This document shows positions 1 through 64,000 of a stretch of DNA of 64,000 nucleotides, in pieces. The notes below the pieces were generated by a model. The model was not told the origin of the DNA, ran no database searches, and saw only the letters and a list, made by a program, of their open reading frames with translations. The position numbers and the translations under genes are program-made. Source of the DNA: Collimonas arenae (lineage in GTDB: Bacteria; Pseudomonadota; Gammaproteobacteria; Burkholderiales; Burkholderiaceae_D); the NCBI RefSeq assembly GCF_001584165.1, contig NZ_CP013233.1, positions 62,001-126,000 on the forward strand. Direction: 5' to 3'. Within the stretch, counting starts at the first letter, position 1. Every line of letters starts with the position of its first letter.

Positions 1-415
1 GAAAGCCATCGAAATCGTGCTGCACGACAGCCTGGTGCTCGATACCGTGATTTACCACCTGGCCGCAATCGTTGAAGGCCGCAGCAAGATCTTTGCGGCA
101 CAAGGCATGATCCTGGTGCAGATGCTGCTCGACGTGCTGATTCCGTCGACCTCCGGCAAAGCCGCCATCAGCATGCCGATCCTCGGCCCTATCGGCCATA
201 TTTCCGGCGTCAGCGGCCAGAGCGTAGTGCTGGCTTTCCTGTTCGGAAACGGGCTGACCAACATGGTGACGCCGACTTCCGGCATGCTGCTGGCCTACCT
301 GGCGACCGGCAAGGTTGGCTATGGCGCCTGGCTGCGTTTCATTTTTCCGCTGTTCGCAATTTTGACGCTGCTATCGATGGCGGTCATGGCGTTTGCGGTC
401 TATACCGGTTATTGA
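1..415 (+). CDS. YfcC/DcuC-like membrane carrier, C-terminal part (5' end outside window)
   Basis: The frame is already open at base 2, so the start lies outside the window; about 137 residues remain. The visible part is strongly hydrophobic, with at least three membrane segments, and holds the segment PSTSGKAAISMPILGPIG, which is typical of the YfcC family of putative basic amino acid or C4-dicarboxylate-like carriers in the inner membrane. The protein ends in a last hydrophobic helix (FPLFAILTLLSMAVMAF). An N-formylglutamate amidohydrolase follows 49 bases downstream on the same strand, so the carrier may import a substrate of that pathway; that link is inference from neighbourhood only. 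Confidence 0.75.
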   Translation, partial: KAIEIVLHDSLVLDTVIYHLAAIVEGRSKIFAAQGMILVQMLLDVLIPSTSGKAAISMPILGPIGHISGVSGQSVVLAFLFGNGLTNMVTPTSGMLLAYLATGKVGYGAWLRFIFPLFAILTLLSMAVMAFAVYTGY

Positions 416-464
416 GTCAAATCAGATTCAGATAGAAAACACAGAAGTGCTAAGGAACACCAAG

Positions 465-1313
465 ATGCAAGAAGCTTTTATTTTGACCATTTCGGATAAC
501 GCCAAGTTGATCCCGCTGGTCTTCGATTCGCCGCACAGTAGCCGCTACTGCCCGCCGGACATGCAGGCGGTGGCGCCGGAAGCCGCGCTGATGTCTGGTT
601 GGGATGCCTATGTCGATGAACTGTGGAGCGGCGCCGTGCAGCATGGCGCGACACTGTTGGCGGCGCGTGTGCACCGCTGCTATATCGATTTCAACCGCAG
701 CCGCAGCGACATCGACCCGGAATTGCTGGATCAGCCCTGGCCCGAACCGATCAAGGTGTCGGAAAAGAGCAAGGCCGGCATGGGCCTGATCCGCCGCTAT
801 GCGCTGCCGGCGGTGCCGATGTACGACCGCAAGCTGGGTATCGCCGAAGTGCAGCAGCGCATTGAGCGCTATTACGATCCGTATCACGCCGAACTACAGC
901 GCCTGATTAACGCCGCGCACGCGCGCTTCGGCCGCTCCTGGCATATTGATTGCCATTCGATGAAGTCGGTCGGCAATGCGATGAATATCGACAATGGCGC
1001 GCGCCGTCCCGATTTCGTGCTGGGCGACCGCGACGGCAGCGCCGCCGATCCGGTCTTTACCGCCTGGGTCGCGCAGCAGTTGCGAGGCATGGGCTATGTG
1101 GTCAAGATCAACGATCCGTATCGCGGCGCTGAACTGGTGCGCGCCTACAGCGATCCGCAGCGCGGCCGCTACAGCATGCAGATCGAAATCAACCGTGCGT
1201 TGTACATGAATGAGCAAAGCCTGGAGCGCAGCGCCGGATTTGCGACGCTGCAGCAGCATTTGACACAACTGGCGCAAGCGATGTCGAGGTATATTATCGA
1301 CCAATTGAATTAA
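465..1313 (+). CDS. N-formylglutamate amidohydrolase family protein
   Basis: 282 residues. The protein matches the N-formylglutamate amidohydrolase (FGase) family, zinc-type hydrolases that remove the formyl group from N-formyl-L-glutamate, the last step of one histidine degradation route. Visible family segments are FDSPHSSRYCP near residue 20, CYIDFNRSRSDIDPELL near 70, WHIDCHSM near 160 and MQIEINRALYM near 240; the His/Asp/Glu residues in them are the expected metal and catalytic positions. The frame is open further upstream, but the ATG at 465 follows AAGGAA at a good distance and matches the family N-terminus. It stands between a carrier gene and an IclR regulator, which suggests a small catabolic operon. 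No other hut genes are present, so the exact formyl-amino acid substrate is not certain. Confidence 0.88.
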   Translation: MQEAFILTISDNAKLIPLVFDSPHSSRYCPPDMQAVAPEAALMSGWDAYVDELWSGAVQHGATLLAARVHRCYIDFNRSRSDIDPELLDQPWPEPIKVSEKSKAGMGLIRRYALPAVPMYDRKLGIAEVQQRIERYYDPYHAELQRLINAAHARFGRSWHIDCHSMKSVGNAMNIDNGARRPDFVLGDRDGSAADPVFTAWVAQQLRGMGYVVKINDPYRGAELVRAYSDPQRGRYSMQIEINRALYMNEQSLERSAGFATLQQHLTQLAQAMSRYIIDQLN

Positions 1314-1328
1314 CGAGAATCCCCACGC

Positions 1329-2089
1329 ATGGCCGACTACACCGTTGCCGCAGTAGATGAAGCATTGGCGCTGCTCCTGTTGGTCGCTCAAAGTCCGGGA
1401 CTGGGCGTGACCGAGCTATCGGTCCGTTCCGGCAACACCAAGGCACGAACCTTCCGCCTGCTGTACACGCTGGAACAGCGTGGCCTGCTGCATCGCGAAG
1501 GCGATACCCGACGTATCATCTTGGTTACAAGGCGCTGTATTTGGGCGTGGCGGCGCAGGAACAGGTCAGCCTGGTGCGGGTGGCGCGCAGCCATTTGCGT
1601 GATATTGGCGGCATCTGCAACGAAAACGTCCAGGTGCGGGTGCGCGACGGATTGGAAATGGTCTGCGTGGCGCGCTGGGAGTCGACCCAGGCGATTCGCG
1701 TCCACACTGATGTCGGCAACCGTCGGCCATTGTATGCCGGTGCGTCCGGCAAAGTGCTGCTGGCGCATGCGCCGCAATCGGTGCAGCAGGCAGTGCTGGG
1801 CGGTACGCTGACGCGCTTCACCGATAACACCATCATCGATCGTCAGTTGCTGGAACAGGAACTGCAGCAAGTACTGGCGCAAGGCTACGCGGTTTCCTAC
1901 GCCGAGCGGTCCAGCGGTGCGGTAGCGATCGCAGCGCCGATCATGGATGCCGACGGTGAAGTGATCGCCGCCCTCGGCATCGCCGGCCCGGCCAGCCGCA
2001 TCACGGCCGATAACCTGCAAGGCTTTATTGATCTGGTGGTGCAGCGCGCACGCGATCTGTCACTCGGCCTGGGCTATGTTTACCGTTGA
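1329..2089 (+). pseudogene. IclR family transcriptional regulator, apparent single-base frameshift
   Basis: The first frame (from ATG 1329) gives the winged helix-turn-helix: VDEALALLLLVAQSPGLGV, then RTFRLLYTLEQRGLL. At about 1512-1514 the coding jumps to another frame, which carries YHLGYKALYLGV and then the whole IclR effector domain, with RPLYAGASGKVLLAH and SYAERSSGAVAIAAPI, to the stop at 2087-2089. Adding one base near 1513 restores a single protein of about 253 residues, normal for the family. Such proteins repress or activate nearby catabolic operons in response to a small aromatic or acid ligand; here the deformylase and carrier genes just upstream are the natural targets (inference). 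I think a sequence error is more likely than real decay, because many genes in the window show the same kind of break. Confidence 0.8.
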
Positions 2090-2110
2090 GTCGGGTCACA
2101 ACAGTTGCGA

Positions 2111-3004
2111 TCAGCCGCCATCGGCAATATAGCTGGACACACCGCTGACCAGCGCGTCGAAGACGATCCGGCAGCGCTCGCTGGAGCGCAGGTCTTCATG
2201 CATCACAATCCAGGTTTCAAGCTCGCTCTTGACGGCTTCCTCCAGCACGGGGAATAGCTCCGGGTTATGCCTGGCAAGCGGCGTCTGGCACATGCCGATG
2301 CCGTAGCCGGCACGAATCGCCGCCAGTTGCGCCAGCTGGTTGTCGGTATGGAGAGAAAACATCTCGCGCTGCAGCGCCAGGCCGCGCCTTTGCATGACGC
2401 GGATGTAGTTGGTTTCCTGATCGAACCCGATCAGCGCATGGTTCTTCAATTCCCCATACGTCGCCGGCACACCACAGCGATCCAGATAGCGCCGGTGCGC
2501 GAACAGGCCGAGCGGGATCGCCCCGATGCGGCGCGCAATCAGCGCCGCCTGGCTCGGTTGCACCATGCGCACCGCGATGTCGGCGTCGCGGTTCAACAGG
2601 TCTTGGGCGCGGTTCGACAAGACCAGTTCGATCTTGATGGATGGATGTGCCTCGCGCAATGCAGTCAGGATCGGCGGCAGCACTTCGGCGCCGACCACAT
2701 CTGACGCAGTGATCCGCACCGTACCGCTGGCGCCGGCAGCGGTTGACGCGCGGCGCAGCGCGTTGGCGGTGGCGCGCAGGTTTTCGGCAAACGGACGCAG
2801 GGTCAGCGCAATGTCGGTCGTCGCCAGTCCGGTCTGCGAACGGGTGAACAACTTCACCCCGAGCGCCTGTTCCAACGCCTCGATCTGGCGGCCGACGGTT
2901 GGTTGGGTCAGCCCCAGGCTGCGCGCGCCGCCGGACAGCGAACCTTCTTCCAGTACAGCCAGGAAAGCCCGGTACAGGTCCCAGCCAGGTTCTTGGGTAG
3001 TCAT
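2111..3004 (-). CDS. LysR family transcriptional regulator
   Basis: 297 residues. The N-terminal winged helix-turn-helix is clear (LYRAFLAVLEEGSLSGGARSL then TQPTVGRQIEALEQALG, about residues 10-50), followed by the LysR substrate-binding domain with VRITASDVVGAEVLPPIL at its start and a GIGMCQTPLA segment near 235. It is transcribed away from the NAD-dependent epimerase-like gene at 3101, the usual arrangement for a LysR protein and its target. The shared 96-base intergenic region holds an ATACA-N4-TGTAT dyad over the start of this gene. The inducer cannot be told from sequence. Confidence 0.9.
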   Translation of the reverse strand: MTTQEPGWDLYRAFLAVLEEGSLSGGARSLGLTQPTVGRQIEALEQALGVKLFTRSQTGLATTDIALTLRPFAENLRATANALRRASTAAGASGTVRITASDVVGAEVLPPILTALREAHPSIKIELVLSNRAQDLLNRDADIAVRMVQPSQAALIARRIGAIPLGLFAHRRYLDRCGVPATYGELKNHALIGFDQETNYIRVMQRRGLALQREMFSLHTDNQLAQLAAIRAGYGIGMCQTPLARHNPELFPVLEEAVKSELETWIVMHEDLRSSERCRIVFDALVSGVSSYIADGG

Positions 3005-3016
3005 ACAAATATGTAT
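3003..3016. promoter_or_regulatory. Possible LysR-type dyad
   Basis: The sequence ATACA-N4-TGTAT fits the loose T-N11-A type LysR box and lies over the first codon of the LysR gene, in the divergent region shared with the gene at 3101. It is short and could be chance. Confidence 0.25.
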
Positions 3017-3100
3017 AGTCGCTATGTGATGATAGGTAATTTTAAACCAACATGGCCGGTGCTAACCTGAATTCCTACAACAACTTTAGGAGTTCCTGTC

Positions 3101-4066
3101 ATGACACAACGCAAAATAGCCCTGGTACTTGGTGCAACCGGCGGCATCGGCAATGCAATGGCGCAAAAACTGATACAGCGCGGCTGGCAGGTGCGCGCCC
3201 TGCACCGTCGTGCTGGTGAGATGGCCGTCAGCAACAGCAGCGGCATCGAATGGCGTCAAGGCGACGCGATGCAGGCGCAGGATGTGATTGCCGCCGCCGA
3301 AGGCGTCGCGCTCATCGTCCACGCAGTCAATCCGCCGGGTTACCGCAACTGGGCGCAGCTGGTGCTGCCGATGATCGACAACAGCATCGCCGCCGCCCGC
3401 GCCAGCGGCGCCCGCATCGTCCTGCCCGGCACCGTCTATAACTATGACGCCGACGCAATCCTAGCGCCGAACGAGGCGTCGCCACAGAAGCCTGTCACCC
3501 GCAAGGGCGCGATCCGGGTCCAGCTGGAACGGCGCTTGCAGGCAGCGGCGCAAAGCGGGGTGCGGACCCTGGTGGTGCGCGCCGGGGATTTTTTCGGGCC
3601 GCACATGGCCAATTCGTGGTTTTCGCAAGGATTGGTCAAGGCCGGCCAGCCGATCAAGAAGGTGGTCTACCCGGGCAAGCGCGGCATCGGCCATCAATGG
3701 GCTTATCTGCCCGATGTCGCCGAAACCATGATGCAACTGATCGAGCGTGAAGCGGAACTGGGCGCTTTTGAGACCTTCCACATGAACGGTCACTGGGATA
3801 CCGATGGCACGGAAATGGTGGCGGCAATCGGCCGCGCGAGCGGTCAGCCGGACCTGCGCGCCTGGGCTTTCCCCTGGTGGCTGGTGGTGCTGGGGTCGCC
3901 TTTCGTGCCGTTGTTCCGCGAAATGCGCGAGATGAGCTACTTGTGGCGGCAACCGTTGCATCTGGACAACCGACGCCTGCTCAAACTGCTCGGCAAAGAG
4001 CCTCACACGGGGCTCGATGAGGCCGTACGGGCCGCTTTGACCGGTATCGGCTGCATCAAAACGTAG
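3101..4066 (+). CDS. NAD(P)-binding epimerase/SDR family protein
   Basis: 321 residues. A Rossmann nucleotide-binding motif stands at the very start (LVLGATGGIGNAMAQ, about residues 8-22), so this is an extended/atypical short-chain dehydrogenase of the NAD-dependent epimerase type. Further segments of the family are ARIVLPGTVYNYD near 110 and LVVRAGDFFGPH near 160. The canonical YxxxK is not evident; the Lys of TRKGAIRVQLERRL near 135 may take that place. The start has AGGAG 8 bases upstream. It is divergent from a LysR gene, likely its regulator. The substrate is unknown; proteins of this kind often act on sugars or small ketones. Confidence 0.8.
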   Translation: MTQRKIALVLGATGGIGNAMAQKLIQRGWQVRALHRRAGEMAVSNSSGIEWRQGDAMQAQDVIAAAEGVALIVHAVNPPGYRNWAQLVLPMIDNSIAAARASGARIVLPGTVYNYDADAILAPNEASPQKPVTRKGAIRVQLERRLQAAAQSGVRTLVVRAGDFFGPHMANSWFSQGLVKAGQPIKKVVYPGKRGIGHQWAYLPDVAETMMQLIEREAELGAFETFHMNGHWDTDGTEMVAAIGRASGQPDLRAWAFPWWLVVLGSPFVPLFREMREMSYLWRQPLHLDNRRLLKLLGKEPHTGLDEAVRAALTGIGCIKT

Positions 4067-4240
4067 TGATGGGCGGGCCGCATGCACAATTATTTTGTCG
4101 GAATCCATTCGCAGCAAATCGTGTCGGGGGATAATGCGTACTGCATTTGATTCACACACGGTTGCCTGCATGCCGGCGGCCATCATTATTGGAAGTAACG
4201 CATTTTGAACACGACAAGAAACAAACGCTGGAGCGGTAAG

Positions 4241-4743
4241 ATGGACTCCCTGACAACGGATTACCTGAAAGATGTCATGGGGAAGATGGAAGTATATGGC
4301 GACCGCGTGCAGTTCGGCCTCACCAGCCCGGGGCCGCGCCCATATTATCAGGTGACCAATACTGCCGAAAAGAAAATGGCATTCGACAGTAATCACCACC
4401 TGTTGCACCCTAAGGAAGACGAGTTTGTCGGCGTCAACAGCACCCGGTATTCTCGCTGGAGCAGATCAAGGCGGCGGTTGCTGCCGGCGGCTTCCGCTCC
4501 ACCAGCAGCCGCAGCACGGGCGGCACCCGCAGCAGCAGTGGCAGCAGCGGCGGTACGCGCGGCGGCAGCGCTGCAGTAAAGGCCAAGGATCTGATCGATG
4601 CTGCAAAATACGCGTATTTCAAGGAAAATCGCCATATGTTGCCAGATGGTATCGGCGGACACTCTGCCGAAATCACCGAACTGATGATCAAGGGCAGCTC
4701 CGCCGCCGAGGCGTTCGAGGTTGTCATCAACCGGTATTTCTGA
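4241..4743 (+). pseudogene. Conserved hypothetical protein with Ser/Gly/Arg linker, apparent frameshift
   Basis: Reading starts at ATG 4241 (MDSLTTDYLKDVMGKM...) or 4205 in the same frame. Near 4440-4447 the frame shifts, and the continuation reads VFSLEQIKAAVAAGG, then a low-complexity segment rich in Ser, Gly, Thr and Arg (about 30 residues), then a folded-looking end (AKDLIDAAKYAYFKENRHML ... AFEVVINRYF) with stop at 4741-4743. One added base joins them into about 167 residues. I do not recognise the family. The middle linker and the two compact ends suggest two small helical domains. No homologous neighbour helps. Confidence 0.5.
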
Positions 4744-4810
4744 GTACCGTAGCGAGACCCGGCCTACGCGCCGGGTTGCTTGCCTGTCTGATTTTTCTGA
4801 AAGGGTGGGA

Positions 4811-5203
4811 ATGATTCGCGCAGTGATATTTTCCATCGCCGCATCTGCGGTACTACCCGCCTGGGCCGGTTGTCCGGCCGCAGAAGGTCTGATCGCGCAA
4901 TACGGCATTTCCTTTTCCGGATTCAAACAAACTTTGCCGCGCGTTTCCGCACCGGCCGAATCGCCGGCCCAAGCCAGCGAACTGGTGACGATTGCGCTGC
5001 CGAACAAGAACGGCAATGTCAGCGATGGCTACGTGCATTCCGCACTCATCAACAAAAATCTGAAACGCGCCTGGATCCTGCGCACCGGCGGCTTTGCCGG
5101 CGTCTACGAATGGTATGGTCCGGTAGCGCTACCGAGCAGCGATTTCGCCGGCTGCATCGGCGAGCCGGGGCGATTGCCGCAGCCGTCCACCGCGACGCGA
5201 TGA
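4811..5203 (+). CDS. Hypothetical secreted protein
   Basis: 130 residues. A signal peptide is seen (MIRAVIFSIAASAVLPAWAG) with a likely cut after AWA. The mature part is small, with cysteines at the mature N-terminus (GCPAAEG) and near the end (FAGCIGEPG) that could form a disulfide. The frame is open further upstream, but the ATG at 4811 follows a purine-rich GGTGGG and gives the signal peptide. Family unknown. Confidence 0.55.
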   Translation: MIRAVIFSIAASAVLPAWAGCPAAEGLIAQYGISFSGFKQTLPRVSAPAESPAQASELVTIALPNKNGNVSDGYVHSALINKNLKRAWILRTGGFAGVYEWYGPVALPSSDFAGCIGEPGRLPQPSTATR

Positions 5204-5212
5204 CGTGTTAGT

Positions 5213-5481
5213 GTTGGCGCTTCAAGCCCCATCTTTACAATCTGCTCTACGTAATGATCGCCCCGCTGTTGCCACTGGCCCGGCGATTGTTCCCTCAATT
5301 TGTGACGACGAGTGAACAAATCGGCCGCGCCATGATCAAACTGGCGCGTGACGGCGGTCCGCAGCCGGTATTGGAAAGTATCGGCATCAACGCTATGTCG
5401 CGTGTTGACGTTCAAATTGTCCCGTCAGGCGCGCCGGTAAAGGGCGCCGTGGCAGCGCCGCACCCCCGGTTTTGCGCATAA
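5213..5481 (+). pseudogene. C-terminal remnant of an NAD(P)-binding epimerase-like protein
   Basis: Between a stop codon at about 5210 and the stop at 5479-5481 the frame encodes RFKPHLYNLLYVMIAPLLPL followed by RRLFPQFVTTSEQIGRAMI and KLARDGGPQPVLESIGI. This looks like the last ~80 residues of NmrA/epimerase-like oxidoreductases, where the ending VTTSEQIGRAMI is typical. The Rossmann N-terminal part is absent: upstream lies an unrelated secreted protein gene. So this is a 5'-deleted remnant; an ATG at 5254 could make a 75-residue product, but probably without function. Confidence 0.5.
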
Positions 5482-5658
5482 GAATCCTCGTTTTTTTCGC
5501 AAAACCTGTGGTTTTGTGCTGCCGATACAACTGGGGGCGCGCCAAAAATCAAAAGCAATTTGTCTGAAAGCCGCGTTTGCGGTAGTCTACATCGCCGATT
5601 CCAAGCAGATACGGTGCTAGAATTTGCAACTCACAACTTTTTTTGAGGATTTAACGAA

Positions 5659-5943
5659 ATGAACAAAACCGAATTGATCGACGCCATTGCCACCGACTGC
5701 GAAATCTCGAAGGCCGCTGCACAGCGCGCTTTGGAATCGGTCGTAGACAATGTGATCAAGGCTGTTACCAAAGGCAGTACCGTTCAATTGATTGGATTTG
5801 GTTCGTTCTCTTCCGGCAAGCGTGCCGCTCGCACTGGTCGTAACCCACGTACCGGCGAAGCAATCAAGATCGCAGCAGCTAAAACCGTGAAATTCACGGC
5901 TGGTAAAGCGTTCAAAGATGCAGTGAACAAGAAGAAGAAATAA
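5659..5943 (+). CDS. hupB: DNA-binding protein HU
   Basis: 94 residues. This is a classic HU/IHF fold: [20 protein letters not shown] at the start, [20 protein letters not shown] spanning the beta-arm with the RNPRTGE signature at about 61-67, and a lysine-rich C-terminus ending in KKKK. HU dimers bend DNA and compact the nucleoid. GAGGA stands 11 bases before the ATG, and a strong intrinsic terminator lies 8 bases past the stop, so it is a single-gene transcript. Lack of the IHF-specific residues and the Lys tail favour HU-beta type. The gene symbol is the usual one for this family. Confidence 0.95.
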
Positions 5944-5951
5944 TGTAAGCG

Positions 5952-5984
5952 AGCCCCTTGGAGAAATCCAAGGGGCTTTTTTTT
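5952..5984 (+). terminator. Intrinsic terminator of the HU gene
   Basis: A perfect 11-bp stem (AGCCCCTTGGA / TCCAAGGGGCT) with a GAAA loop is followed by a run of eight T. It begins 8 bases after the HU stop codon. Confidence 0.95.
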
Positions 5985-6142
5985 CGTCATCCGCTTCTTG
6001 ATCGGCACGGTTCTTATTGCTGCCGTTGCGATTGTCAGACGACCCGTCTTGGCGTGCACGCTCCGGCGACATGGACCGGTTGCCCCCAACTGTGGCCGTC
6101 AACGCCTATACTGCATGCATTCTGCAGAAATTTTTATATTCC

Positions 6143-6829
6143 ATGACTTCACATACGCATCGGACTCACCGCTCTGGATGGTTGCGCGCAGGCGTGCTTG
6201 GCGCCAACGATGGCGTGCTGTCGATTTCCAGTTTGCTGCTCGGCGTCGCTGCGGCGCAGATGGATGCCGGCCAGATCCTTGTGACTGGATTGGCTGGCCT
6301 CGTTGCTGGGGCGTTTTCGATGGGCGCGGGCGAATATGTTTCGGTCAGTTCGCAGGCCGATACCGAGCGCGCTGACCTCGAAATTGAACGCGCTGCGCTG
6401 CTGAACGACTATGATGCCGAGCATCTCGAATTGCGCGACATTTATGTCAATCGCGGCCTGGATATTGAACTCGCATCGGAAGTCTCGCGGCAGCTGATGG
6501 CGCACGATGCGATCGGTGCGCATGCCCGGGATGACATCGGCATTACGGAAACGCTGGCAGCGCGGCCGCTGCTGGCAGCTGTGGCGTCGTCCGCCAGCTT
6601 TGTACTCGGCGGGATCGTGCCGCTGCTGGCATGCATGCTGGCACCGAGAGAGGTGCTCATCCCAGCGATTGCCGTCGTATCTCTTGTCTTCCTCGCCGTA
6701 CTCGGCGCATCCGCAGCGCGTGCGGGTGGTGCGCCGGTTGTTCGTGGCGCGGCGCGCGTCCTGATATTGGGAGTGCTGGCGATGGGAGGAACGGGTTTGA
6801 TCGGCTCGTTGTTTGGTGGTGTTGCATGA
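6143..6829 (+). CDS. VIT family Fe2+/Mn2+ transporter-like membrane protein
   Basis: 228 residues. The protein matches the CCC1/VIT1 family: LRAGVLGANDGVLSISSLLLG in the first membrane helix (about residues 12-32), then GAFSMGAGEYVSVSSQADTE, a short cytoplasmic metal-binding-like helical stretch rich in Asp/Glu (AALLNDYDAEHLELRDIYV), and three hydrophobic helices at the end (ASFVLGGIVPLLACML, IPAIAVVSLVFLAVLG, VLILGVLAMGGTGLIGSLFG). The family moves Fe2+ or Mn2+ across membranes. Upstream in-frame extension is possible, but ATG 6143 fits the family N-terminus. A cytochrome c gene follows 50 bases later. Confidence 0.9.
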   Translation: MTSHTHRTHRSGWLRAGVLGANDGVLSISSLLLGVAAAQMDAGQILVTGLAGLVAGAFSMGAGEYVSVSSQADTERADLEIERAALLNDYDAEHLELRDIYVNRGLDIELASEVSRQLMAHDAIGAHARDDIGITETLAARPLLAAVASSASFVLGGIVPLLACMLAPREVLIPAIAVVSLVFLAVLGASAARAGGAPVVRGAARVLILGVLAMGGTGLIGSLFGGVA

Positions 6830-6879
6830 TGGGCGTCGGCCGATCACGCTGAGCGCTCCATGCGGCAAGAAAGTAAAAA

Positions 6880-7284
6880 ATGTATAAACAATTATTGCCG
6901 ACGTTGATATTGGTCTTCCAATTATCCGCTGCAAGCGCCGCCGGCGACCCGATAGCCGGCAAAGCCGCATTCGCGAAATGTGCCAGTTGTCATCAGGTAG
7001 GTCCCTCCGCCCGCGGCGGCTTCGGGCCGCAATTGAACGGCATCATCGGCCGGCCGGCGGCGTCGACCAAGGATTACAAGTATTCGCAGGCCATGCAAAG
7101 TTCGGGGATTGTCTGGTCTGAGCAAAAACTGCGGGCCTTCCTGAAGGCGCCCGGCGACGTGGTTCCTGGTACAAAAATGCGTTTCTTCGGGATTGGCAGC
7201 GATACACAGATTGATAATCTGCTGGCGTATCTGCGCACTTCCAGCGCGGTTTCCAATGGCGCACCTGCGTCGTCACCGCGCTAA
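6880..7284 (+). CDS. Small soluble c-type cytochrome (class I)
   Basis: 134 residues. An N-terminal signal peptide (PTLILVFQLSAASAAG) is followed by a single haem c site CASCH near residue 37, and by the distal Met ligand in the segment VVPGTKMRFFG near 99. The layout GKAAFAKCASCHQVG ... GFGPQLNGIIGRPA ... YSQAMQSSGIVW is that of mitochondrial-type cytochrome c2/c550 proteins. It would be an electron carrier in the periplasm. The partner enzyme is not evident nearby. Confidence 0.9.
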   Translation: MYKQLLPTLILVFQLSAASAAGDPIAGKAAFAKCASCHQVGPSARGGFGPQLNGIIGRPAASTKDYKYSQAMQSSGIVWSEQKLRAFLKAPGDVVPGTKMRFFGIGSDTQIDNLLAYLRTSSAVSNGAPASSPR

Positions 7285-8138
7285 CTTTCCGCGTTTTCCA
7301 GCAACTCCGCCAGCACCTGTGCGGCATTCGCCGTGCGTGCACCGCGCGTCACCATGTCGGCAACAAACTGCCGGTACTGCGTCTCGAAGCCGCTGACCGG
7401 GCTCATGCAATCGCTGACCAGCACCAGCTTGGCCATGTGCTCTGGGCCAAAATAATCCGCGATGTGTTCGGTAGTGGCTTTGACGCAGTGACTGCCGGCT
7501 TCGCCAGTGATATAGATGCGGTCTGCGCGGGCCAGGCTGTCGAGGAAGGGCCGGTTCGATTGGGTCAGCTCATCGTCGGGATCGGGCACTTCGGCTTGCA
7601 CCGCGGAATAGTGTTCGGTCCACGGGTTGCTGCCTTTGCTGATCTTGTTGACGCTGCGGAGCGTGCGTTCTTCCCACAGGTTGTAGGCGTGCCGCACGTC
7701 AGCATGCACGTTGTGGCCCCAGGAGCCGATCTCGCAATGGACCGGCCACACCATCAACTGGTAACGCCCTGCCGCTTCCAGCTGGTCGAGGTAGTGCAGC
7801 ACGCGCGGCAGCGTGGCGGCCACGCGCGGTTGATACTTTCCGGCGCGGACATCGGTTGCCGAGATTTGCGTAAATGGCGTGACGTCGCCGCCGTTTGCGC
7901 TGTTCCAGAAACCGGGATGGGCGATGTCGAGCCGGTGATGCGAATCGAGCGTGATGCTGATCTCGTCGATACCGGCGCCGCCGCGATTGATCAGCTCGGT
8001 CACGCGCAGCATGTCGGCGTGAGCGCCGGGCACCGGTAGCGACGGCGCCAGCTTGCCGCCGGCAGGAAGATAATCCGCGGGCAGATCGCAAAAGTCGTTT
8101 TGCGGATCGATGATCAATAGGTGCAACTGACGGCGCAT
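7281..8138 (-). CDS. Cysteine hydrolase (isochorismatase/nicotinamidase superfamily)
   Basis: 285 residues. The catalytic triad of the isochorismatase-like fold is visible: Asp in LLIIDPQNDFCDLP (about residue 11), the active-site loop with Lys in the middle (IGSWGHNVHADV region preceded by WPVHCEIGS), and the nucleophile Cys in ITGEAGSHCVKATTEHI near 230. The HxH-like metal site (SLDSHHRLDIAHPGFW near 65) resembles nicotinamidases, which turn nicotinamide into nicotinic acid, but the protein is longer than PncA, so another amide may be the substrate. It ends 4 bases inside the convergent cytochrome gene. Confidence 0.8.
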   Translation of the reverse strand: MRRQLHLLIIDPQNDFCDLPADYLPAGGKLAPSLPVPGAHADMLRVTELINRGGAGIDEISITLDSHHRLDIAHPGFWNSANGGDVTPFTQISATDVRAGKYQPRVAATLPRVLHYLDQLEAAGRYQLMVWPVHCEIGSWGHNVHADVRHAYNLWEERTLRSVNKISKGSNPWTEHYSAVQAEVPDPDDELTQSNRPFLDSLARADRIYITGEAGSHCVKATTEHIADYFGPEHMAKLVLVSDCMSPVSGFETQYRQFVADMVTRGARTANAAQVLAELLENAES

Positions 8139-8175
8139 CTTGCTCTCCCGGAGGACCCTTCTAATCGATGGCGGC

Positions 8176-8655
8176 TTACAGCGCAGCCAGCATTTTTTTC
8201 AGTTCATCCTGCGTGGCCGGATCGCTCAGGCCGAGATTGCCCTTGGTTTCCAGCAGGCGGTTGCGGCAGGCTGCCGGCCAGCCGAAAGCGTCGTCGTCCA
8301 GCGCCAGCCAGCTGGTAGGCTTGCGGCGTTCGACATCGCGCCAGACTTGCATGCCGCGCGGCATGGTGTCGAATTCCGATGGCGTCAGTTTGGGATGGTG
8401 GAAGGTCGAGCCGATCACGCGTTCTTGTAACGGAACGGAGAGCTCATGGCGAGTGGCGTCGAAGCCGAGCGCCCGTACCCAGCTGGTTGACAGCACGATC
8501 TTGACGTCCGGGTACGGCGCCAGCAGTTCTTCCAGGATCGGCATCCATTCGAAGAAGACGCGGTCCGGAGTGGCGATGTAGAGACCGCGCTGGCGGTTGC
8601 GGATTACCTTGGCGTCGTGCAGAACGCCGTTGTAGTCCAGATATAAAATTTTCAT
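8176..8655 (-). CDS. HAD-superfamily domain protein (HAD_SAK-like)
   Basis: 159 residues from ATG at 8655. The HAD signature is at the start (KILYLDYNGVLHD, nucleophile Asp near residue 6, DxN variant in place of DxD), then VKIVLSTSWVRALG (motif II, Ser/Thr near 55) and SWLALDDDAFGW (motif IV acidic residues near 117). This pattern fits the HAD domain found in 'Swiss army knife' RNA-repair-like proteins and stand-alone relatives; their reaction is poorly known. The open frame extends further upstream, but the family starts at MKILYLDY. Confidence 0.75.
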   Translation of the reverse strand: MKILYLDYNGVLHDAKVIRNRQRGLYIATPDRVFFEWMPILEELLAPYPDVKIVLSTSWVRALGFDATRHELSVPLQERVIGSTFHHPKLTPSEFDTMPRGMQVWRDVERRKPTSWLALDDDAFGWPAACRNRLLETKGNLGLSDPATQDELKKMLAAL

Positions 8656-8901
8656 TGGATGTGTATTTGTTAAGATTGAAGCGAAAGCCAGGTTCCGCCG
8701 AGCCACAACGGCAACGACAGCCGCGGGCGTCAGTTCTGGCATTTGCCGGAATGGCGCTATTAGACCATCAAGTTTACTCCAAGGGAATCCGGGCGGCCCG
8801 GCGTCTGTTTGCGTGATCGGCAAAATCGGGCGTCGCCAGCAGGCTTGAAGCGCTGCGGCTATACTCGAAAACCGCACAATCAGTCGAACAAGGAAGTCTC
8901 C

Positions 8902-9897
8902 GTGATCCCTATTTCAATCCTGGACCTGGTCCGCATCAGGGAGGGCAGCGATGCCCGTGCAGCGCTCGATAATGCGCGCGACCTGGCACGGCATGCCGAG
9001 GGCTGGCAGTATCGCCGCTTCTGGATGGCCGAACACCACAACATGCGCGGCATCGCCAGCGCCGCTACCGCAGTGGCCATTGCTCACGTTGCCGCTGGTA
9101 CCAGCACGATCCGTGTCGGCGCTGGCGGCGTCATGTTGCCGAACCATGCGCCGCTGGTGATTGCCGAACAGTTCGGTACGCTGGCCTCGCTTTTTCCCGG
9201 CCGCATCGATCTCGGTCTCGGGCGCGCGCCCGGCACCGACCAGATAACCACCCGCGCATTGCGGCGTGATCCGGCCAGCGCCGAATCTTTCCCGCAAGAT
9301 GTTCTGGAACTGCAAGCTTTCCTGGCCCCGGCGGAAGTCGGCCAGCGCATCGTCGCCGTGCCCGGCCACGGCACTCAGGTGCCGTTGTGGATTCTCGGTT
9401 CCAGCACCTTCGGCGCGCAACTGGCGGCCGAACTCGGGCTGCCGTATGCATTTGCCTCGCATTTCGCGCCCGATTCGCTGGAGATGGCGCTGCAACTGTA
9501 TCGCGCCCGGTTCAAGCCATCGGCGCAGCAGGCCAAGCCGCATGCGATGGTCGGCGTCAACATCATTGCCGCCGATACCGACGCCGAAGCGCGCCGTCTG
9601 GCCACCACCCAGCAGATGTCGTTCACTGACATGCACCGTGGCGTGCGCGGCCTCAGTAAACCGCCGATCGACGATATCGAAACCTATTGGTCGCCGCTGG
9701 AAAAGGCGCAGGCGTCGCACATGCTGGCGTGTTCGATCATCGGCTCACCGGAAACCGTGCGCGCCGGCATCGAACGATTCCTGTTGCAGACCGGCGCCGA
9801 CGAATTGATGATTGTCTCGGATGTGTTCGATCACCAGGCACGTTTGCATTCGTATGAATTGATTGCCGAAGTGGCGCGCGGTGTTCAGCCTATCTGA
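8902..9897 (+). CDS. LLM class flavin-dependent oxidoreductase
   Basis: 331 residues. The protein belongs to the bacterial luciferase-like monooxygenase group that starts with [18 protein letters not shown]; other landmarks are [20 protein letters not shown] (about 38-57), [20 protein letters not shown] (about 75-95) and [13 protein letters not shown] (about 113-125). These enzymes use FMNH2 from a partner reductase. The GTG at 8902, 9 bases after AAGGAAG, fits the family start better than the upstream in-frame ATG at 8809. Substrate unknown. Confidence 0.88.
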
Positions 9898-9948
9898 CCA
9901 TTTGCGGTGCAGGGTTCATAGTCACCTGCATCTTATTTAACATCTGGG

Positions 9949-10014
9949 GTCATCCCCGCGCACGCGGGATCCATTTTGCGCAACGTGGATTCCCGCGTGC
10001 ACGGGAATGACGGG
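9949..10014. repeat. Paired REP-like palindrome (family A)
   Basis: Two inverted halves, one starting GTCATCCCCGCG with its own short CGCG dyad and one ending GGGAATGACGG, are separated by about 10 bases. The same element recurs at 14721, 41968, 54641 and 62681. A G10 run follows at 10026-10035. Confidence 0.85.
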
Positions 10015-10106
10015 GACGCCTAGTCGGGGGGGGGGCGAGCTGGGGTCACCGAGCCGGATAAAATTAAATAGCCCCTATTTACTCGCACAGAAAAGCAGCA
10101 AGACCA

Positions 10107-11020
10107 ATGCCCTTCCCCAGTTCTCCTTCCCCCTGCCATCTCATCGAAAGTACCGCTTTCCTGGGCCGCAAGGTGTGGGTCAAGCGCGACGATCTGTTGC
10201 ATCCGGAAGTCTCCGGCAATAAATTCCGCAAGCTCAAATATCCGTTACTGGCCTGGCAGGATCGCCACCCGACCTGGGTCAGCATGGGCGGTCCCTGGTC
10301 GAACCATCTGCACGCTCTGGCCCACGCCGGCGCTCTCGGCGGTTGGCCGACCAAGGCGCTGGTGCGCGGCGCACCCGGGATGCAAAGCGCCACGCTGGAT
10401 GATTGCCGGCGGCTCGGCATGCAAGTCAGTTTTGTATCGCGCGACGACTATCGCCAACTGCGCGAAGATCCGCAAGCCTGGCGTCGCCATCTCGATACGG
10501 TCGACGATAAACACGTCTGGCTACCGGAAGGCGCAGCTCACCGCAGGCATTGCGCGGCGTTGCCGAACTGGTGGATGAGTTACCGTTCATTCCGGAAGTG
10601 ATCATGGTCGCCTGCGGCACCGGCGCCACGCTGGCGGGAATCCTGGCGGGGTTGCGCGGACGCAGCCGTGTGGTCGGCATTGCGGTACTGAAGAACGCCG
10701 ACTACCTGCGTCAGGAGATCGCAGACTTGCTGCTGCAGGCCGGTTATCCGGCGTATCAAAACTATGAGTTGATCACCGATGCCCACCATGGCGGTTACGG
10801 CAAGGCGCCGCCAGAGCTGCGGCAGTTCTGCCGCGAATTTTCAGCGGCATGCGATTTGCCGATAGAGCCGGTATACACAGGCAAGTTATTCCACGCGCTC
10901 AAGAAAATGCAGCAGGCGCAGGCATTTGGCGACGACGACCGCGTGCTGGCGATACATACCGGCGGCATGCAAGGTGCACGCGGATTTGCCGAAGCCTCAT
11001 TGATCCCGCCGCAGGTTTGA
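10107..11020 (+). pseudogene. D-cysteine desulfhydrase / ACC deaminase family PLP enzyme, apparent frameshift
   Basis: The first frame gives the N-terminal half, with KVWVKRDDLLHPEVSGNKFR (the Lys of SGNKFR is the PLP lysine, near residue 38) and VSMGGPWSNHLHALAHAG. After LPEG at about 10531 the frame must change by one base to read SSPQALRGVAELVDELPF, EVIMVACGTGATLAGILAGL (phosphate-binding loop) and the C-terminus to 11020. Repaired, it is about 304 residues, the normal size. The family degrades D-cysteine to pyruvate, H2S and ammonia, or opens aminocyclopropane carboxylate. The break is one missing base in a GGCG(G)C context. Confidence 0.82.
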
Positions 11021-11260
11021 TTGCTTACGTGGCGGAAGTACATCGATATAGCCGATATCGCGCAGCAGATGGTCGCTCATCTCGCTCATGTTAATCGGCG
11101 GTTGTGCAGACGGTGTGAGGAGACGTTGCTGCCACCAGTTGGAAACCTGTATGGCGACTTGTCCGAACGCCTGCGCCAGACGTTCCGAACGCGACTGCGC
11201 CGCCAGCGATTCGCATGGCAATGTAGTGGCAACTTGGCAAGATGTCGGTGCGTAGTTCAT
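10997..11260 (-). CDS. DUF1127 domain small protein
   Basis: 87 residues from ATG 11260, with GGGAG 9 bases before it. The C-terminal half ends in MSEMSDHLLRDIGYIDVLPP, the DUF1127 signature (…LSDHxLRDIGL…); arginines follow. Members are small basic-ended proteins, in some bacteria linked to RNA turnover or phosphate and carbon responses. It overlaps the end of the convergent PLP enzyme gene by 24 bases and lies head to head with the LysR gene at 11373. Confidence 0.75.
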   Translation of the reverse strand: MNYAPTSCQVATTLPCESLAAQSRSERLAQAFGQVAIQVSNWWQQRLLTPSAQPPINMSEMSDHLLRDIGYIDVLPPRKQSNLRRDQ

Positions 11261-11372
11261 GGCGAGCTCCCGGAGTGGTTTCGAAGAATGTATAAAGTTG
11301 TTTCGGTACTGGTCAGAATATCCGACCAATTTAACAAAGGGAAACGACTTGTTCTAACCACATTGGTCAGTT

Positions 11373-12349
11373 ATGCTTACCAACATGAGCCGACTCCCAC
11401 TTCACACCCTCCCGGTCTTTCGCACAGCAGCGCGGCTGCAGAATTTGCGCGCCACCGCGCTTGAAATGCACCTGACCCACAGCGCCGTCAGTCAGCAGAT
11501 CGGCGTGCTGGAAGAACAGCTCGGTTTTGCGCTGTTCGAACGGCGCGGGCGCCGCATTGTGTTGAACGAAGCCGGCCATGCATTGTTGGCAGTGTCGAGT
11601 CGGCGCTGGCGCAACTGGATGCCGGCGTGTTGATGGCTGCCGCCACCGCAGTCGGCAGCAGCCAGCGTTTGCGGCTGACGGTCATGCCTTCCTTTTTACA
11701 GCGCTGGTTGTTGCCGCGCATGCAGCGCTGGCGCGAACGTCATCCAGACATTGCGCTGGAATTGCATTCGTCGCAGCAACTGATGGATCTGCAGCGCGAC
11801 GGTTTTCACGCCGCCTTGCGTCAAGGCAGTGGCGGCTGGCCCGGCTTGAGCGACGAGCGACTTCTGGACAGTCCGCTAGTGGTGGTCGCTTCACCCGGCA
11901 CTGCACGCCGACTGCAAGGTGGCAGCATTGCCGCGTTGGCGCACGAGCCGTTGCTGGGTGATGCCGACCTGTGGGATCGCTGGTTCAGCGAAGGCGGCCT
12001 CAAGCTGCGCAGCAATCCGGTCGCCAGTTTCAACGACGCCGGGCTGATGCTGCAGGCGGCGGAGCAAGGTTTGGGCATTGCGCTGGGACGCGAGTTCATG
12101 GTCGCCGACGCCTTGCGCGACGGCCTGCTGGTGCAGTTGTCGGAGCAAAGGCTGGCGCCGGATGCGGCGTATGCTTCTTACTTCCTGGTTTATCCGCCCG
12201 CCTTGCGCGACTGGAAGCCTTTGCGGGCTTTGCGAGAGTGGCTGCATGAAGAGGTGTGCATGCTACAGAAGAGCATGCCGGCGGCGACGCCAGTGTTGAC
12301 GCCGGTCGAGCCGCCGAAGCCGCCTCAACTACATAACGGACTTACTTGA
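11373..12349 (+). pseudogene. LysR family regulator (GcvA-like), apparent frameshift
   Basis: The first frame holds the helix-turn-helix (LPVFRTAARLQNLRATALEM then THSAVSQQIGVLEEQLGFAL). Near 11588-11591 the frame shifts by one base; the other frame continues with SVESALAQLDAGVLMAAATA, then the substrate-binding domain from SQRLRLTVMPSFLQRWLLP to the stop at 12349. Repaired, it is about 325 residues. The pattern RLQNLRATALEMHLTHSAVS is typical of GcvA-type regulators. The start may be 11373 or the ATG at 11385. Its regulon is unknown; the divergent DUF1127 gene shares the promoter region. Confidence 0.8.
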
Positions 12350-12716
12350 CCAGTTTGGCCGGCACCAATGCCAACACCTGATCGTCGCTGATCAGCAGCA
12401 CGCCTTCGGCGACTGCGTTGGCCTTGATCGTGGCGCCGGCGTTCAACAGCAATTCGCCCAGCGCACTGCCGACCACGGTAATCGTGCCGCTTACGCCGCT
12501 CTTGTCCAATTGATAGACGGTGCCGTCGGCCGACGCTTCCACGTTTTTCACCTGATAGCTGGCGCCGCCAGCAATGAACGCCGCCGGCGCCGCAACCGCA
12601 GCCACCATCGAGACCGCAGTCATGTCGACGCCGCCGGTATCCACCGCCCAAACACTGCCGGTTGCCAGGCTGGCGCAAAGGGAAAGTGCGATGGCGATAC
12701 GGTTGAATTTCTGCAT
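12342..12716 (-). CDS. Hypothetical secreted protein
   Basis: 124 residues with a clear signal peptide (RIAIALSLCASLATGSVWAV, cut after VWA). The mature part is rich in Ala, Val and Gly, begins with the segment MTAVSMVAAVAAPAAFIAGG and then looks like a small beta-rich domain (QVKNVEASADGTVYQLDKSG, GTITVVGSALGELLL). AAAGG lies before the ATG. I do not recognise the family; the hydrophobic stretch may be a membrane-embedding segment. Confidence 0.6.
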   Translation of the reverse strand: MQKFNRIAIALSLCASLATGSVWAVDTGGVDMTAVSMVAAVAAPAAFIAGGASYQVKNVEASADGTVYQLDKSGVSGTITVVGSALGELLLNAGATIKANAVAEGVLLISDDQVLALVPAKLVK

Positions 12717-13035
12717 GGCGGCCTTTGGAATGATGTTCGGATGAATTCCGGGGGCTCCGGATTTTCAAAAGAGACGGATCATAACAAAAAGCCATGCTCA
12801 GCGCTCAATTCAGGTGCAACAGTTCCGACGGCAGGAAATCGGCGGCGTGTTGCTGGTGACACTGTTGACGATTTATCGTTTCGTCGCCGTCATGTCGGGC
12901 AATTTCATCTGCTGAATCCGCAAACATTGCGGTCATCGCGGTCACGACGGCGCCAATGCTGGTTAGAAGTTGGCATCGCGGCAGAGTTAAAATTGCTGCT
13001 GAAGCCGATTCTTTCACGCCGTGATGTAGCCAGAA
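12717..13035. other. Intergenic region, no convincing gene
   Basis: 319 bases between the secreted protein and the DTW gene. A 43-codon minus-strand frame (MTAMFADSADEIARHDGDE…, about 12805-12936) is the only open stretch, and it has no recognisable family or ribosome binding site. Three 12-base units AGAAATGCAGCC-like stand at 13031-13057, over the next gene's start. Confidence 0.4.
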
Positions 13036-13686
13036 ATGCAGCCAGAAATGCAGCCAGAACCCATCAAACGCCCGATTTGCCCGACATGCTTGCGCCCGCA
13101 GCGGACCTGCATCTGCGAATGGATCACGCAGACAGATAACACCGTCGAATTGCTGATCCTGCAGCATCCGCTGGAAGTCGATCAAGCCAAAGGCAGCGCG
13201 CGCCTGCTCACCCTGAGCCTGGTGCGCAGCGAAGTGATTGTCGGCGAAACGTTTGCCGAAGCTGGCCTGCGGGATCGCCTGCACGCAGCGTGGCATGGTG
13301 CCGCGGCGCCCGGTTATACCGCCTTGCTCTACCCGGACAGTCCGGATGACCTGGGCCTGAAACTGGCGACGCCGCCAGTCCTGGATCAGATGCAATTGCA
13401 ACAGCCGGCGCAGCTGCGCCTGGTGGTGCTGGACGGCACCTGGCGCAAGAGCCGCAAGATGTTGTACCTCAATCCACTGTTGCAGCATCTGCCGCGCCTG
13501 GCATTGCGCGATGTGCCGCCGTCGCGTTATCTGATACGCAAGGCCCATGCGCCGGGGCAGTTGTCGACACTGGAAGCGACTTGCCAGGCGTTGATGCAGC
13601 TGGAGCAGAATCAGGAGAAGTATCTGCCGCTGCTGGAGGCATTCAGCGGGTTTGTGGGGCGGCAGGCGAGTTACGGCCATTCCTGA
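13036..13686 (+). CDS. DTW domain protein (tRNA uridine aminocarboxypropyltransferase type)
   Basis: 216 residues. The Cys-rich start CPTCLRPQRTCICEW and the DTW signature (LRLVVLDGTWRKSRKM near residue 135) place it in the TapT/DTW family, which transfers the 3-amino-3-carboxypropyl group of S-adenosylmethionine to a uridine (acp3U) in tRNA. SRYLIRKAHAPGQLSTLEA, also typical, follows near 165. The start codon sits in a tandem repeat, so two starts (13036 and 13048) give proteins that differ only by the extra MQPE. Confidence 0.88.
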   Translation: MQPEMQPEPIKRPICPTCLRPQRTCICEWITQTDNTVELLILQHPLEVDQAKGSARLLTLSLVRSEVIVGETFAEAGLRDRLHAAWHGAAAPGYTALLYPDSPDDLGLKLATPPVLDQMQLQQPAQLRLVVLDGTWRKSRKMLYLNPLLQHLPRLALRDVPPSRYLIRKAHAPGQLSTLEATCQALMQLEQNQEKYLPLLEAFSGFVGRQASYGHS

Positions 13687-13872
13687 ACCACCCGGCTGGC
13701 TGTGGTTTGGAGTCGTTCTGCCATCGACTTAACGCCGCCATTGGTGTATGCTCTCAGACCTCTTCCAAAGTGTTTGTTTGCGTTCGGCAACAAACGTTTA
13801 CCCAGCAAGTATTCCCTAGCAAGCAATATGCGACAGTCTCTGCTGATCGCCGATACCAACGTGTGAGGACGC

Positions 13873-14151
13873 ATGAAGGATTATTACGCCGTTCTTGGCA
13901 TAGACAGCGATGCACCGATCAGCGCTCTGAAAAGCGCGTATCGCAAGAAAGCGTCGGAGTTTCACCCGGACCGCAACACGTCGCCCGATGCACCGTCGCG
14001 GTTTCGCGAAGTGCAGGAAGCCTATGACCTGTTGTCGGATGCGGTGAAACGGCAGGAGTATGACGAGAACCGGCGGCGCAGCCTGCTGGAAAACCCGCTG
14101 GAAACCGCCGAACAAATCTGGACTACCTATATCAATAAGGTTCTGCAATGA
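13873..14151 (+). CDS. Minimal J-domain protein
   Basis: 92 residues, nearly all J-domain: DYYAVLGIDSDAPISALKSA, then YRKKASEFHPDRNTSPDAPS with the Hsp70-activating HPD at about 32-34, then REVQEAYDLLSDAVKRQEYD. No Gly/Phe region, zinc finger or C-terminal substrate domain follows, so it is a class C J-protein; the last 25 residues (LENPLETAEQIWTTYINKVL) may bind a special client. Its stop overlaps the next start (ATGA), so it is translationally coupled to the unknown gene at 14148, which may be that client. Confidence 0.92.
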   Translation: MKDYYAVLGIDSDAPISALKSAYRKKASEFHPDRNTSPDAPSRFREVQEAYDLLSDAVKRQEYDENRRRSLLENPLETAEQIWTTYINKVLQ

Positions 14152-14690
14152 TGCTATCTTCTTTCTTCGAGGACTTGACCAAGGCTTACCAGGCTGAACT
14201 CGAGGACTTGCAAAGCGATTCCGAAGGCAACGACATCCTGACCTCGCGCCTGAAAAGCAAGCGCGCGCAGTTTGCGCTGATGATGCCGATGATCGATACC
14301 GATCCGGAAATGGTCTCCGTCGCTTTTCACGGCGGCATCGATTTCGTCAATCCGCAATTGCTGACGATGCTGTCATCCGACGAGCCGGACGATTTTCCAT
14401 CCTGGGCCGATGTTGCCGACGCTGTGCAATTCGAATCCTGGGCGCAAAAGCTGGCCGACATCGCATTGCAGGAACCGGGCGGCGAGCGCTTCCTGATTAC
14501 CACCATCTGCCTTGAATACCTGTACGAGAAAAGCAACGGCAACTACCATGGCGCGTACAACCAGTCCGCCCATGGCGAGTCGGACGATGCGGTTGAAGGT
14601 GTCGAGAACGATGAAGACGAAGATGGTAGCGATCTGGAAGTCGAAGGCGCCGATTGGCTCGCGGAGCAAGGCTTCGAACGGCTTGGTTAA
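14148..14690 (+). CDS. Hypothetical acidic protein coupled to a J-protein
   Basis: 180 residues. The N-terminal two thirds look helical (MLSSFFEDLTKAYQAELEDL, RAQFALMMPMIDTDPEMV); the end is strongly acidic (ENDEDEDGSDLEVEGADWLA). No signal peptide or membrane segment. Overlap of 4 bases with the J-domain gene means coupled translation. I do not recognise the family. A likely cytoplasmic partner or client of the J-protein and Hsp70 (inference from coupling). Confidence 0.7.
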   Translation: MMLSSFFEDLTKAYQAELEDLQSDSEGNDILTSRLKSKRAQFALMMPMIDTDPEMVSVAFHGGIDFVNPQLLTMLSSDEPDDFPSWADVADAVQFESWAQKLADIALQEPGGERFLITTICLEYLYEKSNGNYHGAYNQSAHGESDDAVEGVENDEDEDGSDLEVEGADWLAEQGFERLG

Positions 14691-14720
14691 GCAAGTATTA
14701 CATTTCAAGTATTACGTCTG

Positions 14721-14787
14721 CGTCATTCCCGCGAAGGCGGGAATCCATGTTGATCTTAAAATGGGTCCCCGCGTTCGCGGGAGCGAC
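14721..14787. repeat. Paired REP-like palindrome (family A)
   Basis: Two inverted halves (CGTCATTCCCGCG … GGGAATCCATG and its mirror GGGTCCCCGCG … CGCGGGAGCGAC) lie between the second and third gene of the J-protein cluster. Confidence 0.85.
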
Positions 14788-14830
14788 AAATCAGCAGAAA
14801 TAATTTCACGCATTTTTTTACAGTGAACCC

Positions 14831-15556
14831 ATGACAAACGCGCTCATAGTAAAAGCAGCAAACCTGATCCGCAACGGCGACATCGCCGGGGCGGAGTTCG
14901 CACTGGTCAGTCTGGCGGAAACCGAAGGCGATTACGCGCTGGTCGCGGCGCTGGATACTTTGCCGCCGAAAGACTTGCTGGCCGTGATCCGCGAATACGA
15001 TACCTCGAAAGAGTCGGTCGTCAACCTGCTGGTGACGCCGGAACAGTTCGCGCGTGCGGTCGTCATGGAGCGCCTGTATGGCGACCACAGCCATGTGCGC
15101 CTGCGCGGCATGGTGAATGCGGTGCTGTTTCGCGATGAAACACAAACCGGTGATTTCATCGAAGCCATCGGCGATGTTGACGGCGGCTGCGAAGCGCTGG
15201 TCGATTATCTCTCCGAGCGCGATGAAGAAGTGGTGCATTTCGTCACCTACGATACCTTCAACGTCAATCGCACTGAAGAAGGCGACGAAGTCGACAAAGC
15301 GGAAGTCAGCGACCGCGATTGGAAAGAACTGACCTGGCTGCTCAAGCACGAGCACCCGGACATGTTCGAACAGATCTGGCCGGTGCTGAAAAAACGCATG
15401 AAGGAACGCCTGCGGCGCGAAGCGGAACTGGAAATGCTGGAACAGCAGCAGTTGGATCAGGCCGACCACGCCGAGCCATCAGAACAACCATCGCGCAAAA
15501 CCGCCGTCAAGCCGACGCCAGGCGCCGTCGATCCGGGCGAAGAGTCGGCGCTCTAA
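14831..15556 (+). CDS. Hypothetical protein, J-protein cluster
   Basis: 241 residues, soluble. The first half seems built of helix pairs (ALIVKAANLIRNGDIAGAEF, ALVAALDTLPPKDLLAVI), the middle holds SERDEEVVHFVTYDTFNVNR, and the end is a charged helix (RMKERLRREAELEMLEQQQL) that may form a coiled coil, followed by a disordered tail rich in Pro and Glu. Family not recognised. Same strand as the J-protein genes, 140 bases after the last, with the REP-like pair in between. Confidence 0.7.
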   Translation: MTNALIVKAANLIRNGDIAGAEFALVSLAETEGDYALVAALDTLPPKDLLAVIREYDTSKESVVNLLVTPEQFARAVVMERLYGDHSHVRLRGMVNAVLFRDETQTGDFIEAIGDVDGGCEALVDYLSERDEEVVHFVTYDTFNVNRTEEGDEVDKAEVSDRDWKELTWLLKHEHPDMFEQIWPVLKKRMKERLRREAELEMLEQQQLDQADHAEPSEQPSRKTAVKPTPGAVDPGEESAL

Positions 15557-15666
15557 GACGGCGCGCCGGATTCAACCGGCCCCGTTGCGCCGAACCGGTC
15601 TTGCCGTCGCCTGTCTGTCCCGCGCGGCAAGATGCGTTTTAACCGTTCCAGACATCCAAGCATCCC

Positions 15667-16899
15667 ATGTCCGACAACCTCCGGAAACTACAAGTCATCG
15701 ACAAGCGCCCTTTCTTTGAAAAGGCGCTCAGTCACGGCGTGACGCATCATATTCTCGACCAGGCGAAATGTCGCGCGATCATCGCCGACGGCGCCAAGGG
15801 CACGGTGCAGGTCGCCGCATTTTTCGGCACCAGCCACCTGCATACGGACCTGGAAAACGCGCGCCTGCGCGTAGTCAACCTGGTCAGTCTTTACCTGGAA
15901 CACACCTTCGACGGCGATCTGCAGAAAGCCGCGGAATCGCTGCGCGACAATACCTTCCTGTCGCATTCGCGCGGTGGCAACGAGATGCTCAAGGCGCTGC
16001 ACGCCATGCCGGATTCGACCGTCTTGGCCGACACCAAAGGTCAGGGACAGAAAGAGTTCCAGGACGAACGCACGCTGGCCAAGCCGTTTTCGCTGGCTGC
16101 CTACCGCAAGGAACGCAAGGCGCGCGAAGAATCGGCTGCCGTGATCGCGGCGGCCCTGTGGTTCGCCAACGACCTCGGCCTGGCACGCGCAGATCTCGAT
16201 TTCGTCGGCGCCGAAGCGGTGATCCGCAGCGCGATATTGGTGCGCCTGGGCGATGCCGAAGAATTCCCCAGCCGCCTCGGCTTCGCCCGATTGATCGACA
16301 AGATCCGCGGCCAGCACAAGGCCGGCACGAAATGGAAAATCGCCAAGACGCTGCTCGACGACGTGCCATCGGCGCATCACGACATCGCAGAAAAAATCCG
16401 CCGTGAAATCGAAAAACATGATGCGCCATTGCTGTCGGATCAGGCCATGCCGCTCGACGTCTTGCTCAACCAGATCGAGTCACGTTACTTCGTGCAGGAA
16501 GGCGGTCTGGAAGAAGTCGACAACTTCGACGCGCTGGTGTCGAAAGAGTGGCACAAGGTCACCAAGGGCAAGGAAGATCCTTATTCGCGCCTGACCGTGT
16601 TCATGTGTATCGCCTGCGGCATAAAGCCGAAGACCACCATCTCGGATACCGAGGCCAGGACCATGATTCGTCACGTGCGCGAACACGGTTTCGACAGCGA
16701 CGCAGTCACCGCCTTCATCGCCGGCGCCGCGCCATTTGAGATCAAGGACAACCTGCAATCCCTGTGGGAAGACGAATTCCTGCCGGAAGCGGAGGAATAC
16801 CTGGACGACGACAGCGACCCCAAATACACCCGCGCGCTGCAGTTCCTGAAAGAGAACTGCAACATCAAAAGCAAGAGTGCGGGTAAAGAAACGAGGTAA
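15667..16899 (+). CDS. Hypothetical protein of 410 residues, J-protein cluster
   Basis: The protein is soluble and highly charged. Segments: KRPFFEKALSHGVTHHILDQ at the start, SLYLEHTFDGDLQKAAESLR near 75, SLAAYRKERKAREESAAVIA near 140, and an acidic end (DEFLPEAEEYLDDDSDPKYT). A lone CxxC-like pair (FMCIACGIKP) lies near 313. No domain I can name. It starts 110 bases after the previous gene on the same strand, so it may be the last gene of one transcript that begins with the J-protein. Confidence 0.7.
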   Translation: MSDNLRKLQVIDKRPFFEKALSHGVTHHILDQAKCRAIIADGAKGTVQVAAFFGTSHLHTDLENARLRVVNLVSLYLEHTFDGDLQKAAESLRDNTFLSHSRGGNEMLKALHAMPDSTVLADTKGQGQKEFQDERTLAKPFSLAAYRKERKAREESAAVIAAALWFANDLGLARADLDFVGAEAVIRSAILVRLGDAEEFPSRLGFARLIDKIRGQHKAGTKWKIAKTLLDDVPSAHHDIAEKIRREIEKHDAPLLSDQAMPLDVLLNQIESRYFVQEGGLEEVDNFDALVSKEWHKVTKGKEDPYSRLTVFMCIACGIKPKTTISDTEARTMIRHVREHGFDSDAVTAFIAGAAPFEIKDNLQSLWEDEFLPEAEEYLDDDSDPKYTRALQFLKENCNIKSKSAGKETR

Positions 16900-16907
16900 G
16901 CGGCGTT

Positions 16908-16924
16908 ACCGAGGCACCCTCGGT
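16908..16924 (+). terminator. Weak hairpin after the J-protein cluster
   Basis: A 7-bp stem ACCGAGG / CCTCGGT with a CAC loop lies 9 bases past the stop at 16899. No T tract follows, so it is at most a weak terminator. Confidence 0.3.
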
Positions 16925-17027
16925 CAGCGCACAGCAGCGCAAAACCAGCAGCCGCAAACTGCCAAATTGTTCCGGTGTTATATTTCAAGGCCTTGCTGTT
17001 CAAGCATAATTTGAAAGGAACATGATC

Positions 17028-17882
17028 ATGGCAACTATCGCTTTTCTCGGCACCGGCCTACTCGGCAGCGCATTCGCAGAAGCCGCCGCAAAACGCGGCG
17101 ATACAGTCACCGCATGGAACCGCTCCATCGACAAGGTACAAGCCCTCGCCCAGTTCGGCGTCAAGGCGGCAGCAACGCCGGCCGACGCGGTGCGCGGCGC
17201 ATCAAGAGTGCACATCGTGTTGAAAGACGACGCCATCGTCGAAGAAGTCATCTCGGCAGCGCGCAGCGGACTGTCGCCTGACGCCATCCTGATCGACCAC
17301 ACTACAACGCTGCCGACACTGACCGCCGAACGCGCCAAACGCCTGCACGCCGCCGGCATCAAGTATCTGCACTGCCCCGTTTTCATGGGCCCGGCAGCCG
17401 CGCGCAACGCCCAAGGCTCGATGATGGCCGCCGGCCCGAAAGCGCTGTTCGAATCAGTCCAGGCAGACCTCGCAAAAATGACTTCGCGCCTCGAATACCT
17501 GGGTGAGCGCAGTGACCTGGCCGCCGCCAACAAACTGTTCGGCAACGCCATGATCATCGGCCTCTCCGCCGTCATGGCCGACGTCCTCACCCTGGCGCAG
17601 GCAAGCGACGTCAACGGCGAAGACGCGATCAAACTGCTGAGCTTGCTTGACCTGAATTCGATGGTCGCGGTGCGCGGCGTGAACATGGCAAAAGGCAATT
17701 TCACCCCAAGCTTCGAACTGGCAATGGCCCGCAAGGATGTCCGCCTGATGCTGGAAACGACAGGCGACCGGCCAATGGCGGCGTTACCTGCGGTTGCCGC
17801 CAGAATGGATCAGCTGATTGCGGCGGGACATGGAGCTGAGGATGCTAGTGTTGTTGGGATTGATGCGGTGTCGCGCGGGTAA
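17028..17882 (+). CDS. NAD(P)-dependent beta-hydroxyacid dehydrogenase family oxidoreductase
   Basis: 284 residues. The Rossmann start IAFLGTGLLGSAFAEAAAKR (about 4-23), the cofactor region VTAWNRSIDKV, the substrate-site segment KYLHCPVFMGPAAARNAQGS (about 115-135) and the catalytic-Lys helix AAANKLFGNAMIIGLSAVMA near 170 (Lys in NKLFGN) match the 6-phosphogluconate dehydrogenase / 3-hydroxyisobutyrate dehydrogenase superfamily. AAAGGA lies 8 bases before ATG 17028, so that start is preferred over the ATG at 17022. The exact hydroxy acid or imine substrate is unknown. Confidence 0.88.
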   Translation: MATIAFLGTGLLGSAFAEAAAKRGDTVTAWNRSIDKVQALAQFGVKAAATPADAVRGASRVHIVLKDDAIVEEVISAARSGLSPDAILIDHTTTLPTLTAERAKRLHAAGIKYLHCPVFMGPAAARNAQGSMMAAGPKALFESVQADLAKMTSRLEYLGERSDLAAANKLFGNAMIIGLSAVMADVLTLAQASDVNGEDAIKLLSLLDLNSMVAVRGVNMAKGNFTPSFELAMARKDVRLMLETTGDRPMAALPAVAARMDQLIAAGHGAEDASVVGIDAVSRG

Positions 17883-18001
17883 TCGTTTGGACTCATGGGG
17901 CAGGGTTTGATCTGATGAGACATGGCGGCAGCGCGAGGGTTGCGATTTGACTCAAGTCTGCCGCTTGTGCGATCCACGTTACGGCATGAGGACTGATGAA
18001 C

Positions 18002-18025
18002 GGCTGTTTGCGACCCAAAGCAGCC
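18002..18025. repeat. Family B palindrome
   Basis: Imperfect 24-bp palindrome with GGCTG … CAGCC ends and GACC near its centre, at the left margin of the island; related to the other family B copies. Confidence 0.5.
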
Positions 18026-18048
18026 TGTGACGATTCCGAAAAGCAGAC

Positions 18049-18108
18049 TTTCAACACCTGAGCTAAGTGGGGCTGCGAAGCGGCTTCGGCTTGAACAAAT
18101 TGTTAGAT
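18049..18108 (-). repeat. attC-type integron recombination site
   Basis: Read on the minus strand, the 60 bases start with ATCTAAC (fits RYYYAAC), whose TAA is the stop codon of the GNAT gene, continue with AATTTGTTCAAGCCGAAGCC and GCTTCG at the hairpin centre, and end near GTTGAAA (GTTRRRY with the last base off). Order, length and wording follow the 60-bp attC of aadA-type cassettes closely, with a few changes in the right arm. Stop codon inside the R'' site is normal for cassettes. Confidence 0.78.
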
Positions 18109-18581
18109 TGCGGCGTGCGCGCGAATGTCACTACGCATGCGAAGAGTCACCGAGGACGTCTTTGCGTCGGATAAATGTTCTTCCTCGGCGACTGGAACGT
18201 ACCCGGCCCGATGGTAGAACTCAACGGCGTTGAAGGAAGCCTCAAGAGTGAGCGCTTTGATGCCACTCACAGCCGCCATAGCTTCAAGTGCGCGCAGGAT
18301 TTTCAGACCAACCCCTTGCCGGGAATGGGATGGACTGACATAAACAGCCTCGATGAACGCAGTCTCTGGGTTCAACTGGCCGAATGCGATGATACTTTCA
18401 TTTATTTCTTCGACGAGCACTGTTTGTAGTTCAATCGCCGGGTGATATGTCTCGGCGGTTCGAGAGGAACACCAGCCTTCTATTTCTTTCGCCGGATAAT
18501 GCGCAGCGGCTTGCCCCCGAATTGCGGCTATGCGGGTTTGCAGTATTTCCGATGCATCAGGGATTTGGCTAGTCGGAGCAT
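18103..18581 (-). pseudogene. GNAT family N-acetyltransferase, cassette gene, apparent frameshift
   Basis: The C-terminal part is clear: IAFGQLNPETAFIEAVYVSP, then SRQGVGLKILRALEAM (acetyl-CoA loop, RQGVGL) and NAVEFYHRAGY. The same frame runs upstream (DASEILQTRIAAIRGQAAAH, YPAKEIEGW) but has no start codon. ATG at 18581 in another frame reads MLRLAK and joins PDASEIL if one A is added in the AAA at 18564-18566; the result is about 159 residues, normal for the family, starting 10 bases after an attC-type core (GTTAGAC). The enzyme would acetylate a small amine; substrate unknown. The stop codon lies within the attC-type site. Confidence 0.75.
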
Positions 18582-18590
18582 TCTTCTGCG

Positions 18591-18739
18591 GTCTAACGCG
18601 ATTAAAGGTTAATTTGAAAATTAATCAGTGCTAAGAACAATATCATGAATGCCCGTTATTGCCGATAGCGGACGCACTTGGCGCTTTTATAATCAAGTGC
18701 AGCCACATAAATACTCGCTCAAACTAAGTGTTGTTTAGT
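18591..18739 (-). repeat. Candidate second attC-type spacer
   Basis: On the minus strand the spacer between the membrane protein gene and the GNAT gene ends in GTTAGAC, a perfect GTTRRRY core. Its other end, near the stop codon at 18735, holds only a degenerate partner (plus strand GTTTAGT). Inside are GCACTTG … CAAGTGC arms and a family B palindrome (18651-18673). The length of about 149 bases is at the upper limit for attC. Confidence 0.45.
18651..18673. repeat. Family B palindrome
   Basis: CCGTTATTGCCGATAGCGG core, an imperfect palindrome inside the spacer downstream of the membrane protein gene. Confidence 0.6.
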
Positions 18740-19184
18740 TCATGCGTTCGCGTCGCTGGAAATATAGCGCCCCGCCGTAGATACAAAGTAACGGGTAGAC
18801 AAACCAAAAAACTTTGCGCCAAACTTCATTGATATTTGGGAGATGAGACAAAAGTAAAATGACAACAGACAGGCCAATGTGAAACAGTGGAGCGCGCCAA
18901 GATGCTGGCGGAGACCATCTGGCTGCGACAAAGCCGGTTAAAAAATAAGCAAGAGCGCCGGGAATTTGGTAAATAAACCATTCGTTGGAATTCACATCCA
19001 ACGGGCCTGACGACCCGTAGGGGGCATTGTGTATGGCTGGCCAAATAACAAATATATTCACCAATATACAAACAGGAATGCCAATGACCTTCGCGACAAC
19101 ACCTGCAATAATTCCGCGCAATGTACTCCGCTTCCGATGCGACGTTGATATAGATGGAGAACTATCAGTATTTTTAGGAAACAT
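18735..19184 (-). CDS. Hypothetical membrane protein (cassette-like gene)
   Basis: 149 residues. A basic N-terminus (STSHRKRSTLRG) is followed by four hydrophobic segments: VIGIPVCILVNIFVIWPAI, FIYQIPGALAYFLTGFVAA, PLFHIGLSVVILLLSHL and VFWFVYPLLCIYGGALYF, so an inner membrane protein with both ends inside is likely. It ends in RRERMN. Lower GC than the chromosomal genes. Family unknown. No ribosome binding site stands out before ATG 19184. Confidence 0.6.
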   Translation of the reverse strand: MFPKNTDSSPSISTSHRKRSTLRGIIAGVVAKVIGIPVCILVNIFVIWPAIHNAPYGSSGPLDVNSNEWFIYQIPGALAYFLTGFVAARWSPPASWRAPLFHIGLSVVILLLSHLPNINEVWRKVFWFVYPLLCIYGGALYFQRRERMN

Positions 19185-19199
19185 ATATTTAAGAAGTTT

Positions 19200-19322
19200 T
19201 TATTCAATATCGATGAATCGAAGGGCAATATATCCCGATTTTACTTCATGGACCGCACCTCTTTGGAACGGACGATTGCCTTGAATGTAGTCAACATTTT
19301 GACCTGGTATGGATGGAAGCAT
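19200..19322 (-). pseudogene. Short reading frame next to the IS, possibly cut by it
   Basis: On the minus strand, 40 codons from ATG 19322 (MLPSIPGQNVDYIQGNRPFQ …) end at TAA 19200-19202. The frame is open back to the IS edge at 19349 and beyond, so the gene may have lost its 5' part to the IS insertion. The ending HEVKSGYIALRFIDIE looks like real protein, but no family is recognised. Confidence 0.3.
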
Positions 19323-19349
19323 GACGCTGGTGAAAGTCTGCTTCTGGCC

Positions 19350-21039
19350 GAGGCCGTGTAAAAACGCTGAATCCATCAAGGGAGCCGAGATCCACGTCAT
19401 TTTAACGCGACATTGTTGATAATAGAGAGCCCTGCAAACGCGGCGGCTATTTCCCTTGGCCTAGTAAATAGCCGTCTCCAAACATATCTCCTGACGCTAA
19501 AAGCGCCTATGCGCTCATCACCTTCATCAAGGTTCCCACGCCCAGCACGTTGATCATCCGCTTCATGTTGTAAGCCAGGACATGCAAGCTCATCTCGGTG
19601 CTCACTCGGGCCTTGGTTTTGGTGAGGAAGTGCGTAGCACCCATCCATGCCTTGATGGTGCCGAATGGATGCTCAACCGTTTGCCGGCGTATTCGCATCG
19701 CCTTCGGCGTTCGTTCCAACCGCTCCTGCATGGCCTCCAGTACAGACTCATGCTCCCATCGTGTCACGCGCCGTTGAGGACTTGGCGTGCATGCGGATTT
19801 GAGTGAGCACTGCTGGCAATTCGAGCTCCAATAGCGGTGCAAATTCAAGCCTTTCTCTTTGCTCGTGAAACGCCAGATCAATCGCTCTCCGGCGGGACAC
19901 TGATATTCATTGGCGCGTGCGTCGTAAATGAAATCCGCTTTGCCAAACCGACCTTCAGCAGAGGCATTGGAGGTCAGGTTCTTCGGGACGATCACGTTGA
20001 TGCCGGCTTGTGTGCACGCCAGGATCTCTTCTCCTTTGAAGTAACCACGATCAGCAACTACGGTCAGCGATGCGGTGCCAATCGCTTCTTGCGCTTGCCG
20101 GCTCATCGAGTGCAGTTGATCCCGGTCGCTCCCGATGTTGGTCACCTCGTGCGCCACAATCAGATGATGCTTTGCGTCGACCACCGTTTGTACGTTGTAG
20201 CCAACGACGCCTGTACCACGCGTCTTCATCGACCGTGCATCAGGATCGGTTTGAGAGACTTGTTGATCCGGCGTCTTCTGGAGTTTTAATTGGATGTCTT
20301 CAAGCTCTCGCATCTGCGCCTTGAGCGCTGCGATATTCTCATGCAGTCGAGTTGTCGTGAGTTGCTTGCGGTCCGGCTCTTGGCGATCCGCCGTGTCGAG
20401 GGCTGTCAGATAGCGATCAATGCTCGCTGCGATCTCTTCCATGCGCCGTTGCAGCTTGGCGCTGGTGAAGTTGCGGTCGCGGTTGTTGACGGCTTTGAAT
20501 TTGCTGCCGTCAATAGCGACCAGCGCTTCAGAGAACAGGCCAAGTCGCTGACACAGCACGACGAACTGCTTGCATACATTGGAGATGGCACGGCCATTGT
20601 CTTTGCGGAAGTTGGCGATAGTCTTGAAGTCCGGCGTCAAATGCCCTGTCAGCCACATCAGTTCAACGTTACGCTGCGCCTCTCGTTCCAGGCGACGGCT
20701 TGATTGGAGCCGATTGAGATAGCCGTAGATGTAAATCTTGAGAAGAACCGATGGGTGATAGGCCGGACGTCCTGTTTGTGCAGGCATTGTTCCTTCGAAA
20801 CCCATTTGCACCAGGTCCAGTTCATCGACGAAAACATCGACTACCCGCACTGGGTTGCTATCGGCAACGTAGTCGTCCAGTTGCTCGGGAAGCAAAATGC
20901 GTTGACTGCGATCCAGCCCTTCAATGAAGCGTTTCATAGGTGTACCTCGAACAGAGTCATCTGTTCGTGTGACATGGATCGCCGCAAATCGTTTACTTCC
21001 GATTAGAATTAGCGCTCAACAGCGTTTTTACACAGCCTC
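19350..21039 (-). mobile_element. IS1182-family insertion sequence, copy 1
   Basis: 1,690 bp with terminal inverted repeats (GAGGC C/T GTGTAAAAACGCTG at both ends). GGCC flanks it on both sides (19346-19349 and 21040-21043), consistent with a 4-bp palindromic target duplication. One intact transposase gene on the minus strand. It interrupts a family B palindrome, whose halves read GTCTGCTTCT and GATACCAGACGC when joined across GGCC. Confidence 0.9.
19507..20937 (-). CDS. IS1182 family transposase, copy 1
   Basis: 476 residues. MKRFIEGLDRSQRILLPEQL at the start is typical of the IS1182 family. The DDE catalytic residues are seen in LVAIDGSKFKAVNNRDRN (first Asp), TVVADRGYFKGEE (second Asp) and RRQTVEHPFGTIKAWMG (Glu). 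A Cys group (CPAGE, SSNCQQCSLKSAC) near 355-395 suits the insertion domain of this family. The protein sequence equals that of copy 2, so the gene is intact and the copying recent. Confidence 0.96.
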   Translation of the reverse strand: MKRFIEGLDRSQRILLPEQLDDYVADSNPVRVVDVFVDELDLVQMGFEGTMPAQTGRPAYHPSVLLKIYIYGYLNRLQSSRRLEREAQRNVELMWLTGHLTPDFKTIANFRKDNGRAISNVCKQFVVLCQRLGLFSEALVAIDGSKFKAVNNRDRNFTSAKLQRRMEEIAASIDRYLTALDTADRQEPDRKQLTTTRLHENIAALKAQMRELEDIQLKLQKTPDQQVSQTDPDARSMKTRGTGVVGYNVQTVVDAKHHLIVAHEVTNIGSDRDQLHSMSRQAQEAIGTASLTVVADRGYFKGEEILACTQAGINVIVPKNLTSNASAEGRFGKADFIYDARANEYQCPAGERLIWRFTSKEKGLNLHRYWSSNCQQCSLKSACTPSPQRRVTRWEHESVLEAMQERLERTPKAMRIRRQTVEHPFGTIKAWMGATHFLTKTKARVSTEMSLHVLAYNMKRMINVLGVGTLMKVMSA

Positions 21040-21078
21040 GGCCGATACCAGACGCAGGTGAATGGATAGTCGATTCGG

Positions 21079-21447
21079 TTACCGGAGTGCAACAAAGGCA
21101 GCATGCATAGCCAGTTCGTAAGCCTCTTCGTTGAATCCTGGGTTTCCCATTTTGAAAGCAATTAGTTCTTCTTCGAATGTCCGCTTGGCCCGAGGATACT
21201 TAAATAACGCTAGGCCTACTGCTGTCGCGTCTTTCCACATTCGCTTCACCAAAGCCAAGGCGTGCTCATAAGCAGGCTGGCTCAATGCAGGCAGAACTTC
21301 CGACAAGTCAAGCGCCGGGGGACGCTCCGATGGTGGTCCCCATTTACGCGTCCATTCGTTGTAGTAGAAGAGCAGGAACACCGCGTCTAATAACTGGGCG
21401 GCACGTATTTTGCGGATGTAGTCCGCCCGTTGCTCAGTCCTGTCCAT
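21079..21447 (-). CDS. Hypothetical protein (cassette-like gene)
   Basis: 122 residues, soluble, mainly helical by look (IRKIRAAQLLDAVFLLFYYN, YEHALALVKRMWKDATAVGL, FNEEAYELAMHAAFVALR). A good GGAGG-type site stands before the ATG at 21447. The stop codon is 36 bases from the edge of the IS target. Family not recognised. Confidence 0.6.
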   Translation of the reverse strand: MDRTEQRADYIRKIRAAQLLDAVFLLFYYNEWTRKWGPPSERPPALDLSEVLPALSQPAYEHALALVKRMWKDATAVGLALFKYPRAKRTFEEELIAFKMGNPGFNEEAYELAMHAAFVALR

Positions 21448-21486
21448 CCCCCTCCCGATTATTGTTTGAAGCGGATAACCCAGAGT

Positions 21487-21774
21487 CTAGACTCTCGGTG
21501 GTCGATTGAGCATCAATGCCCAAGCTGCACTGGCCCACATAATGATGCCTGTGCCTAGGCAGCCAATTGCGTCAAATGCAACGACAGGTACAAGCTGCGG
21601 GTATACGACGGCGAACAATATCAACGCGCTCCCAGTAAAGTAACGAGGGCGGGTTGAGAGGATATGCGTAAGCGGAAAACAGAACAGACCAATGACGAAA
21701 ATGGCGGATGGGAAGACCCAGGTAGCAAGGTTAATCCTTGGCAAGAGTATATAAATTACAGCTATCAAGCCCAT
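21487..21774 (-). CDS. Small hypothetical membrane protein
   Basis: 95 residues from ATG 21774. Three hydrophobic segments: LIAVIYILLPRINLATWVF, AIFVIGLFCFPLTHIL and YFTGSALILFAVVYPQLVPV, then a fourth weak one near the end (CLGTGIIMWASAAWALML). Its start overlaps the end of the membrane protein gene upstream (ATGGGCTTGA), so both are made from one transcript and perhaps work together. Family unknown. Confidence 0.5.
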   Translation of the reverse strand: MGLIAVIYILLPRINLATWVFPSAIFVIGLFCFPLTHILSTRPRYFTGSALILFAVVYPQLVPVVAFDAIGCLGTGIIMWASAAWALMLNRPPRV

Positions 21775-22055
21775 TGAGTTGTATTTACGATGGTAAAGAC
21801 ACGCTTTGTCCGTTGCCCCTGAGGGGAGTTGGCGTCTATTTTTAGAGCGCCTTGATATTTCCGGTATTGCAAAAGAGCGAGGACAGTTAATGCGAGTGTG
21901 CCTATTATTGTGAGCACCAGCCCAGTGAAATGTATTCCGTTGGCAAGATTCAAACACCAAAGGCCAAGCCCCATGCCGCCTAAAACGGCGAATCTTCCTG
22001 CCTCAGAAGCTTGATTTGCACGAAGTACATCTATGCTTGTGGGGGCTGGAATCAT
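21765..22055 (-). CDS. Small hypothetical membrane protein
   Basis: 96 residues from ATG 22055, preceded by GAAGGGAG at 10 bases; the longer open frame to 22181 lacks such a site. Two membrane segments: FAVLGGMGLGLWCLNLANGI and FTGLVLTIIGTLALTVLALL, then a basic tail. Coupled to the gene at 21774. Family unknown; such two-gene membrane pairs occur among mobile cassettes. Confidence 0.5.
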   Translation of the reverse strand: MIPAPTSIDVLRANQASEAGRFAVLGGMGLGLWCLNLANGIHFTGLVLTIIGTLALTVLALLQYRKYQGALKIDANSPQGQRTKRVFTIVNTTQWA

Positions 22056-22268
22056 ATTCGTAACACTCCCTTCAATTAGATTTCTTAAGTGATTTACATG
22101 CTTGGCTGGAACGAGCGCTTCTGGCCCAAGCAGTATAAAAACGTAAGCCTTAGAAATAATATATATGTAACTGATAAACAACTGTGAAATGAGGCAGCTT
22201 AAGCCGATGCCATGATGGCAGAAACAAAATTTCCTTACGACAACATGTTCGTTTTTGTTATCGATTTG

Positions 22269-22316
22269 ACGGCGGGCATAACCGGCCGGTTTTGGCCGAC
22301 TACGGTCGTCCGCCGT
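22269..22316. repeat. Family B palindrome with long outer stem
   Basis: Outer arms ACGGCGG (22269-22275) and CCGCCGT (22310-22316) enclose CCGGCCGG and TTTTGGCCGACTACGG. It lies between the stop of the 22325 gene and the next genes. Confidence 0.65.
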
Positions 22317-22324
22317 GGGTAGCT

Positions 22325-22912
22325 TCAGAAGGGATTGTTCTCGCCCTGGGCGCCATTTTCAAACATATTGAATGCGCCCCTAAAAGCCCATATTTCGGGA
22401 GGCGTAGGATGTCGAGGCCCGCCACGTGGGACTTTGCTTGTCTGTTTCTTGACCCATTGTCTGAGCATTTTCCAGAATTTTTCAGTTTGCATCGTCGCCC
22501 CGATACCAATTACACGGTAATGATTGCCAATCCATTCAAAGGATGACAGCCCTATGGTGCGCATTTCAGAGAGCTTATCCGTTTGCATATTGCGAATATT
22601 CAGCCAAATTACACCGGGGTGGGCACCAAAATAAGGTAGCGAAGTATCTGCTCCCGATTTAACTTCTACCCAACCGTCGAACGGATTGCTAATTTCTCCT
22701 GACGTTTCCTTAGCACCTCGAAAAAGAGGAAGAGAGCCACTGGGGATGTGCCAAAGGCAATAACGGCCTGGCTCTAAAACCTCAATGCGTTTTACTGCTA
22801 CCCATCGTCCTGCGCCAGCCGAGACTATGAACGCAATTTCCTCATTTTCATTGAGATAAGAAAGCACCTCTAGCTGGTCGGATTCGTTGCAATAAATTGG
22901 CAACCAAGGCAT
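22325..22912 (-). CDS. Hypothetical protein (cassette-like gene)
   Basis: 195 residues, soluble. The first half reads IYCNESDQLEVLSYLNENEE, then RWVAVKRIEVLEPGRYCLWH and IPSGSLPLFRG; the second half has VKSGADTSLPYFGAHPGVIW and IGLSSFEWIGNHY. Trp- and Tyr-rich, no catalytic motif seen. I have the impression of a conserved cassette-borne family but cannot name it. The region upstream of its start carries the nine-fold hexamer repeat, so its expression could vary with repeat number. Confidence 0.6.
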   Translation of the reverse strand: MPWLPIYCNESDQLEVLSYLNENEEIAFIVSAGAGRWVAVKRIEVLEPGRYCLWHIPSGSLPLFRGAKETSGEISNPFDGWVEVKSGADTSLPYFGAHPGVIWLNIRNMQTDKLSEMRTIGLSSFEWIGNHYRVIGIGATMQTEKFWKMLRQWVKKQTSKVPRGGPRHPTPPEIWAFRGAFNMFENGAQGENNPF

Positions 22913-22925
22913 GTATTAACTTCCT

Positions 22926-23048
22926 ATTCAAATGGCAATGTCTCGAGATTAAACTGCTTCTGCTTCTGCTTCTGCTTCTGCTTCTGCTTCTGCTTCTGCT
23001 TCTGCTTCCGCTTCTGGCCGCATTGCGACCTTCATTTGCCATTCGAAT
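22926..23048. repeat. Hairpin spacer with nine TGCTTC hexamers
   Basis: Inverted arms ATTCAAATGGCAATG (22926-22940) and CATTTGCCATTCGAAT (23033-23048) match apart from one mismatch and one extra base. Between them are nine perfect TGCTTC units (22955-23008), then a degenerate unit and CTTCTGGCCGCATTGCGACC, which is a family B palindrome half-and-half. The hexamers look like an expansion of the left arm of that palindrome. Confidence 0.8.
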
Positions 23049-23054
23049 TGCGCT

Positions 23055-23455
23055 TTATGGACTTGTTAGTGTTTCCGTCATGTCACGCCATGCAATCGAC
23101 GCAGGAAATTCACGGCCATTAAAAAACGCCAGAAACGCATCTACCACCATCGGAGCCGTAAACCATTCATCCGCCAATAATTTTATTTCGCCACCCCCAA
23201 AGGCCAAGATTGTGCCATCGGGATAAGCCTTGCTCGGGTATCGTGATATCCGCGGTAATGTCGATTCTTGAAGATGTCACGATGTTCCAACATGCATGTA
23301 ACGCCACCGCCGGCAACTTGCAAATAGTTCCCATGGACGTCAGTTAGCGATGCATATGATGAAGGGCCGTAACTACGCAGTACCAAAATCGCCGAACGAA
23401 CCTGTGCCTCGTTGGCATTTTCAACTGGACGCTTTTTCTCAACCTCTAGCCGCAT
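23055..23455 (-). pseudogene. Hypothetical protein, possible immunity-type, apparent frameshift
   Basis: From ATG 23455 (GGGAGG upstream) the frame reads MRLEVEKKRPVENANEAQVR, then LRSYGPSSYASLTDVHGNYL and KNRHYRGYHDT. At the CCC of 23236-23238 one missing base shifts the frame; repaired, it continues SKAYPDGTILAFGGGEIKLL, DEWFTAPMVVDAFLAFFNG and ends at TAA 23055-23057. About 133 residues. Small acidic/aromatic proteins of this build are common as immunity proteins of polymorphic toxins, but this is an impression, not a family match. Confidence 0.5.
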
Positions 23456-23807
23456 TATTTACTGACCTCCCGAATACCCCATCACCTACCTGCGGCAACA
23501 TTAAATTTCCAAAATAGTATCAGATTGCTCAAACGCTCGACCGTCTGGAATTGGCCGTTTTGTGTCGGCCGACTCATAATAAGTTGTCCACTTTCATACG
23601 CATCTTTGAAGCCCCGGCATGAATTCCTCGCAGATGAGTCCTCCACATATATTTTCTGCTAGCTTGGGCGTATTGCCGTTAATTTCCAGGGAGGTTCAGC
23701 GGGACACATCATTGTGCGATGAAATTTCAAGCGAATTGGATATTAATTTTGGCGCTTCTGCGGCTATAACGAAACACCACCGCTGAATCACCGGTTAGCC
23801 TATTCCG
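23456..23807. other. Spacer with a family B palindrome and a doubtful small ORF
   Basis: 352 bases. CCGTCTGGAATTGGCCGTTT and TGTCGGCCGACTCAT (23541-23574) form a family B palindrome. A plus-strand frame of 55 codons (23619-23786, MNSSQMSPPHIFSASLGVLP …) is open but has no ribosome binding site and runs against all neighbours. GTTAGCC at 23794-23800, by the stop of the DUF2199 gene, is one base from the GTTRRRY attC core. Confidence 0.4.
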
Positions 23808-24317
23808 CTACTTCCCCACTGGATGCATCATTACAGAATAAAGTTCAGCAACCCGCTCCACCGTTACTCCGTTCCGCTGCTCCATTGCAAGTGGGTGGCC
23901 AGTTGGCTCAAGCTCAATATACGGACGGATACCATCGTCTCGTAAATGAACCATCGTTTTGAGATTCATTGTGTCTGGATAGGGCTTCAGCCACGCGTTA
24001 AGCCAGCCAAAGAATGGCCCAACTTGCGAGCGCTTATCCTGCTCAAAATATTTGAGCCATTCAATAAAATTGGCGTCACTAAGTGATACCCATACGCCCC
24101 AACTGAATGGTTCTGCTTCTCCTATGACTGGGATTTCAATGCATCCGCGAACGAAGAAATGCTGTTTATCTATAACGCAATCGTCGCTCCCCAAATCGCA
24201 CCGGGTCGCACGCTCGCCTTCAGGAATTTCGTAGTAACTAAGTGGGGCATGGGCGCCAAAGCTCGGCATACCTTCGTGAATCTCGCCGCATGAATTGCAT
24301 TTGAATTTAAATGACAT
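23808..24317 (-). CDS. DUF2199 domain protein (cassette-like gene)
   Basis: 169 residues from ATG 24317; an in-frame ATG at 24362 would add 15 residues. The signature is strong: FKCNSCGEIHEGMPSFG at the start, with the CxxC pair; LGSDDCVIDKQHFFVRGCIE near 45; WGVWVSLSDANFIEW near 80. The DUF2199 family has unknown function and is listed among domains found at toxin-immunity loci, which fits this island. The two N-terminal cysteines may bind zinc together with the later Cys/His residues. Confidence 0.82.
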   Translation of the reverse strand: MSFKFKCNSCGEIHEGMPSFGAHAPLSYYEIPEGERATRCDLGSDDCVIDKQHFFVRGCIEIPVIGEAEPFSWGVWVSLSDANFIEWLKYFEQDKRSQVGPFFGWLNAWLKPYPDTMNLKTMVHLRDDGIRPYIELEPTGHPLAMEQRNGVTVERVAELYSVMMHPVGK

Positions 24318-24410
24318 ATTGAACGACGAGGCGGGCGAGTTTGCGATTATGAATCCTGCCATGGAAAATTTGGCAAAGCAACATTAATTCGAGCTCGCAC
24401 TTGAAGGACG

Positions 24411-24426
24411 GCTATTGGCCAATAGC
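24411..24426. repeat. Perfect 16-bp palindrome (family B)
   Basis: GCTATTGGCCAATAGC is a perfect palindrome flanked by GGAC and GGGC, located upstream of the DUF2199 gene. It is the most symmetrical family B copy and shows the GGCC core that the IS copies used as target elsewhere. Confidence 0.8.
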
Positions 24427-24566
24427 GGGCGCTAGTTTAAGGTAACCTGTGAGCGAACTCCATAACGAGACGCCGATTGTGATATGTAGTCCGCAGCAGT
24501 CACCCTGCATTCCTCATCAGTAGTCTATTAATGATCCCTGGAAGATCAGTGAATCCATCCCAGGAT

Positions 24567-24971
24567 TCAAGGCTTTTTAACAAATTCGACACGATAATCG
24601 GGGACTGTCGATAACAATTTTCCGCCCCTCGTTGACAGGGTAAACATTCCTACCACTACATCATTTTTTATGTCCTCGTAGTTTTTTTGATCGATAGTTT
24701 CACCACGCAATGCGTTAGTCAGGCCCTTTCGAATGGATGGTTCGACAATAAAACAAGCTGTCGCTACTAAACTTTCGACTAGTTGCCCGTTGACCAGGAG
24801 GCTACGTTTTTCCCTGAGCTCAGTTGCACTAAACTCGAACTCGAGATTCGGACTTTTGTAGACGAAAAAAAACTCATCCGCAATGTCGTAAAACTTGGTT
24901 GAGCCCCTAATTCTTATATTTTTTTCTGTATCGACAGCACTAATCGTCTTCTGGTCATATTGAAACGCCAT
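24567..24971 (-). CDS. Hypothetical protein (cassette-like gene)
   Basis: 134 residues with AAGGAG 8 bases before ATG 24971. Soluble, charged, no membrane segment: KTISAVDTEKNIRIRGSTKF, ADEFFFVYKSPNLEFEFSAT, KNYEDIKNDVVVGMFTLSTR. Family not recognised. It is the first gene of the minus-strand series left of the second IS, so the original cassette-reading start or an integrase could have been just to the right. Confidence 0.6.
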   Translation of the reverse strand: MAFQYDQKTISAVDTEKNIRIRGSTKFYDIADEFFFVYKSPNLEFEFSATELREKRSLLVNGQLVESLVATACFIVEPSIRKGLTNALRGETIDQKNYEDIKNDVVVGMFTLSTRGGKLLSTVPDYRVEFVKKP

Positions 24972-25082
24972 TCTGTGCTCCTTAGGCTATGCGATTTTCT
25001 TGATATTGGCGATGGTCAGTCATATGACGATGATGTCCAGATGTCCGCTTTGGGCTGAATTCGTCAATGACTGCTACTGGCC

Positions 25083-26772
25083 GAGGCTGTGTAAAAACGC
25101 TGTCGAGCGCTAATTCTAATCGGAAGTAAACGATTTGCGGCGATCCATGTCACACGAACAGATGACTCTGTTCGAGGTACACCTATGAAACGCTTCATTG
25201 AAGGGCTGGATCGCAGTCAACGCATTTTGCTTCCCGAGCAACTGGACGACTACGTTGCCGATAGCAACCCAGTGCGGGTAGTCGATGTTTTCGTCGATGA
25301 ACTGGACCTGGTGCAAATGGGTTTCGAAGGAACAATGCCTGCACAAACAGGACGTCCGGCCTATCACCCATCGGTTCTTCTCAAGATTTACATCTACGGC
25401 TATCTCAATCGGCTCCAATCAAGCCGTCGCCTGGAACGAGAGGCGCAGCGTAACGTTGAACTGATGTGGCTGACAGGGCATTTGACGCCGGACTTCAAGA
25501 CTATCGCCAACTTCCGCAAAGACAATGGCCGTGCCATCTCCAATGTATGCAAGCAGTTCGTCGTGCTGTGTCAGCGACTTGGCCTGTTCTCTGAAGCGCT
25601 GGTCGCTATTGACGGCAGCAAATTCAAAGCCGTCAACAACCGCGACCGCAACTTCACCAGCGCCAAGCTGCAACGGCGCATGGAAGAGATCGCAGCGAGC
25701 ATTGATCGCTATCTGACAGCCCTCGACACGGCGGATCGCCAAGAGCCGGACCGCAAGCAACTCACGACAACTCGACTGCATGAGAATATCGCAGCGCTCA
25801 AGGCGCAGATGCGAGAGCTTGAAGACATCCAATTAAAACTCCAGAAGACGCCGGATCAACAAGTCTCCCAAACCGATCCTGATGCACGGTCGATGAAGAC
25901 GCGTGGTACAGGCGTCGTTGGCTACAACGTACAAACGGTGGTCGACGCAAAGCATCATCTGATTGTGGCGCACGAGGTGACCAACATCGGGAGCGACCGG
26001 GATCAACTGCACTCGATGAGCCGGCAAGCGCAAGAAGCGATTGGCACCGCATCGCTGACCGTAGTTGCTGATCGTGGTTACTTCAAAGGAGAAGAGATCC
26101 TGGCGTGCACACAAGCCGGCATCAACGTGATCGTCCCGAAGAACCTGACCTCCAATGCCTCTGCTGAAGGTCGGTTTGGCAAAGCGGATTTCATTTACGA
26201 CGCACGCGCCAATGAATATCAGTGTCCCGCCGGAGAGCGATTGATCTGGCGTTTCACGAGCAAAGAGAAAGGCTTGAATTTGCACCGCTATTGGAGCTCG
26301 AATTGCCAGCAGTGCTCACTCAAATCCGCATGCACGCCAAGTCCTCAACGGCGCGTGACACGATGGGAGCATGAGTCTGTACTGGAGGCCATGCAGGAGC
26401 GGTTGGAACGAACGCCGAAGGCGATGCGAATACGCCGGCAAACGGTTGAGCATCCATTCGGCACCATCAAGGCATGGATGGGTGCTACGCACTTCCTCAC
26501 CAAAACCAAGGCCCGAGTGAGCACCGAGATGAGCTTGCATGTCCTGGCTTACAACATGAAGCGGATGATCAACGTGCTGGGCGTGGGAACCTTGATGAAG
26601 GTGATGAGCGCATAGGCGCTTTTAGCGTCAGGAGATATGTTTGGAGACGGCTATTTACTCGGCCAAGGGAAATAGCCGCCGCGTTTGCAGGGCTCTCTAT
26701 TATCAACAATGTCGCGTTAAAATGACGTGGATCTCGGCTCCCTTGATGGATTCAGCGTTTTTACACGGCCTC
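25083..26772 (+). mobile_element. IS1182-family insertion sequence, copy 2
   Basis: 1,690 bp, same ends as copy 1, flanked by GGCC on both sides (25079-25082, 26773-26776). Comparing by eye with copy 1 I found three base differences: one in each outer region and one synonymous change in the gene. The joined target reads GACTGCTACT-GGCC-GGTTACGGTC, again a family B palindrome. Confidence 0.9.
25185..26615 (+). CDS. IS1182 family transposase, copy 2
   Basis: 476 residues, same protein as the copy at 19507-20937, with the DDE residues in AIDGSKF, VADRGYF and TVEHPFG. Transcribed on the plus strand, that is, opposite to copy 1, so the two copies form a large inverted repeat around 21044-25078 that could invert or fold. 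An intact start with GAGGT 9 bases upstream. Confidence 0.96.
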   Translation: MKRFIEGLDRSQRILLPEQLDDYVADSNPVRVVDVFVDELDLVQMGFEGTMPAQTGRPAYHPSVLLKIYIYGYLNRLQSSRRLEREAQRNVELMWLTGHLTPDFKTIANFRKDNGRAISNVCKQFVVLCQRLGLFSEALVAIDGSKFKAVNNRDRNFTSAKLQRRMEEIAASIDRYLTALDTADRQEPDRKQLTTTRLHENIAALKAQMRELEDIQLKLQKTPDQQVSQTDPDARSMKTRGTGVVGYNVQTVVDAKHHLIVAHEVTNIGSDRDQLHSMSRQAQEAIGTASLTVVADRGYFKGEEILACTQAGINVIVPKNLTSNASAEGRFGKADFIYDARANEYQCPAGERLIWRFTSKEKGLNLHRYWSSNCQQCSLKSACTPSPQRRVTRWEHESVLEAMQERLERTPKAMRIRRQTVEHPFGTIKAWMGATHFLTKTKARVSTEMSLHVLAYNMKRMINVLGVGTLMKVMSA

Positions 26773-26776
26773 GGCC

Positions 26777-27145
26777 GGTTACGGTCATTCATGTTGAATG
26801 ACTTTATCAGAAGTATTTAAGTTTTCTCGACTGAGCCAAGAAGCATATAACTAGCCGCGTTGATTTCCGATAGGTTGGCAGTAGGGGCGGAGCCATAAGG
26901 TTTTCTTTACTCTTGCCAAAACTAATCTCGCTTGCGCGTGCTCCTCCGAAAGAGGATATTTCAGTCTTTGCATGACTCAGGGCTGACTCCATTGCGTCTA
27001 TAAATACCGCCATTGAGAACATCAATGGTGACGGGACTGGTTCCGATTTGCTGGAAATGAACGCTTTGCTGAACGTCCAATATCTAACTGAAAAGTTACG
27101 ACACCTTATCAATATTAATTCATAGAATAGTTCGGAGAACCCATA
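26777..27145. other. Spacer between IS copy 2 and the cupin gene
   Basis: 369 bases, AT-rich. A 71-codon minus-strand frame (27022 down to 26807, MFSMAVFIDAMESALSHAKT …) is open but has no known family. The region ends with a plausible promoter stretch and CGGAGAA before the GTG of the cupin gene. Confidence 0.35.
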
Positions 27146-27547
27146 GTGAAAGCGTATCTTTCTATTTCCATCCTTCTGGCGGGCATTCTGTCGGCGCATT
27201 TTGCAATGGCTGCGGATATGGCCCCGGCAGCAAAGGCGACACAAGTCTTGCAAAGAATCCGCGTGCAGGGAACCGAGCGCGAAATGGGCATGGGGATTGC
27301 TGAGTTCGCTCCGAACGCCGAAAAACCTCGCCACAAGGCGATAGGGCCCGAGATCGTGTATGTGCTTGAAGGGGAAATAACGGTTCTGGTAGATGGTGCG
27401 CCTGCAAAAGTTGTGCATGCGGGCGGGAGTTACCAGCTTGCAGCGAAAGATGTGCATGTCACTAAAGCAGGACCGGCAGGCGCGAAAACCATTGCATCTT
27501 GGGTGACCGTACCAGGCAAGCAATTTAACGTATTTGTGCCAAGATAA
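27146..27547 (+). CDS. Secreted cupin-domain protein
   Basis: 133 residues, GTG start with GGAGAA upstream. Signal peptide YLSISILLAGILSAHFAMAA, cut after AMA. The mature part is a single cupin barrel: PRHKAIGPEIVYVLEGEITV (first cupin motif; His and Glu likely metal ligands) and HAGGSYQLAAKDVHVTKAGP (second motif). Small periplasmic cupins may bind metal and a small ligand; function unknown. It is the only non-transposase gene of the island on the plus strand. Confidence 0.8.
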   Translation: MKAYLSISILLAGILSAHFAMAADMAPAAKATQVLQRIRVQGTEREMGMGIAEFAPNAEKPRHKAIGPEIVYVLEGEITVLVDGAPAKVVHAGGSYQLAAKDVHVTKAGPAGAKTIASWVTVPGKQFNVFVPR

Positions 27548-27590
27548 TCAGGGAGAAGCAGCCGCTTGCGATAGGCTGATTTCACCTAAC

Positions 27591-27622
27591 TGCGGCCGGT
27601 CGCGATCCTGATAGTGGTCGTT
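27591..27622. repeat. Family B-like palindrome at the right margin
   Basis: TGCGGCCGGTCGCGATCCTG and AGTGGTCGTTC follow directly after ACCTAAC (27584-27590, fits RYYYAAC). This last copy marks the right border of the repeat-bearing region. Confidence 0.4.
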
Positions 27623-27699
27623 CGACTTCGCCAATGATGCACTGCCAATCTCGTGCTTTGCGAGGCAAAACAGCTATCGCATCATATCTTTCAGCTGCA

Positions 27700-28068
27700 C
27701 TAGACTTCATCGTTGCAACCGCTTTCGACCTTGTTCAAGGCATCTGACAATGCAACGCGCAATATGGATAGCGAATGCGCTTTTTTCTCCACTTCACACA
27801 TTTTTTCTTGAATCAGAAGACGTTTTTTGCTCGGGGCCAGCCAGTCCTGCTCCCAGGCGACGATTACGTCCGCGATCTCTTTTAAAGTAAATCCGAGCGC
27901 CTTGGCGTGTGTAATAAGCGCAATGCGGCGCAACGCCAGCGGCGAATATTCCTTATAGTTGTTGCTTAAATGAGGCTGGGCCGCCTCGTCGAGCAAGCCC
28001 ATACGTTCATAAAATCGGACAGTATCGCGCGATACGCCGGCCCGAGATGCAATTTCACCAATCCGCAT
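27700..28068 (-). CDS. MerR family transcriptional regulator
   Basis: 122 residues from ATG 28068 with AAGGGAA before it; the longer open frame upstream is not used by the family. MRIGEIASRAGVSRDTVRFY is the MerR helix-turn-helix and first wing, followed by YKEYSPLALRRIALITHAKA and LGFTLKEIADVI, then a C-terminal coiled coil (KKRLLIQEKMCEVEKKAHSL) for dimer formation. A few cysteines (MCEVEK, SGCNDEV) at the end could sense metal or redox state. It faces the SDR gene, whose promoter has the MerR-type spacing described separately. Confidence 0.9.
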   Translation of the reverse strand: MRIGEIASRAGVSRDTVRFYERMGLLDEAAQPHLSNNYKEYSPLALRRIALITHAKALGFTLKEIADVIVAWEQDWLAPSKKRLLIQEKMCEVEKKAHSLSILRVALSDALNKVESGCNDEV

Positions 28069-28114
28069 TGCCCAGTTCCCTTCCAATCGAGATGCAAGCA
28101 GTCGAAAATAATGA

Positions 28115-28146
28115 TTGACCATGGACCGTAGTCCACGCTTTACATT
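28115..28146 (+). promoter_or_regulatory. MerR-type promoter and operator of the SDR gene
   Basis: TTGACC (28115-28120) and TACATT (28141-28146) are separated by 20 bases (19 if TTACAT is used), longer than the usual 17. In the spacer lies the dyad TGGAC-CGTA-GTCCA (28122-28135). This over-long spacer with a central dyad is the hallmark of promoters that MerR proteins untwist and activate. Confidence 0.75.
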
Positions 28147-28174
28147 CGACATTCCCATAACGAATCATTTCACC

Positions 28175-28978
28175 ATGCGACCACTCAACTATCGCAACAC
28201 CGCCGTCATGATAACAGGCGCCTCATCCGGAATTGGCCTGGCATTTGCCCATGCGCTTGCCGCACGCGGTGCGGACCTGATTCTTGTCGCACGCTCAGGT
28301 GACAAGCTAAACAGCCTGGCGCGGGAGCTGGTGCATTGTCACGGCATCCTGGCTCGCGCTCTGGTAGCCGATCTGACCGAATCCGGTGCTGCCAGCGATG
28401 TCCATGCAAGGGCAAGTGCGCTTGGTTTGACGCCGAACATTGTCATCAACAATGCCGGCTTTGCGACTCACGGTCATTTCGATACGTTGTCGCTAGAACG
28501 GCAACTCGATGAGATATCGCTCAATTGCAGAGCCGTTGTCGAACTCACTCATGCAGCATTGCCAGCCATGTTGAATCAAGGAGAGGGATCGATCATTAAC
28601 GTAGCGTCAACCGCCGCTTTGCAGCCACTGCCCTATATGGCCATCTATGGCGCCACCAAGGCTTTCGTGCTCTCTTTTTCAGAAGCTTTGTGGCAAGAAT
28701 ATCGTGCTCGTGGCGTGCGCGTGCTTGCGGTGTGCCCAGGTGCCACCGATACCGCTTTCTTTGATGTCGTGGGCGCCGCCGAGGCCGGGGTTGGCACGCG
28801 CATGGCCACAGACACTGTCGTCAATGCGAGCTTGCAGGCACTCGATCGCGGTCAAAGCCATGTCGTCCCCGGAGGCGCAAATCGGATGCTTGGGTTGTTA
28901 CCGCGGATACTCCCAAGGCAAACAATATTGCAAATCGTCGCGAACATGCTCCGGCCTCGTCATCAGGGCTCGATGTGA
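28175..28978 (+). CDS. Short-chain dehydrogenase/reductase
   Basis: 267 residues. Classical SDR: TGASSGIGLAFAHALAARGA (cofactor motif TGxxxGIG, about 12-31), NNAGFATHG near 90 (NNAG), catalytic Ser in INVASTAALQPL near 140, and YxxxK in MAIYGATKAFV near 155. The C-terminal RILPRQTILQIVANML suggests a membrane-associated end as in SDR of lipid metabolism. ATG 28175 is preferred to the frame start 28115, which would run through the promoter. Under control of the divergent MerR gene (inference). Confidence 0.88.
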   Translation: MRPLNYRNTAVMITGASSGIGLAFAHALAARGADLILVARSGDKLNSLARELVHCHGILARALVADLTESGAASDVHARASALGLTPNIVINNAGFATHGHFDTLSLERQLDEISLNCRAVVELTHAALPAMLNQGEGSIINVASTAALQPLPYMAIYGATKAFVLSFSEALWQEYRARGVRVLAVCPGATDTAFFDVVGAAEAGVGTRMATDTVVNASLQALDRGQSHVVPGGANRMLGLLPRILPRQTILQIVANMLRPRHQGSM

Positions 28979-29057
28979 TTCTTCGAAGTCCCCCATGTTT
29001 GCATGACATTCCGGCATGAATGATCTACCTCCGATAGACATAAACTGCCGGGCTCGA

Positions 29058-29870
29058 TCAGTCCTTGAATTCAGCCGGACGCTTGCCAACATTGGCCATC
29101 ATCGCCTCTTGCAGATCATTAGACATCAACATGGCGGCGTTCCAGGTGGCGATGTATTTCAGGCCATCGGCCACGGAGTGGTCGCGTGCGTAGGTAATCA
29201 TTTCCTTGACGCCGCGGATGGCGAGAGGCGACTTCGCTGCGATGCTGGCGGCAATCTCCATTACCCCTTCGCGTAGCGCTTCGCGGGATGCGAATACACG
29301 GTTAACCAAATGGATGTCGCGGGCCTCCGCAGCGTCCACCTTGCGTGCGGTGTAAGCCAACTCACGCGCCATGCCTTCACCGATGAGCTTTGGCAGCCGT
29401 TGTAGCGTGCCGACATCAGCGGTCATGCCGATGTCGATTTCCTTGATGCTGAAATAAGCATCGCTGGAGCAATAACGCATGTCGGCGCAGGTGATCAAAT
29501 CGATGCCGCCGCCGACACAGGCACCATGCACGGCGGCCAGTATCGGCTTGCGGCAGCGCTCCAGGCTGCTTAGCGCATCTTGCAAATTGAGGATGATGCT
29601 GCGCAAGGCTTCGCGCTTGCGACCTTCGCACGGGTTCTGGATTTGCGCTCCCAGTCCCATCATCATTTGCAGGTCTATGCCCGCAGTGAATGTCTTTCCT
29701 TCTCCTTCGAGAACCGCCACCCGTGCTTCTGGAGTGGCGTCCACCCACTCGAAAGCCGTTCGAATCTCCTGCCACATCTGCATGTTCATCGCATTGGCCT
29801 TGTCAGGGCGATTCAAGCGAACAATGGCGATGTTTTGGGCCAGGCTGACGGATAACGTTTCATAAGTCAT
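29058..29870 (-). CDS. Crotonase family protein, delta3,5-delta2,4-dienoyl-CoA isomerase-like
   Basis: 270 residues. Crotonase fold: RLNRPDKANAMNMQMWQEIR near 18, oxyanion-hole residues in GKTFTAGIDLQMMMG (about 60-74) and AAVHGACVGGGIDLITCADM near 120. The segment SIKEIDIGMTADVGTLQRLP near 150 closely resembles mammalian ECH1-type dienoyl-CoA isomerases, including the acidic residues that move the double bonds. FadH is encoded next door on the same strand, so together they can process odd-position double bonds of unsaturated fatty acids. Confidence 0.85.
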   Translation of the reverse strand: MTYETLSVSLAQNIAIVRLNRPDKANAMNMQMWQEIRTAFEWVDATPEARVAVLEGEGKTFTAGIDLQMMMGLGAQIQNPCEGRKREALRSIILNLQDALSSLERCRKPILAAVHGACVGGGIDLITCADMRYCSSDAYFSIKEIDIGMTADVGTLQRLPKLIGEGMARELAYTARKVDAAEARDIHLVNRVFASREALREGVMEIAASIAAKSPLAIRGVKEMITYARDHSVADGLKYIATWNAAMLMSNDLQEAMMANVGKRPAEFKD

Positions 29871-30005
29871 TTGAAAGCTTTCAGTACGATGGGTTAAGGT
29901 AACGTGTTCAGGTCGGGCGCGATACCATGCCTGAGCGTGACATCGCCACCTCACAAAATTCATGCAAATATTGCGCGCTCAACTTTGATGAGCACAACCA
30001 GATCC

Positions 30006-32129
<2,124 letters not shown>

Positions 32130-32233
32130 CTACTGGCCTGGAATTTACCTGAAAAGCACCGGCGGATCGCTGAAATAGCGCGATTTTGCCGGTGATTAGA
32201 GTCAAAAACCTATTTAGAGTCCGTCTTCAGCTG

Positions 32234-33511
32234 TCATGGTTTTCCCAATAATTGATGCAGATCGATGGCATCGGCCATGGCCTTGTAGCCGCGATCGCCA
32301 GGGTGCAGGTGGTCGCCGGAATCGAAGGCCGGCAGGAAACGGCGCGGCTGTTGCGGATCCCTGAGTACGGCATCGAAGTCGATCACCGCGTCGAATTCGC
32401 CGCTACTGCGTATCCATTGATTGAGCCTCTGCCGTGTCTGTTCCTTGGCTTCGGAGTAGTAATTTTTGATATCGCCATCCTGCAGCGCGCCTTTGAACGG
32501 CGTCAACGTCGCGCCGACGATGCGAACATGGCGCAAGTGGGCGCGCGCAATCAATTGGCGATAAGCTGCGATCAGCGGATCGACGCTCATCGCGGGATCT
32601 TGCGAAGCGAGGCTGCTGCCGGGCCAGGCAATATCGTTGATACCCATCAGCAGGATCACGCTATCGAGATTCGGCTGGCTCAGCACATCCCGATCAAAGC
32701 GCGCCATGGCATTGACGCCCATCTTGTCGTCCAGCATTCTGGCCCCCGAAATGCCAGCGTTGATCACCGCGACCTGTTGCCCGACCAGCCGTTGCGCCAG
32801 CAGATCGGGCCAGCGCTGATTGCTGTTGGAGGTGGAACCGGCACCGTCGGTAATCGAATCGCCAAAGGCGGTCACTACCGGCGCTGCTGACGGTGTATCG
32901 ACCAGGATCGCGCTGAGGAACAAACGTGCTTCCACAGTGTTGTCGGTCTCGATCAGAGGTGCTGCCGCCAGGTCGCCCTGACCAATGTAGGCGGTCTGCT
33001 TGCCATCCCAGTGGAAAGTGGAGAGCGGCGTTGCCTGTGGCAGGTAGATGCTGACCGCGACCTGGGTCAGCGGCGCCAGTTCGAGGTTGACCGGATCGCT
33101 GATCGCCGATGCGCCCGGTGCAATTGTCACCGCGCCGCTACCTCCGAAAGTCAGCGCATGGTCCGAGCCGGCCGCGATGCGCGAACCGCCCGCCGCCCGT
33201 GCAATGTGTGCTACGCCAATTACCAGCGGTGTCGCGCCATATTCATTAGATAACACTACTCGAGCGCGTTTGCCGCCGATGCTGAGCCTGGCGATCTGAC
33301 GCACTGTCTGGTTCGACAGGCTGGCCGGAATATTGGTCGGTAGCATAAAGCCCGGCTCCCACACCGGCTGTGGCTAGGCCGTCCAACTAGGACTCCAGTG
33401 GTGTTCGGCGTAGTTAGCCTCAGCTGCCTGGACGGCGCCAACGGATGTGTTCAGTAGCGACAGCAAAGCAAGGGTCGCGGCGATTTTTGGATGGTGTTTA
33501 AGTAATTGCAT
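32234..33511 (-). pseudogene. Secreted SGNH/GDSL hydrolase with in-frame amber codon
   Basis: From ATG 33511: a signal peptide (KIAATLALLSLLNTSVGAVQ) and WSPSWTA, then TAG at 33376-33374 (codon 46), then in the same frame PQPVWEPGFMLPTNIPASLS and the whole enzyme: the catalytic Ser in VTAFGDSITDGAGS, block II Gly, GINDIAWPG (block III, Asn) and DHLHPGDRGY (block V, Asp and His). Without the stop it is a normal 425-residue esterase. Relatives usually read WTASPQPVW here, so a Ser codon TCG has become TAG. Translation might restart at the GTG at 33364, but without signal peptide. Possibly a sequence error. Confidence 0.8.
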
Positions 33512-33619
33512 GAGTCACTCCATGAGTTGATCGCTGATGCGATGTCATCAAGATATGCTCTTCACAATGCGCATGGTAGAGGCGATAATTGGATATGGTT
33601 TATTCCAAAATGGAATGAT

Positions 33620-34540
33620 ATGGATCAGATCAAGGCAATCCGCGGCTTCGTGCGCGCAGTGGAACTCGGCAGCCTGTCAGCGGTAGCGCGCGAGCAGCAC
33701 ACAACGCAACCGACCGTCAGCAAGATGATTGCAGCATTGGAAAAGGAACTCGGGGTGCGGTTGCTGGAACGCAGCACCACCAGCCTGACGCTGACCGACC
33801 AGGGCAAGCGTTTCTATGAACGCTCCAAGCGTGTGCTGGAGGAATTCAGCGAAGCCGTTAGCGATGCACGTGGCCTGACCGAGAAGCCGGCCGGCCAGTT
33901 GCGCGTCAATGCGCCGCTCGGTCTCGGACAGTTGCGTTTGAACGCGCTGGTGCTGGAGTTTCTTGCGCTTTATCCGGACATCGAAGTGGAGTTGATCCTG
34001 AACGATCGCTTTGTCGATCTGGTCGAGGATGGCGTCGATGTCGCCTTGCGCTTGGCCGGTTCATTGCCGCCGAATGTGATTGCGCGCAAGATCGCCGCCT
34101 CGCAGCGCTATCTGGTGGCAGCGCCGGCCTATCTGGAACGCTACCCGGAGATACGCAGCCCGGCCGACCTGGCCAGCCATCGCTACATCGGCTTTGCGCG
34201 CCCGGCCAATGGCGAAGTGACCGAGCTGAGCGGCCCCGGCGGTACGCTGGAGATCGTCACCCGCAGCCGTTACCAGGTGAACAGTTCACTAGCGATACGC
34301 GAGAGTTTCCTGATGGGAGCGGGCCTCGGGATATGTCCGTCGTGGCTGGTGCACGACCTGGTGGCGAGCGGACAGCTGCGGCGGGTTCTTCCCGAGTGGA
34401 GCGCGGCCGGGCAGGAAGCGTCGCTGCTGTATCCGTCACGCCGCTATCAATCCTTGCGCGCCACGTTGTTCATGCAATTCCTGGCGGAGAAAATCCCGCA
34501 ACTGCCGGGTTTTACCGCGCCGTCGTTTTACGCTGAGTGA
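33620..34540 (+). CDS. LysR family transcriptional regulator
   Basis: 306 residues from ATG 33620 (MDQIKAIRGFVRAVELGSLS). Helix-turn-helix in REQHTTQPTVSKMIAALEKE, then the effector domain (GQLRVNAPLGLGQLRLNALV, YLVAAPAYLERYPEIRSPAD, LMGAGLGICPSWLVHDLV). It is of the DmlR/PA2877 type. It is head to head with the GDSL hydrolase gene, a likely target. The upstream open frame to 33506 overlaps the hydrolase start and is not used. Confidence 0.9.
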   Translation: MDQIKAIRGFVRAVELGSLSAVAREQHTTQPTVSKMIAALEKELGVRLLERSTTSLTLTDQGKRFYERSKRVLEEFSEAVSDARGLTEKPAGQLRVNAPLGLGQLRLNALVLEFLALYPDIEVELILNDRFVDLVEDGVDVALRLAGSLPPNVIARKIAASQRYLVAAPAYLERYPEIRSPADLASHRYIGFARPANGEVTELSGPGGTLEIVTRSRYQVNSSLAIRESFLMGAGLGICPSWLVHDLVASGQLRRVLPEWSAAGQEASLLYPSRRYQSLRATLFMQFLAEKIPQLPGFTAPSFYAE

Positions 34541-34561
34541 CAGCTTGCTTGCTGCGCACTC

Positions 34562-35035
34562 CTACGCAGGCTTTTTGGTCTTCGCTGTGACTGCCTTCTT
34601 GGCCTGATTGAAGACAGGACCCCACAGCGGATGACCCTTTTCTCCCGGCGCCAGATCGAATGCAGGATCCAGTTTCAGGGCCTTTTCAAATTGCAGCCGG
34701 CATAGTTTTTTTCTGGAAGTCACGCAATAGCTGAAGGCCATGTACTTCAATGCTTCGGTCTGGAACGCCGTGTCCGCCGACCAGATCTCCTGGGCATTGG
34801 CGAGCCGCTTGATCGCGCCATTGTAATTGCCGTTGTTGTACAGGGAAATACCGTCGGTCAGCGCGGCTGGTGGTGGTGGCGGTTCCGGTGTGACTGGGGC
34901 TGCCGGCGCGGCAACGCTCGGGGTTGCATCGGCCGGCGCCGTCTTTTGTGTGGAATCCATTGTGTCGCAGCCGGCCAGCAGCAGGGCGGCGGCGATCATG
35001 GCGATATTGCCGATATGGCGGAAGTTGGTCGTCAT
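34562..35035 (-). CDS. T6SS-associated lipoprotein (TssQ-like)
   Basis: 157 residues. Lipoprotein signal with lipobox LLLAGCDTMDS (Cys near 23; Asp at +2 may hold it at the inner membrane). A Pro/Ala-rich linker (AAPAAPVTPEPPPPPAALTD) leads to a TPR-like helical domain: ISLYNNGNYNGAIKRLANAQ, ALKYMAFSYCVTSRKKLCRL, EKALKLDPAFDLAPGEKGH. This build is that of the small lipoproteins found beside PpkA/PppA/TagH in Burkholderiales type VI secretion loci, where the name TssQ is used. It is the last gene of a four-gene minus-strand set. Confidence 0.7.
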   Translation of the reverse strand: MTTNFRHIGNIAMIAAALLLAGCDTMDSTQKTAPADATPSVAAPAAPVTPEPPPPPAALTDGISLYNNGNYNGAIKRLANAQEIWSADTAFQTEALKYMAFSYCVTSRKKLCRLQFEKALKLDPAFDLAPGEKGHPLWGPVFNQAKKAVTAKTKKPA

Positions 35036-35058
35036 TGTTCGGCCTTGTTGATCACTTG

Positions 35059-36762
35059 CTATTTATCGGGAGAAAAATCGAAGTCGATATTACTCGATTT
35101 TTTCTTCGTCACGTTGATGTCGATGGCGTGGTCCGGGAAACTCGGGTTCACCAGCTTGATCTGGTGCTTACCCTCGGGCAGGACCAGCTTCTTCAATGGC
35201 GGGCTGACACCTTTCATGCTGCCGTCGACCAGCACATTGCCCCACGGCTTGATGGTCAGCGTGACGATGCCGGTCGGATCGGGCGCTTTGGCTTCGGCCG
35301 CCTTGGCGTCTGCTGTTACTACGGCATTGTCGGTGTTGCCCTTGGCCTGCATTTCCGATAAACGATCGCGTGCCTGTCCGGCGTGTTTGCCGTTCGGGTA
35401 CTTCTGGATAAAGTTGTTCACTTCCTGTGGCGTCGCATCCCGCTGTTTCAGCGTTTCCCAGGCGACAGTCTCGTCATCCAGCACTTGCTCGGCGGAGGTT
35501 GCCGCGAGCGCGGCGGCTGGCACGGGTTTGGGCGCCGTGGTTGCCGTCGATGCCGGCGGGGCGTGCGGATGAACCACGATGGCAACGGCGGTTGTTTCTG
35601 GTGCTGGCTGGAACAGGAGGTAAGCGCCAGCTAGCAACATACATGTGATGACCGCGCCTGCTCCCAGGAGCTGGGTGCGTGTCAATTTTTTTGTCATGAT
35701 TGCTTGCGGCGTCGTCGCATGAGATGCCTTCCCGTCCGAAGACCTGGATTTCTCCTTGCCTTGGTCGCTGTCGACTTTTCTGCTGCGGCTGCGGGAGGAA
35801 ATTGGAATGGCGATATCGCCATCCGGCATGGGCATCGGTACCGACAATTCCAGATCCAGCAACTGCCGGAACTCCTCGATCGATTGCGGCCGATCTTCCG
35901 GCTTGACCGCCAGGCCCTTGTCGATTGCCGCCAGAAATTCTTTGCTAAAGCCGGGATGGTCGCCGTTCTGCAGCAGTTCGATCGGGTCCTTGATCATGCG
36001 GGCGACCGAAGTCGGCGGCGCGCTCTTGACGATGGCGAAATAAATGACGGCAGACAGTGAGTAGATGTCGGTCCACGGTCCCTGCTTCATCATGGCATCG
36101 TCGGCATACTGCTCGATCGGTGCGTAACCGGGTTTCAGGATCACGGTCAGCGAATGGGTCATGTCGCCGATGATCTGGCGCGCCGCGCCGAAGTCGAGCA
36201 GCACCGCTTCACCGCTCTTCTGGATCATGATGTTGTCGGGCGAAATATCGCGATGCAGGATCTGCACCCGGTACATCGCGGCCAGTGCTTCCAGCATCGG
36301 CTTGAGCATGCTCTTCAGCCAGGCTTCGGTGATCTGCGCCGGCGAGTTCTGCACCACGCTTTTCAGGGTGCGGCCTTCGTAGTAACGCATCGCCATGTAG
36401 GCGGTATTGTTCTGTTCCCAGAAGCGGTACACCTTGATCAGCGCCGGATGGTCGAACTGCGCCAGCAGGCGCGCTTCCTTGATGAAGCTCTTGAGGCCGA
36501 TGGTGAAGGTTTCGCGGTGGCGCTGCGAGCGCACTACCACCTTCTTGTCCGCGCCGCGCCCGGCAAAGGCGCCCGGCATGTATTCCTTGATTGCCACCAT
36601 GCGGCGCAGCGAACGGTCGAAGGCGAAATAGACGATGCCAAAACCGCCTTCGCCAATGACGCCGATGATTTCAAAATCGGCCAGGCGTGTGCCTTTTGGC
36701 AAGCAGTTTTCGACAGCCGTTGCTGGTGCTTCTGTAGTTTCAATCGGCTTGACGTTTTGCAT
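35059..36762 (-). CDS. Transmembrane Ser/Thr protein kinase with PEGA domain
   Basis: 567 residues. Complete kinase domain: glycine loop GVIGEGGFGIVYFAFD (34-49), Lys59 in VAIKEY, Glu97 in IKEARLL, HRDISPDN (170-177), DFGAA (190-194), PGYAPIEQ (211-218) in the activation segment and TDIYSL (231-236). A linker rich in Ser/Arg/Lys leads to one membrane helix at about 365-384, then a periplasmic part with a Pro/Ala stretch, a TPR-like piece and a PEGA domain at the end (VTLTIKPWGNVLVDGSMKGV). It fits PpkA-type kinases that switch on T6SS by phosphorylating the FHA protein. Confidence 0.92.
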   Translation of the reverse strand: MQNVKPIETTEAPATAVENCLPKGTRLADFEIIGVIGEGGFGIVYFAFDRSLRRMVAIKEYMPGAFAGRGADKKVVVRSQRHRETFTIGLKSFIKEARLLAQFDHPALIKVYRFWEQNNTAYMAMRYYEGRTLKSVVQNSPAQITEAWLKSMLKPMLEALAAMYRVQILHRDISPDNIMIQKSGEAVLLDFGAARQIIGDMTHSLTVILKPGYAPIEQYADDAMMKQGPWTDIYSLSAVIYFAIVKSAPPTSVARMIKDPIELLQNGDHPGFSKEFLAAIDKGLAVKPEDRPQSIEEFRQLLDLELSVPMPMPDGDIAIPISSRSRSRKVDSDQGKEKSRSSDGKASHATTPQAIMTKKLTRTQLLGAGAVITCMLLAGAYLLFQPAPETTAVAIVVHPHAPPASTATTAPKPVPAAALAATSAEQVLDDETVAWETLKQRDATPQEVNNFIQKYPNGKHAGQARDRLSEMQAKGNTDNAVVTADAKAAEAKAPDPTGIVTLTIKPWGNVLVDGSMKGVSPPLKKLVLPEGKHQIKLVNPSFPDHAIDINVTKKKSSNIDFDFSPDK

Positions 36763-36785
36763 ATTCAGTTTTGGGTTCGACTTGG

Positions 36786-37628
36786 TTAAATATTGGTGCG
36801 AATGATATTGGGCTGGTTCCTAGGGGCGCTTGCCTGATGCGGATCGGCGATAAAGACGGTAAATGCCGTGCAGTTATCGTGCTTGGTTGTCGATGCGCCG
36901 CCGTTCCTTTCAACCACTGCGTGCATCAGGTCCAGCCATTCCTGTGCTGAACCGGCCTGGCTTACAGCCAGCTCCATGTCGGTTTCGGTGATCCACTCCC
37001 AGAAGCCATCCGTGCAAAGCAGGAAAGCGTCGCCATCCAGCAGTTCAGTGGCGTTTTGCGTGACCTCGGCCGGTGCGCTGCCTTCGGCGCCGACGGCGGC
37101 GCACAGGATGCTGCGCCGAGGGTGACGCCGCAGCTGTTCTGCCGAACAATGGCCGGCATCGACGAATTGCTGGATCAGGCTGTGATCCTTGGTTGCGCTA
37201 TGCAGCTTGCCGCGGCGGAACAGGTACAGGCGGGTATCGCCCATATGCCCCCACAGCGCCTGGCGATTTTTCTGGTCGATCAACAGCACCGCCACGGTGG
37301 AGCTCATGTCCTTCAGGCGCGGTATCTGCGACTGGCACCAGGTCAGCTGGTCTATTGCGTGGTCGATATAGGATTGCAATGCACGCGGACCGACAGATGC
37401 TTCATGCAGGAATTTCGCCAACACCGAATCGACCACCACGTTCGATGCAATCTCGCCGCCGTGCTGCCCGCCGACGCCGTCGCACACCACGATGCAGGCC
37501 AGGTCCTCATGCTGCGCGCAGCCCCAGGCATCCTGGTTGACCTGGCGGCCGCCGGCATGGCTCAGTTGCGCCATGCCCAGGACCACCGGTTGCGCGGTGC
37601 CGCTGCGCAGGGACGGACTGGCATTCAT
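36786..37628 (-). CDS. PP2C-type Ser/Thr phosphatase
   Basis: 280 residues. Metal-binding and catalytic motifs of the PP2C fold: GRQVNQDAWG (Asp33), VVCDGVGGQHGGE (Asp50, Gly51), WGHMGDTRLYLF near 125, LLCTDGFWEWI (Asp near 209) and HDNCTAFTVFI (Asp near 255). Soluble. It stands between kinase and FHA protein genes with short gaps, so it likely reverses the kinase, as PppA does in T6SS regulation. Confidence 0.93.
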   Translation of the reverse strand: MNASPSLRSGTAQPVVLGMAQLSHAGGRQVNQDAWGCAQHEDLACIVVCDGVGGQHGGEIASNVVVDSVLAKFLHEASVGPRALQSYIDHAIDQLTWCQSQIPRLKDMSSTVAVLLIDQKNRQALWGHMGDTRLYLFRRGKLHSATKDHSLIQQFVDAGHCSAEQLRRHPRRSILCAAVGAEGSAPAEVTQNATELLDGDAFLLCTDGFWEWITETDMELAVSQAGSAQEWLDLMHAVVERNGGASTTKHDNCTAFTVFIADPHQASAPRNQPNIIRTNI

Positions 37629-37673
37629 CGATTTGCTACCTGCGCGATGCGCTCCTGCTTGAAACAGGGCCGG

Positions 37674-38873
37674 TTAGGCATGCTGGGTTTCTTTCTTCAG
37701 TTTCTCGACCTTGCGTTCATAAGCCTGCAAAAAGGACTTGCCAAACAGCGCCTGGAATTCGTCGGCCGACGATTCGGCGATGATTTTCTGGAAGCGCTCG
37801 ACATACGCATCCCACAGTTTGGCCTTGCGCGTGGCCGGGATCAGCGATTCCAGCAAGCCGCCCTTTTTCTGGCGTTTCTCCATGACTTCAGGATTGAAGC
37901 GTTGCATCATCTCGTTCATCGTCGCCCGCATGCCCGACACGACGCCGAACTGGTGCGCATGCAAATCCTGATAGGCGTCCTGCATGGCTTCGGTGGCGCC
38001 CATGAAGCCTGGCATTTTCTTGCGCAGCATCTGGATCAGCACGGTCTGGCTATCGGCGAAAAATTTCAGCGGATTGTTGTTCCTGACTACCACCTTGGTC
38101 ACATCGGCATGCGCTTCGCGCTTGACCAATGCCCGCGATGCATTCAGATCGATCGTGCCTTGCACGGCGGTCGCCAGCAGCTTGCCGACGGTTTCCATCA
38201 TTTCCGGCGTCAGACCGGGCGACAAGGCGCCAGCCGGCAAGCCCGCACCTTTCATGAACGCCAGGATCAACGCGTGGTTGTCGGCATGCACGGCCGGTTG
38301 GGCCGCTGCCGCGTTGTCTTCCTCGGGGACGGCGAGTGTTGCCGCTACGGCCGGCGCCGGTGATGTCGCCGCAGTCGGCAGACTGGTCGGCAATCCCGCG
38401 CTGGCAGTGGCGGCCAGCTCCAGGTTCAGTTGCGCCAGCGCCGCCATCCGGGTTTCGGAGACGCTCAGCAGAGGTTTGGGGCTGTTCGCCCGCCGGCTTG
38501 GGTTGGTCGATGCATGGTCTGTAGGGCTGATCATGTCCGGGTTATCTTTCATCAAGTTGAGCTGCGCTTCGGCGCGCAGCAAATAAAGTCCAATCTGGAT
38601 TTCATCGCCTATCTGCAAGTCGTATTCGGATTCGGGATCGATCTCGTGGCCATTCAGCAGGATGGGATTGGCGCGGCTGAGGTTGGTAATCGTGTGGCGC
38701 AGGCCGTCGCTTTTGACTTCAGCCTGGATGCGGGAAACGAGATTGCGGGAATCGAGCAGGATGAAATAGTTTTCTTCGCTGCGGCCAAGGGTTTTTGGCT
38801 CACGACCGAAAACGGCCGACAACGGCAATTCGGGGGCTACGTTGTTGTAAGAAACAACATTAATTTTGATCAT
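37674..38873 (-). CDS. T6SS-associated FHA domain protein (TagH-like)
   Basis: 399 residues from ATG 38873 with AGGAAGC before it. FHA domain at about 20-100 (FGREPKTLGRSEENYFILLD, RNLVSRIQAEVKSDGLRHTI, NLSRANPILLNGHEI), the phosphothreonine reader. A long Ala/Pro/Ser linker follows, then the C-terminal TagH/ImpI-type domain: MMETVGKLLATAVQGTIDLN, KREAHADVTKVVVRNNNPLK, MGATEAMQDAYQDLHAHQFG and FQALFGKSFLQAYERKVEKL. First gene of the set kinase-phosphatase-lipoprotein, so it is both partner and probable substrate. Confidence 0.9.
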   Translation of the reverse strand: MIKINVVSYNNVAPELPLSAVFGREPKTLGRSEENYFILLDSRNLVSRIQAEVKSDGLRHTITNLSRANPILLNGHEIDPESEYDLQIGDEIQIGLYLLRAEAQLNLMKDNPDMISPTDHASTNPSRRANSPKPLLSVSETRMAALAQLNLELAATASAGLPTSLPTAATSPAPAVAATLAVPEEDNAAAAQPAVHADNHALILAFMKGAGLPAGALSPGLTPEMMETVGKLLATAVQGTIDLNASRALVKREAHADVTKVVVRNNNPLKFFADSQTVLIQMLRKKMPGFMGATEAMQDAYQDLHAHQFGVVSGMRATMNEMMQRFNPEVMEKRQKKGGLLESLIPATRKAKLWDAYVERFQKIIAESSADEFQALFGKSFLQAYERKVEKLKKETQHA

Positions 38874-39150
38874 CGGATAAGCTTCCTGGAGCTGGTGTGG
38901 CATGCGCAGCGCAGATCTGCGCCGGATGGGTTGCAGCTGGACTGGGAAATCATTGCATGCTTGGCAGCAAGTTTCATGCCCAAGAAGTGCGACCAGGAAT
39001 TGACCTGAGATAGACAGAAAATCATGCATTTGCAGGGCTGGCAACCTGCAAAACTGCCCTCGCTTGTCATTCGTGGTGACGTTTTCTGTCAGCGAGAGTC
39101 TGCTGACAGGCTCCAAGGGGGGAGTCGAGAATTGTAGATAAAGTTGAAAT
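38874..39150. other. Upstream region of the T6SS-type module
   Basis: 277 bases (316 to the aminotransferase stop). The FHA frame stays open upstream to 39116, but the extension has no family resemblance. It should hold the promoter of the four-gene module; no clear sigma-54 or sigma-70 box was found by eye. Confidence 0.4.
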
Positions 39151-39183
39151 GGCCGGATAGAGTGAGTGACGCTCTATCCGGCC
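39151..39183 (-). terminator. Strong hairpin downstream of the aminotransferase gene
   Basis: A perfect 12-bp stem GGCCGGATAGAG / CTCTATCCGGCC with a 9-base loop lies 6 bases past the aminotransferase stop (minus strand). Only a weak T-rich stretch follows, but it would separate this gene from the kinase/FHA module. Confidence 0.65.
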
Positions 39184-39189
39184 CAGGCT

Positions 39190-40382
39190 TCAGTGCTCGC
39201 GCAACATGGCCTTGATGCCACGTACCGCCTGGCGGATACGCGCTTCGTTTTCGATCAAGGCGAAGCGCACATATTCGTCGCCGTATTCGCCGAAACCGAT
39301 GCCGGGCGAGACGCACACCTTGGCTTTTTCCAGCAGTTGCTTGGAAAATTCCAGCGAACCGAGATGGCGGTAAGCTTCCGGAATGCGCGCCCAGATGTAC
39401 ATCGACGCTTTCGGGATATCGACCATCCAGCCGGCCTCATGCAAGCCCTTGGCCAGCACGTCGCGCCGGCTCTGGTACTTGGCGCAGATATCCTTGACGC
39501 ATTGTTGGTCGCCCTCCAGCGCCGCAATCGCCGCCACCTGCACCGGCGTGAAACTGCCGTAGTCGTGATAACTCTTGATGCGCGCCAGGGCGGCGACCAG
39601 TTCCTTGTTGCCGACCATGAAACCGATGCGCCAGCCGGCCATGTTGTAACTCTTCGAGAGCGTGAAGAATTCCACCGCGACATCGCGCGCGCCCGGTACC
39701 TGCATGATCGATGGCGCTTGCCAGCCGTCGAACACGATATCGGCATAGGCCAGGTCGTGCACCACCAGGATATTGTGCTCCTTGGCCAGCTTGACCACGC
39801 GCTCGAAGAATTCCAGCTCGACGCACTGTGCGGTCGGGTTGGAAGGAAAGCCCAGCACCATCATTTTCGGTTTCGGGTAGCTTTCCCGTATCGCCCGTTC
39901 CAGCTCGGCAAAGAAATCCACGCCGGACTCATTCGCACCGAGCGGATATCAGCGCCGGCGATGACGGCGCCGTAGATGTGGATCGGGTAGCTCGGATTCG
40001 GCACCAGCACGGTGTCGCCGCGATCCAGCGTCGCCAGCATCAGGTGCGCCAGCCCTTCCTTGGAGCCGATGGTGACGATCGCTTCGGTATCCGGATTGAA
40101 TTCGACGTCGTAGCGCTTCTTGTACCAATGCGCAATCGCCCGCCGCAAGCGGGGAATGCCCTTGGAAGCGGAATAGCCGTGGGTATCGGGGCGTTGCGAT
40201 ACTTCGATCAGTTTTTCGACGATGTGCGGCGGCGTGGCGCCGTCCGGATTGCCCATCGACATATCGACAATATCTTCGCCACGGCGGCGCGCCGCCATCT
40301 TCAGTTCGGCGGTGATATTGAAAACGTAGGGAGGCAGGCGATCGATGCGCGAAAATCTGCGCGGAGTTGGGGATTCAGACAT
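39190..40382 (-). pseudogene. PLP-dependent aminotransferase (AlaC-like), apparent frameshift
   Basis: From ATG 40382: [60 protein letters not shown], and [20 protein letters not shown]. Near 39922-39925 one G is missing in a GG(G)C run; the other frame continues [40 protein letters not shown], and the PLP-lysine site [20 protein letters not shown]. Repaired length about 397 residues. Class I aminotransferase of the AlaC/YfdZ type, which makes alanine from pyruvate with glutamate; in many bacteria it stands just before homoserine dehydrogenase, here not. Confidence 0.85.
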
Positions 40383-40600
40383 GTTTTTCTCTCACGTAAG
40401 CGCCCGGAACCGTCCGAGCGACGTTGGAACGGGAGCGCCATCGGTGCGACATGCATGGCGTTGTTCCGCAAACGATTCTAGAGAACATCCGGCGCTTATG
40501 CAATCCACTTATTTGCAAATGGTAAGATGGCTGCGCGCAAGCCGTAAGCTGAAAAGCGGCGCGCCTCATTTTCCTCTATACGCTGTCAAGGCCCGCCATC

Positions 40601-41862
40601 ATGTCATTTTCCTCCCTGGGTCTGTCCCCCGCTATCCTGCATGCCGTCGCTGAACGTGGTTATGTGACGCCTACGCCGGTCCAGATCGCGGCGATTCCGG
40701 CCATCCTGCGCGGCGGCGATGTGCTGGCTGCTGCGCAAACCGGCTCCGGCAAAACGGCTGCGTTTGCGTTGCCGTTGCTGCAGATATTGCTCGATGCCCG
40801 CAGCGAAAAGCCACGGCGGCTACGCGTGCTGATCCTGGTGCCGACGCGCGAACTGGCGCAGCAGACTGCGGAAGCCATCGGCTTGTTGGCCCAGGCGGCG
40901 CAGCAGCCATTGAAAATCGTTGCGTTGTTTGGTGGCGTGTCGATCAATCCGCAGATGATGGATCTGCGCGGCGGCGCCGACATCGCGGTGGCGACGCCGG
41001 GCCGCCTGCTCGATCTGGTCGAGCATAATGCACTCAGCCTCGGCGGCGTGTCGACGTTGGTGCTGGACGAGGCGGATCGCTTGCTGGACATGGGATTCGC
41101 CGACGAGATCGGCCGTATCCTGGTGCAGTTGCCGAAGCAGCGCCAGAGCCTGTTTTTCTCAGCGACTTTTCCCGCCGACGTGCATGCCCTTGCCGCCAGG
41201 ATGCTGCAGCAGCCGACGCGCATCGCCATTCCATCGCTGGAGCAGAACCAGCCCGCCATCGAGCAGCGCGTGATTCTGGTCGATGCCGGCCGGCGCACGC
41301 AATTGCTGCGGCATCTGCTGAAAGAAAACAATTGGGGCCGAGTGCTGGTTTTCGTTGCCACCAAATACGCGGCGGAACATATCGCGGAAAAATTGCACCG
41401 CGCCGGTATCAAGGCCAGTGCTTTCCACGGCGAATTCAGCCAGGGCGCGCGCAACGAGATACTGGCGGATTTCAAGGCCAGCAAGCTGCAGGTGCTGGTC
41501 GCCACCGATGTCGCCGCGCGCGGGATCGATATCGCGCAGCTGCCGGTAGTCCTGAACTACGACTTGCCGCGTTCGGCGGTCGATTACACGCATCGCATCG
41601 GCCGTACCGGCCGCGCCGGCAAGAGCGGCATCGCGATCAGCTTCGTCAGCGCCGACACGGAAGCACATTTCCGGTTGATAGAAAAAGACATCACCTGAAA
41701 TGCGTGCGTGAGCAGATCGCCGGCTTCGAGCCGGTGGAGGTTGCCGCGCCGGCATCAACCGGAGCTGCGGATGCGTCGCCGTCCTATGGCGGTGTCAAGG
41801 GCAAGCGCAAGAGCAAGAAGGACAAGCTGCGCGAAGCGGCCGCCCGCGAGGAATCCAAATAG
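40601..41862 (+). pseudogene. DEAD-box RNA helicase (RhlE-like), apparent frameshift near the 3' end
   Basis: The main frame to 41698 has all helicase motifs: Q motif (YVTPTPVQIAAIP), AAQTGSGKTAAF (I), VPTRELAQQ (Ia), GGADIAVATPGRLL, VLDEADRLLDMGF (II), FFSATFPAD (III), ATDVAARGIDIAQL, and YTHRIGRTGRAGKSG (VI). After RLIEK at 41682-41687 a missing base in an A run stops translation early; repaired, it goes on KRHHLKCVREQIAGFEPVEV and a basic tail (GKRKSKKDKLREAAAREESK) to 41862, about 420 residues. RhlE proteins unwind RNA in ribosome assembly and turnover. Even the shortened product keeps the whole helicase core. Confidence 0.85.
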
Positions 41863-42277
41863 TCGGGGTGTGCCAAAGGATGGTCGTCACGGGTTCACTT
41901 TAATGTTTTTGGGTAAGGTGGTCTTGAGTCATCTTTATCGCGTTTCAACGCCCTCGGCTCGGCATCCCGTCACTCCCGCGAACGCGGGAATGACGCTGCC
42001 GAAAGAATTTCATTCGAGCTCATATGGAGTAGCAGTGATGCACCCGCTGTTGTTTTATAAATTATCAATACGATAATTTATTCGCTTGGCTGCGAACTCG
42101 ATTGAGTTTCACATAGCGATAAATTACACTCTCGCCTGCGTGACAAAATCACGGCTATACCGTTGCCGGCACCAACCCGCCATCAACACCAGAAACATTG
42201 TCCTTAACCCTAGAACACCGGAAAACCATAGCCCGCCTACCCGGACGCGCGAATGCTATCCGTACGGAGCCAAAAGC
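41863..42277. other. Intergenic region with a REP-like palindrome
   Basis: 415 bases between helicase and dehydrogenase genes. It contains the single family A palindrome at 41968-41995; the rest (AT-rich towards 42060-42130) presumably carries the dehydrogenase promoter. No gene seen. Confidence 0.5.
41968..41995. repeat. Single REP-like palindrome (family A)
   Basis: CGTCACTCCCGCG-AA-CGCGGGAATGACG: one 28-base inverted repeat of the family that is paired at the other loci. Confidence 0.85.
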
Positions 42278-43307
42278 ATGAGTACTTTCATTTTCAATGA
42301 ATTGAATTTCGACAACCACGAACAAGTGGTCTTCGTTTCCGAAGAAAAATCCGGCCTCAGAGGCATCATCGCTGTCCACAACACCAACCTCGGCCCGGCC
42401 ATGGGCGGTTGCCGCATGTGGGACTATGCCAGCGAAGCCGTCGCCGTCAACGATGTGCTGCGCCTGTCGCGTGGCATGACCTACAAGAATGCAGTTGCCG
42501 GCCTGCCGATCGGCGGCGGCAAGAGCGTCATCATCGGCAATCCAAAGACTGCCAAGACACCCGCATTGTTCGAAGCCATGGGCGAAGCCTGGAGCGCCTG
42601 GGCGGCCGCTACATCACGGCGGAAGACGTCGGCACCAGCCCGGCCGACATGGCGCATATCGCCACCAAGACCAAATATGTCGCCGGCCTCGGCGCCAGCG
42701 GCGATCCATCGCCATTCACTGCGCTGGGCTGCTTCGTCGGCGCGCAAGCCGCAGTCAAGCATTACCTGGGCCGCGACTCGCTGGAAGGGTTGACTGTTGC
42801 AGTACAAGGACTGGGCAATGTCGGCTACGATTATGCACGCCGCCTGCGCGCTGCCGGCGCCAAGCTGATCGTTACCGATATCGACCAGGTTGCATTGGAA
42901 CGCGCACGCAGCGAACTCGGCGCCGAAGTGGTCGCCCCTGACGCAATCTATGACGTGCAGGCCGACATCTACGCACCTTGCGCACTCGGCGCCACACTCA
43001 ACCCGGCCACCTGGGCCGTCTGAAAGCCAAGATCGTCGCCGGTGCTGCGAACAACCAGTTGGCCACCGCCGACATCGGTGAACTGCTGCGCCGCAAGGAG
43101 ATCCTGTACGCGCCGGATTTCGTGATCAACGCCGGCGGCATCATCAAGGTCTGCTACGAGTACTACGACAAGCCGGAAGCCGATGTCGAAGCGCACGTGC
43201 GCGAAATCGGCGCGACACTGGCCGAAATCTTCAAGCAGGCCGATAGCCAAAGTTTGCCGACCAGTGTGGTCGCGGACAAACTGGCGGAAGCACGTTTCAA
43301 GAAGTAA
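42278..43307 (+). pseudogene. Leucine dehydrogenase-like (Glu/Leu/Phe/Val dehydrogenase), two apparent frameshifts
   Basis: From ATG 42278: VVFVSEEKSGLRGIIAVHNT, GPAMGGCRMWDYASEAVAVN, MTYKNAVAGLPIGGGKSVII (catalytic Lys in GGGKSVI, substrate Lys in TYKNA). At 42586-42590 one missing base shifts the frame to LERLGGRYITAEDVGTSPAD, then VAVQGLGNVGYDYARRLRAA (NAD site). At 43009-43012 a second missing base shifts to LKAKIVAGAANNQLATADIG, YAPDFVINAGGIIKVCYEYY and the end. Repaired, 343 residues, normal for leucine dehydrogenase, which deaminates branched-chain amino acids to 2-oxo acids. Two breaks in so conserved a gene argue for sequence error. Confidence 0.85.
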
Positions 43308-43385
43308 ACGAAAGCTGAATCGTTGGCAGGCGGGTCGATTTACACGCAGTGAGATCGACCCGCAACCACATGTGCTGTCGTACAG

Positions 43386-45566
43386 TTACGTCGCAATCGT
43401 CTCGAACGGCAACTTGCGCAGCCGCTTGCCGGTCAATGCGGCAACCGCGTTGGCGATAGCCGGCGCAATCGGCGGCACCGGCGGTTCGCCAACCCCGGTC
43501 GGGGTATCGGCGCTGGGCACCAGATAGACCTCGACGGTCGGGCACTGGCCCATGAGGACCGGCATGTAGTCGGGAAAATTCGACTGCTGAACCACCCCAT
43601 CTTTCAACGTGATTTCATAGCCGGGCTGTATGCTCGACAGGCCAAACACCAGGCCGCCCTGTATCTGCGCCTCGATGGTGCGCGGATTGATCGCCATATT
43701 GCAATGCACGCCGGCGGTAACTCGATGCACCTGCGGCCGCCCATCCTTCAGCGACACTTCCGCCACATAGGCGACCGAGGTGTCGAATGCGTGATGCACC
43801 GCCACGCCCCAGGCGTGGCCAGCCTCCAGCTTGCGCTTGCCGTAGCCGGAACGTGTCACCGCCAGATCCAGCGCCTGGCTGCTGCGACCGCCCGGTTGGG
43901 CAAACAGCGCCTTGCGGTATTCGACCGGATCGCGGCCGACAGAGCGAGCAATTTCGTCGATCAAGGTTTCCATCACATAGCCGTTATGACTGTGGCCGAC
44001 CGAGCGATGCCAAAGGACAGGCACATTGGCTTGCATGTTGTGCACCGACAGCGCCAGGTTAGGGATTGCATAGTGCGATTCCAGTACGCCCTCGGTCATG
44101 GTGCCATCGACGCCGTCCTTGACCAGGAACGATTCGAACGGGCTGCCGGTGAGGATCGATTGCCCGGCAATCACGTGGTCCCAGGCGGCGATCTTGCCGC
44201 TGGCATCGTAGCCGATGCGGACCCGGTGCACATGCATCGGCCGGTAATAGCCGCCGTGCAGATCGTCTTCGCGTGAATACATGACCTTGACCGGCGTGCC
44301 GCGCATCACCTTGGCAATATAGGCGGCCTCCACTGCATTCTCGGATTCCGGCAGGGCGCGCCGGCCAAAGGCGCCGCCCGCCATCATGGTGTTGAAGTCG
44401 ACCTTGGTGATGGCGATCCCCAGCACTTTGGCAATCGCCTGCCGATCCATCGACTGGAATTGCGAACCGGTCCAGACGGTGCAAGCATCGCCGGTGAAGT
44501 GCAGCGTCATGTTGAGCGGTTCCATCGGCGTATGCGCCAGGTAGGGGAACTCGAAGACTGCCTCGATTTTTTTCGGCGCCGTCGCCAGCGACGAGACATC
44601 GGCCTTGGCGGCTGGTGTGCCGGGCTTCATCGCCGCTTCACGATACGCGGCAAACAGGCTGTCGGAACTGACGCGTTCGATGCCTTTGGCATCCCATTCT
44701 ATCTTCAATGCGTCGCGAGCTTTCTTGGCGATCCAGTAGCCGTCGGCCACTATCACCACGCTCTGGCCGCCGCGTATTCCCGGAATCGTAAAAATTTTGC
44801 GCACACCGGGAATCGCCTTGGCGGCGCTGTCGTCGAGCTTGCCGATCTTGGCACCCCACGGCACGGCCCGCGCCAGCAGCGCGACTTTCATTCCCGGCAG
44901 ATCGACGTCGATGCCGAATTTCTGTTGGCCGGTGGATTTGGCGGCGCCGTCAAGGCGCGGCGTGGCTTTGCCGATGATCGTGAACTGTGCCGGGTTTTTC
45001 AGCTGCACGGTTTCCGGCGCCGGCAACTGCATCGCGGCGTTGGCGACTGCGCCATAAGTCGTGTGCTGACCCGTCGGGCCGGTAATGACGCCCGCGGCGG
45101 TCTTGCAGGCGGCTGGATCGACTTTCCATTGTTTGGCCGCAGCGGCGACCAGCATGCTGCGGGCGCGGGCGCCGATTTCGCGGTATTGCTGATAAGTGTG
45201 AGCGACACTGGTGGAGCCGCCGACCATCTGCATGCCGAAGGCAGTGTCGCGAAATACGTCTTCGCCTTTCGCCAGTTCGGCATGGACATTGTTCCAGTCG
45301 CAATCGAGTTCTTCGGCCAGCAGCATCGGCAGCGCGGTCAGCGTGCCTTGGCCGATATCGACCTTGGAGACCTGGATCACGACCTTGTTGTCTGGGCCGA
45401 CCCGCAGGAAGGCATTCGGCGGATAGCTTTTCTTGGTCGCGGTTTGCGCACTGGCGATACCAGTCAGCGAAGGAATGTAGAAGCCTAGCACCAGGCCGAC
45501 ACCGCTCACGGCGGATGCTTTCAGAAAAGTGCGGCGTGAATTTTTCGAGGGGATTGCATGTGTCAT
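43386..45566 (-). CDS. Molybdopterin-binding subunit of a periplasmic xanthine dehydrogenase-family enzyme
   Basis: 726 residues. A Tat signal (SRRTFLKASAVSGVGLVLGF) shows export of a folded cofactor enzyme. The body follows the isoquinoline 1-oxidoreductase beta (IorB)/aldehyde dehydrogenase type: QVSKVDIGQGTLTALPMLLA, GMQMVGGSTSVAHTYQQYRE, PYLAHTPMEPLNMTLHF, GGAFGRRALPESENAVEAAY and, at the end, VGEPPVPPIAPAIANAVAAL with the catalytic Glu in GVGEPP. The 2Fe-2S subunit gene lies 10 bases upstream. Substrate is an aldehyde or N-heterocycle; which one cannot be told. Confidence 0.9.
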   Translation of the reverse strand: MTHAIPSKNSRRTFLKASAVSGVGLVLGFYIPSLTGIASAQTATKKSYPPNAFLRVGPDNKVVIQVSKVDIGQGTLTALPMLLAEELDCDWNNVHAELAKGEDVFRDTAFGMQMVGGSTSVAHTYQQYREIGARARSMLVAAAAKQWKVDPAACKTAAGVITGPTGQHTTYGAVANAAMQLPAPETVQLKNPAQFTIIGKATPRLDGAAKSTGQQKFGIDVDLPGMKVALLARAVPWGAKIGKLDDSAAKAIPGVRKIFTIPGIRGGQSVVIVADGYWIAKKARDALKIEWDAKGIERVSSDSLFAAYREAAMKPGTPAAKADVSSLATAPKKIEAVFEFPYLAHTPMEPLNMTLHFTGDACTVWTGSQFQSMDRQAIAKVLGIAITKVDFNTMMAGGAFGRRALPESENAVEAAYIAKVMRGTPVKVMYSREDDLHGGYYRPMHVHRVRIGYDASGKIAAWDHVIAGQSILTGSPFESFLVKDGVDGTMTEGVLESHYAIPNLALSVHNMQANVPVLWHRSVGHSHNGYVMETLIDEIARSVGRDPVEYRKALFAQPGGRSSQALDLAVTRSGYGKRKLEAGHAWGVAVHHAFDTSVAYVAEVSLKDGRPQVHRVTAGVHCNMAINPRTIEAQIQGGLVFGLSSIQPGYEITLKDGVVQQSNFPDYMPVLMGQCPTVEVYLVPSADTPTGVGEPPVPPIAPAIANAVAALTGKRLRKLPFETIAT

Positions 45567-45576
45567 GGCCGGCTCC

Positions 45577-46035
45577 TCATACCAAGGAATTGGAGGCGTC
45601 CAGCACCGCTTCCTTGATGCGCTGGTAACTCCCGCAACGACACAGGTTACCGCCCATCGCGGCGACTACCTCGGCCTCATTTGGATGCCGTTTCTTCTTG
45701 AGGAAATCGACAGCGGTCATCACCTGACCGCTCTGGCAATAGCCGCATTGCGGGACGTCGTGCTTGATCCAGGCCACCTGCACTGCCTTGCCTACCGGAT
45801 CGGCGGCAATTGCTTCGATCGTGGTGACAGGCTGGCTGCCGACTGCAGACAGCGGATAGGAACAGGAACGCACGGCATTGCCGCCGACATGCACGGTGCA
45901 GGCGCCGCAGGCAGCAATGCCGCAGCCGAATTTGCTGCCGGTCAGTTTGAGATTTTCACGCAGTACCCATAACAGGGGCGTATCTGGGGCGGCGTCGACT
46001 TGTACGGTGTGGCCATTCACTTGAAGACTGATCAT
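45577..46035 (-). CDS. 2Fe-2S subunit of the molybdo-dehydrogenase
   Basis: 152 residues. Two Fe-S domains: a plant-ferredoxin-type one with GCGIAACGACTVHVGGNAVR (Cys pattern near 37-60) and an all-helical one with QCGYCQSGQVMTAVDFLKKK (near 97) and GNLCRCGSYQRIKEAV (near 130). This is the standard small subunit of the xanthine oxidase family, without signal peptide, so it is likely carried out with the Tat-tagged large subunit. GGAGAAA precedes ATG 46035. Confidence 0.95.
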   Translation of the reverse strand: MISLQVNGHTVQVDAAPDTPLLWVLRENLKLTGSKFGCGIAACGACTVHVGGNAVRSCSYPLSAVGSQPVTTIEAIAADPVGKAVQVAWIKHDVPQCGYCQSGQVMTAVDFLKKKRHPNEAEVVAAMGGNLCRCGSYQRIKEAVLDASNSLV

Positions 46036-46210
46036 TACGATTTCTCCGATAGAGTTGCGGCTGGTTCAAGACGGTCTGGATGGGCTGCAGACTGTTTCAA
46101 TACTATAGACAGCGAGAGCGAAAAAACAAAGGCAAGATACGGCATGCACGGAAGGGCTGCTGCCATTAAACTACACGTTAATATGCGACGACTGTAACGA
46201 GATTGCCAAC

Positions 46211-46747
46211 ATGAATTTATTCCTTCACAGGATCACATCGCCGCTGGGCACGATCCTCCTGGTCACCGATGCCGAGGACCGGGTGCGCGCGCTCGATTTC
46301 GACGATTACGAAACGCGCATGCGCAGCTTGCTCAGCACGCACTACGGGCACTACGATTTGACGCCGGCGACGATACCATCGCGCGCCGAGCCTGCCTTGC
46401 AGCGCTATTTCGCGGGCGAGCTGCATGCATTGCAGGACATTGACGTCGCCACCAACGGCAGCGCATTCCAGCAACGCGTGTGGGCGGCATTGCGCCAGAT
46501 TCCACCGGCGCGGATGACCACCTACGGCAAGCTGGCGTTGCAATTGGGCCAGTATAACGGTGCGCGCGCAGTCGGTAGCGCCAACGGCTCAAATCCGATT
46601 GCCATCATCGTGCCGTGCCACCGGGTGGTCGGCGCCAACGGCAAATTGACCGGGTTTGCCGGCGGCCTGGAGCGCAAGGCCTGGTTGCTCGGCCACGAAC
46701 GCGCCGAAGCCGGCGACCAGCAGACTCTGCGCCTGCCGGGTTTCTGA
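46211..46747 (+). CDS. ogt: Methylated-DNA--protein-cysteine methyltransferase
   Basis: 178 residues. The active-site segment IAIIVPCHRVVGANGKLTGF (acceptor Cys in PCHRV near 137) is complete, preceded by FQQRVWAALRQIPPARMTTY and the DNA-contacting YNGARAVGSANGSNPI helix. The N-terminal part without the Ada metal site indicates Ogt. It removes O6-alkyl groups from guanine in DNA by self-alkylation. Convergent with the flavoprotein gene, only 4 bases between stops. Confidence 0.93.
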   Translation: MNLFLHRITSPLGTILLVTDAEDRVRALDFDDYETRMRSLLSTHYGHYDLTPATIPSRAEPALQRYFAGELHALQDIDVATNGSAFQQRVWAALRQIPPARMTTYGKLALQLGQYNGARAVGSANGSNPIAIIVPCHRVVGANGKLTGFAGGLERKAWLLGHERAEAGDQQTLRLPGF

Positions 46748-46751
46748 CAAA

Positions 46752-47930
46752 TTAGCAGGAATCGCTGGCCACGCTGTCCGGCGGCTTGCTCGGCAGCAGC
46801 CAGCGCGGTAGGTTGAGCGCAGTCTTGCGCAGGCATTCGCGGTAGCCGATGTCGCCGCTGATCAGCCCGGCGAAATCATGGTTGATCTTCTGGTTAAGCA
46901 CCAGATGCGAGAAGGCGAATTTGGGGAAGCGGTAGATCAACTGCGCCATCCTGGCCGCAGCGCGCAGTTCGGGTAGCAACTCGCGCTGCAGCAGGCGGCC
47001 GTAGCAATCAGAATCGGCGCGCAAACCATCTTCGGCAATTGCCTTGGCGGCAAGTGTCGCGCTCTTCAGCGCAAAATAAATACCCTCGCCGAACAAGGCT
47101 TCCGCCAGGCCGGCGGCGTCGCCCAGCAGCCAGACCCGGCCGCGCTGGAACAGCTGGCGGCGGTTGGCAAGCGGAATGATGTAACCCTGATATTCGACCC
47201 GACGCGGTTGCTGCAAACTGGCATATGCCGCGGTAAAGCGATCCAGGTGCCGGCGCAGAGAGGTGCCGCCGAACGGTGAGTACACGCCGACATTGAAATG
47301 ATCGCGTTTAGGAAATATCCAGCCGTAGCCGCGCGGCATGCCGTCGAAATCGAACAAGGCGCGTCGGCCGAAGCGTTCCAGCGTTCCAGGCGCCGGCCAC
47401 ATCATGGCTTCCAGCGCCGGTACGTAAGACACCAGGTCCTTGCCGAACAGTTTGTTGCGCACCGCGCTGGCGGCGCCGTCGGCGGCCAGCAGCAGGCGGC
47501 AGCGCAACACGCCGCGACTGGTGCTGACGCTGACCGCATCTGCACTCTCGCTGGCATCGACAAATGCGGTTTCAGCAAGGAAGCGCGCGCCGGCGGCGCA
47601 TGCGCGATCTAGCAGCAACTTGTCGAATTCGCTGCGCACTACGGTGCAAGCCGCTATTGGCTGCATTTCCTTGATGATGGCGTTGTGGTTGTGAAAATTG
47701 AGGATGGCGGCATCGATCGGCCGGTGCAGCGCCGGTCCGAGATCGAAGCCGAGCAGGTCCATCGACTTGCGCGACAGGCCGCCGCCGCACACCTTGGCGC
47801 GCGGGAAATTTTCCTTGTCGATGAGGGTCACCTGCAAGCCCTGCCGTGCCAGCAACCAGGCCAGATGGGAGCCGGCCGGGCCGGCGCCGACGATCAACAC
47901 GTCGGCGATATCCGTACCATCATAAGACAT
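46752..47930 (-). CDS. FAD-dependent oxidoreductase, geranylgeranyl reductase family
   Basis: 392 residues from ATG 47930. FAD motif at the start (ADVLIVGAGPAGSHLAWLLA, about 9-28), then FPRAKVCGGGLSRKSMDLLG (typical of the geranylgeranyl reductase family), LLLAADGAASAVRNKLFGKD and the second FAD motif VWLLGDAAGLAEALFGEGIY near 285. These enzymes hydrogenate isoprenoid chains or act on related lipids and quinones. Here the substrate is unknown. Confidence 0.88.
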   Translation of the reverse strand: MSYDGTDIADVLIVGAGPAGSHLAWLLARQGLQVTLIDKENFPRAKVCGGGLSRKSMDLLGFDLGPALHRPIDAAILNFHNHNAIIKEMQPIAACTVVRSEFDKLLLDRACAAGARFLAETAFVDASESADAVSVSTSRGVLRCRLLLAADGAASAVRNKLFGKDLVSYVPALEAMMWPAPGTLERFGRRALFDFDGMPRGYGWIFPKRDHFNVGVYSPFGGTSLRRHLDRFTAAYASLQQPRRVEYQGYIIPLANRRQLFQRGRVWLLGDAAGLAEALFGEGIYFALKSATLAAKAIAEDGLRADSDCYGRLLQRELLPELRAAARMAQLIYRFPKFAFSHLVLNQKINHDFAGLISGDIGYRECLRKTALNLPRWLLPSKPPDSVASDSC

Positions 47931-48070
47931 GGCAATTTTCCAATGGAGGCGCAACGAAACGATATGCTTCTGAACTTGTCGGCGACGTCATCAATAGAGC
48001 CTCGCAAATGTCTGAATCGCTTGTTTAATTTACCCGGCGGAATCGTCAGCATAGCTGAAAAACGGCAATG

Positions 48071-49483
48071 TCAGGTGGGTGCAACCGGGTTGGGAAAATA
48101 CAATCCGAAGCGGATGATTCCCTCGCTGGAACACACAACGTCGGCATTGCCGCCATGAACCAGCATGATGGCGCGCACGATAGCCAGGCCAAGGCCGTTC
48201 GATTCGGTGTATTCGCTGCGCGATTTGTCGCCGCGATAGAAGCGGTCGAACAGGCGTTCGAGCTGTTCTGGCGGAATCGGGTCGCCCTGGTTTTCCACTT
48301 CTACGCGGACGCCCACCCCTTGTTGACGGCTGCTCAGACGGACCGTACTGCCCGGGATCGCGTAGCGTACCGCGTTGACCACCAGGTTGCTGACCGCGCG
48401 TCGCCACATGATGGGGCTGGCCTGCACCTGGCCGTCGGCGTCGACGACCAGCTGGATGTTGCGTTCTTCAGCTACGCCCTCGAAGTAGTCAGCGATCTTG
48501 TGCAATTCATCAGCCAGCGCCAACGGCGTTTTCTCGACGGTCAGTCCGGCATGATCGGCGTGCGCCAGGAACAGGATGTTTTCGACAATCCGGCTCAAGC
48601 GCTGCAATTCTTCCAGGTTCGATTCCAGCACGTGCTGATATTCGCCGGCGCTGCGCGCCTGGCCCAGGGTCACCTGGGTTTGCCCCATCAGTGCACCGAT
48701 CGGGGTGCGGATTTCATGTGCGAGGTCGGCAGAAAACTGTGACAGATGTTCATAACCGTCGGCCAGCCGGTCCAGCATCGCATTGAACGATGCAGCCAGG
48801 CTGCGCAGTTCCTGCGGCGCGTCTTCCTCGCGCAGGCGCACTGCGATATTGGTCGGGCTGACTTCGGCGGCACGTTCGGCCATCGTCGTCAGTGGACGGA
48901 AGCCGCGTTTGAGCACCAGGAAGCCGAACAGTGCAGTCAGCAGCACGGAGATCATCGCTGCCGCGATCACCTGCCAGTAGTACGCCTCCAGGATGTGCGA
49001 TTCCTGCGTCATCACGTGGGCGCCGACGATCACCACCGTCGTACCGTCGCTGCCGACTTCGGCCAATGCCGATATCCAGCGCACGCGGACTCCATTAACC
49101 GGTTTGCCAGGATGCAGCGCGTCCAGCGACAGCGGCTGGTCGAGGGCCAGCGGCGTCATCGGCGGTGGCACCATGTTGTCGGGATTGACGCGCACGAATG
49201 GCGCTTGCCCCGGGTAGGCGAACATCAGCACATCCTGCTCGTTGCCCAGCATGGTTTCGAACAGTGCCGGCCGGTCTTCCATCTGCTTGACGTTGTATAG
49301 ATCGTGCAGCAAACGGCGGAAGTGTTCGACGCGGCCGATCAGCGAGTAATCGGCACGGGTTTCCAGCGCCTGCCGGGTCGACGAATACAGGTACATGCCA
49401 AGGCTGGTGACGATCGCGCAGGCAATCAATGCGAACAGGAAAGTCACCCGGGCGGTCAGCGAGCGGGTACGCCAGATCATCAT
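48071..49483 (-). CDS. Sensor histidine kinase, CusS/HprS-like
   Basis: 470 residues. First membrane helix [20 protein letters not shown], periplasmic sensor region of about 140 residues, second helix [24 protein letters not shown], then the phospho-acceptor His in [17 protein letters not shown] near 250 and the ATPase boxes ([11 protein letters not shown] box; [12 protein letters not shown] box). Family of heavy-metal/oxidant sensor kinases. Its start overlaps the regulator gene by 4 bases (ATGA). Confidence 0.93.
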
Positions 49484-50160
49484 GGATCTTCCGAAAACAT
49501 GTAGCCGATGCTGCGCACCGTGTGGATCAGTTTCTGCTGGAACGGATTATCGATCTTGGCGCGCAAGCGCTTGATGGCGACGTCGACCACGTTGGTATCG
49601 CTGTCGAAATTCATGTCCCACACTTCCGAGGCGATGACTGTGCGCGACAGTGCTTCATCCTTGCGTTTGATCAGCAGATGCAGCAACAGAAATTCCTTGT
49701 TGGTGAGGACGATGTCGATGCCCTGCCGCGTGACGCGGCGCCGGAGCAGATCGAGCTGTAGATCGGCGATCTGGAAAAAATCCAGTTCATGTACCTCGCG
49801 CACCACGCCACGGCGCAGCAGCGTGCGAATCCGCAGTAGCAGTTCGGTGAAGGAAAACGGCTTGACCAGGTAGTCGTCGGCGCCGAGTTCGAGGCCGCGG
49901 ATGCGGTCGTTGACGTGATCGCGTGCAGTCAGGAAGATGACCGGCAGATCGCGCCTGGCGCGCAGCGCGCCCATGATCTTCCAACCGTCGGTGCCGGGCA
50001 GCATGACATCCAGCACCACCAGGTCGTAATGGTTTTCCAGCGCCATGTGCAAGCCGTCGCTGCCGTTGCGGATCAGGTCGACCGCGTAGCCGGATTCACG
50101 CAAGCCCTTCTTCAGGTAGTCGCCGGTTTTGGGATCGTCTTCGATTACGAGGATAGCCAT
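49480..50160 (-). CDS. Response regulator, CusR/HprR-like (OmpR family)
   Basis: 226 residues from ATG 50160. Receiver domain with acidic pair ([16 protein letters not shown]), phospho-Asp in [15 protein letters not shown] (near 51), Thr/Lys switch residues in VIFLTARD and [10 protein letters not shown]-terminal winged helix with [20 protein letters not shown] and [19 protein letters not shown], the latter typical of the CusR/CopR/HprR group. Its probable DNA box lies 104-123 bases upstream, in the divergent promoter region. Confidence 0.94.
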
Positions 50161-50263
50161 GCTGGATTCATTGCGAAGTTGCGACAACACGCCAAACGGT
50201 GCTGTTCCGCGGCTCCGGCCGAGGTTGAGAGACAGCTCATTCTATCAATTCGATTGCCGCGAA

Positions 50264-50283
50264 GAATGACAATATTGTCATTC
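50264..50283. promoter_or_regulatory. CusR/HprR-type box, perfect 20-bp palindrome
   Basis: GAATGACAATATTGTCATTC is fully symmetric and contains the known CusR/HprR recognition wording ATGACAA-NN-TTGTCAT. It lies between the regulator gene and the divergent operon starting at 50352, so it can control both. Confidence 0.9.
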
Positions 50284-50351
50284 ATATGTCACCGATAAGA
50301 CACTGCACCGGCCCCAAACTGGGATTCCCAGCAACCACCGAGACAGTTTTC

Positions 50352-50990
50352 ATGAAAACATCACAACTCTTGCGCCGACTTGTCCCCGTATTGGCCGCAT
50401 CGACCTTCTTGGCCTACGGCACCGCCGCCAGCGCGCAAACCGCAGCCGCTGCCGCTCCGACAACACCGGTTCGGGTGCGCGCCACGATTGACAAGGTGAA
50501 TACCGACAGCCTCGAAGTCAGTGCAAAAGGCGGCAAGAAAATGACCTTGAAACTGGCGCCAGACCTGATGTTGTTCGGGGTTAGCCATGCCGCCATCAGC
50601 GATATCAAATCGGACAGTTTCATCGGATCTGCTGCGGTGCCGTTACCTGATGGCAGCTTGAAAGCGCTGGAGGTACATGTGTTCCCGGCCGGCATGAAGG
50701 TTGGCGAAGGCAGTTACGCCTGGGATCTCGGCAAGAACAGCAGCATGACCAACGGCACTGTGGGCGATGTCGTTGTCACCAGCGGCCGCACCATTACCGT
50801 CAAGTATCCGCAGGGCGAGAAGAAAATCGTGGTGCCGGCCGACGTGCCGATCGTCAGCCTGGAAAAAGGTGATCGCAGCCTGCTGGTTCCGGGCGCACAT
50901 GGCGTGTTCTTCGTCAGCAGGGCAGCAGATGGCAGCGACATCGTGGGGCGGGCGACTATCGGCAAGAATGGCGTAGTGCCGCCGATGTAA
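50352..50990 (+). CDS. Hypothetical periplasmic protein of the molybdoenzyme operon
   Basis: 212 residues. Signal peptide (LVPVLAASTFLAYGTAASAQ). Mature part looks like repeated small beta barrels: VRVRATIDKVNTDSLEVSAK, KMTLKLAPDLMLFGVSHAAI, GSLKALEVHVFPAGMKVGEG, TNGTVGDVVVTSGRTITVKY, ending in RATIGKNGVVPPM. I know such proteins next to cytochrome b and YedY-like genes in other Burkholderiales but not their function; a role as periplasmic partner or metal/anion binder is only inference. First gene after the CusR-type box. Confidence 0.7.
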   Translation: MKTSQLLRRLVPVLAASTFLAYGTAASAQTAAAAAPTTPVRVRATIDKVNTDSLEVSAKGGKKMTLKLAPDLMLFGVSHAAISDIKSDSFIGSAAVPLPDGSLKALEVHVFPAGMKVGEGSYAWDLGKNSSMTNGTVGDVVVTSGRTITVKYPQGEKKIVVPADVPIVSLEKGDRSLLVPGAHGVFFVSRAADGSDIVGRATIGKNGVVPPM

Positions 50991-51048
50991 TTCAGTATGA
51001 AAGGCGGGCGCCGTTGTCGCCCGCGCACCCTCTTTGCAAGGCGCATCC

Positions 51049-51720
51049 ATGACAACAGCAGAAACCCTTCCGCAACAGAATCGAGCAAGCCCGGCCGCCA
51101 GGCGCCGCATCATCCATCCGTTGCCGGTGCGTGCTACGCACTGGATCAACGCCTTCGCCATGGTATGCATGGTGATGAGCGGCTGGGAGATCTATAACGC
51201 TTCACCGTTGTTTGGTTTTTCGTTCCCAAAATGGGCCACGCTGGGTGGTTGGCTGGGCGGCGCGATAGCCTGGCATTTTGCCGCCATGTGGCTGCTGGTG
51301 GTGAATGGCTTGATTTATTTTTTTTACGGATTGGCGCGCGGGCATTTTCGCCGCCACTTCCTGCCGCTGCGCGGCGCTGATCTGATGCGTGATGCCAGGC
51401 AGGCGCTGACATTCAAATTGCCGCATCAGGCCGGCGTCTACAACGCCGTACAGCGCTTGATGTATATCGGTGTGCTGCTGCTGGGCGTGCTGGTGGTGGC
51501 GTCCGGTCTGTCGATCTGGAAGCCGGTGCAACTGGATGTCCTGGTCGATCTGTTCGGCGGTTACGACGTGGCGCGTCGCGTGCATTTCGTTGCCATGGCC
51601 GGCATCGTGGCGTTTGTGGTGGTTCACCTGGCGCTGGTGCTGATCGTGCCCAGTACATTATGGCCGATGCTGACCGGACGCGCCCCAAAATATAAAGTGG
51701 CACAGGAGTCGCAACCATGA
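51049..51720 (+). CDS. Membrane cytochrome b (cytochrome b561/thiosulfate reductase type)
   Basis: 223 residues. Four membrane helices with haem-binding histidines: VRATHWINAFAMVCMVMSGW (His near helix 1), GGAIAWHFAAMWLLVVNGLI (His, helix 2), RLMYIGVLLLGVLVVASGLS (helix 3) and RRVHFVAMAGIVAFVVVHLA (two His, helix 4). This di-haem arrangement belongs to the cytochrome b/b6-type subunits of molybdoenzymes and hydrogenases. It overlaps the molybdoenzyme gene by 4 bases and should feed it electrons from the quinol pool. Confidence 0.9.
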   Translation: MTTAETLPQQNRASPAARRRIIHPLPVRATHWINAFAMVCMVMSGWEIYNASPLFGFSFPKWATLGGWLGGAIAWHFAAMWLLVVNGLIYFFYGLARGHFRRHFLPLRGADLMRDARQALTFKLPHQAGVYNAVQRLMYIGVLLLGVLVVASGLSIWKPVQLDVLVDLFGGYDVARRVHFVAMAGIVAFVVVHLALVLIVPSTLWPMLTGRAPKYKVAQESQP

Positions 51721-52475
51721 CGGATAAAAAACCGGATGTGCCGACCAATTCGGAGCTGAAGCCTGAACTGGTGCAATTGCAGCGCCGCTTGTTCCTGCGC
51801 TCCGGCTTGTCGCTGGGTGCGCTGTCGATGCTGTCGGGCTGCAATCTGCAAGATGGAGATATGGTCGACAAGGTGCTGTGGGCGATGTCGCGCTGGAACG
51901 ACCGGGTGCAGGGTTTGTTGTTTCGGCCGAATCACCTGGCGCCGACCTACCCGGCCAGCATGATCACCAAGCCGTTTCCGTTCAACGCTTTCTACGACGC
52001 CGATTCGGCGCCGGAAATCGATGGCGATACTTACAAGCTGGAAGTCTCCGGCCTGGTACGCGACAAACGCAGCTGGAGCCTGGCGCAATTGCGGGCGTTG
52101 CCGCAGGCTTCGCAGATCACGCGCCATATCTGCATCGAGGGCTGGAGCGCCATCGGCCAGTGGAGCGGCGTGCCGTTCCGTACCTTCCTGGCGCATATCG
52201 GCGCCGATACGACAGCGCGCTATGTCGGCTTCAAATGTGCGGATCGTTATTATTCAAGCCTGGACATGGCGACTGCGCTGCATCCGCAAACAATACTCGC
52301 GTTGGATTTCGGCAAAGAGCCGCTGCCGACCGAATATGGTTATCCGTTGAAACTGCGGGTGCCGACCAAGCTGGGTTTCAAAAATCCCAAGCACATCGCA
52401 GCGATCTTCGTGACCAATGAAAATCCCGGCGGCTATTGGGAAGATCAGGGCTACAACTGGTTCAGCGGTTCCTGA
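51717..52475 (+). CDS. YedY-like molybdopterin-dependent oxidoreductase
   Basis: 252 residues. Twin-arginine region LQRRLFLRSGLSLGALSMLS followed by SGCNL, so Tat export, perhaps as a lipoprotein. Sulfite-oxidase fold: TYKLEVSGLVRDKRSWSLAQ, the Mo-ligand Cys in TRHICIEGWSAIGQWSGVPF near 138, PTEYGYPLKLRVPTKLGFKN near 205 and GGYWEDQGYNWF at the end. Shorter than MsrP but of the same plan. With its own cytochrome b partner and a CusR/HprR-type box in front, a role in repairing oxidised periplasmic molecules, like MsrPQ, is a fair guess. Confidence 0.88.
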   Translation: MTDKKPDVPTNSELKPELVQLQRRLFLRSGLSLGALSMLSGCNLQDGDMVDKVLWAMSRWNDRVQGLLFRPNHLAPTYPASMITKPFPFNAFYDADSAPEIDGDTYKLEVSGLVRDKRSWSLAQLRALPQASQITRHICIEGWSAIGQWSGVPFRTFLAHIGADTTARYVGFKCADRYYSSLDMATALHPQTILALDFGKEPLPTEYGYPLKLRVPTKLGFKNPKHIAAIFVTNENPGGYWEDQGYNWFSGS

Positions 52476-52482
52476 CGACTTT

Positions 52483-52692
52483 TCATTCGCCGCGTCCGGT
52501 GCAGCAAGGGCAGCCGCGATGCTGATTTTGCAGATGCGGCGCATCGATTTCTTCATCATCCTGCGCCAGCGTCTGCATGTAGGCGGCCAGCGATTGTTCC
52601 ATGCTGGCCAGTAGATCGGCAGGCTTGCCTGATTGATGCTCTGGTCCGGCCAGCCATTGCTCGATGACGGTCATGTGGCGCGGGTTCTTCAT
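52483..52692 (-). CDS. Small hypothetical protein coupled to queH
   Basis: 69 residues from ATG 52692, whose ATGA overlaps the queH stop. [20 protein letters not shown] at the start, an acidic helix ([19 protein letters not shown]) and a cysteine pair in GCPCCTGRG near the end, which could bind metal. Unknown family. Confidence 0.6.
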
Positions 52693-53339
52693 TCTTCCAC
52701 CTGGCCGTAAAATTTCTCGCAAATCTTGATCCGCTCGCGTCCTTGTTCCTTGCGCCAGCGGTTGGTGTCACGCAGAGAATAGACGCAGCCGCAGTATTCC
52801 TGCTGATAGAAATTCTCGCGCTTGGAAATCTCAATCATGCGCGTCGAGCCGCCCTGCTTGCGCCAATTGTGATCCCAATACGTGATGTCCGGGTAATGTC
52901 CGGCAGCACGCACCCCGCAGTCGTTGATCTGCTGCATGTTCTTCCAACGCGAAATCCCTAGCGAACTGCTGATGACCGAAAATCCATGCTCATGCGCATA
53001 CAGCGCGGTACGTTCGAAACGCATGTCGAAACACATGGTGCAGCGCTTGCCGCGCTCCGGTTCTTGTTCCATCCCTTGGGCACGTGCGAACCAGTTATCC
53101 AGATCGTAGTCGGCATCAATGAACGGCACGCCGTGCTGCTCGGCGAAACGGATGTTCTCGTTTTTGCGCAATTCATATTCGCGTTGCGGATGGATGTTGG
53201 GGTTGTAGAAATAAATCGAAAAATCGATTTCGCTGTCGAGCAAGGCTTCCATCACCTCACCAGAACAAGGCGCGCAGCAGGAATGCAATAGCAGTTTGTT
53301 GTGCCCGCCCGGCAGGGCGAGTTTCTGGCGTTCGGTCAT
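52689..53339 (-). CDS. queH: Epoxyqueuosine reductase QueH
   Basis: 216 residues from ATG 53339 (an in-frame ATG at 53351 is also possible). The cysteine pattern of QueH (former DUF208) is complete: [18 protein letters not shown] near 17, [20 protein letters not shown] near 97 and [17 protein letters not shown] near 180. [20 protein letters not shown] is also typical. The iron-sulfur enzyme makes the last step of queuosine formation in tRNA; unlike QueG it needs no cobalamin. Confidence 0.95.
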
Positions 53340-53463
53340 GGTCGGGATCAATGAAGAATTGCGGCGGACGGGAGCTGACGTCGAGTGTCTTGCTTCACGC
53401 TGGATGCGTCAAGCGACAAACTCTCAAGTTCGCATGAGCCAAATTCATACAGGCAGCGTGAGC

Positions 53464-53485
53464 CCTGTCAGCTTTGGCAGGTTTT
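53464..53485 (+). terminator. Short hairpin with T run upstream of the nuclease gene
   Basis: CCTGTCA-GCTT-TGGCAGG followed by TTTT, in the 260-base region between queH and the nuclease. No plus-strand gene ends here, so it might be part of the nuclease leader or chance. Confidence 0.3.
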
Positions 53486-53600
53486 ATTGCAGATGACATG
53501 CTGCGGTCATAAATGCGGTTTACATTCCGGAAAATGATGCATTTTGGAAATATTTGCATTCATTTTATCTTCCCGTTACCCATCATTCTCGGAGCTTTTC

Positions 53601-54539
53601 ATGAAAATCAGCCGCAAATTGTTGTGCACCTTCGTCACCGGCGTGGCTTGCGCCGCGCCTCTGCTAATGGCAGCACCCCACGCCATGGCGTGGGGCGATG
53701 AAGGGCACATGGTGGTTGGCCTGATCGCCAATAATTACCTGACCGCAGATGTTCGCGCGCAGGTCAACGCCATCCTGGCTAACGACAGCAGCGGCCTGAC
53801 CGCGACCGACATCGCCTCCGAAGCGACCTGGGCCGACAAGTACCGCAACGCGCATCGCGAAACCGCGGCTTGGCATTTTGTCGATACCGAAATCAGCGAC
53901 GGCGATATCGACGCCGCCTGCTTCGGCCATCCGACGCTGCCCGCCAATACACCGGCGTCGGCTGGCGTCGCCCAGGATTGCGTGGTTGATAAGGTCGATC
54001 AGTTCACCGCCGAGCTGCGCGATCCGAATACCGATCCGGCCGAACGCCTGCTTGCGCTAGAGTTCCTGCTGCATTTCGTCGGCGATTTGCACCAGCCGTT
54101 GCATTCCAGCGATTCCAATGACCGTGGCGGCAACGACGAAACCGTATCGGCAACCGGTATTGCCGCCGGCAAGCTGCACGCGTATTGGGATACCGCCTTC
54201 GTGAACAAATTAGGGACAGATCCGAACCAGGTGGCGTCGGCATTGATCGCCAAGATCAGCACGGCCCAGATCGTGCAATGGCAGCAACAGACGCCGCGCG
54301 ACTGGTCGCTGGAAGCCTTCGACCTGGCCCGCACCGACGCTTACGGCAAGTTGCCGACACCCGATTCCAGCGGCAAATACAAGCTGCCGGCGACTTATGT
54401 CAGTAACGCCACCAGCGTGGTAGCCACGCAGCTGAGCCGTGCCGGTGTGCGGCTGGCCAAGGTATTGAATGATGCGTTGGGCGGCAGCGCTGCGACGAAT
54501 AGCGCGGCAGTATTTGCATCGCCGTTCAGCAGCAAGTAG
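53601..54539 (+). CDS. Secreted S1/P1 family nuclease
   Basis: 312 residues from ATG 53601. Signal peptide (KLLCTFVTGVACAAPLLMAA … AMA) leaves Trp as first mature residue (WGDEGHMVVGLIANNYL), as needed because the N-terminal Trp binds zinc in this family. Other zinc ligands are in WADKYRNAHRETAAWHFVDT and LLHFVGDLHQPLHSSDSNDR, followed by KLHAYWDTAFVN. It cuts single-stranded DNA and RNA outside the cytoplasm, probably for nucleotide scavenging. A longer upstream frame exists without signal peptide. Confidence 0.93.
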   Translation: MKISRKLLCTFVTGVACAAPLLMAAPHAMAWGDEGHMVVGLIANNYLTADVRAQVNAILANDSSGLTATDIASEATWADKYRNAHRETAAWHFVDTEISDGDIDAACFGHPTLPANTPASAGVAQDCVVDKVDQFTAELRDPNTDPAERLLALEFLLHFVGDLHQPLHSSDSNDRGGNDETVSATGIAAGKLHAYWDTAFVNKLGTDPNQVASALIAKISTAQIVQWQQQTPRDWSLEAFDLARTDAYGKLPTPDSSGKYKLPATYVSNATSVVATQLSRAGVRLAKVLNDALGGSAATNSAAVFASPFSSK

Positions 54540-54640
54540 GGTGCTCACCCGTGCCCACGCGTGACCTCAAATTCCATCGCGCCCTTTGAGCAACGTGTGG
54601 GCAAAAAAACTTGCCGACCCTACTTCTTGATTAACAACGA

Positions 54641-54704
54641 TCATTCTCGCGAACGCGGGAATCCACGTTACGTAAAATGGGTCCCCGCGTTCGCGGGGAC
54701 GACG
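54641..54704. repeat. Paired REP-like palindrome (family A)
   Basis: TCATTCTCGCGAACGCGGGA half and GGGTCCCCGCGTTCGCGGGG half in inverted order, between the convergent nuclease and peptidase genes. Confidence 0.85.
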
Positions 54705-54726
54705 CTGTTAATGGCGCTTCACTAAA

Positions 54727-56775
54727 TTACGCAATCAACCCACGCTTGGCCAGCATCGGCTCCACCTTCGGATCGCGGCCGCGGAAGGCGCGGAACGCCT
54801 GCGCTGGATCCTGCTTGTTGCCGGAGCTGTAGATGTGACGCTGTAGGCGTTCGGCAATCGCCGGCTGGAACGGATCGCCGGCTTCGATGAAGGCGTCGTA
54901 GGCATCGGCATCCAGCACTTCGGCCCACATGTAGACGTAGTAGCCGGCGGCATAATCCGAACCGGCAAACAGATGCTGGAAATGGCTCAGGTAATGGCGC
55001 TGGCCGATGTCCTGCGGAATGCCCAGCAATTCGCACTGCTGCGCTTCAAAGGCTGCGAGGTCAACCTTCGTCCCATTCGGCAGCGAATGCAGCGCCATGT
55101 CGATCAGCGCCGGGCCGGCGTACATGATGGTGGCCCAGGCCTGGTCGAATTGACGTGCGCGTTTCAGCTTTTCCAGCAGGGCTGGTGGAATCGCTTCGCC
55201 GCTCTGGTAATGACGCGCATGACGTTGCAACACCACTTCCTCTTCGGCCCAGTTCTCGAAAATCTGCGACGGCAATTCAACGTAATCCTGCAGCACTTGC
55301 GTGCCGGCCAGGCGCTCGTACTTCACCTGCGACAACAAACCGTGCAAGCCGTGCCCGAATTCGTGGAACAGCGTGCGCACATCGTCGAAACTCAACAGCG
55401 CCGGATCGGCCTTGGCGAAGTTGTTATTGTTGATGACGATCGGCAGTGTGCCGCCATTGTGGCCGGACTGGCTGCGGAAGACATGCATCCAGGCGCCGCT
55501 GCGCTTGCTGGCGCGCGCGTAGTTGTCGCCGATGAACAAGCCGATCAGTGCGTTCTCGCGGTTGCGCACTTCCCACAGGCGGGCGTCGGGATGATGCAGG
55601 GCGACGCCGTGCTGTTCGACAAAGCTGATGCCAAACAGGCGATGGGCGCAATCGAACATTGCAGCGATCATGTTTTCCAGCGCAAAGTAGGGCTTCAGTT
55701 CGGCATCGTCGAGATCGTAGCGTGCTTGCCGCACTTTTTCAGCCAGGTAGCGCCAGTCCCAGGCAGCGATCGGGGTCGGCTGTCCCAGGCTGTGCGCCAT
55801 CTCGGTCAGTGCGGCGCGATCTTCGCCAGCCTTGTCCTTGGCTGGTTCCCAGACCTTGCCGAGTAACGCTGAAACGGCTTCCGGCTTGCCGGCCATGCGG
55901 TCGATCAACTGGTAATCGGCGTAGGTTGGGTAGCCGTGCAACTGCGCCTGCTCCTGACGCAAGGCCATGATTTCTTCAGCGATTGGACGATTGTCATGCG
56001 CGCCGGCATGGGCGCCGCGCGCGATGCGGCCACGCCACACGGCTTCGCGCAGGTCGCGTCGGTCGGAGAACGTCAGGAACGGTTCGGCCAGCGATGGCGA
56101 TAGCGTAATCACATGGCTGCCTTCCGGCAGGCCAAGTTGTTGCGCCGCCGAACGCGCCGATGCGCGCAGGAAGTCTGGCAAGCCGGCCAGAGCCGCTTCA
56201 TCTGCAAGTTCCAGCGCAAAGCCGGATTCGTCGGCCAGCACATTCTGGGTAAATGCCGTGCTCAGGGCTGCCAGCCGTTCGGTCAGGGCGCTGTAACGGG
56301 CGCGCGATTGTGGCGGCAGATTGGCGCCGGCGCGTACAAAATCCAGGTGTACTCGTTCCAGCAAACGCAATTGCACCGGATCCAGGTCCAGTTCGGCGCG
56401 ACGCGCATACAGCGCATCAATCCGCGCAAACAAGCCGGCATGCAGGTAGATCGCATTGCGGTGCGCTGCCAGCTGCGGCGCCAGCTCGACTTCGGCCGCT
56501 TGCAGCGCCGGCGAGGTTTCGCTGGCGGTGAGGTTTTCGAACAGCAGGCTGATGCGGTTGTTGAGGCGGCCAGAGGTGTCGAAGGCTGCCAGCGTATTGG
56601 CAAAATCGGGCGCGGCGGATTGGCCGGCGATCGCATCGATTTCGGCCAGGTGCGCCGGCAGCGCCACGGCGAAGGCCGGCGCGAAATGCTCGGCCTTGAT
56701 CAGGTCGAAAGGCGGCAATCCGTAAGGAGTGTTCCAGTCTTGCAACAGCGGGTTGGTGGCGTGCAAATCAGTCAT
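54727..56775 (-). CDS. prlC: M3 family oligopeptidase A
   Basis: 682 residues from ATG 56775 (in-frame ATG at 56787 also possible). Zinc site HEFGHGLHGLLSQVKYERLA near 463 with HExxH, the second-zone Glu in DYVELPSQIFENW; N-terminal NPLLQDWNTPYGLPPFDLIK typical for oligopeptidase A. SDYAAGYYVYMWAEVLDADA near the end is also a family mark. It degrades short peptides in the cytoplasm, including signal peptide fragments. Confidence 0.94.
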   Translation of the reverse strand: MTDLHATNPLLQDWNTPYGLPPFDLIKAEHFAPAFAVALPAHLAEIDAIAGQSAAPDFANTLAAFDTSGRLNNRISLLFENLTASETSPALQAAEVELAPQLAAHRNAIYLHAGLFARIDALYARRAELDLDPVQLRLLERVHLDFVRAGANLPPQSRARYSALTERLAALSTAFTQNVLADESGFALELADEAALAGLPDFLRASARSAAQQLGLPEGSHVITLSPSLAEPFLTFSDRRDLREAVWRGRIARGAHAGAHDNRPIAEEIMALRQEQAQLHGYPTYADYQLIDRMAGKPEAVSALLGKVWEPAKDKAGEDRAALTEMAHSLGQPTPIAAWDWRYLAEKVRQARYDLDDAELKPYFALENMIAAMFDCAHRLFGISFVEQHGVALHHPDARLWEVRNRENALIGLFIGDNYARASKRSGAWMHVFRSQSGHNGGTLPIVINNNNFAKADPALLSFDDVRTLFHEFGHGLHGLLSQVKYERLAGTQVLQDYVELPSQIFENWAEEEVVLQRHARHYQSGEAIPPALLEKLKRARQFDQAWATIMYAGPALIDMALHSLPNGTKVDLAAFEAQQCELLGIPQDIGQRHYLSHFQHLFAGSDYAAGYYVYMWAEVLDADAYDAFIEAGDPFQPAIAERLQRHIYSSGNKQDPAQAFRAFRGRDPKVEPMLAKRGLIA

Positions 56776-57044
56776 GGCGGCTAGCATCCGGGCTAATGAA
56801 GAGAACGCTATTGTATAGCTCTACATAAACTTTTACGCAGGCCGCCGGAGGTTGTTATAAAGCCAAATCGCTCAGTGTCGTGAGACTCGTAAGCGTAGCG
56901 CATCCGATCTGCTCGCGCACGCGTAGGAATTGATGGCGATTGCGTCGGACGCTTTGTTGTAGAAACTGCCGTTTGTGGGGCTACGCAGCAACATATTCGG
57001 ATAAGGGATAAAGTGTCGGGTCGTATTATTAAAGGCAACTCGCA

Positions 57045-58268
57045 ATGACAGACGCACAATCCTCCAAACTCAGCCCTGGCCTGGTCATCATGATGTCGAT
57101 CGCCACCGGCGTCGCCGTGGCCAGCAATTATTACGCCCAACCCTTGTTGCATACGATTGCATCGCGCTTCGGCATATCCAACGGCAGCGCCGGCCTGATC
57201 GTGACCGTGGCCCAGCTCGGCTACGCGTTCGGCCTGATGTTGCTGGTGCCACTGGCGGACATGGTGGAACGCAAAAAACTGATTATCGTGATGACCCTGT
57301 TGTCTGCTTGCGGGTTGCTGATCACCGCGACCGCGCAAAGTATGGCGTTCGTGCTGATCGGTACCGCGCTGACCGGCTTGTTTTCCGTGGTGTCGCAGGT
57401 GCTGGTGCCGTTTGCCGCGACACTGGCGGCGCCGCACGAGCGCGGCAAGGTGGTCGGCCATGTGATGACTGGCCTGTTGCTTGGCATCCTGCTGGCGCGT
57501 ACCGTGGCCGGTTACCTGTCGGCCTTGGGCGGCTGGCAGACGGTTTACTGGTTCGGCGCGGCGCTGATGATCGTGACGGCGATCGTACTCGGGCGCGCCC
57601 TGCCGCGTCATCACCAGGAACAGCATCTGAACTATCCGCGCCTGCTGGCGTCGATCCTGACTTTGTTCGTACAAGAACCGGTATTGCGTATCCGCGCCCT
57701 GCTCGGCGGCATCATCTTCGCCGTGTTCAGCGTGCTGTGGACATCGATTTCGTTCCTGCTGGCGGCGGCGCCGTTCAACTATTCGGATGGCACCATCGGC
57801 CTGTTCGGTCTGGTCGGCGCTGCCGGCGCACTGGCCGCTTCGCATGCCGGACGGCTGGCCGATCGTGGGCATGCCGGACGTTCCACCGCCATCGGCCTGG
57901 CGCTGCTGTTGCTGTCCTGGCTGCCGCTGGTGTTCGCCAAAAGTTCGCTGCTGGGCCTGATCATCGGCATCCTGGTGCTGGACTTGATGGTGCAGGCGGT
58001 GCACGTCACCAACCTGAGCGTCATCAATCATCTGCAACCCGAATCGCGCAACCGCCTGACGGCCGGCTACATGACCTGTTACTTCATCGGAGGCGCCTGC
58101 GGCTCGGTACTGTCGACCGCGATGTACGGCTATGCCGGCTGGTTCGGTGTGTCGATGACCGGCGCCGGGCTGAGTGCGGCCGGTTTGCTGGCATGGCTGC
58201 TGCTGGGGCGTAACGAACAAGTTACGCATGTCGCCGCCAGCTCGATCCGCGACGGCGGCAATCACTGA
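57045..58268 (+). CDS. MFS transporter
   Basis: 407 residues with twelve hydrophobic segments, e.g. VIMMSIATGVAVASNYYAQP, LIVTVAQLGYAFGLMLLVPL, and the motif-A loop PLADMVERKKLIIVMTLLSA. The N-terminal YYAQPLLHTIASRFG is typical of the YnfM/AraJ-like group of the DHA family. Substrate unknown, likely export of a small compound. Head to head with prlC, 269 bases apart, in which I see no other feature. The stop is 10 bases from the nasA stop on the other strand. Confidence 0.9.
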   Translation: MTDAQSSKLSPGLVIMMSIATGVAVASNYYAQPLLHTIASRFGISNGSAGLIVTVAQLGYAFGLMLLVPLADMVERKKLIIVMTLLSACGLLITATAQSMAFVLIGTALTGLFSVVSQVLVPFAATLAAPHERGKVVGHVMTGLLLGILLARTVAGYLSALGGWQTVYWFGAALMIVTAIVLGRALPRHHQEQHLNYPRLLASILTLFVQEPVLRIRALLGGIIFAVFSVLWTSISFLLAAAPFNYSDGTIGLFGLVGAAGALAASHAGRLADRGHAGRSTAIGLALLLLSWLPLVFAKSSLLGLIIGILVLDLMVQAVHVTNLSVINHLQPESRNRLTAGYMTCYFIGGACGSVLSTAMYGYAGWFGVSMTGAGLSAAGLLAWLLLGRNEQVTHVAASSIRDGGNH

Positions 58269-58278
58269 TGATTGGCGC

Positions 58279-61043
58279 TCACGCGCCCTCTTCGACCAGG
58301 ATTTCCGACAGCAATTTTTTGATTTCGGGAACGCATGAACCGCAGTTGCCGCCCGCCTTCAGGCAGGCGGTGACCTGCGCGACATTGGTCAACCCCTGCT
58401 TGCGCACTGCATCGCAGATGGTATTGCGGCCGATGCCGAAGCAGGAACACACGGTAGGTCCGGTATCCACACCTTTCTCGATGGGCTGGCCGAGTAGCAG
58501 GCCGATGCGGTCGGCATCATCCAGTTTTTCCTTGCCGAACAGGCTGGCCAGCCAGGCGCGTGACGGCAGGTCCGGGCGTGGAGACAGGAACACGCAGGCA
58601 TCGATGCGATCATCGACCACATGCACGGCCCGATAGATGCCGGCGCTGACATCCTGATACTCCAGCCAGTCGGCGTCGGCGGTATCGACACCTAGTAGCG
58701 CCGCCGCCCAGGTGCTGTGCTCGGAAATTGGGCTGCGCCCCGCCAGTTCGTAGCGGTTGAAGCGCCTTCCCTGAATCCGCGTCCAGTGGGTCACATCGTC
58801 CAGCATCGGTCGGCTGCGGCTCAACACGAAGCCGTACCAGGCCACGCGGAATTCCTCGACCCGCACCGGCGTATGCTTGAATTCCGGCTCCCCGGAAACC
58901 GGATCGACCGCCGGGTTGACCAGCGCCCCGACTCGCGCATCCGAAGCCGACTGGCCGTTCCAGTGGATCGGCACGAAAATGCTGTCGCGGGCAATGCCGC
59001 CGCTGTGCTGCACCCTGGCCACCATCTCACCCCAGCGACTCGATATCCGCGCCAGCATGCCTTCGCGCACGCCGTGCAGCAGCGCGTCCTGCGGATGCAT
59101 GTCGACGAACGATTCCGGCACGTGGTCGGCCAATTTGGGTGACTTGCCGGTGCGCGTCATGGTGTGCCACTGGTCGCGCACGCGGCCGGTATTGAGGCTC
59201 AGCGGATAGTCGCTGTCGGTTGCATATTGCGGCCCCGGGGAACGGTGGCGATGAAGCGCGCCTTGCCATCCGGGTGCGCGAAGCGGCGGTCGGCAAACAG
59301 CCGCGGCGTACCTCGTTTGTCACCCGATGCAAGCGTGGTCAGAGGCCATTGCACCGGCGCCATCGCATCGAACTGTTTTTGATCCAGACCGCTCAGGCCA
59401 CTCAGGTTGAATGTGCGGCGCTGACCAAAGGCGTCGCCATTGCGATAGGCGCTGAGGCGAGCGTGTTCATCGAACACCTGATGTACAGCCGCGAAATCGA
59501 ATCCCTTGAAACCCATGCGTTGCGCAACTTGGCACAGGATCTGCCAATCGGCGCGGGCCTCGCCCGGTGTCGGCAGGAATGCGCGTTGACGGGAAATGCG
59601 GCGTTCCGAACTGGTGACGGTGCCGTCCTTTTCACCCCAACTCAGCGCCGGCAGCAAGACGTGGGCGAAGGCATTGGTGTCGGTTTTTTCGATGATGTCG
59701 GATACCACCACCAGTTCGCATTTGGCCAGGGCGCGTTGCACCTGGTCGGCATCCGGCAGGCTGACTACTGGATTGGTGGCGATGATCCAGACTGCCTTGA
59801 CACGACCGCTTTCGATCGCATGGAACAGATCGACTGCCTTTAATCCGGGCCGTTCCGCCATGCGCGGCGCCTGCCAGAAATCCTGCACGGTTTGCCGATG
59901 CTGCGGATTTTCCAGTTCCATGTGCGCCGCCAGCATGTTGGCCAGACCGCCGACTTCACGGCCGCCCATCGCATTTGGCTGCCCGGTGATCGAGAATGGC
60001 CCCATGCCAGGACGGCCGATGCGGCCGGTCAGCAAATGGCAGTTGATGATGCTGTTGACCTTGTCGGTGCCGGACGACGATTGATTGACGCCTTGCGAAA
60101 AGGCGGTCACCGTTCTTTCGTGCGCGGCAAACCATTCGTAGAACGTCAGCAAATCGTGTGGGTCGAGCTTGCAGGCCTTTGCCACCGCGCCATGGTCAAC
60201 GCAGCCGCTTTCGGCAACATCCAGCGCCGCCGCCATGCCGTTGGTGCTGGTGTCCACGAAGTTGTTGTCGATGGCGTTGTTGCGCGCCAGGAAACTGAGC
60301 AAGCCGTTGAACAGCCAGACATCGCTGCCGGCTTTCAAAGGCAGATGCAGGTCAGCGAGTTCGCAAGTTGCGGTGCGGCGGGGATCGATCACCACCAGTT
60401 TCATCTGCGGCCGCGTTTCCTTTATCCTGGCGATGCGCTGGAACAGGATCGGGTGGCACCAGGCGGTGTTGGAGCCGACCAGCACCACCAGGTCAGCCAG
60501 TTCCAGATCCTCGTAACAGACCGGCACCAGGTCGGCGCCGAACGCGCGTTTGTGGCCGGCCACTGCGGACGACATGCACAGGCGAGAATTGGTGTCGATG
60601 TTGGCGCTGCCGATGTAGCCTTTCATCAGCTTGTTGGCGATGTAATAGTCTTCGGTCAGCAACTGGCCCGATACATATAACGCGACCGAATCCGGCCCGT
60701 GCTGTTCGATGATCGAACGAAAGCCGTGCGCTACCTGATCCAACGCTGCGTCCCAGGAAACGCGTTGCAGCGGCTGGGTTGCGTCGGCTTCCACGCGCAT
60801 CTTTGGATACAGCAGACGGCCATCGAGATCGACGGTTTCGCCCAGCGCCGAACCCTTGACGCACAACCTGCCGTAATTCGACGCATGGCTCTCATCGCCG
60901 GCGATATCTACCTGGCCGTCGCTGTGCAAGGTAGCACGCACACCGCAGCCGACGCCGCAATAGGGACAGGTGGTCAGCGTGCTGCCTGGTTTGTAACTCA
61001 GTTTCTCAGCCGGTAGCAGCGGGAAGGAAGGAGCCGATTTCAC
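58279..61043 (-). pseudogene. nasA: Assimilatory nitrate reductase catalytic subunit, apparent frameshift
   Basis: From GTG 61043: 4Fe-4S site CPYCGVGCGVRATLH and GRLCVKG (about 27-62), Mo-bisMGD segments SNTAWCHPILFQRI (near 192), GVNQSSSGTDKVNSIINCHL and GQPNAMGGREVGG. Near 59230-59235 one base is missing in the run CCCCGGGG(C)CC; the other frame goes on PQYATDSDYPLSLNTGRVRD and through the C-terminal domain to a BFD-type 2Fe-2S end (CSCFGIGRNTICDAV … CLKAGGNCGSCVPEI). Repaired length about 921 residues. It reduces nitrate to nitrite in the cytoplasm for nitrogen assimilation, taking electrons through the extra Fe-S domain from the flavoprotein encoded just upstream. Confidence 0.9.
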
Positions 61044-61055
61044 ACGCGCCCCCGA

Positions 61056-62297
61056 TCAGGCGGCCTGGGCGCATAGCGCCTGGCCGAACAGTAATTGGCT
61101 GCGTAGCCCGGAGATATCGATGCGCTGCTGGATCAGTTCAAAATACCAGGGGCCATCCTTGACGTCGCCGTACAGCACCGCGCCGACGATATGCGGACCC
61201 TTGATGACCAGCCGTTTGTAGATGCCACGACGCGGATCGCGCAGCACCAGGTCTTCGCTGCCCTCGCTGCCGATGAAATCGCCTGCCGAATACAGATCGA
61301 CACCGGTGACCTTGAGCTTGGTGGCGGTGGCTTGCTGCACATAGCGCCGATGGCCGGCGCCGGCCAGGTGAGCGCCGCAGACCCGCGCCTGTTCCCAGAT
61401 TGGTGCCACCAGGCCGAAGGTCGCCAGGCGGTGCTGCACGCATTCACCAACTGCGTAGATGCGCGGATCGTAGGTCTGCAAGGTGTCGTCGACCACGATG
61501 GCGCGTTCGCAATGCAGGCCGGCCTGTTGCGCCAATTCGATATTGGGACGGACGCCGGCGGTCATTACTACCAGGTCGGCGGGAATGTCACTGCCGTCTT
61601 TGAAACGTACCGCAGTGACTTGCTGCTCGCCGACGATTTCAGCTGTCTGAGCGTTCAATAAAAAGCGCAGACCTTTCTGTTCCAGCGCAGTCTTCAACAG
61701 CAACGCAGCCGGCTTGTCCAGTTGTCTTTCCATCAGGCTGTCCATCACATGCACCACGGTCACGTCCATGCCCTGCCGCAGCAAGCCATTGGCGGCTTCC
61801 AGGCCCAGCAGGCCGCCGCCGATGACCACCGCGTGGCGATGATTGCGCGCCGCGTTCAGCATGGTTTCGACATCCTGGATGTCACGGAAGGCGATCACGC
61901 CCGGCAACTGATGACCGGGCACCGGGAGGATGAACGGCTTGGAGCCGGTCGCCAGTAGCAGGCGGTCATAGCGCAATGCAACGCCGGCGCGGGAGCGCAC
62001 GATGCGGCGTTGGCGGTCAATGCCCGTTACCGGATCGCCGGCATGCAGCGTAATGCCGTTTTGCTTGTACCACTCGGGCGTATTGAGCATGATGTCGTCA
62101 ATGCTCTTGTCGCCGGCCAGCAGCGGCGACAGCAGGATACGGTTGTAATTGCCGTGCGGCTCGGCGCCGAACACAGTGATATCGTACAGATCCGGCGCCA
62201 GCTTGAGCAATTCCTCAACCGTGCGCATGCCGGCCATGCCGTTGCCAATCACCGCCAGCACCGGTTTGTTTGCAATCGATGGCGCGCCAGCTGTCAT
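61056..62297 (-). CDS. NAD(P)H-dependent FAD oxidoreductase of the nitrate assimilation operon
   Basis: 413 residues from ATG 62297. FAD motif LAVIGNGMAGMRTVEELLKL (about 16-35), PHGNYNRILLSPLLAGDKSI, NAD(P)H motif AVVIGGGLLGLEAANGLLRQ (about 150-169) and TAGVRPNIELAQQAGL. This equals the N-terminal half of NirB-type nitrite reductases, without the Fe-S and sirohaem parts. In this place (nirB, nirD, flavoprotein, nasA) it most likely passes electrons from NADH to nitrate reductase, like NasB/NasC. Its start overlaps the nirD stop by 4 bases; nasA starts 12 bases on. Confidence 0.85.
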   Translation of the reverse strand: MTAGAPSIANKPVLAVIGNGMAGMRTVEELLKLAPDLYDITVFGAEPHGNYNRILLSPLLAGDKSIDDIMLNTPEWYKQNGITLHAGDPVTGIDRQRRIVRSRAGVALRYDRLLLATGSKPFILPVPGHQLPGVIAFRDIQDVETMLNAARNHRHAVVIGGGLLGLEAANGLLRQGMDVTVVHVMDSLMERQLDKPAALLLKTALEQKGLRFLLNAQTAEIVGEQQVTAVRFKDGSDIPADLVVMTAGVRPNIELAQQAGLHCERAIVVDDTLQTYDPRIYAVGECVQHRLATFGLVAPIWEQARVCGAHLAGAGHRRYVQQATATKLKVTGVDLYSAGDFIGSEGSEDLVLRDPRRGIYKRLVIKGPHIVGAVLYGDVKDGPWYFELIQQRIDISGLRSQLLFGQALCAQAA

Positions 62298-62641
62298 ATG
62301 CCTACCCAGACCTGGCCGTCGGCGATGCGGGCCGGATAGGCGGCGACCGAATGTTCCGGTGCTTCCAGGCACTCGCCGGTCTGTAGATCGAAGTGCTGCT
62401 TGTAAATCGGTGAAGCCACCACGATGCGTTCACCCAGGCTACCGACCAGGCCACGCGACAACACGGAGGCTTCGGCGTTCGGATCGTAATTGCCGATAGC
62501 GAAGACGCGCGATCCGCCATCGATGACATGGAATACCGCAACCTGCTGGTCATTGATCAGCGCGCAGACGCCGGTGTTCGGCACAATGCGTTCGAGTGGG
62601 CAAACGGCAATCCAGTTACTGCTTTGACGGTCATTGTGCAT
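62294..62641 (-). CDS. nirD: Nitrite reductase (NAD(P)H) small subunit
   Basis: 115 residues from ATG 62641. Rieske-like NirD fold: WIAVCPLERIVPNTGVCALI, FHVIDGGSRVFAIGNYDPNA, RIVVASPIYKQHFDLQTGEC. As in NirD proteins the Rieske cysteines and histidines are not fully kept, so no cluster is bound. Partner of the NirB large subunit. Between nirB and nirD stands a family A repeat. Confidence 0.93.
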   Translation of the reverse strand: MHNDRQSSNWIAVCPLERIVPNTGVCALINDQQVAVFHVIDGGSRVFAIGNYDPNAEASVLSRGLVGSLGERIVVASPIYKQHFDLQTGECLEAPEHSVAAYPARIADGQVWVGI

Positions 62642-62680
62642 GGGATATTCCTTTGATACGACCTCAAATGATTTCTGTAG

Positions 62681-62766
62681 CGTCATTCCCGCGCACGCGG
62701 GAATCCATTTTTTTTCGGTCACTTGATTTCGTCCGTAACCTGGATCCCCGCGTGCGTGGGATGACG
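62681..62766. repeat. Paired REP-like palindrome (family A)
   Basis: CGTCATTCCCGCGCACGCGG half and a mirror half (GGATCCCCGCGTGCGTGGGA) 30 bases apart, inside the nirB-nirD gap of a likely operon. Confidence 0.85.
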
Positions 62767-62782
62767 GTGTTATAAAAAATAT

Positions 62783-64000
62783 TTAAGCTGCCTCAACAAC
62801 AATCGGGATGTTGATACGCCTGCGTTCTTCCACCGTAGCCGGCCGGATCTGCCGCCGCTCTTCGACGAACACCACGTTATCGTCGGCCTGATCGCTGTTG
62901 ACGAAGTGCTGGAAGCGCTGGCGTGTGGCGGGATCGGTGACAGCGGTTTTCCATTCGCACTGGTAGGTGTCGACTACGTGCTGCATGTCGGCTTCCAGCT
63001 CGGCGGCAATGTGCAGCTTGTCGTCCACCACAACCTGCTTCAGGTAATCGAGGCCGCCTTCCAGGTTGTCGCGCCAGACGCTAGTGCGTTGCAGGCGATC
63101 GGCGGTGCGGACGTAGAACATCAGGAAGCGGTCGATGGTGCGGATCAACGCCGCCTTGTCCAGATCGGCCGCCAGCAGTTCCGCATGGCGCGGCTTCATG
63201 CCGCCATTACCGCAGACATATAGGTTCCAGCCTTTCTCGGTGGCGATGATGCCGACATCCTTACCCTGCGCTTCCGCGCATTCGCGGGTGCAGCCGGAGA
63301 CGCCGAACTTGATCTTGTGCGGCGCGCGCAAGCCTTTGTAGCGATTTTCCAGTTCTATGGCCAGACCGACGCTGTCGTCCAGACCATAGCGGCACCAGGT
63401 CGAGCCGACGCAGGATTTCACGGTGCGCAGCGATTTGCCATACGCATGGCCGGATTCGAAGCCGGCCGCGATCAACTCTTCCCATATCAGCGGCAACTGT
63501 TCAACTCGGGCGCCGAACAGATCAACCCGCTGGCCCCCGGTAATCTTGGTGTACAGGCCATATTTCTTGGCCACCTGGCCGACCGCGATCAAGCCGTCCG
63601 GGGTGACTTCGCCGCCTGCCATGCGCGGCACCACCGAATATGTGCCGTCCTTCTGGATGTTGCCGAGGAAGTAATCGTTGGAATCCTGCAGGCCGGCATG
63701 TTCTTTCTTCAGTACGAAATCGTTCCAGCAGGACGCCAGGATGCTGGCCGCGACTGGCTTGCAGATGTCACAGCCCAGGCCCTTTCCGTGCTGTTGCAAC
63801 AAGGCGTCGAAAGTCTTGATCTGGCCGACGCGCACCAGGTGATACAGCTCCTGGCGCGAGTACGCGAAATGTTCGCAGACATGGTTGTTGACTGCCATGC
63901 CCTGCTTCTTCATCTCCGCCTTCATGACTTGGGTGACCAGCGCCACGCAGCCGCCGCAGGACGTGCCGGCCTTGGTGCAGCTCTTCAGCGCGCCGATGCT
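62783..64000 (-). CDS. nirB: Nitrite reductase (NAD(P)H) large subunit, C-terminal part (runs off the window)
   Basis: The frame is open to the window edge: the upstream bases still read SCTKAGTSCGGCVALVTQVM, the BFD-type Fe-S domain of NirB. About 405 residues are visible. The sirohaem/4Fe-4S reductase part is clear: RTVKSCVGSTWCRYGLDDSV, IKFGVSGCTRECAEAQGKDV and GWNLYVCGNGGMKPRHAELL, with the four cluster cysteines in CVGSTWC and CTREC (one arranged as usual for the family). It turns nitrite into ammonium with NADH. Start lies outside the window. Confidence 0.95.
   Translation of the reverse strand, partial: SIGALKSCTKAGTSCGGCVALVTQVMKAEMKKQGMAVNNHVCEHFAYSRQELYHLVRVGQIKTFDALLQQHGKGLGCDICKPVAASILASCWNDFVLKKEHAGLQDSNDYFLGNIQKDGTYSVVPRMAGGEVTPDGLIAVGQVAKKYGLYTKITGGQRVDLFGARVEQLPLIWEELIAAGFESGHAYGKSLRTVKSCVGSTWCRYGLDDSVGLAIELENRYKGLRAPHKIKFGVSGCTRECAEAQGKDVGIIATEKGWNLYVCGNGGMKPRHAELLAADLDKAALIRTIDRFLMFYVRTADRLQRTSVWRDNLEGGLDYLKQVVVDDKLHIAAELEADMQHVVDTYQCEWKTAVTDPATRQRFQHFVNSDQADDNVVFVEERRQIRPATVEERRRINIPIVVEAA

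Follow-up and report, generated by a model that had tools for sequence, protein, structure and literature searches.

The window, a stretch of 64 kb that comprises positions 62001-126000 of the closed, single-contig genome of Collimonas arenae (4,723,987 bases; 4.72 Mb), harbors at about 18 kb the remnant of a GNAT acetyltransferase gene, which is preceded by a cassette core and followed by an attC-type site (Table 1). Beside it lie small open reading frames on the minus strand (18.7-25 kb), and of the seven other small frames tested on this strand, six belong to no Pfam family. Among them is a DUF2199 gene (23808-24362), and a CTGCTT tandem repeat of 10.5 copies occupies 22954-23016. This region is interrupted by two insertion sequences, assigned to the IS1182 family with 466 bits (cut-off 270), and a third copy, 99.9% identical, was found elsewhere in the genome (L098 11542-13242). 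By eye, the ends of the IS1182-family copies abut GTCTGCTTCTGGCC-like palindromes. Elements of about 150 bp with IS-like ends were observed at L097 12751-12897 and 13258-13411 as well as at L102 8962-9105; these are possibly miniature derivatives of the window's insertion sequence. A MerR gene and a short-chain dehydrogenase gene (the latter assigned by eye) at 27569-29016 recur at 90% as a discrete block in two of the 14 other genomes of the genus (L153, L154), and in genome G175 this block adjoins an attC site with the right flank T.

Table 1. Features at and around the cassette locus, in window coordinates.
Feature	Coordinates	Strand	Basis or remark
Right flank T, starting at R'	17995..18055	-	Recurrence after other attC sites
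Degenerate aadA/aadB-type attC	18049..18108	-	Plasmid BLAST; sole model match in window; no fold
attC R' GTTGAAA	18055-18049	-	Sequence
attC R'' ATCTAAC	18108-18102	-	Sequence
GNAT acetyltransferase gene remnant	18103..18581	-	ATG 18581-18579, early frameshift; GNAT frame open to stop in R''
5' cassette core GTTAGAC	18591..18597	-	Sequence
Left flank U	18598..18664	-	24 nt by the core resemble LysE left flank; 27-nt motif 18638-18664 common to G061
Small ORF, 149 aa	18735..19184	-	Without Pfam family; no attC detected behind
IS1182-family insertion sequence	19331..21051	-	Transposase 19507-20937
IS1182-family second copy, inverted	25071..26791	+	99% complementary to the first

The preliminary description had placed an attC of the aadA type directly behind the GNAT gene, and such a stretch is indeed present. 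Read on the minus strand, it keeps the order of an attC from its first core to its last, and the stop codon of the gene sits inside R'', as had been described. R'' conforms to the consensus RYYYAAC, and R' departs from GTTRRRY in its last base (consensus as quoted in an excerpt of PMC12901181). When 18030-18620 was compared with plasmids by distant BLAST (7.3 billion bases), 1,974 records matched; among the 25 rows listed, the matches were confined to the attC stretch, showed homology to attC sites of the aadB/aadA type and reached a best E value of 1e-9, with the longer ones spanning 66-69 nt at 80.6-83.6% identity.

We built an attC covariance model, R1, on a training set of 19 sites, of which 18 lie in family genomes on the attI side of an integrase and one comes from a plasmid; aadA1 and aadB were excluded. 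Its structure comprises 19 pairs, which hold in 93.6% of the cells, and sites outside the training set scored 49.5 (aadA1), 37.4 (aadB) and 40.7 and 39.8 bits (plasmid LC623925). Over the whole window (E<=10) R1 gave a single match, exactly at the attC stretch, with a low score of 16.1 bits (E 0.2). An unfiltered search of 16900-28300 (11.4 kb) returned the same site with an E value of 0.036, followed by a runner-up of 7.6 bits. In the whole-window alignment seven of the 19 pairs are nonstandard, and in the unfiltered alignment part of the stem is deleted instead. Homology, low model score and lost pairs together thus mark the site as real by descent but degraded, and its resemblance to attC exceeds chance, chiefly through sequence homology. 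Other searches were negative: an Rfam scan of 16-29 kb gave nothing at E<=1, a palindrome pattern count found no excess at 18-27 kb, and the motif GTCYGCTNYYGGC was not enriched genome-wide (13 matches, 14 for the reversed control), its matches being clustered at two places of the genome. Likewise, GTTRRANGTCYGCT was not enriched: 15 genomes gave 18 matches to it and 36 to the control, of which a single genome contributed 15. Across the genus, R1 matched in 8 of 15 genomes, which is an undercount, since only 150 candidates per genome were scored and the window's own site was missed.

The strand that an integrase would use, here the plus strand of the window, does not fold as an attC. Its folding energy of -5 kcal/mol corresponds to z +0.52, 138 of 200 shuffled sequences fold as well, and paired cores and L boxes with extrahelical bases are not formed. 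The comparison sites gave z values of -4.08 (aadA1), -3.17 (aadB), -2.27 (LC623925), -2.65 (pTha01) and -4.67 (G002), and two further sites, G061:C15 and a second attC of the same genome, gave -0.96 and -0.15. The test is not simply diagnostic, as good attC sites can fold poorly too: site G061:C24 reaches 46.6 bits and nevertheless only z -0.85. Of the two supports to which the preliminary description had pointed, the model match exists with a weak score, and the stem pairing largely fails. Homology carries the case for an attC.

No integron integrase was detected over the cut-off, either in the window, as had been noted before, or in the rest of the genome, where the best match to the integrase profile reached 83.8 bits (curated cut-off 265). 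The 15 genomes of the genus, this one included, gave none over the cut-off with a profile that could miss a badly broken pseudogene, and 36 of 294 family genomes gave one. Without an intI gene there is also no attI beside it.

Turning to the gene, the preliminary description had let it begin 10 bases after a GTTAGAC core. The core lies 9 bases before an ATG, but this ATG and the GNAT domain are in different frames, so that a GTG at 18420 is the earliest common start codon in frame with GNAT. The covariance model detected no attC upstream of the core. Pfam GNAT families score over their cut-off for 18106-18420, and the GNAT frame itself contains no internal stop. The layout is that of a cassette: a core of the form GTTRRRY and an attC enclose a single gene, whose stop lies at R''; the intact frame of a cassette gene is missing. 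Intact copies exist. An intact relative of 159 residues (P0009), encoded on a 4.71-Mb contig, agrees with the window's frame, and relative to it and to the homologue of Collimonas sp. OK607 (L033) the window copy shows a shift of frame shortly behind its start, which could be an assembly error. Similarity to the OK607 gene sets in 12 nt outside the core and breaks off 26 nt before R''. At the place of the core OK607 has GTTAGGC, and cassettes carrying a LysE gene, discussed below, have GTTAGGG; R1 found no attC in the 10-kb locus of OK607. P0009 scored far below the NCBIfam cut-offs (ArsN2 27.6 vs 125; two AAC(6') models about 21-22 vs at least 270), thus no resistance function is indicated for this member of the family. 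Of the 38 GNAT homologues that a protein search yielded, 24 have a longest contig below 5 kb. At E<=1e-20, 4 of 399 genomes of the order had a match, namely this genome and three at 34-39% identity, and the 74 plasmid records with relatives all stayed below 60% identity.

The junction between cassette and chromosome lies at G|TT, and from this cross-over onward the right flank T reads GTTGAAAGTCTGCTTTTCGGAATCGTCACAGGCTGCTTTGGGTCG. With T as query (392 family genomes, E<=0.001), nine places in eight genomes were found, the window among them. At five of the eight other places an R1 attC ends at T: in G061:C24 (the 46.6-bit site), G175 (34.5 bits) and G130 (28.4 bits), all three with a single LysE-type cassette in common (assigned to LysE with Pfam), in G002 of another genus (45.9 bits) and at the second, degenerate attC of the own genome (C1:3834257-3834317; 14.9 bits). 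No R1 attC was found at the T places of G071, G208 and G133. Furthermore, G061:C15 combines an attC of 21.1 bits with a shortened T, G153 has a T-like sequence beside which R1 detected no attC, and the Thauera plasmid pTha01 carries two cassettes with distinct attC types (28.6 and 20.9 bits), and behind each of them lies a T-like sequence.

When seven T sequences from Burkholderiaceae were compared in pairs, they scored 18-61 (shuffled sequences: 99% at 19, maximum 26), and against the window T the two pTha01 sequences scored 28 and 24; such values are biased upward, because likeness to the window or its attC had served to collect the sequences. The attC sites beside matches found with T only are the independent part of this evidence. 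A flank from a class 1 plasmid scored 20 against the window T and 62 against the second T of pTha01. In plasmids, the window T matched six records at E 6, the attC and T of G002 matched none, and the first T of pTha01 matched itself only. The tail behind the glyoxalase-family cassette of G061:C25 was rejected as a T (scores 10-19, shuffled maximum 26); its copy in G197 aligns with it as an almost identical sequence.

The left flank U, which by eye looks attI-like, recurs in part as well. Its 24 nt before the GNAT core share 15 identical positions with the nucleotides that precede the LysE core in G130 (3 of 5,000 shuffles) and 11 with the flank of the OK607 gene (257 of 5,000 shuffles). The 27-nt motif within U has a counterpart of 92.6% identity in the LysE flank of G061, at a different distance from the core. 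The left flank of G061:C15 was dismissed as a U, as only 4 of 24 positions are identical. On pTha01, the left flanks of both cassettes align with each other over about 180 columns (score 82, maximum of 500 shuffles 25).

In G061:C24, G130 and G175:C28 (L101, L102, L153) the LysE cassette, its attC and both flanks form a common unit of 854-898 bp at 89-94%, and the rest of the three 20-kb stretches is dissimilar by BLAST, save a short second piece of left flank in both comparisons with G061. Besides, two genomes have a 520-bp unit in common at 93%, in 20-kb contexts that are otherwise dissimilar; it consists of a glyoxalase-family gene and its attC (45.7 and 50.8 bits; L100 10296-10796, L103 11186-11705). 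The gene flanking the GNAT cassette (17022-17882) has matches in 12 other genomes of the genus; in the 11 of these that were compared, the similarity at the locus stops with the gene, and no empty site was found.

In our view, the best reading of the locus is a dead single cassette, a GNAT cassette that was inserted by an integrase, decayed later and persists as a fossil without integrase, with a probability of roughly 0.85. Descent from a cassette, as the preliminary description had proposed, is supported by the attC homology, the stop inside R'', the 5' core and the OK607 homologue, which is bounded near core and R''. The reading as a decayed fossil, and not a working cassette, is backed by the attC homology (E 1e-9), the single exact model match, the stop in R'', the absence of an IntI over the cut-off in the genome and the genus, the missing fold, the frameshift and the occurrence of T after other attC types. 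Against this reading stand the model score, which alone is weak, the one-base departure of R' and the OK607 homologue without attC. We infer insertion by an integrase and the following order of events: an integron integrase that the lineage no longer has would have inserted a circular GNAT cassette, equipped with an attC of the aadA/aadB type, into the chromosome. At one end of this site the core GTTAGAC would have met the left flank, and at the other the final G of the attC would have been linked to the TT with which the right flank continues. Afterwards the attC stem would have mutated until the fold was lost, and the gene would have gained its frameshift (in this assembly). What is left today would be a single-attC fossil without integrase, among small ORFs that two IS1182-family copies interrupt.

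How the flanks came to recur is less certain. One might tentatively speculate that betaproteobacterial genomes contain a dispersed platform without integrase, whose halves U and T meet at G|TT and which carries one cassette each, with varied attC types and at unrelated loci, and from which the array end of class 1 integrons might derive. Likewise doubtful is the notion that 18-27 kb is an ordinary decayed cassette array (CALIN), in which U and T would be no special integration site but spacers of one ancestral array, alike by descent. The small minus-strand ORFs, mostly without Pfam families, and the tandem pair of flanked cassettes on pTha01 fit such an array. However, only one attC was detected in the window, T lies behind attC sites of several types, at loci that are unrelated and also outside the genus, and by eye no T follows any of the 44 attC candidates printed for integrase-side DNA of family genomes, some of which overlap or are doubtful (six further loci with matches stand outside this count). 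As a separate observation, each of the two tandem cassettes on pTha01 (L164, record 75195-77450) is bordered by a left flank of its own, similar between the two, and on the right by a T-like sequence, which is unlike a plain array behind one attI.

It seems unlikely that attC, gene and flanks were moved here as a block by an IS- or tni-related transposable unit instead of by an integrase. The LysE unit occurs in three unrelated chromosomal contexts, with ends outside the cross-over, which fits a transposable unit or a dispersed platform, and a TniB/TniQ/TniQ module adjoins the second attC and T of this genome. Yet T begins exactly at the integrase cross-over after unrelated attC types, and neither terminal inverted repeats nor target duplications were shown for the unit. 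The module itself, with TniB and two TniQ genes (G000:C1:3829167-3834317; L097 7167-12317), has as its first gene one of 654 residues with no Pfam match and a weak IS481 match; its layout beside the attC is reminiscent of Tn402-type integrons, a resemblance that gives a lead at most. That the cassette is still mobile, with an integrase supplied from elsewhere, is very improbable: the GNAT homologues on short contigs and their rarity in the sampled genomes of the order are what a travelling cassette predicts, but the site does not fold, its pairing is lost (7 of 19 model pairs), the gene is frameshifted and no integrase exceeded the cut-off, so the "true mobile cassette" of the preliminary description is not supported. 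Chance resemblance to attC, for which the model E value of 0.2 in 64 kb might speak, is hardly credible given BLAST E values down to 1e-9 in 7.3 billion bases, its fitting position and orientation behind a stop codon and a second related site in the genome.

Compared with known systems, the fossil cassette shares with the aadB/aadA cassettes of class 1 integrons the attC sequence class, the stop at R'' and the GTTRRRY core before the gene. It differs from them by its chromosomal location, a GNAT gene in place of an aminoglycoside gene, the decayed attC and the lack of integrase and attI. As in a CALIN, attC occurs without an integrase in the genome; by the default of IntegronFinder 2.0, however, a CALIN comprises at least two attC sites (excerpt of PMC9024848), whereas the window gives one match in 64 kb, with a weak score and a lost fold. 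DNA right after the attC resembles T also at the array ends of class 1 plasmids (L061, L062) and on pTha01. The direct likeness between class 1 flank and window T is weak, and an annotated resolvase or recombinase comes next in L061 and L062, with none at the window. In attG sites, reportedly described by Loot et al. 2024, cassettes are said to be inserted into genomes outside integrons. In the window, too, a cassette adjoins chromosomal DNA at G|TT without being part of an integron, but its right flank belongs to a conserved sequence family common to several loci and genera, and the use of this site by an integrase is putative. Background was drawn from excerpts of PMC9024848, PMC5460862, PMC10500605 and PMC12901181; no paper among the literature matches listed deals with dispersed integrase-less platforms or with Collimonas cassettes of this kind.

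Taken together, the window contains a fossil cassette of a known sort in an unusual setting. Homology of an attC can outlast both its fold and the integrase, and structure scores alone therefore miss fossil cassettes. If the dispersed platform were true, its flanks would be natural, testable places at which integron cassettes insert outside integrons, and would offer a lead on the chromosomal surroundings in which class 1 integrons originated.
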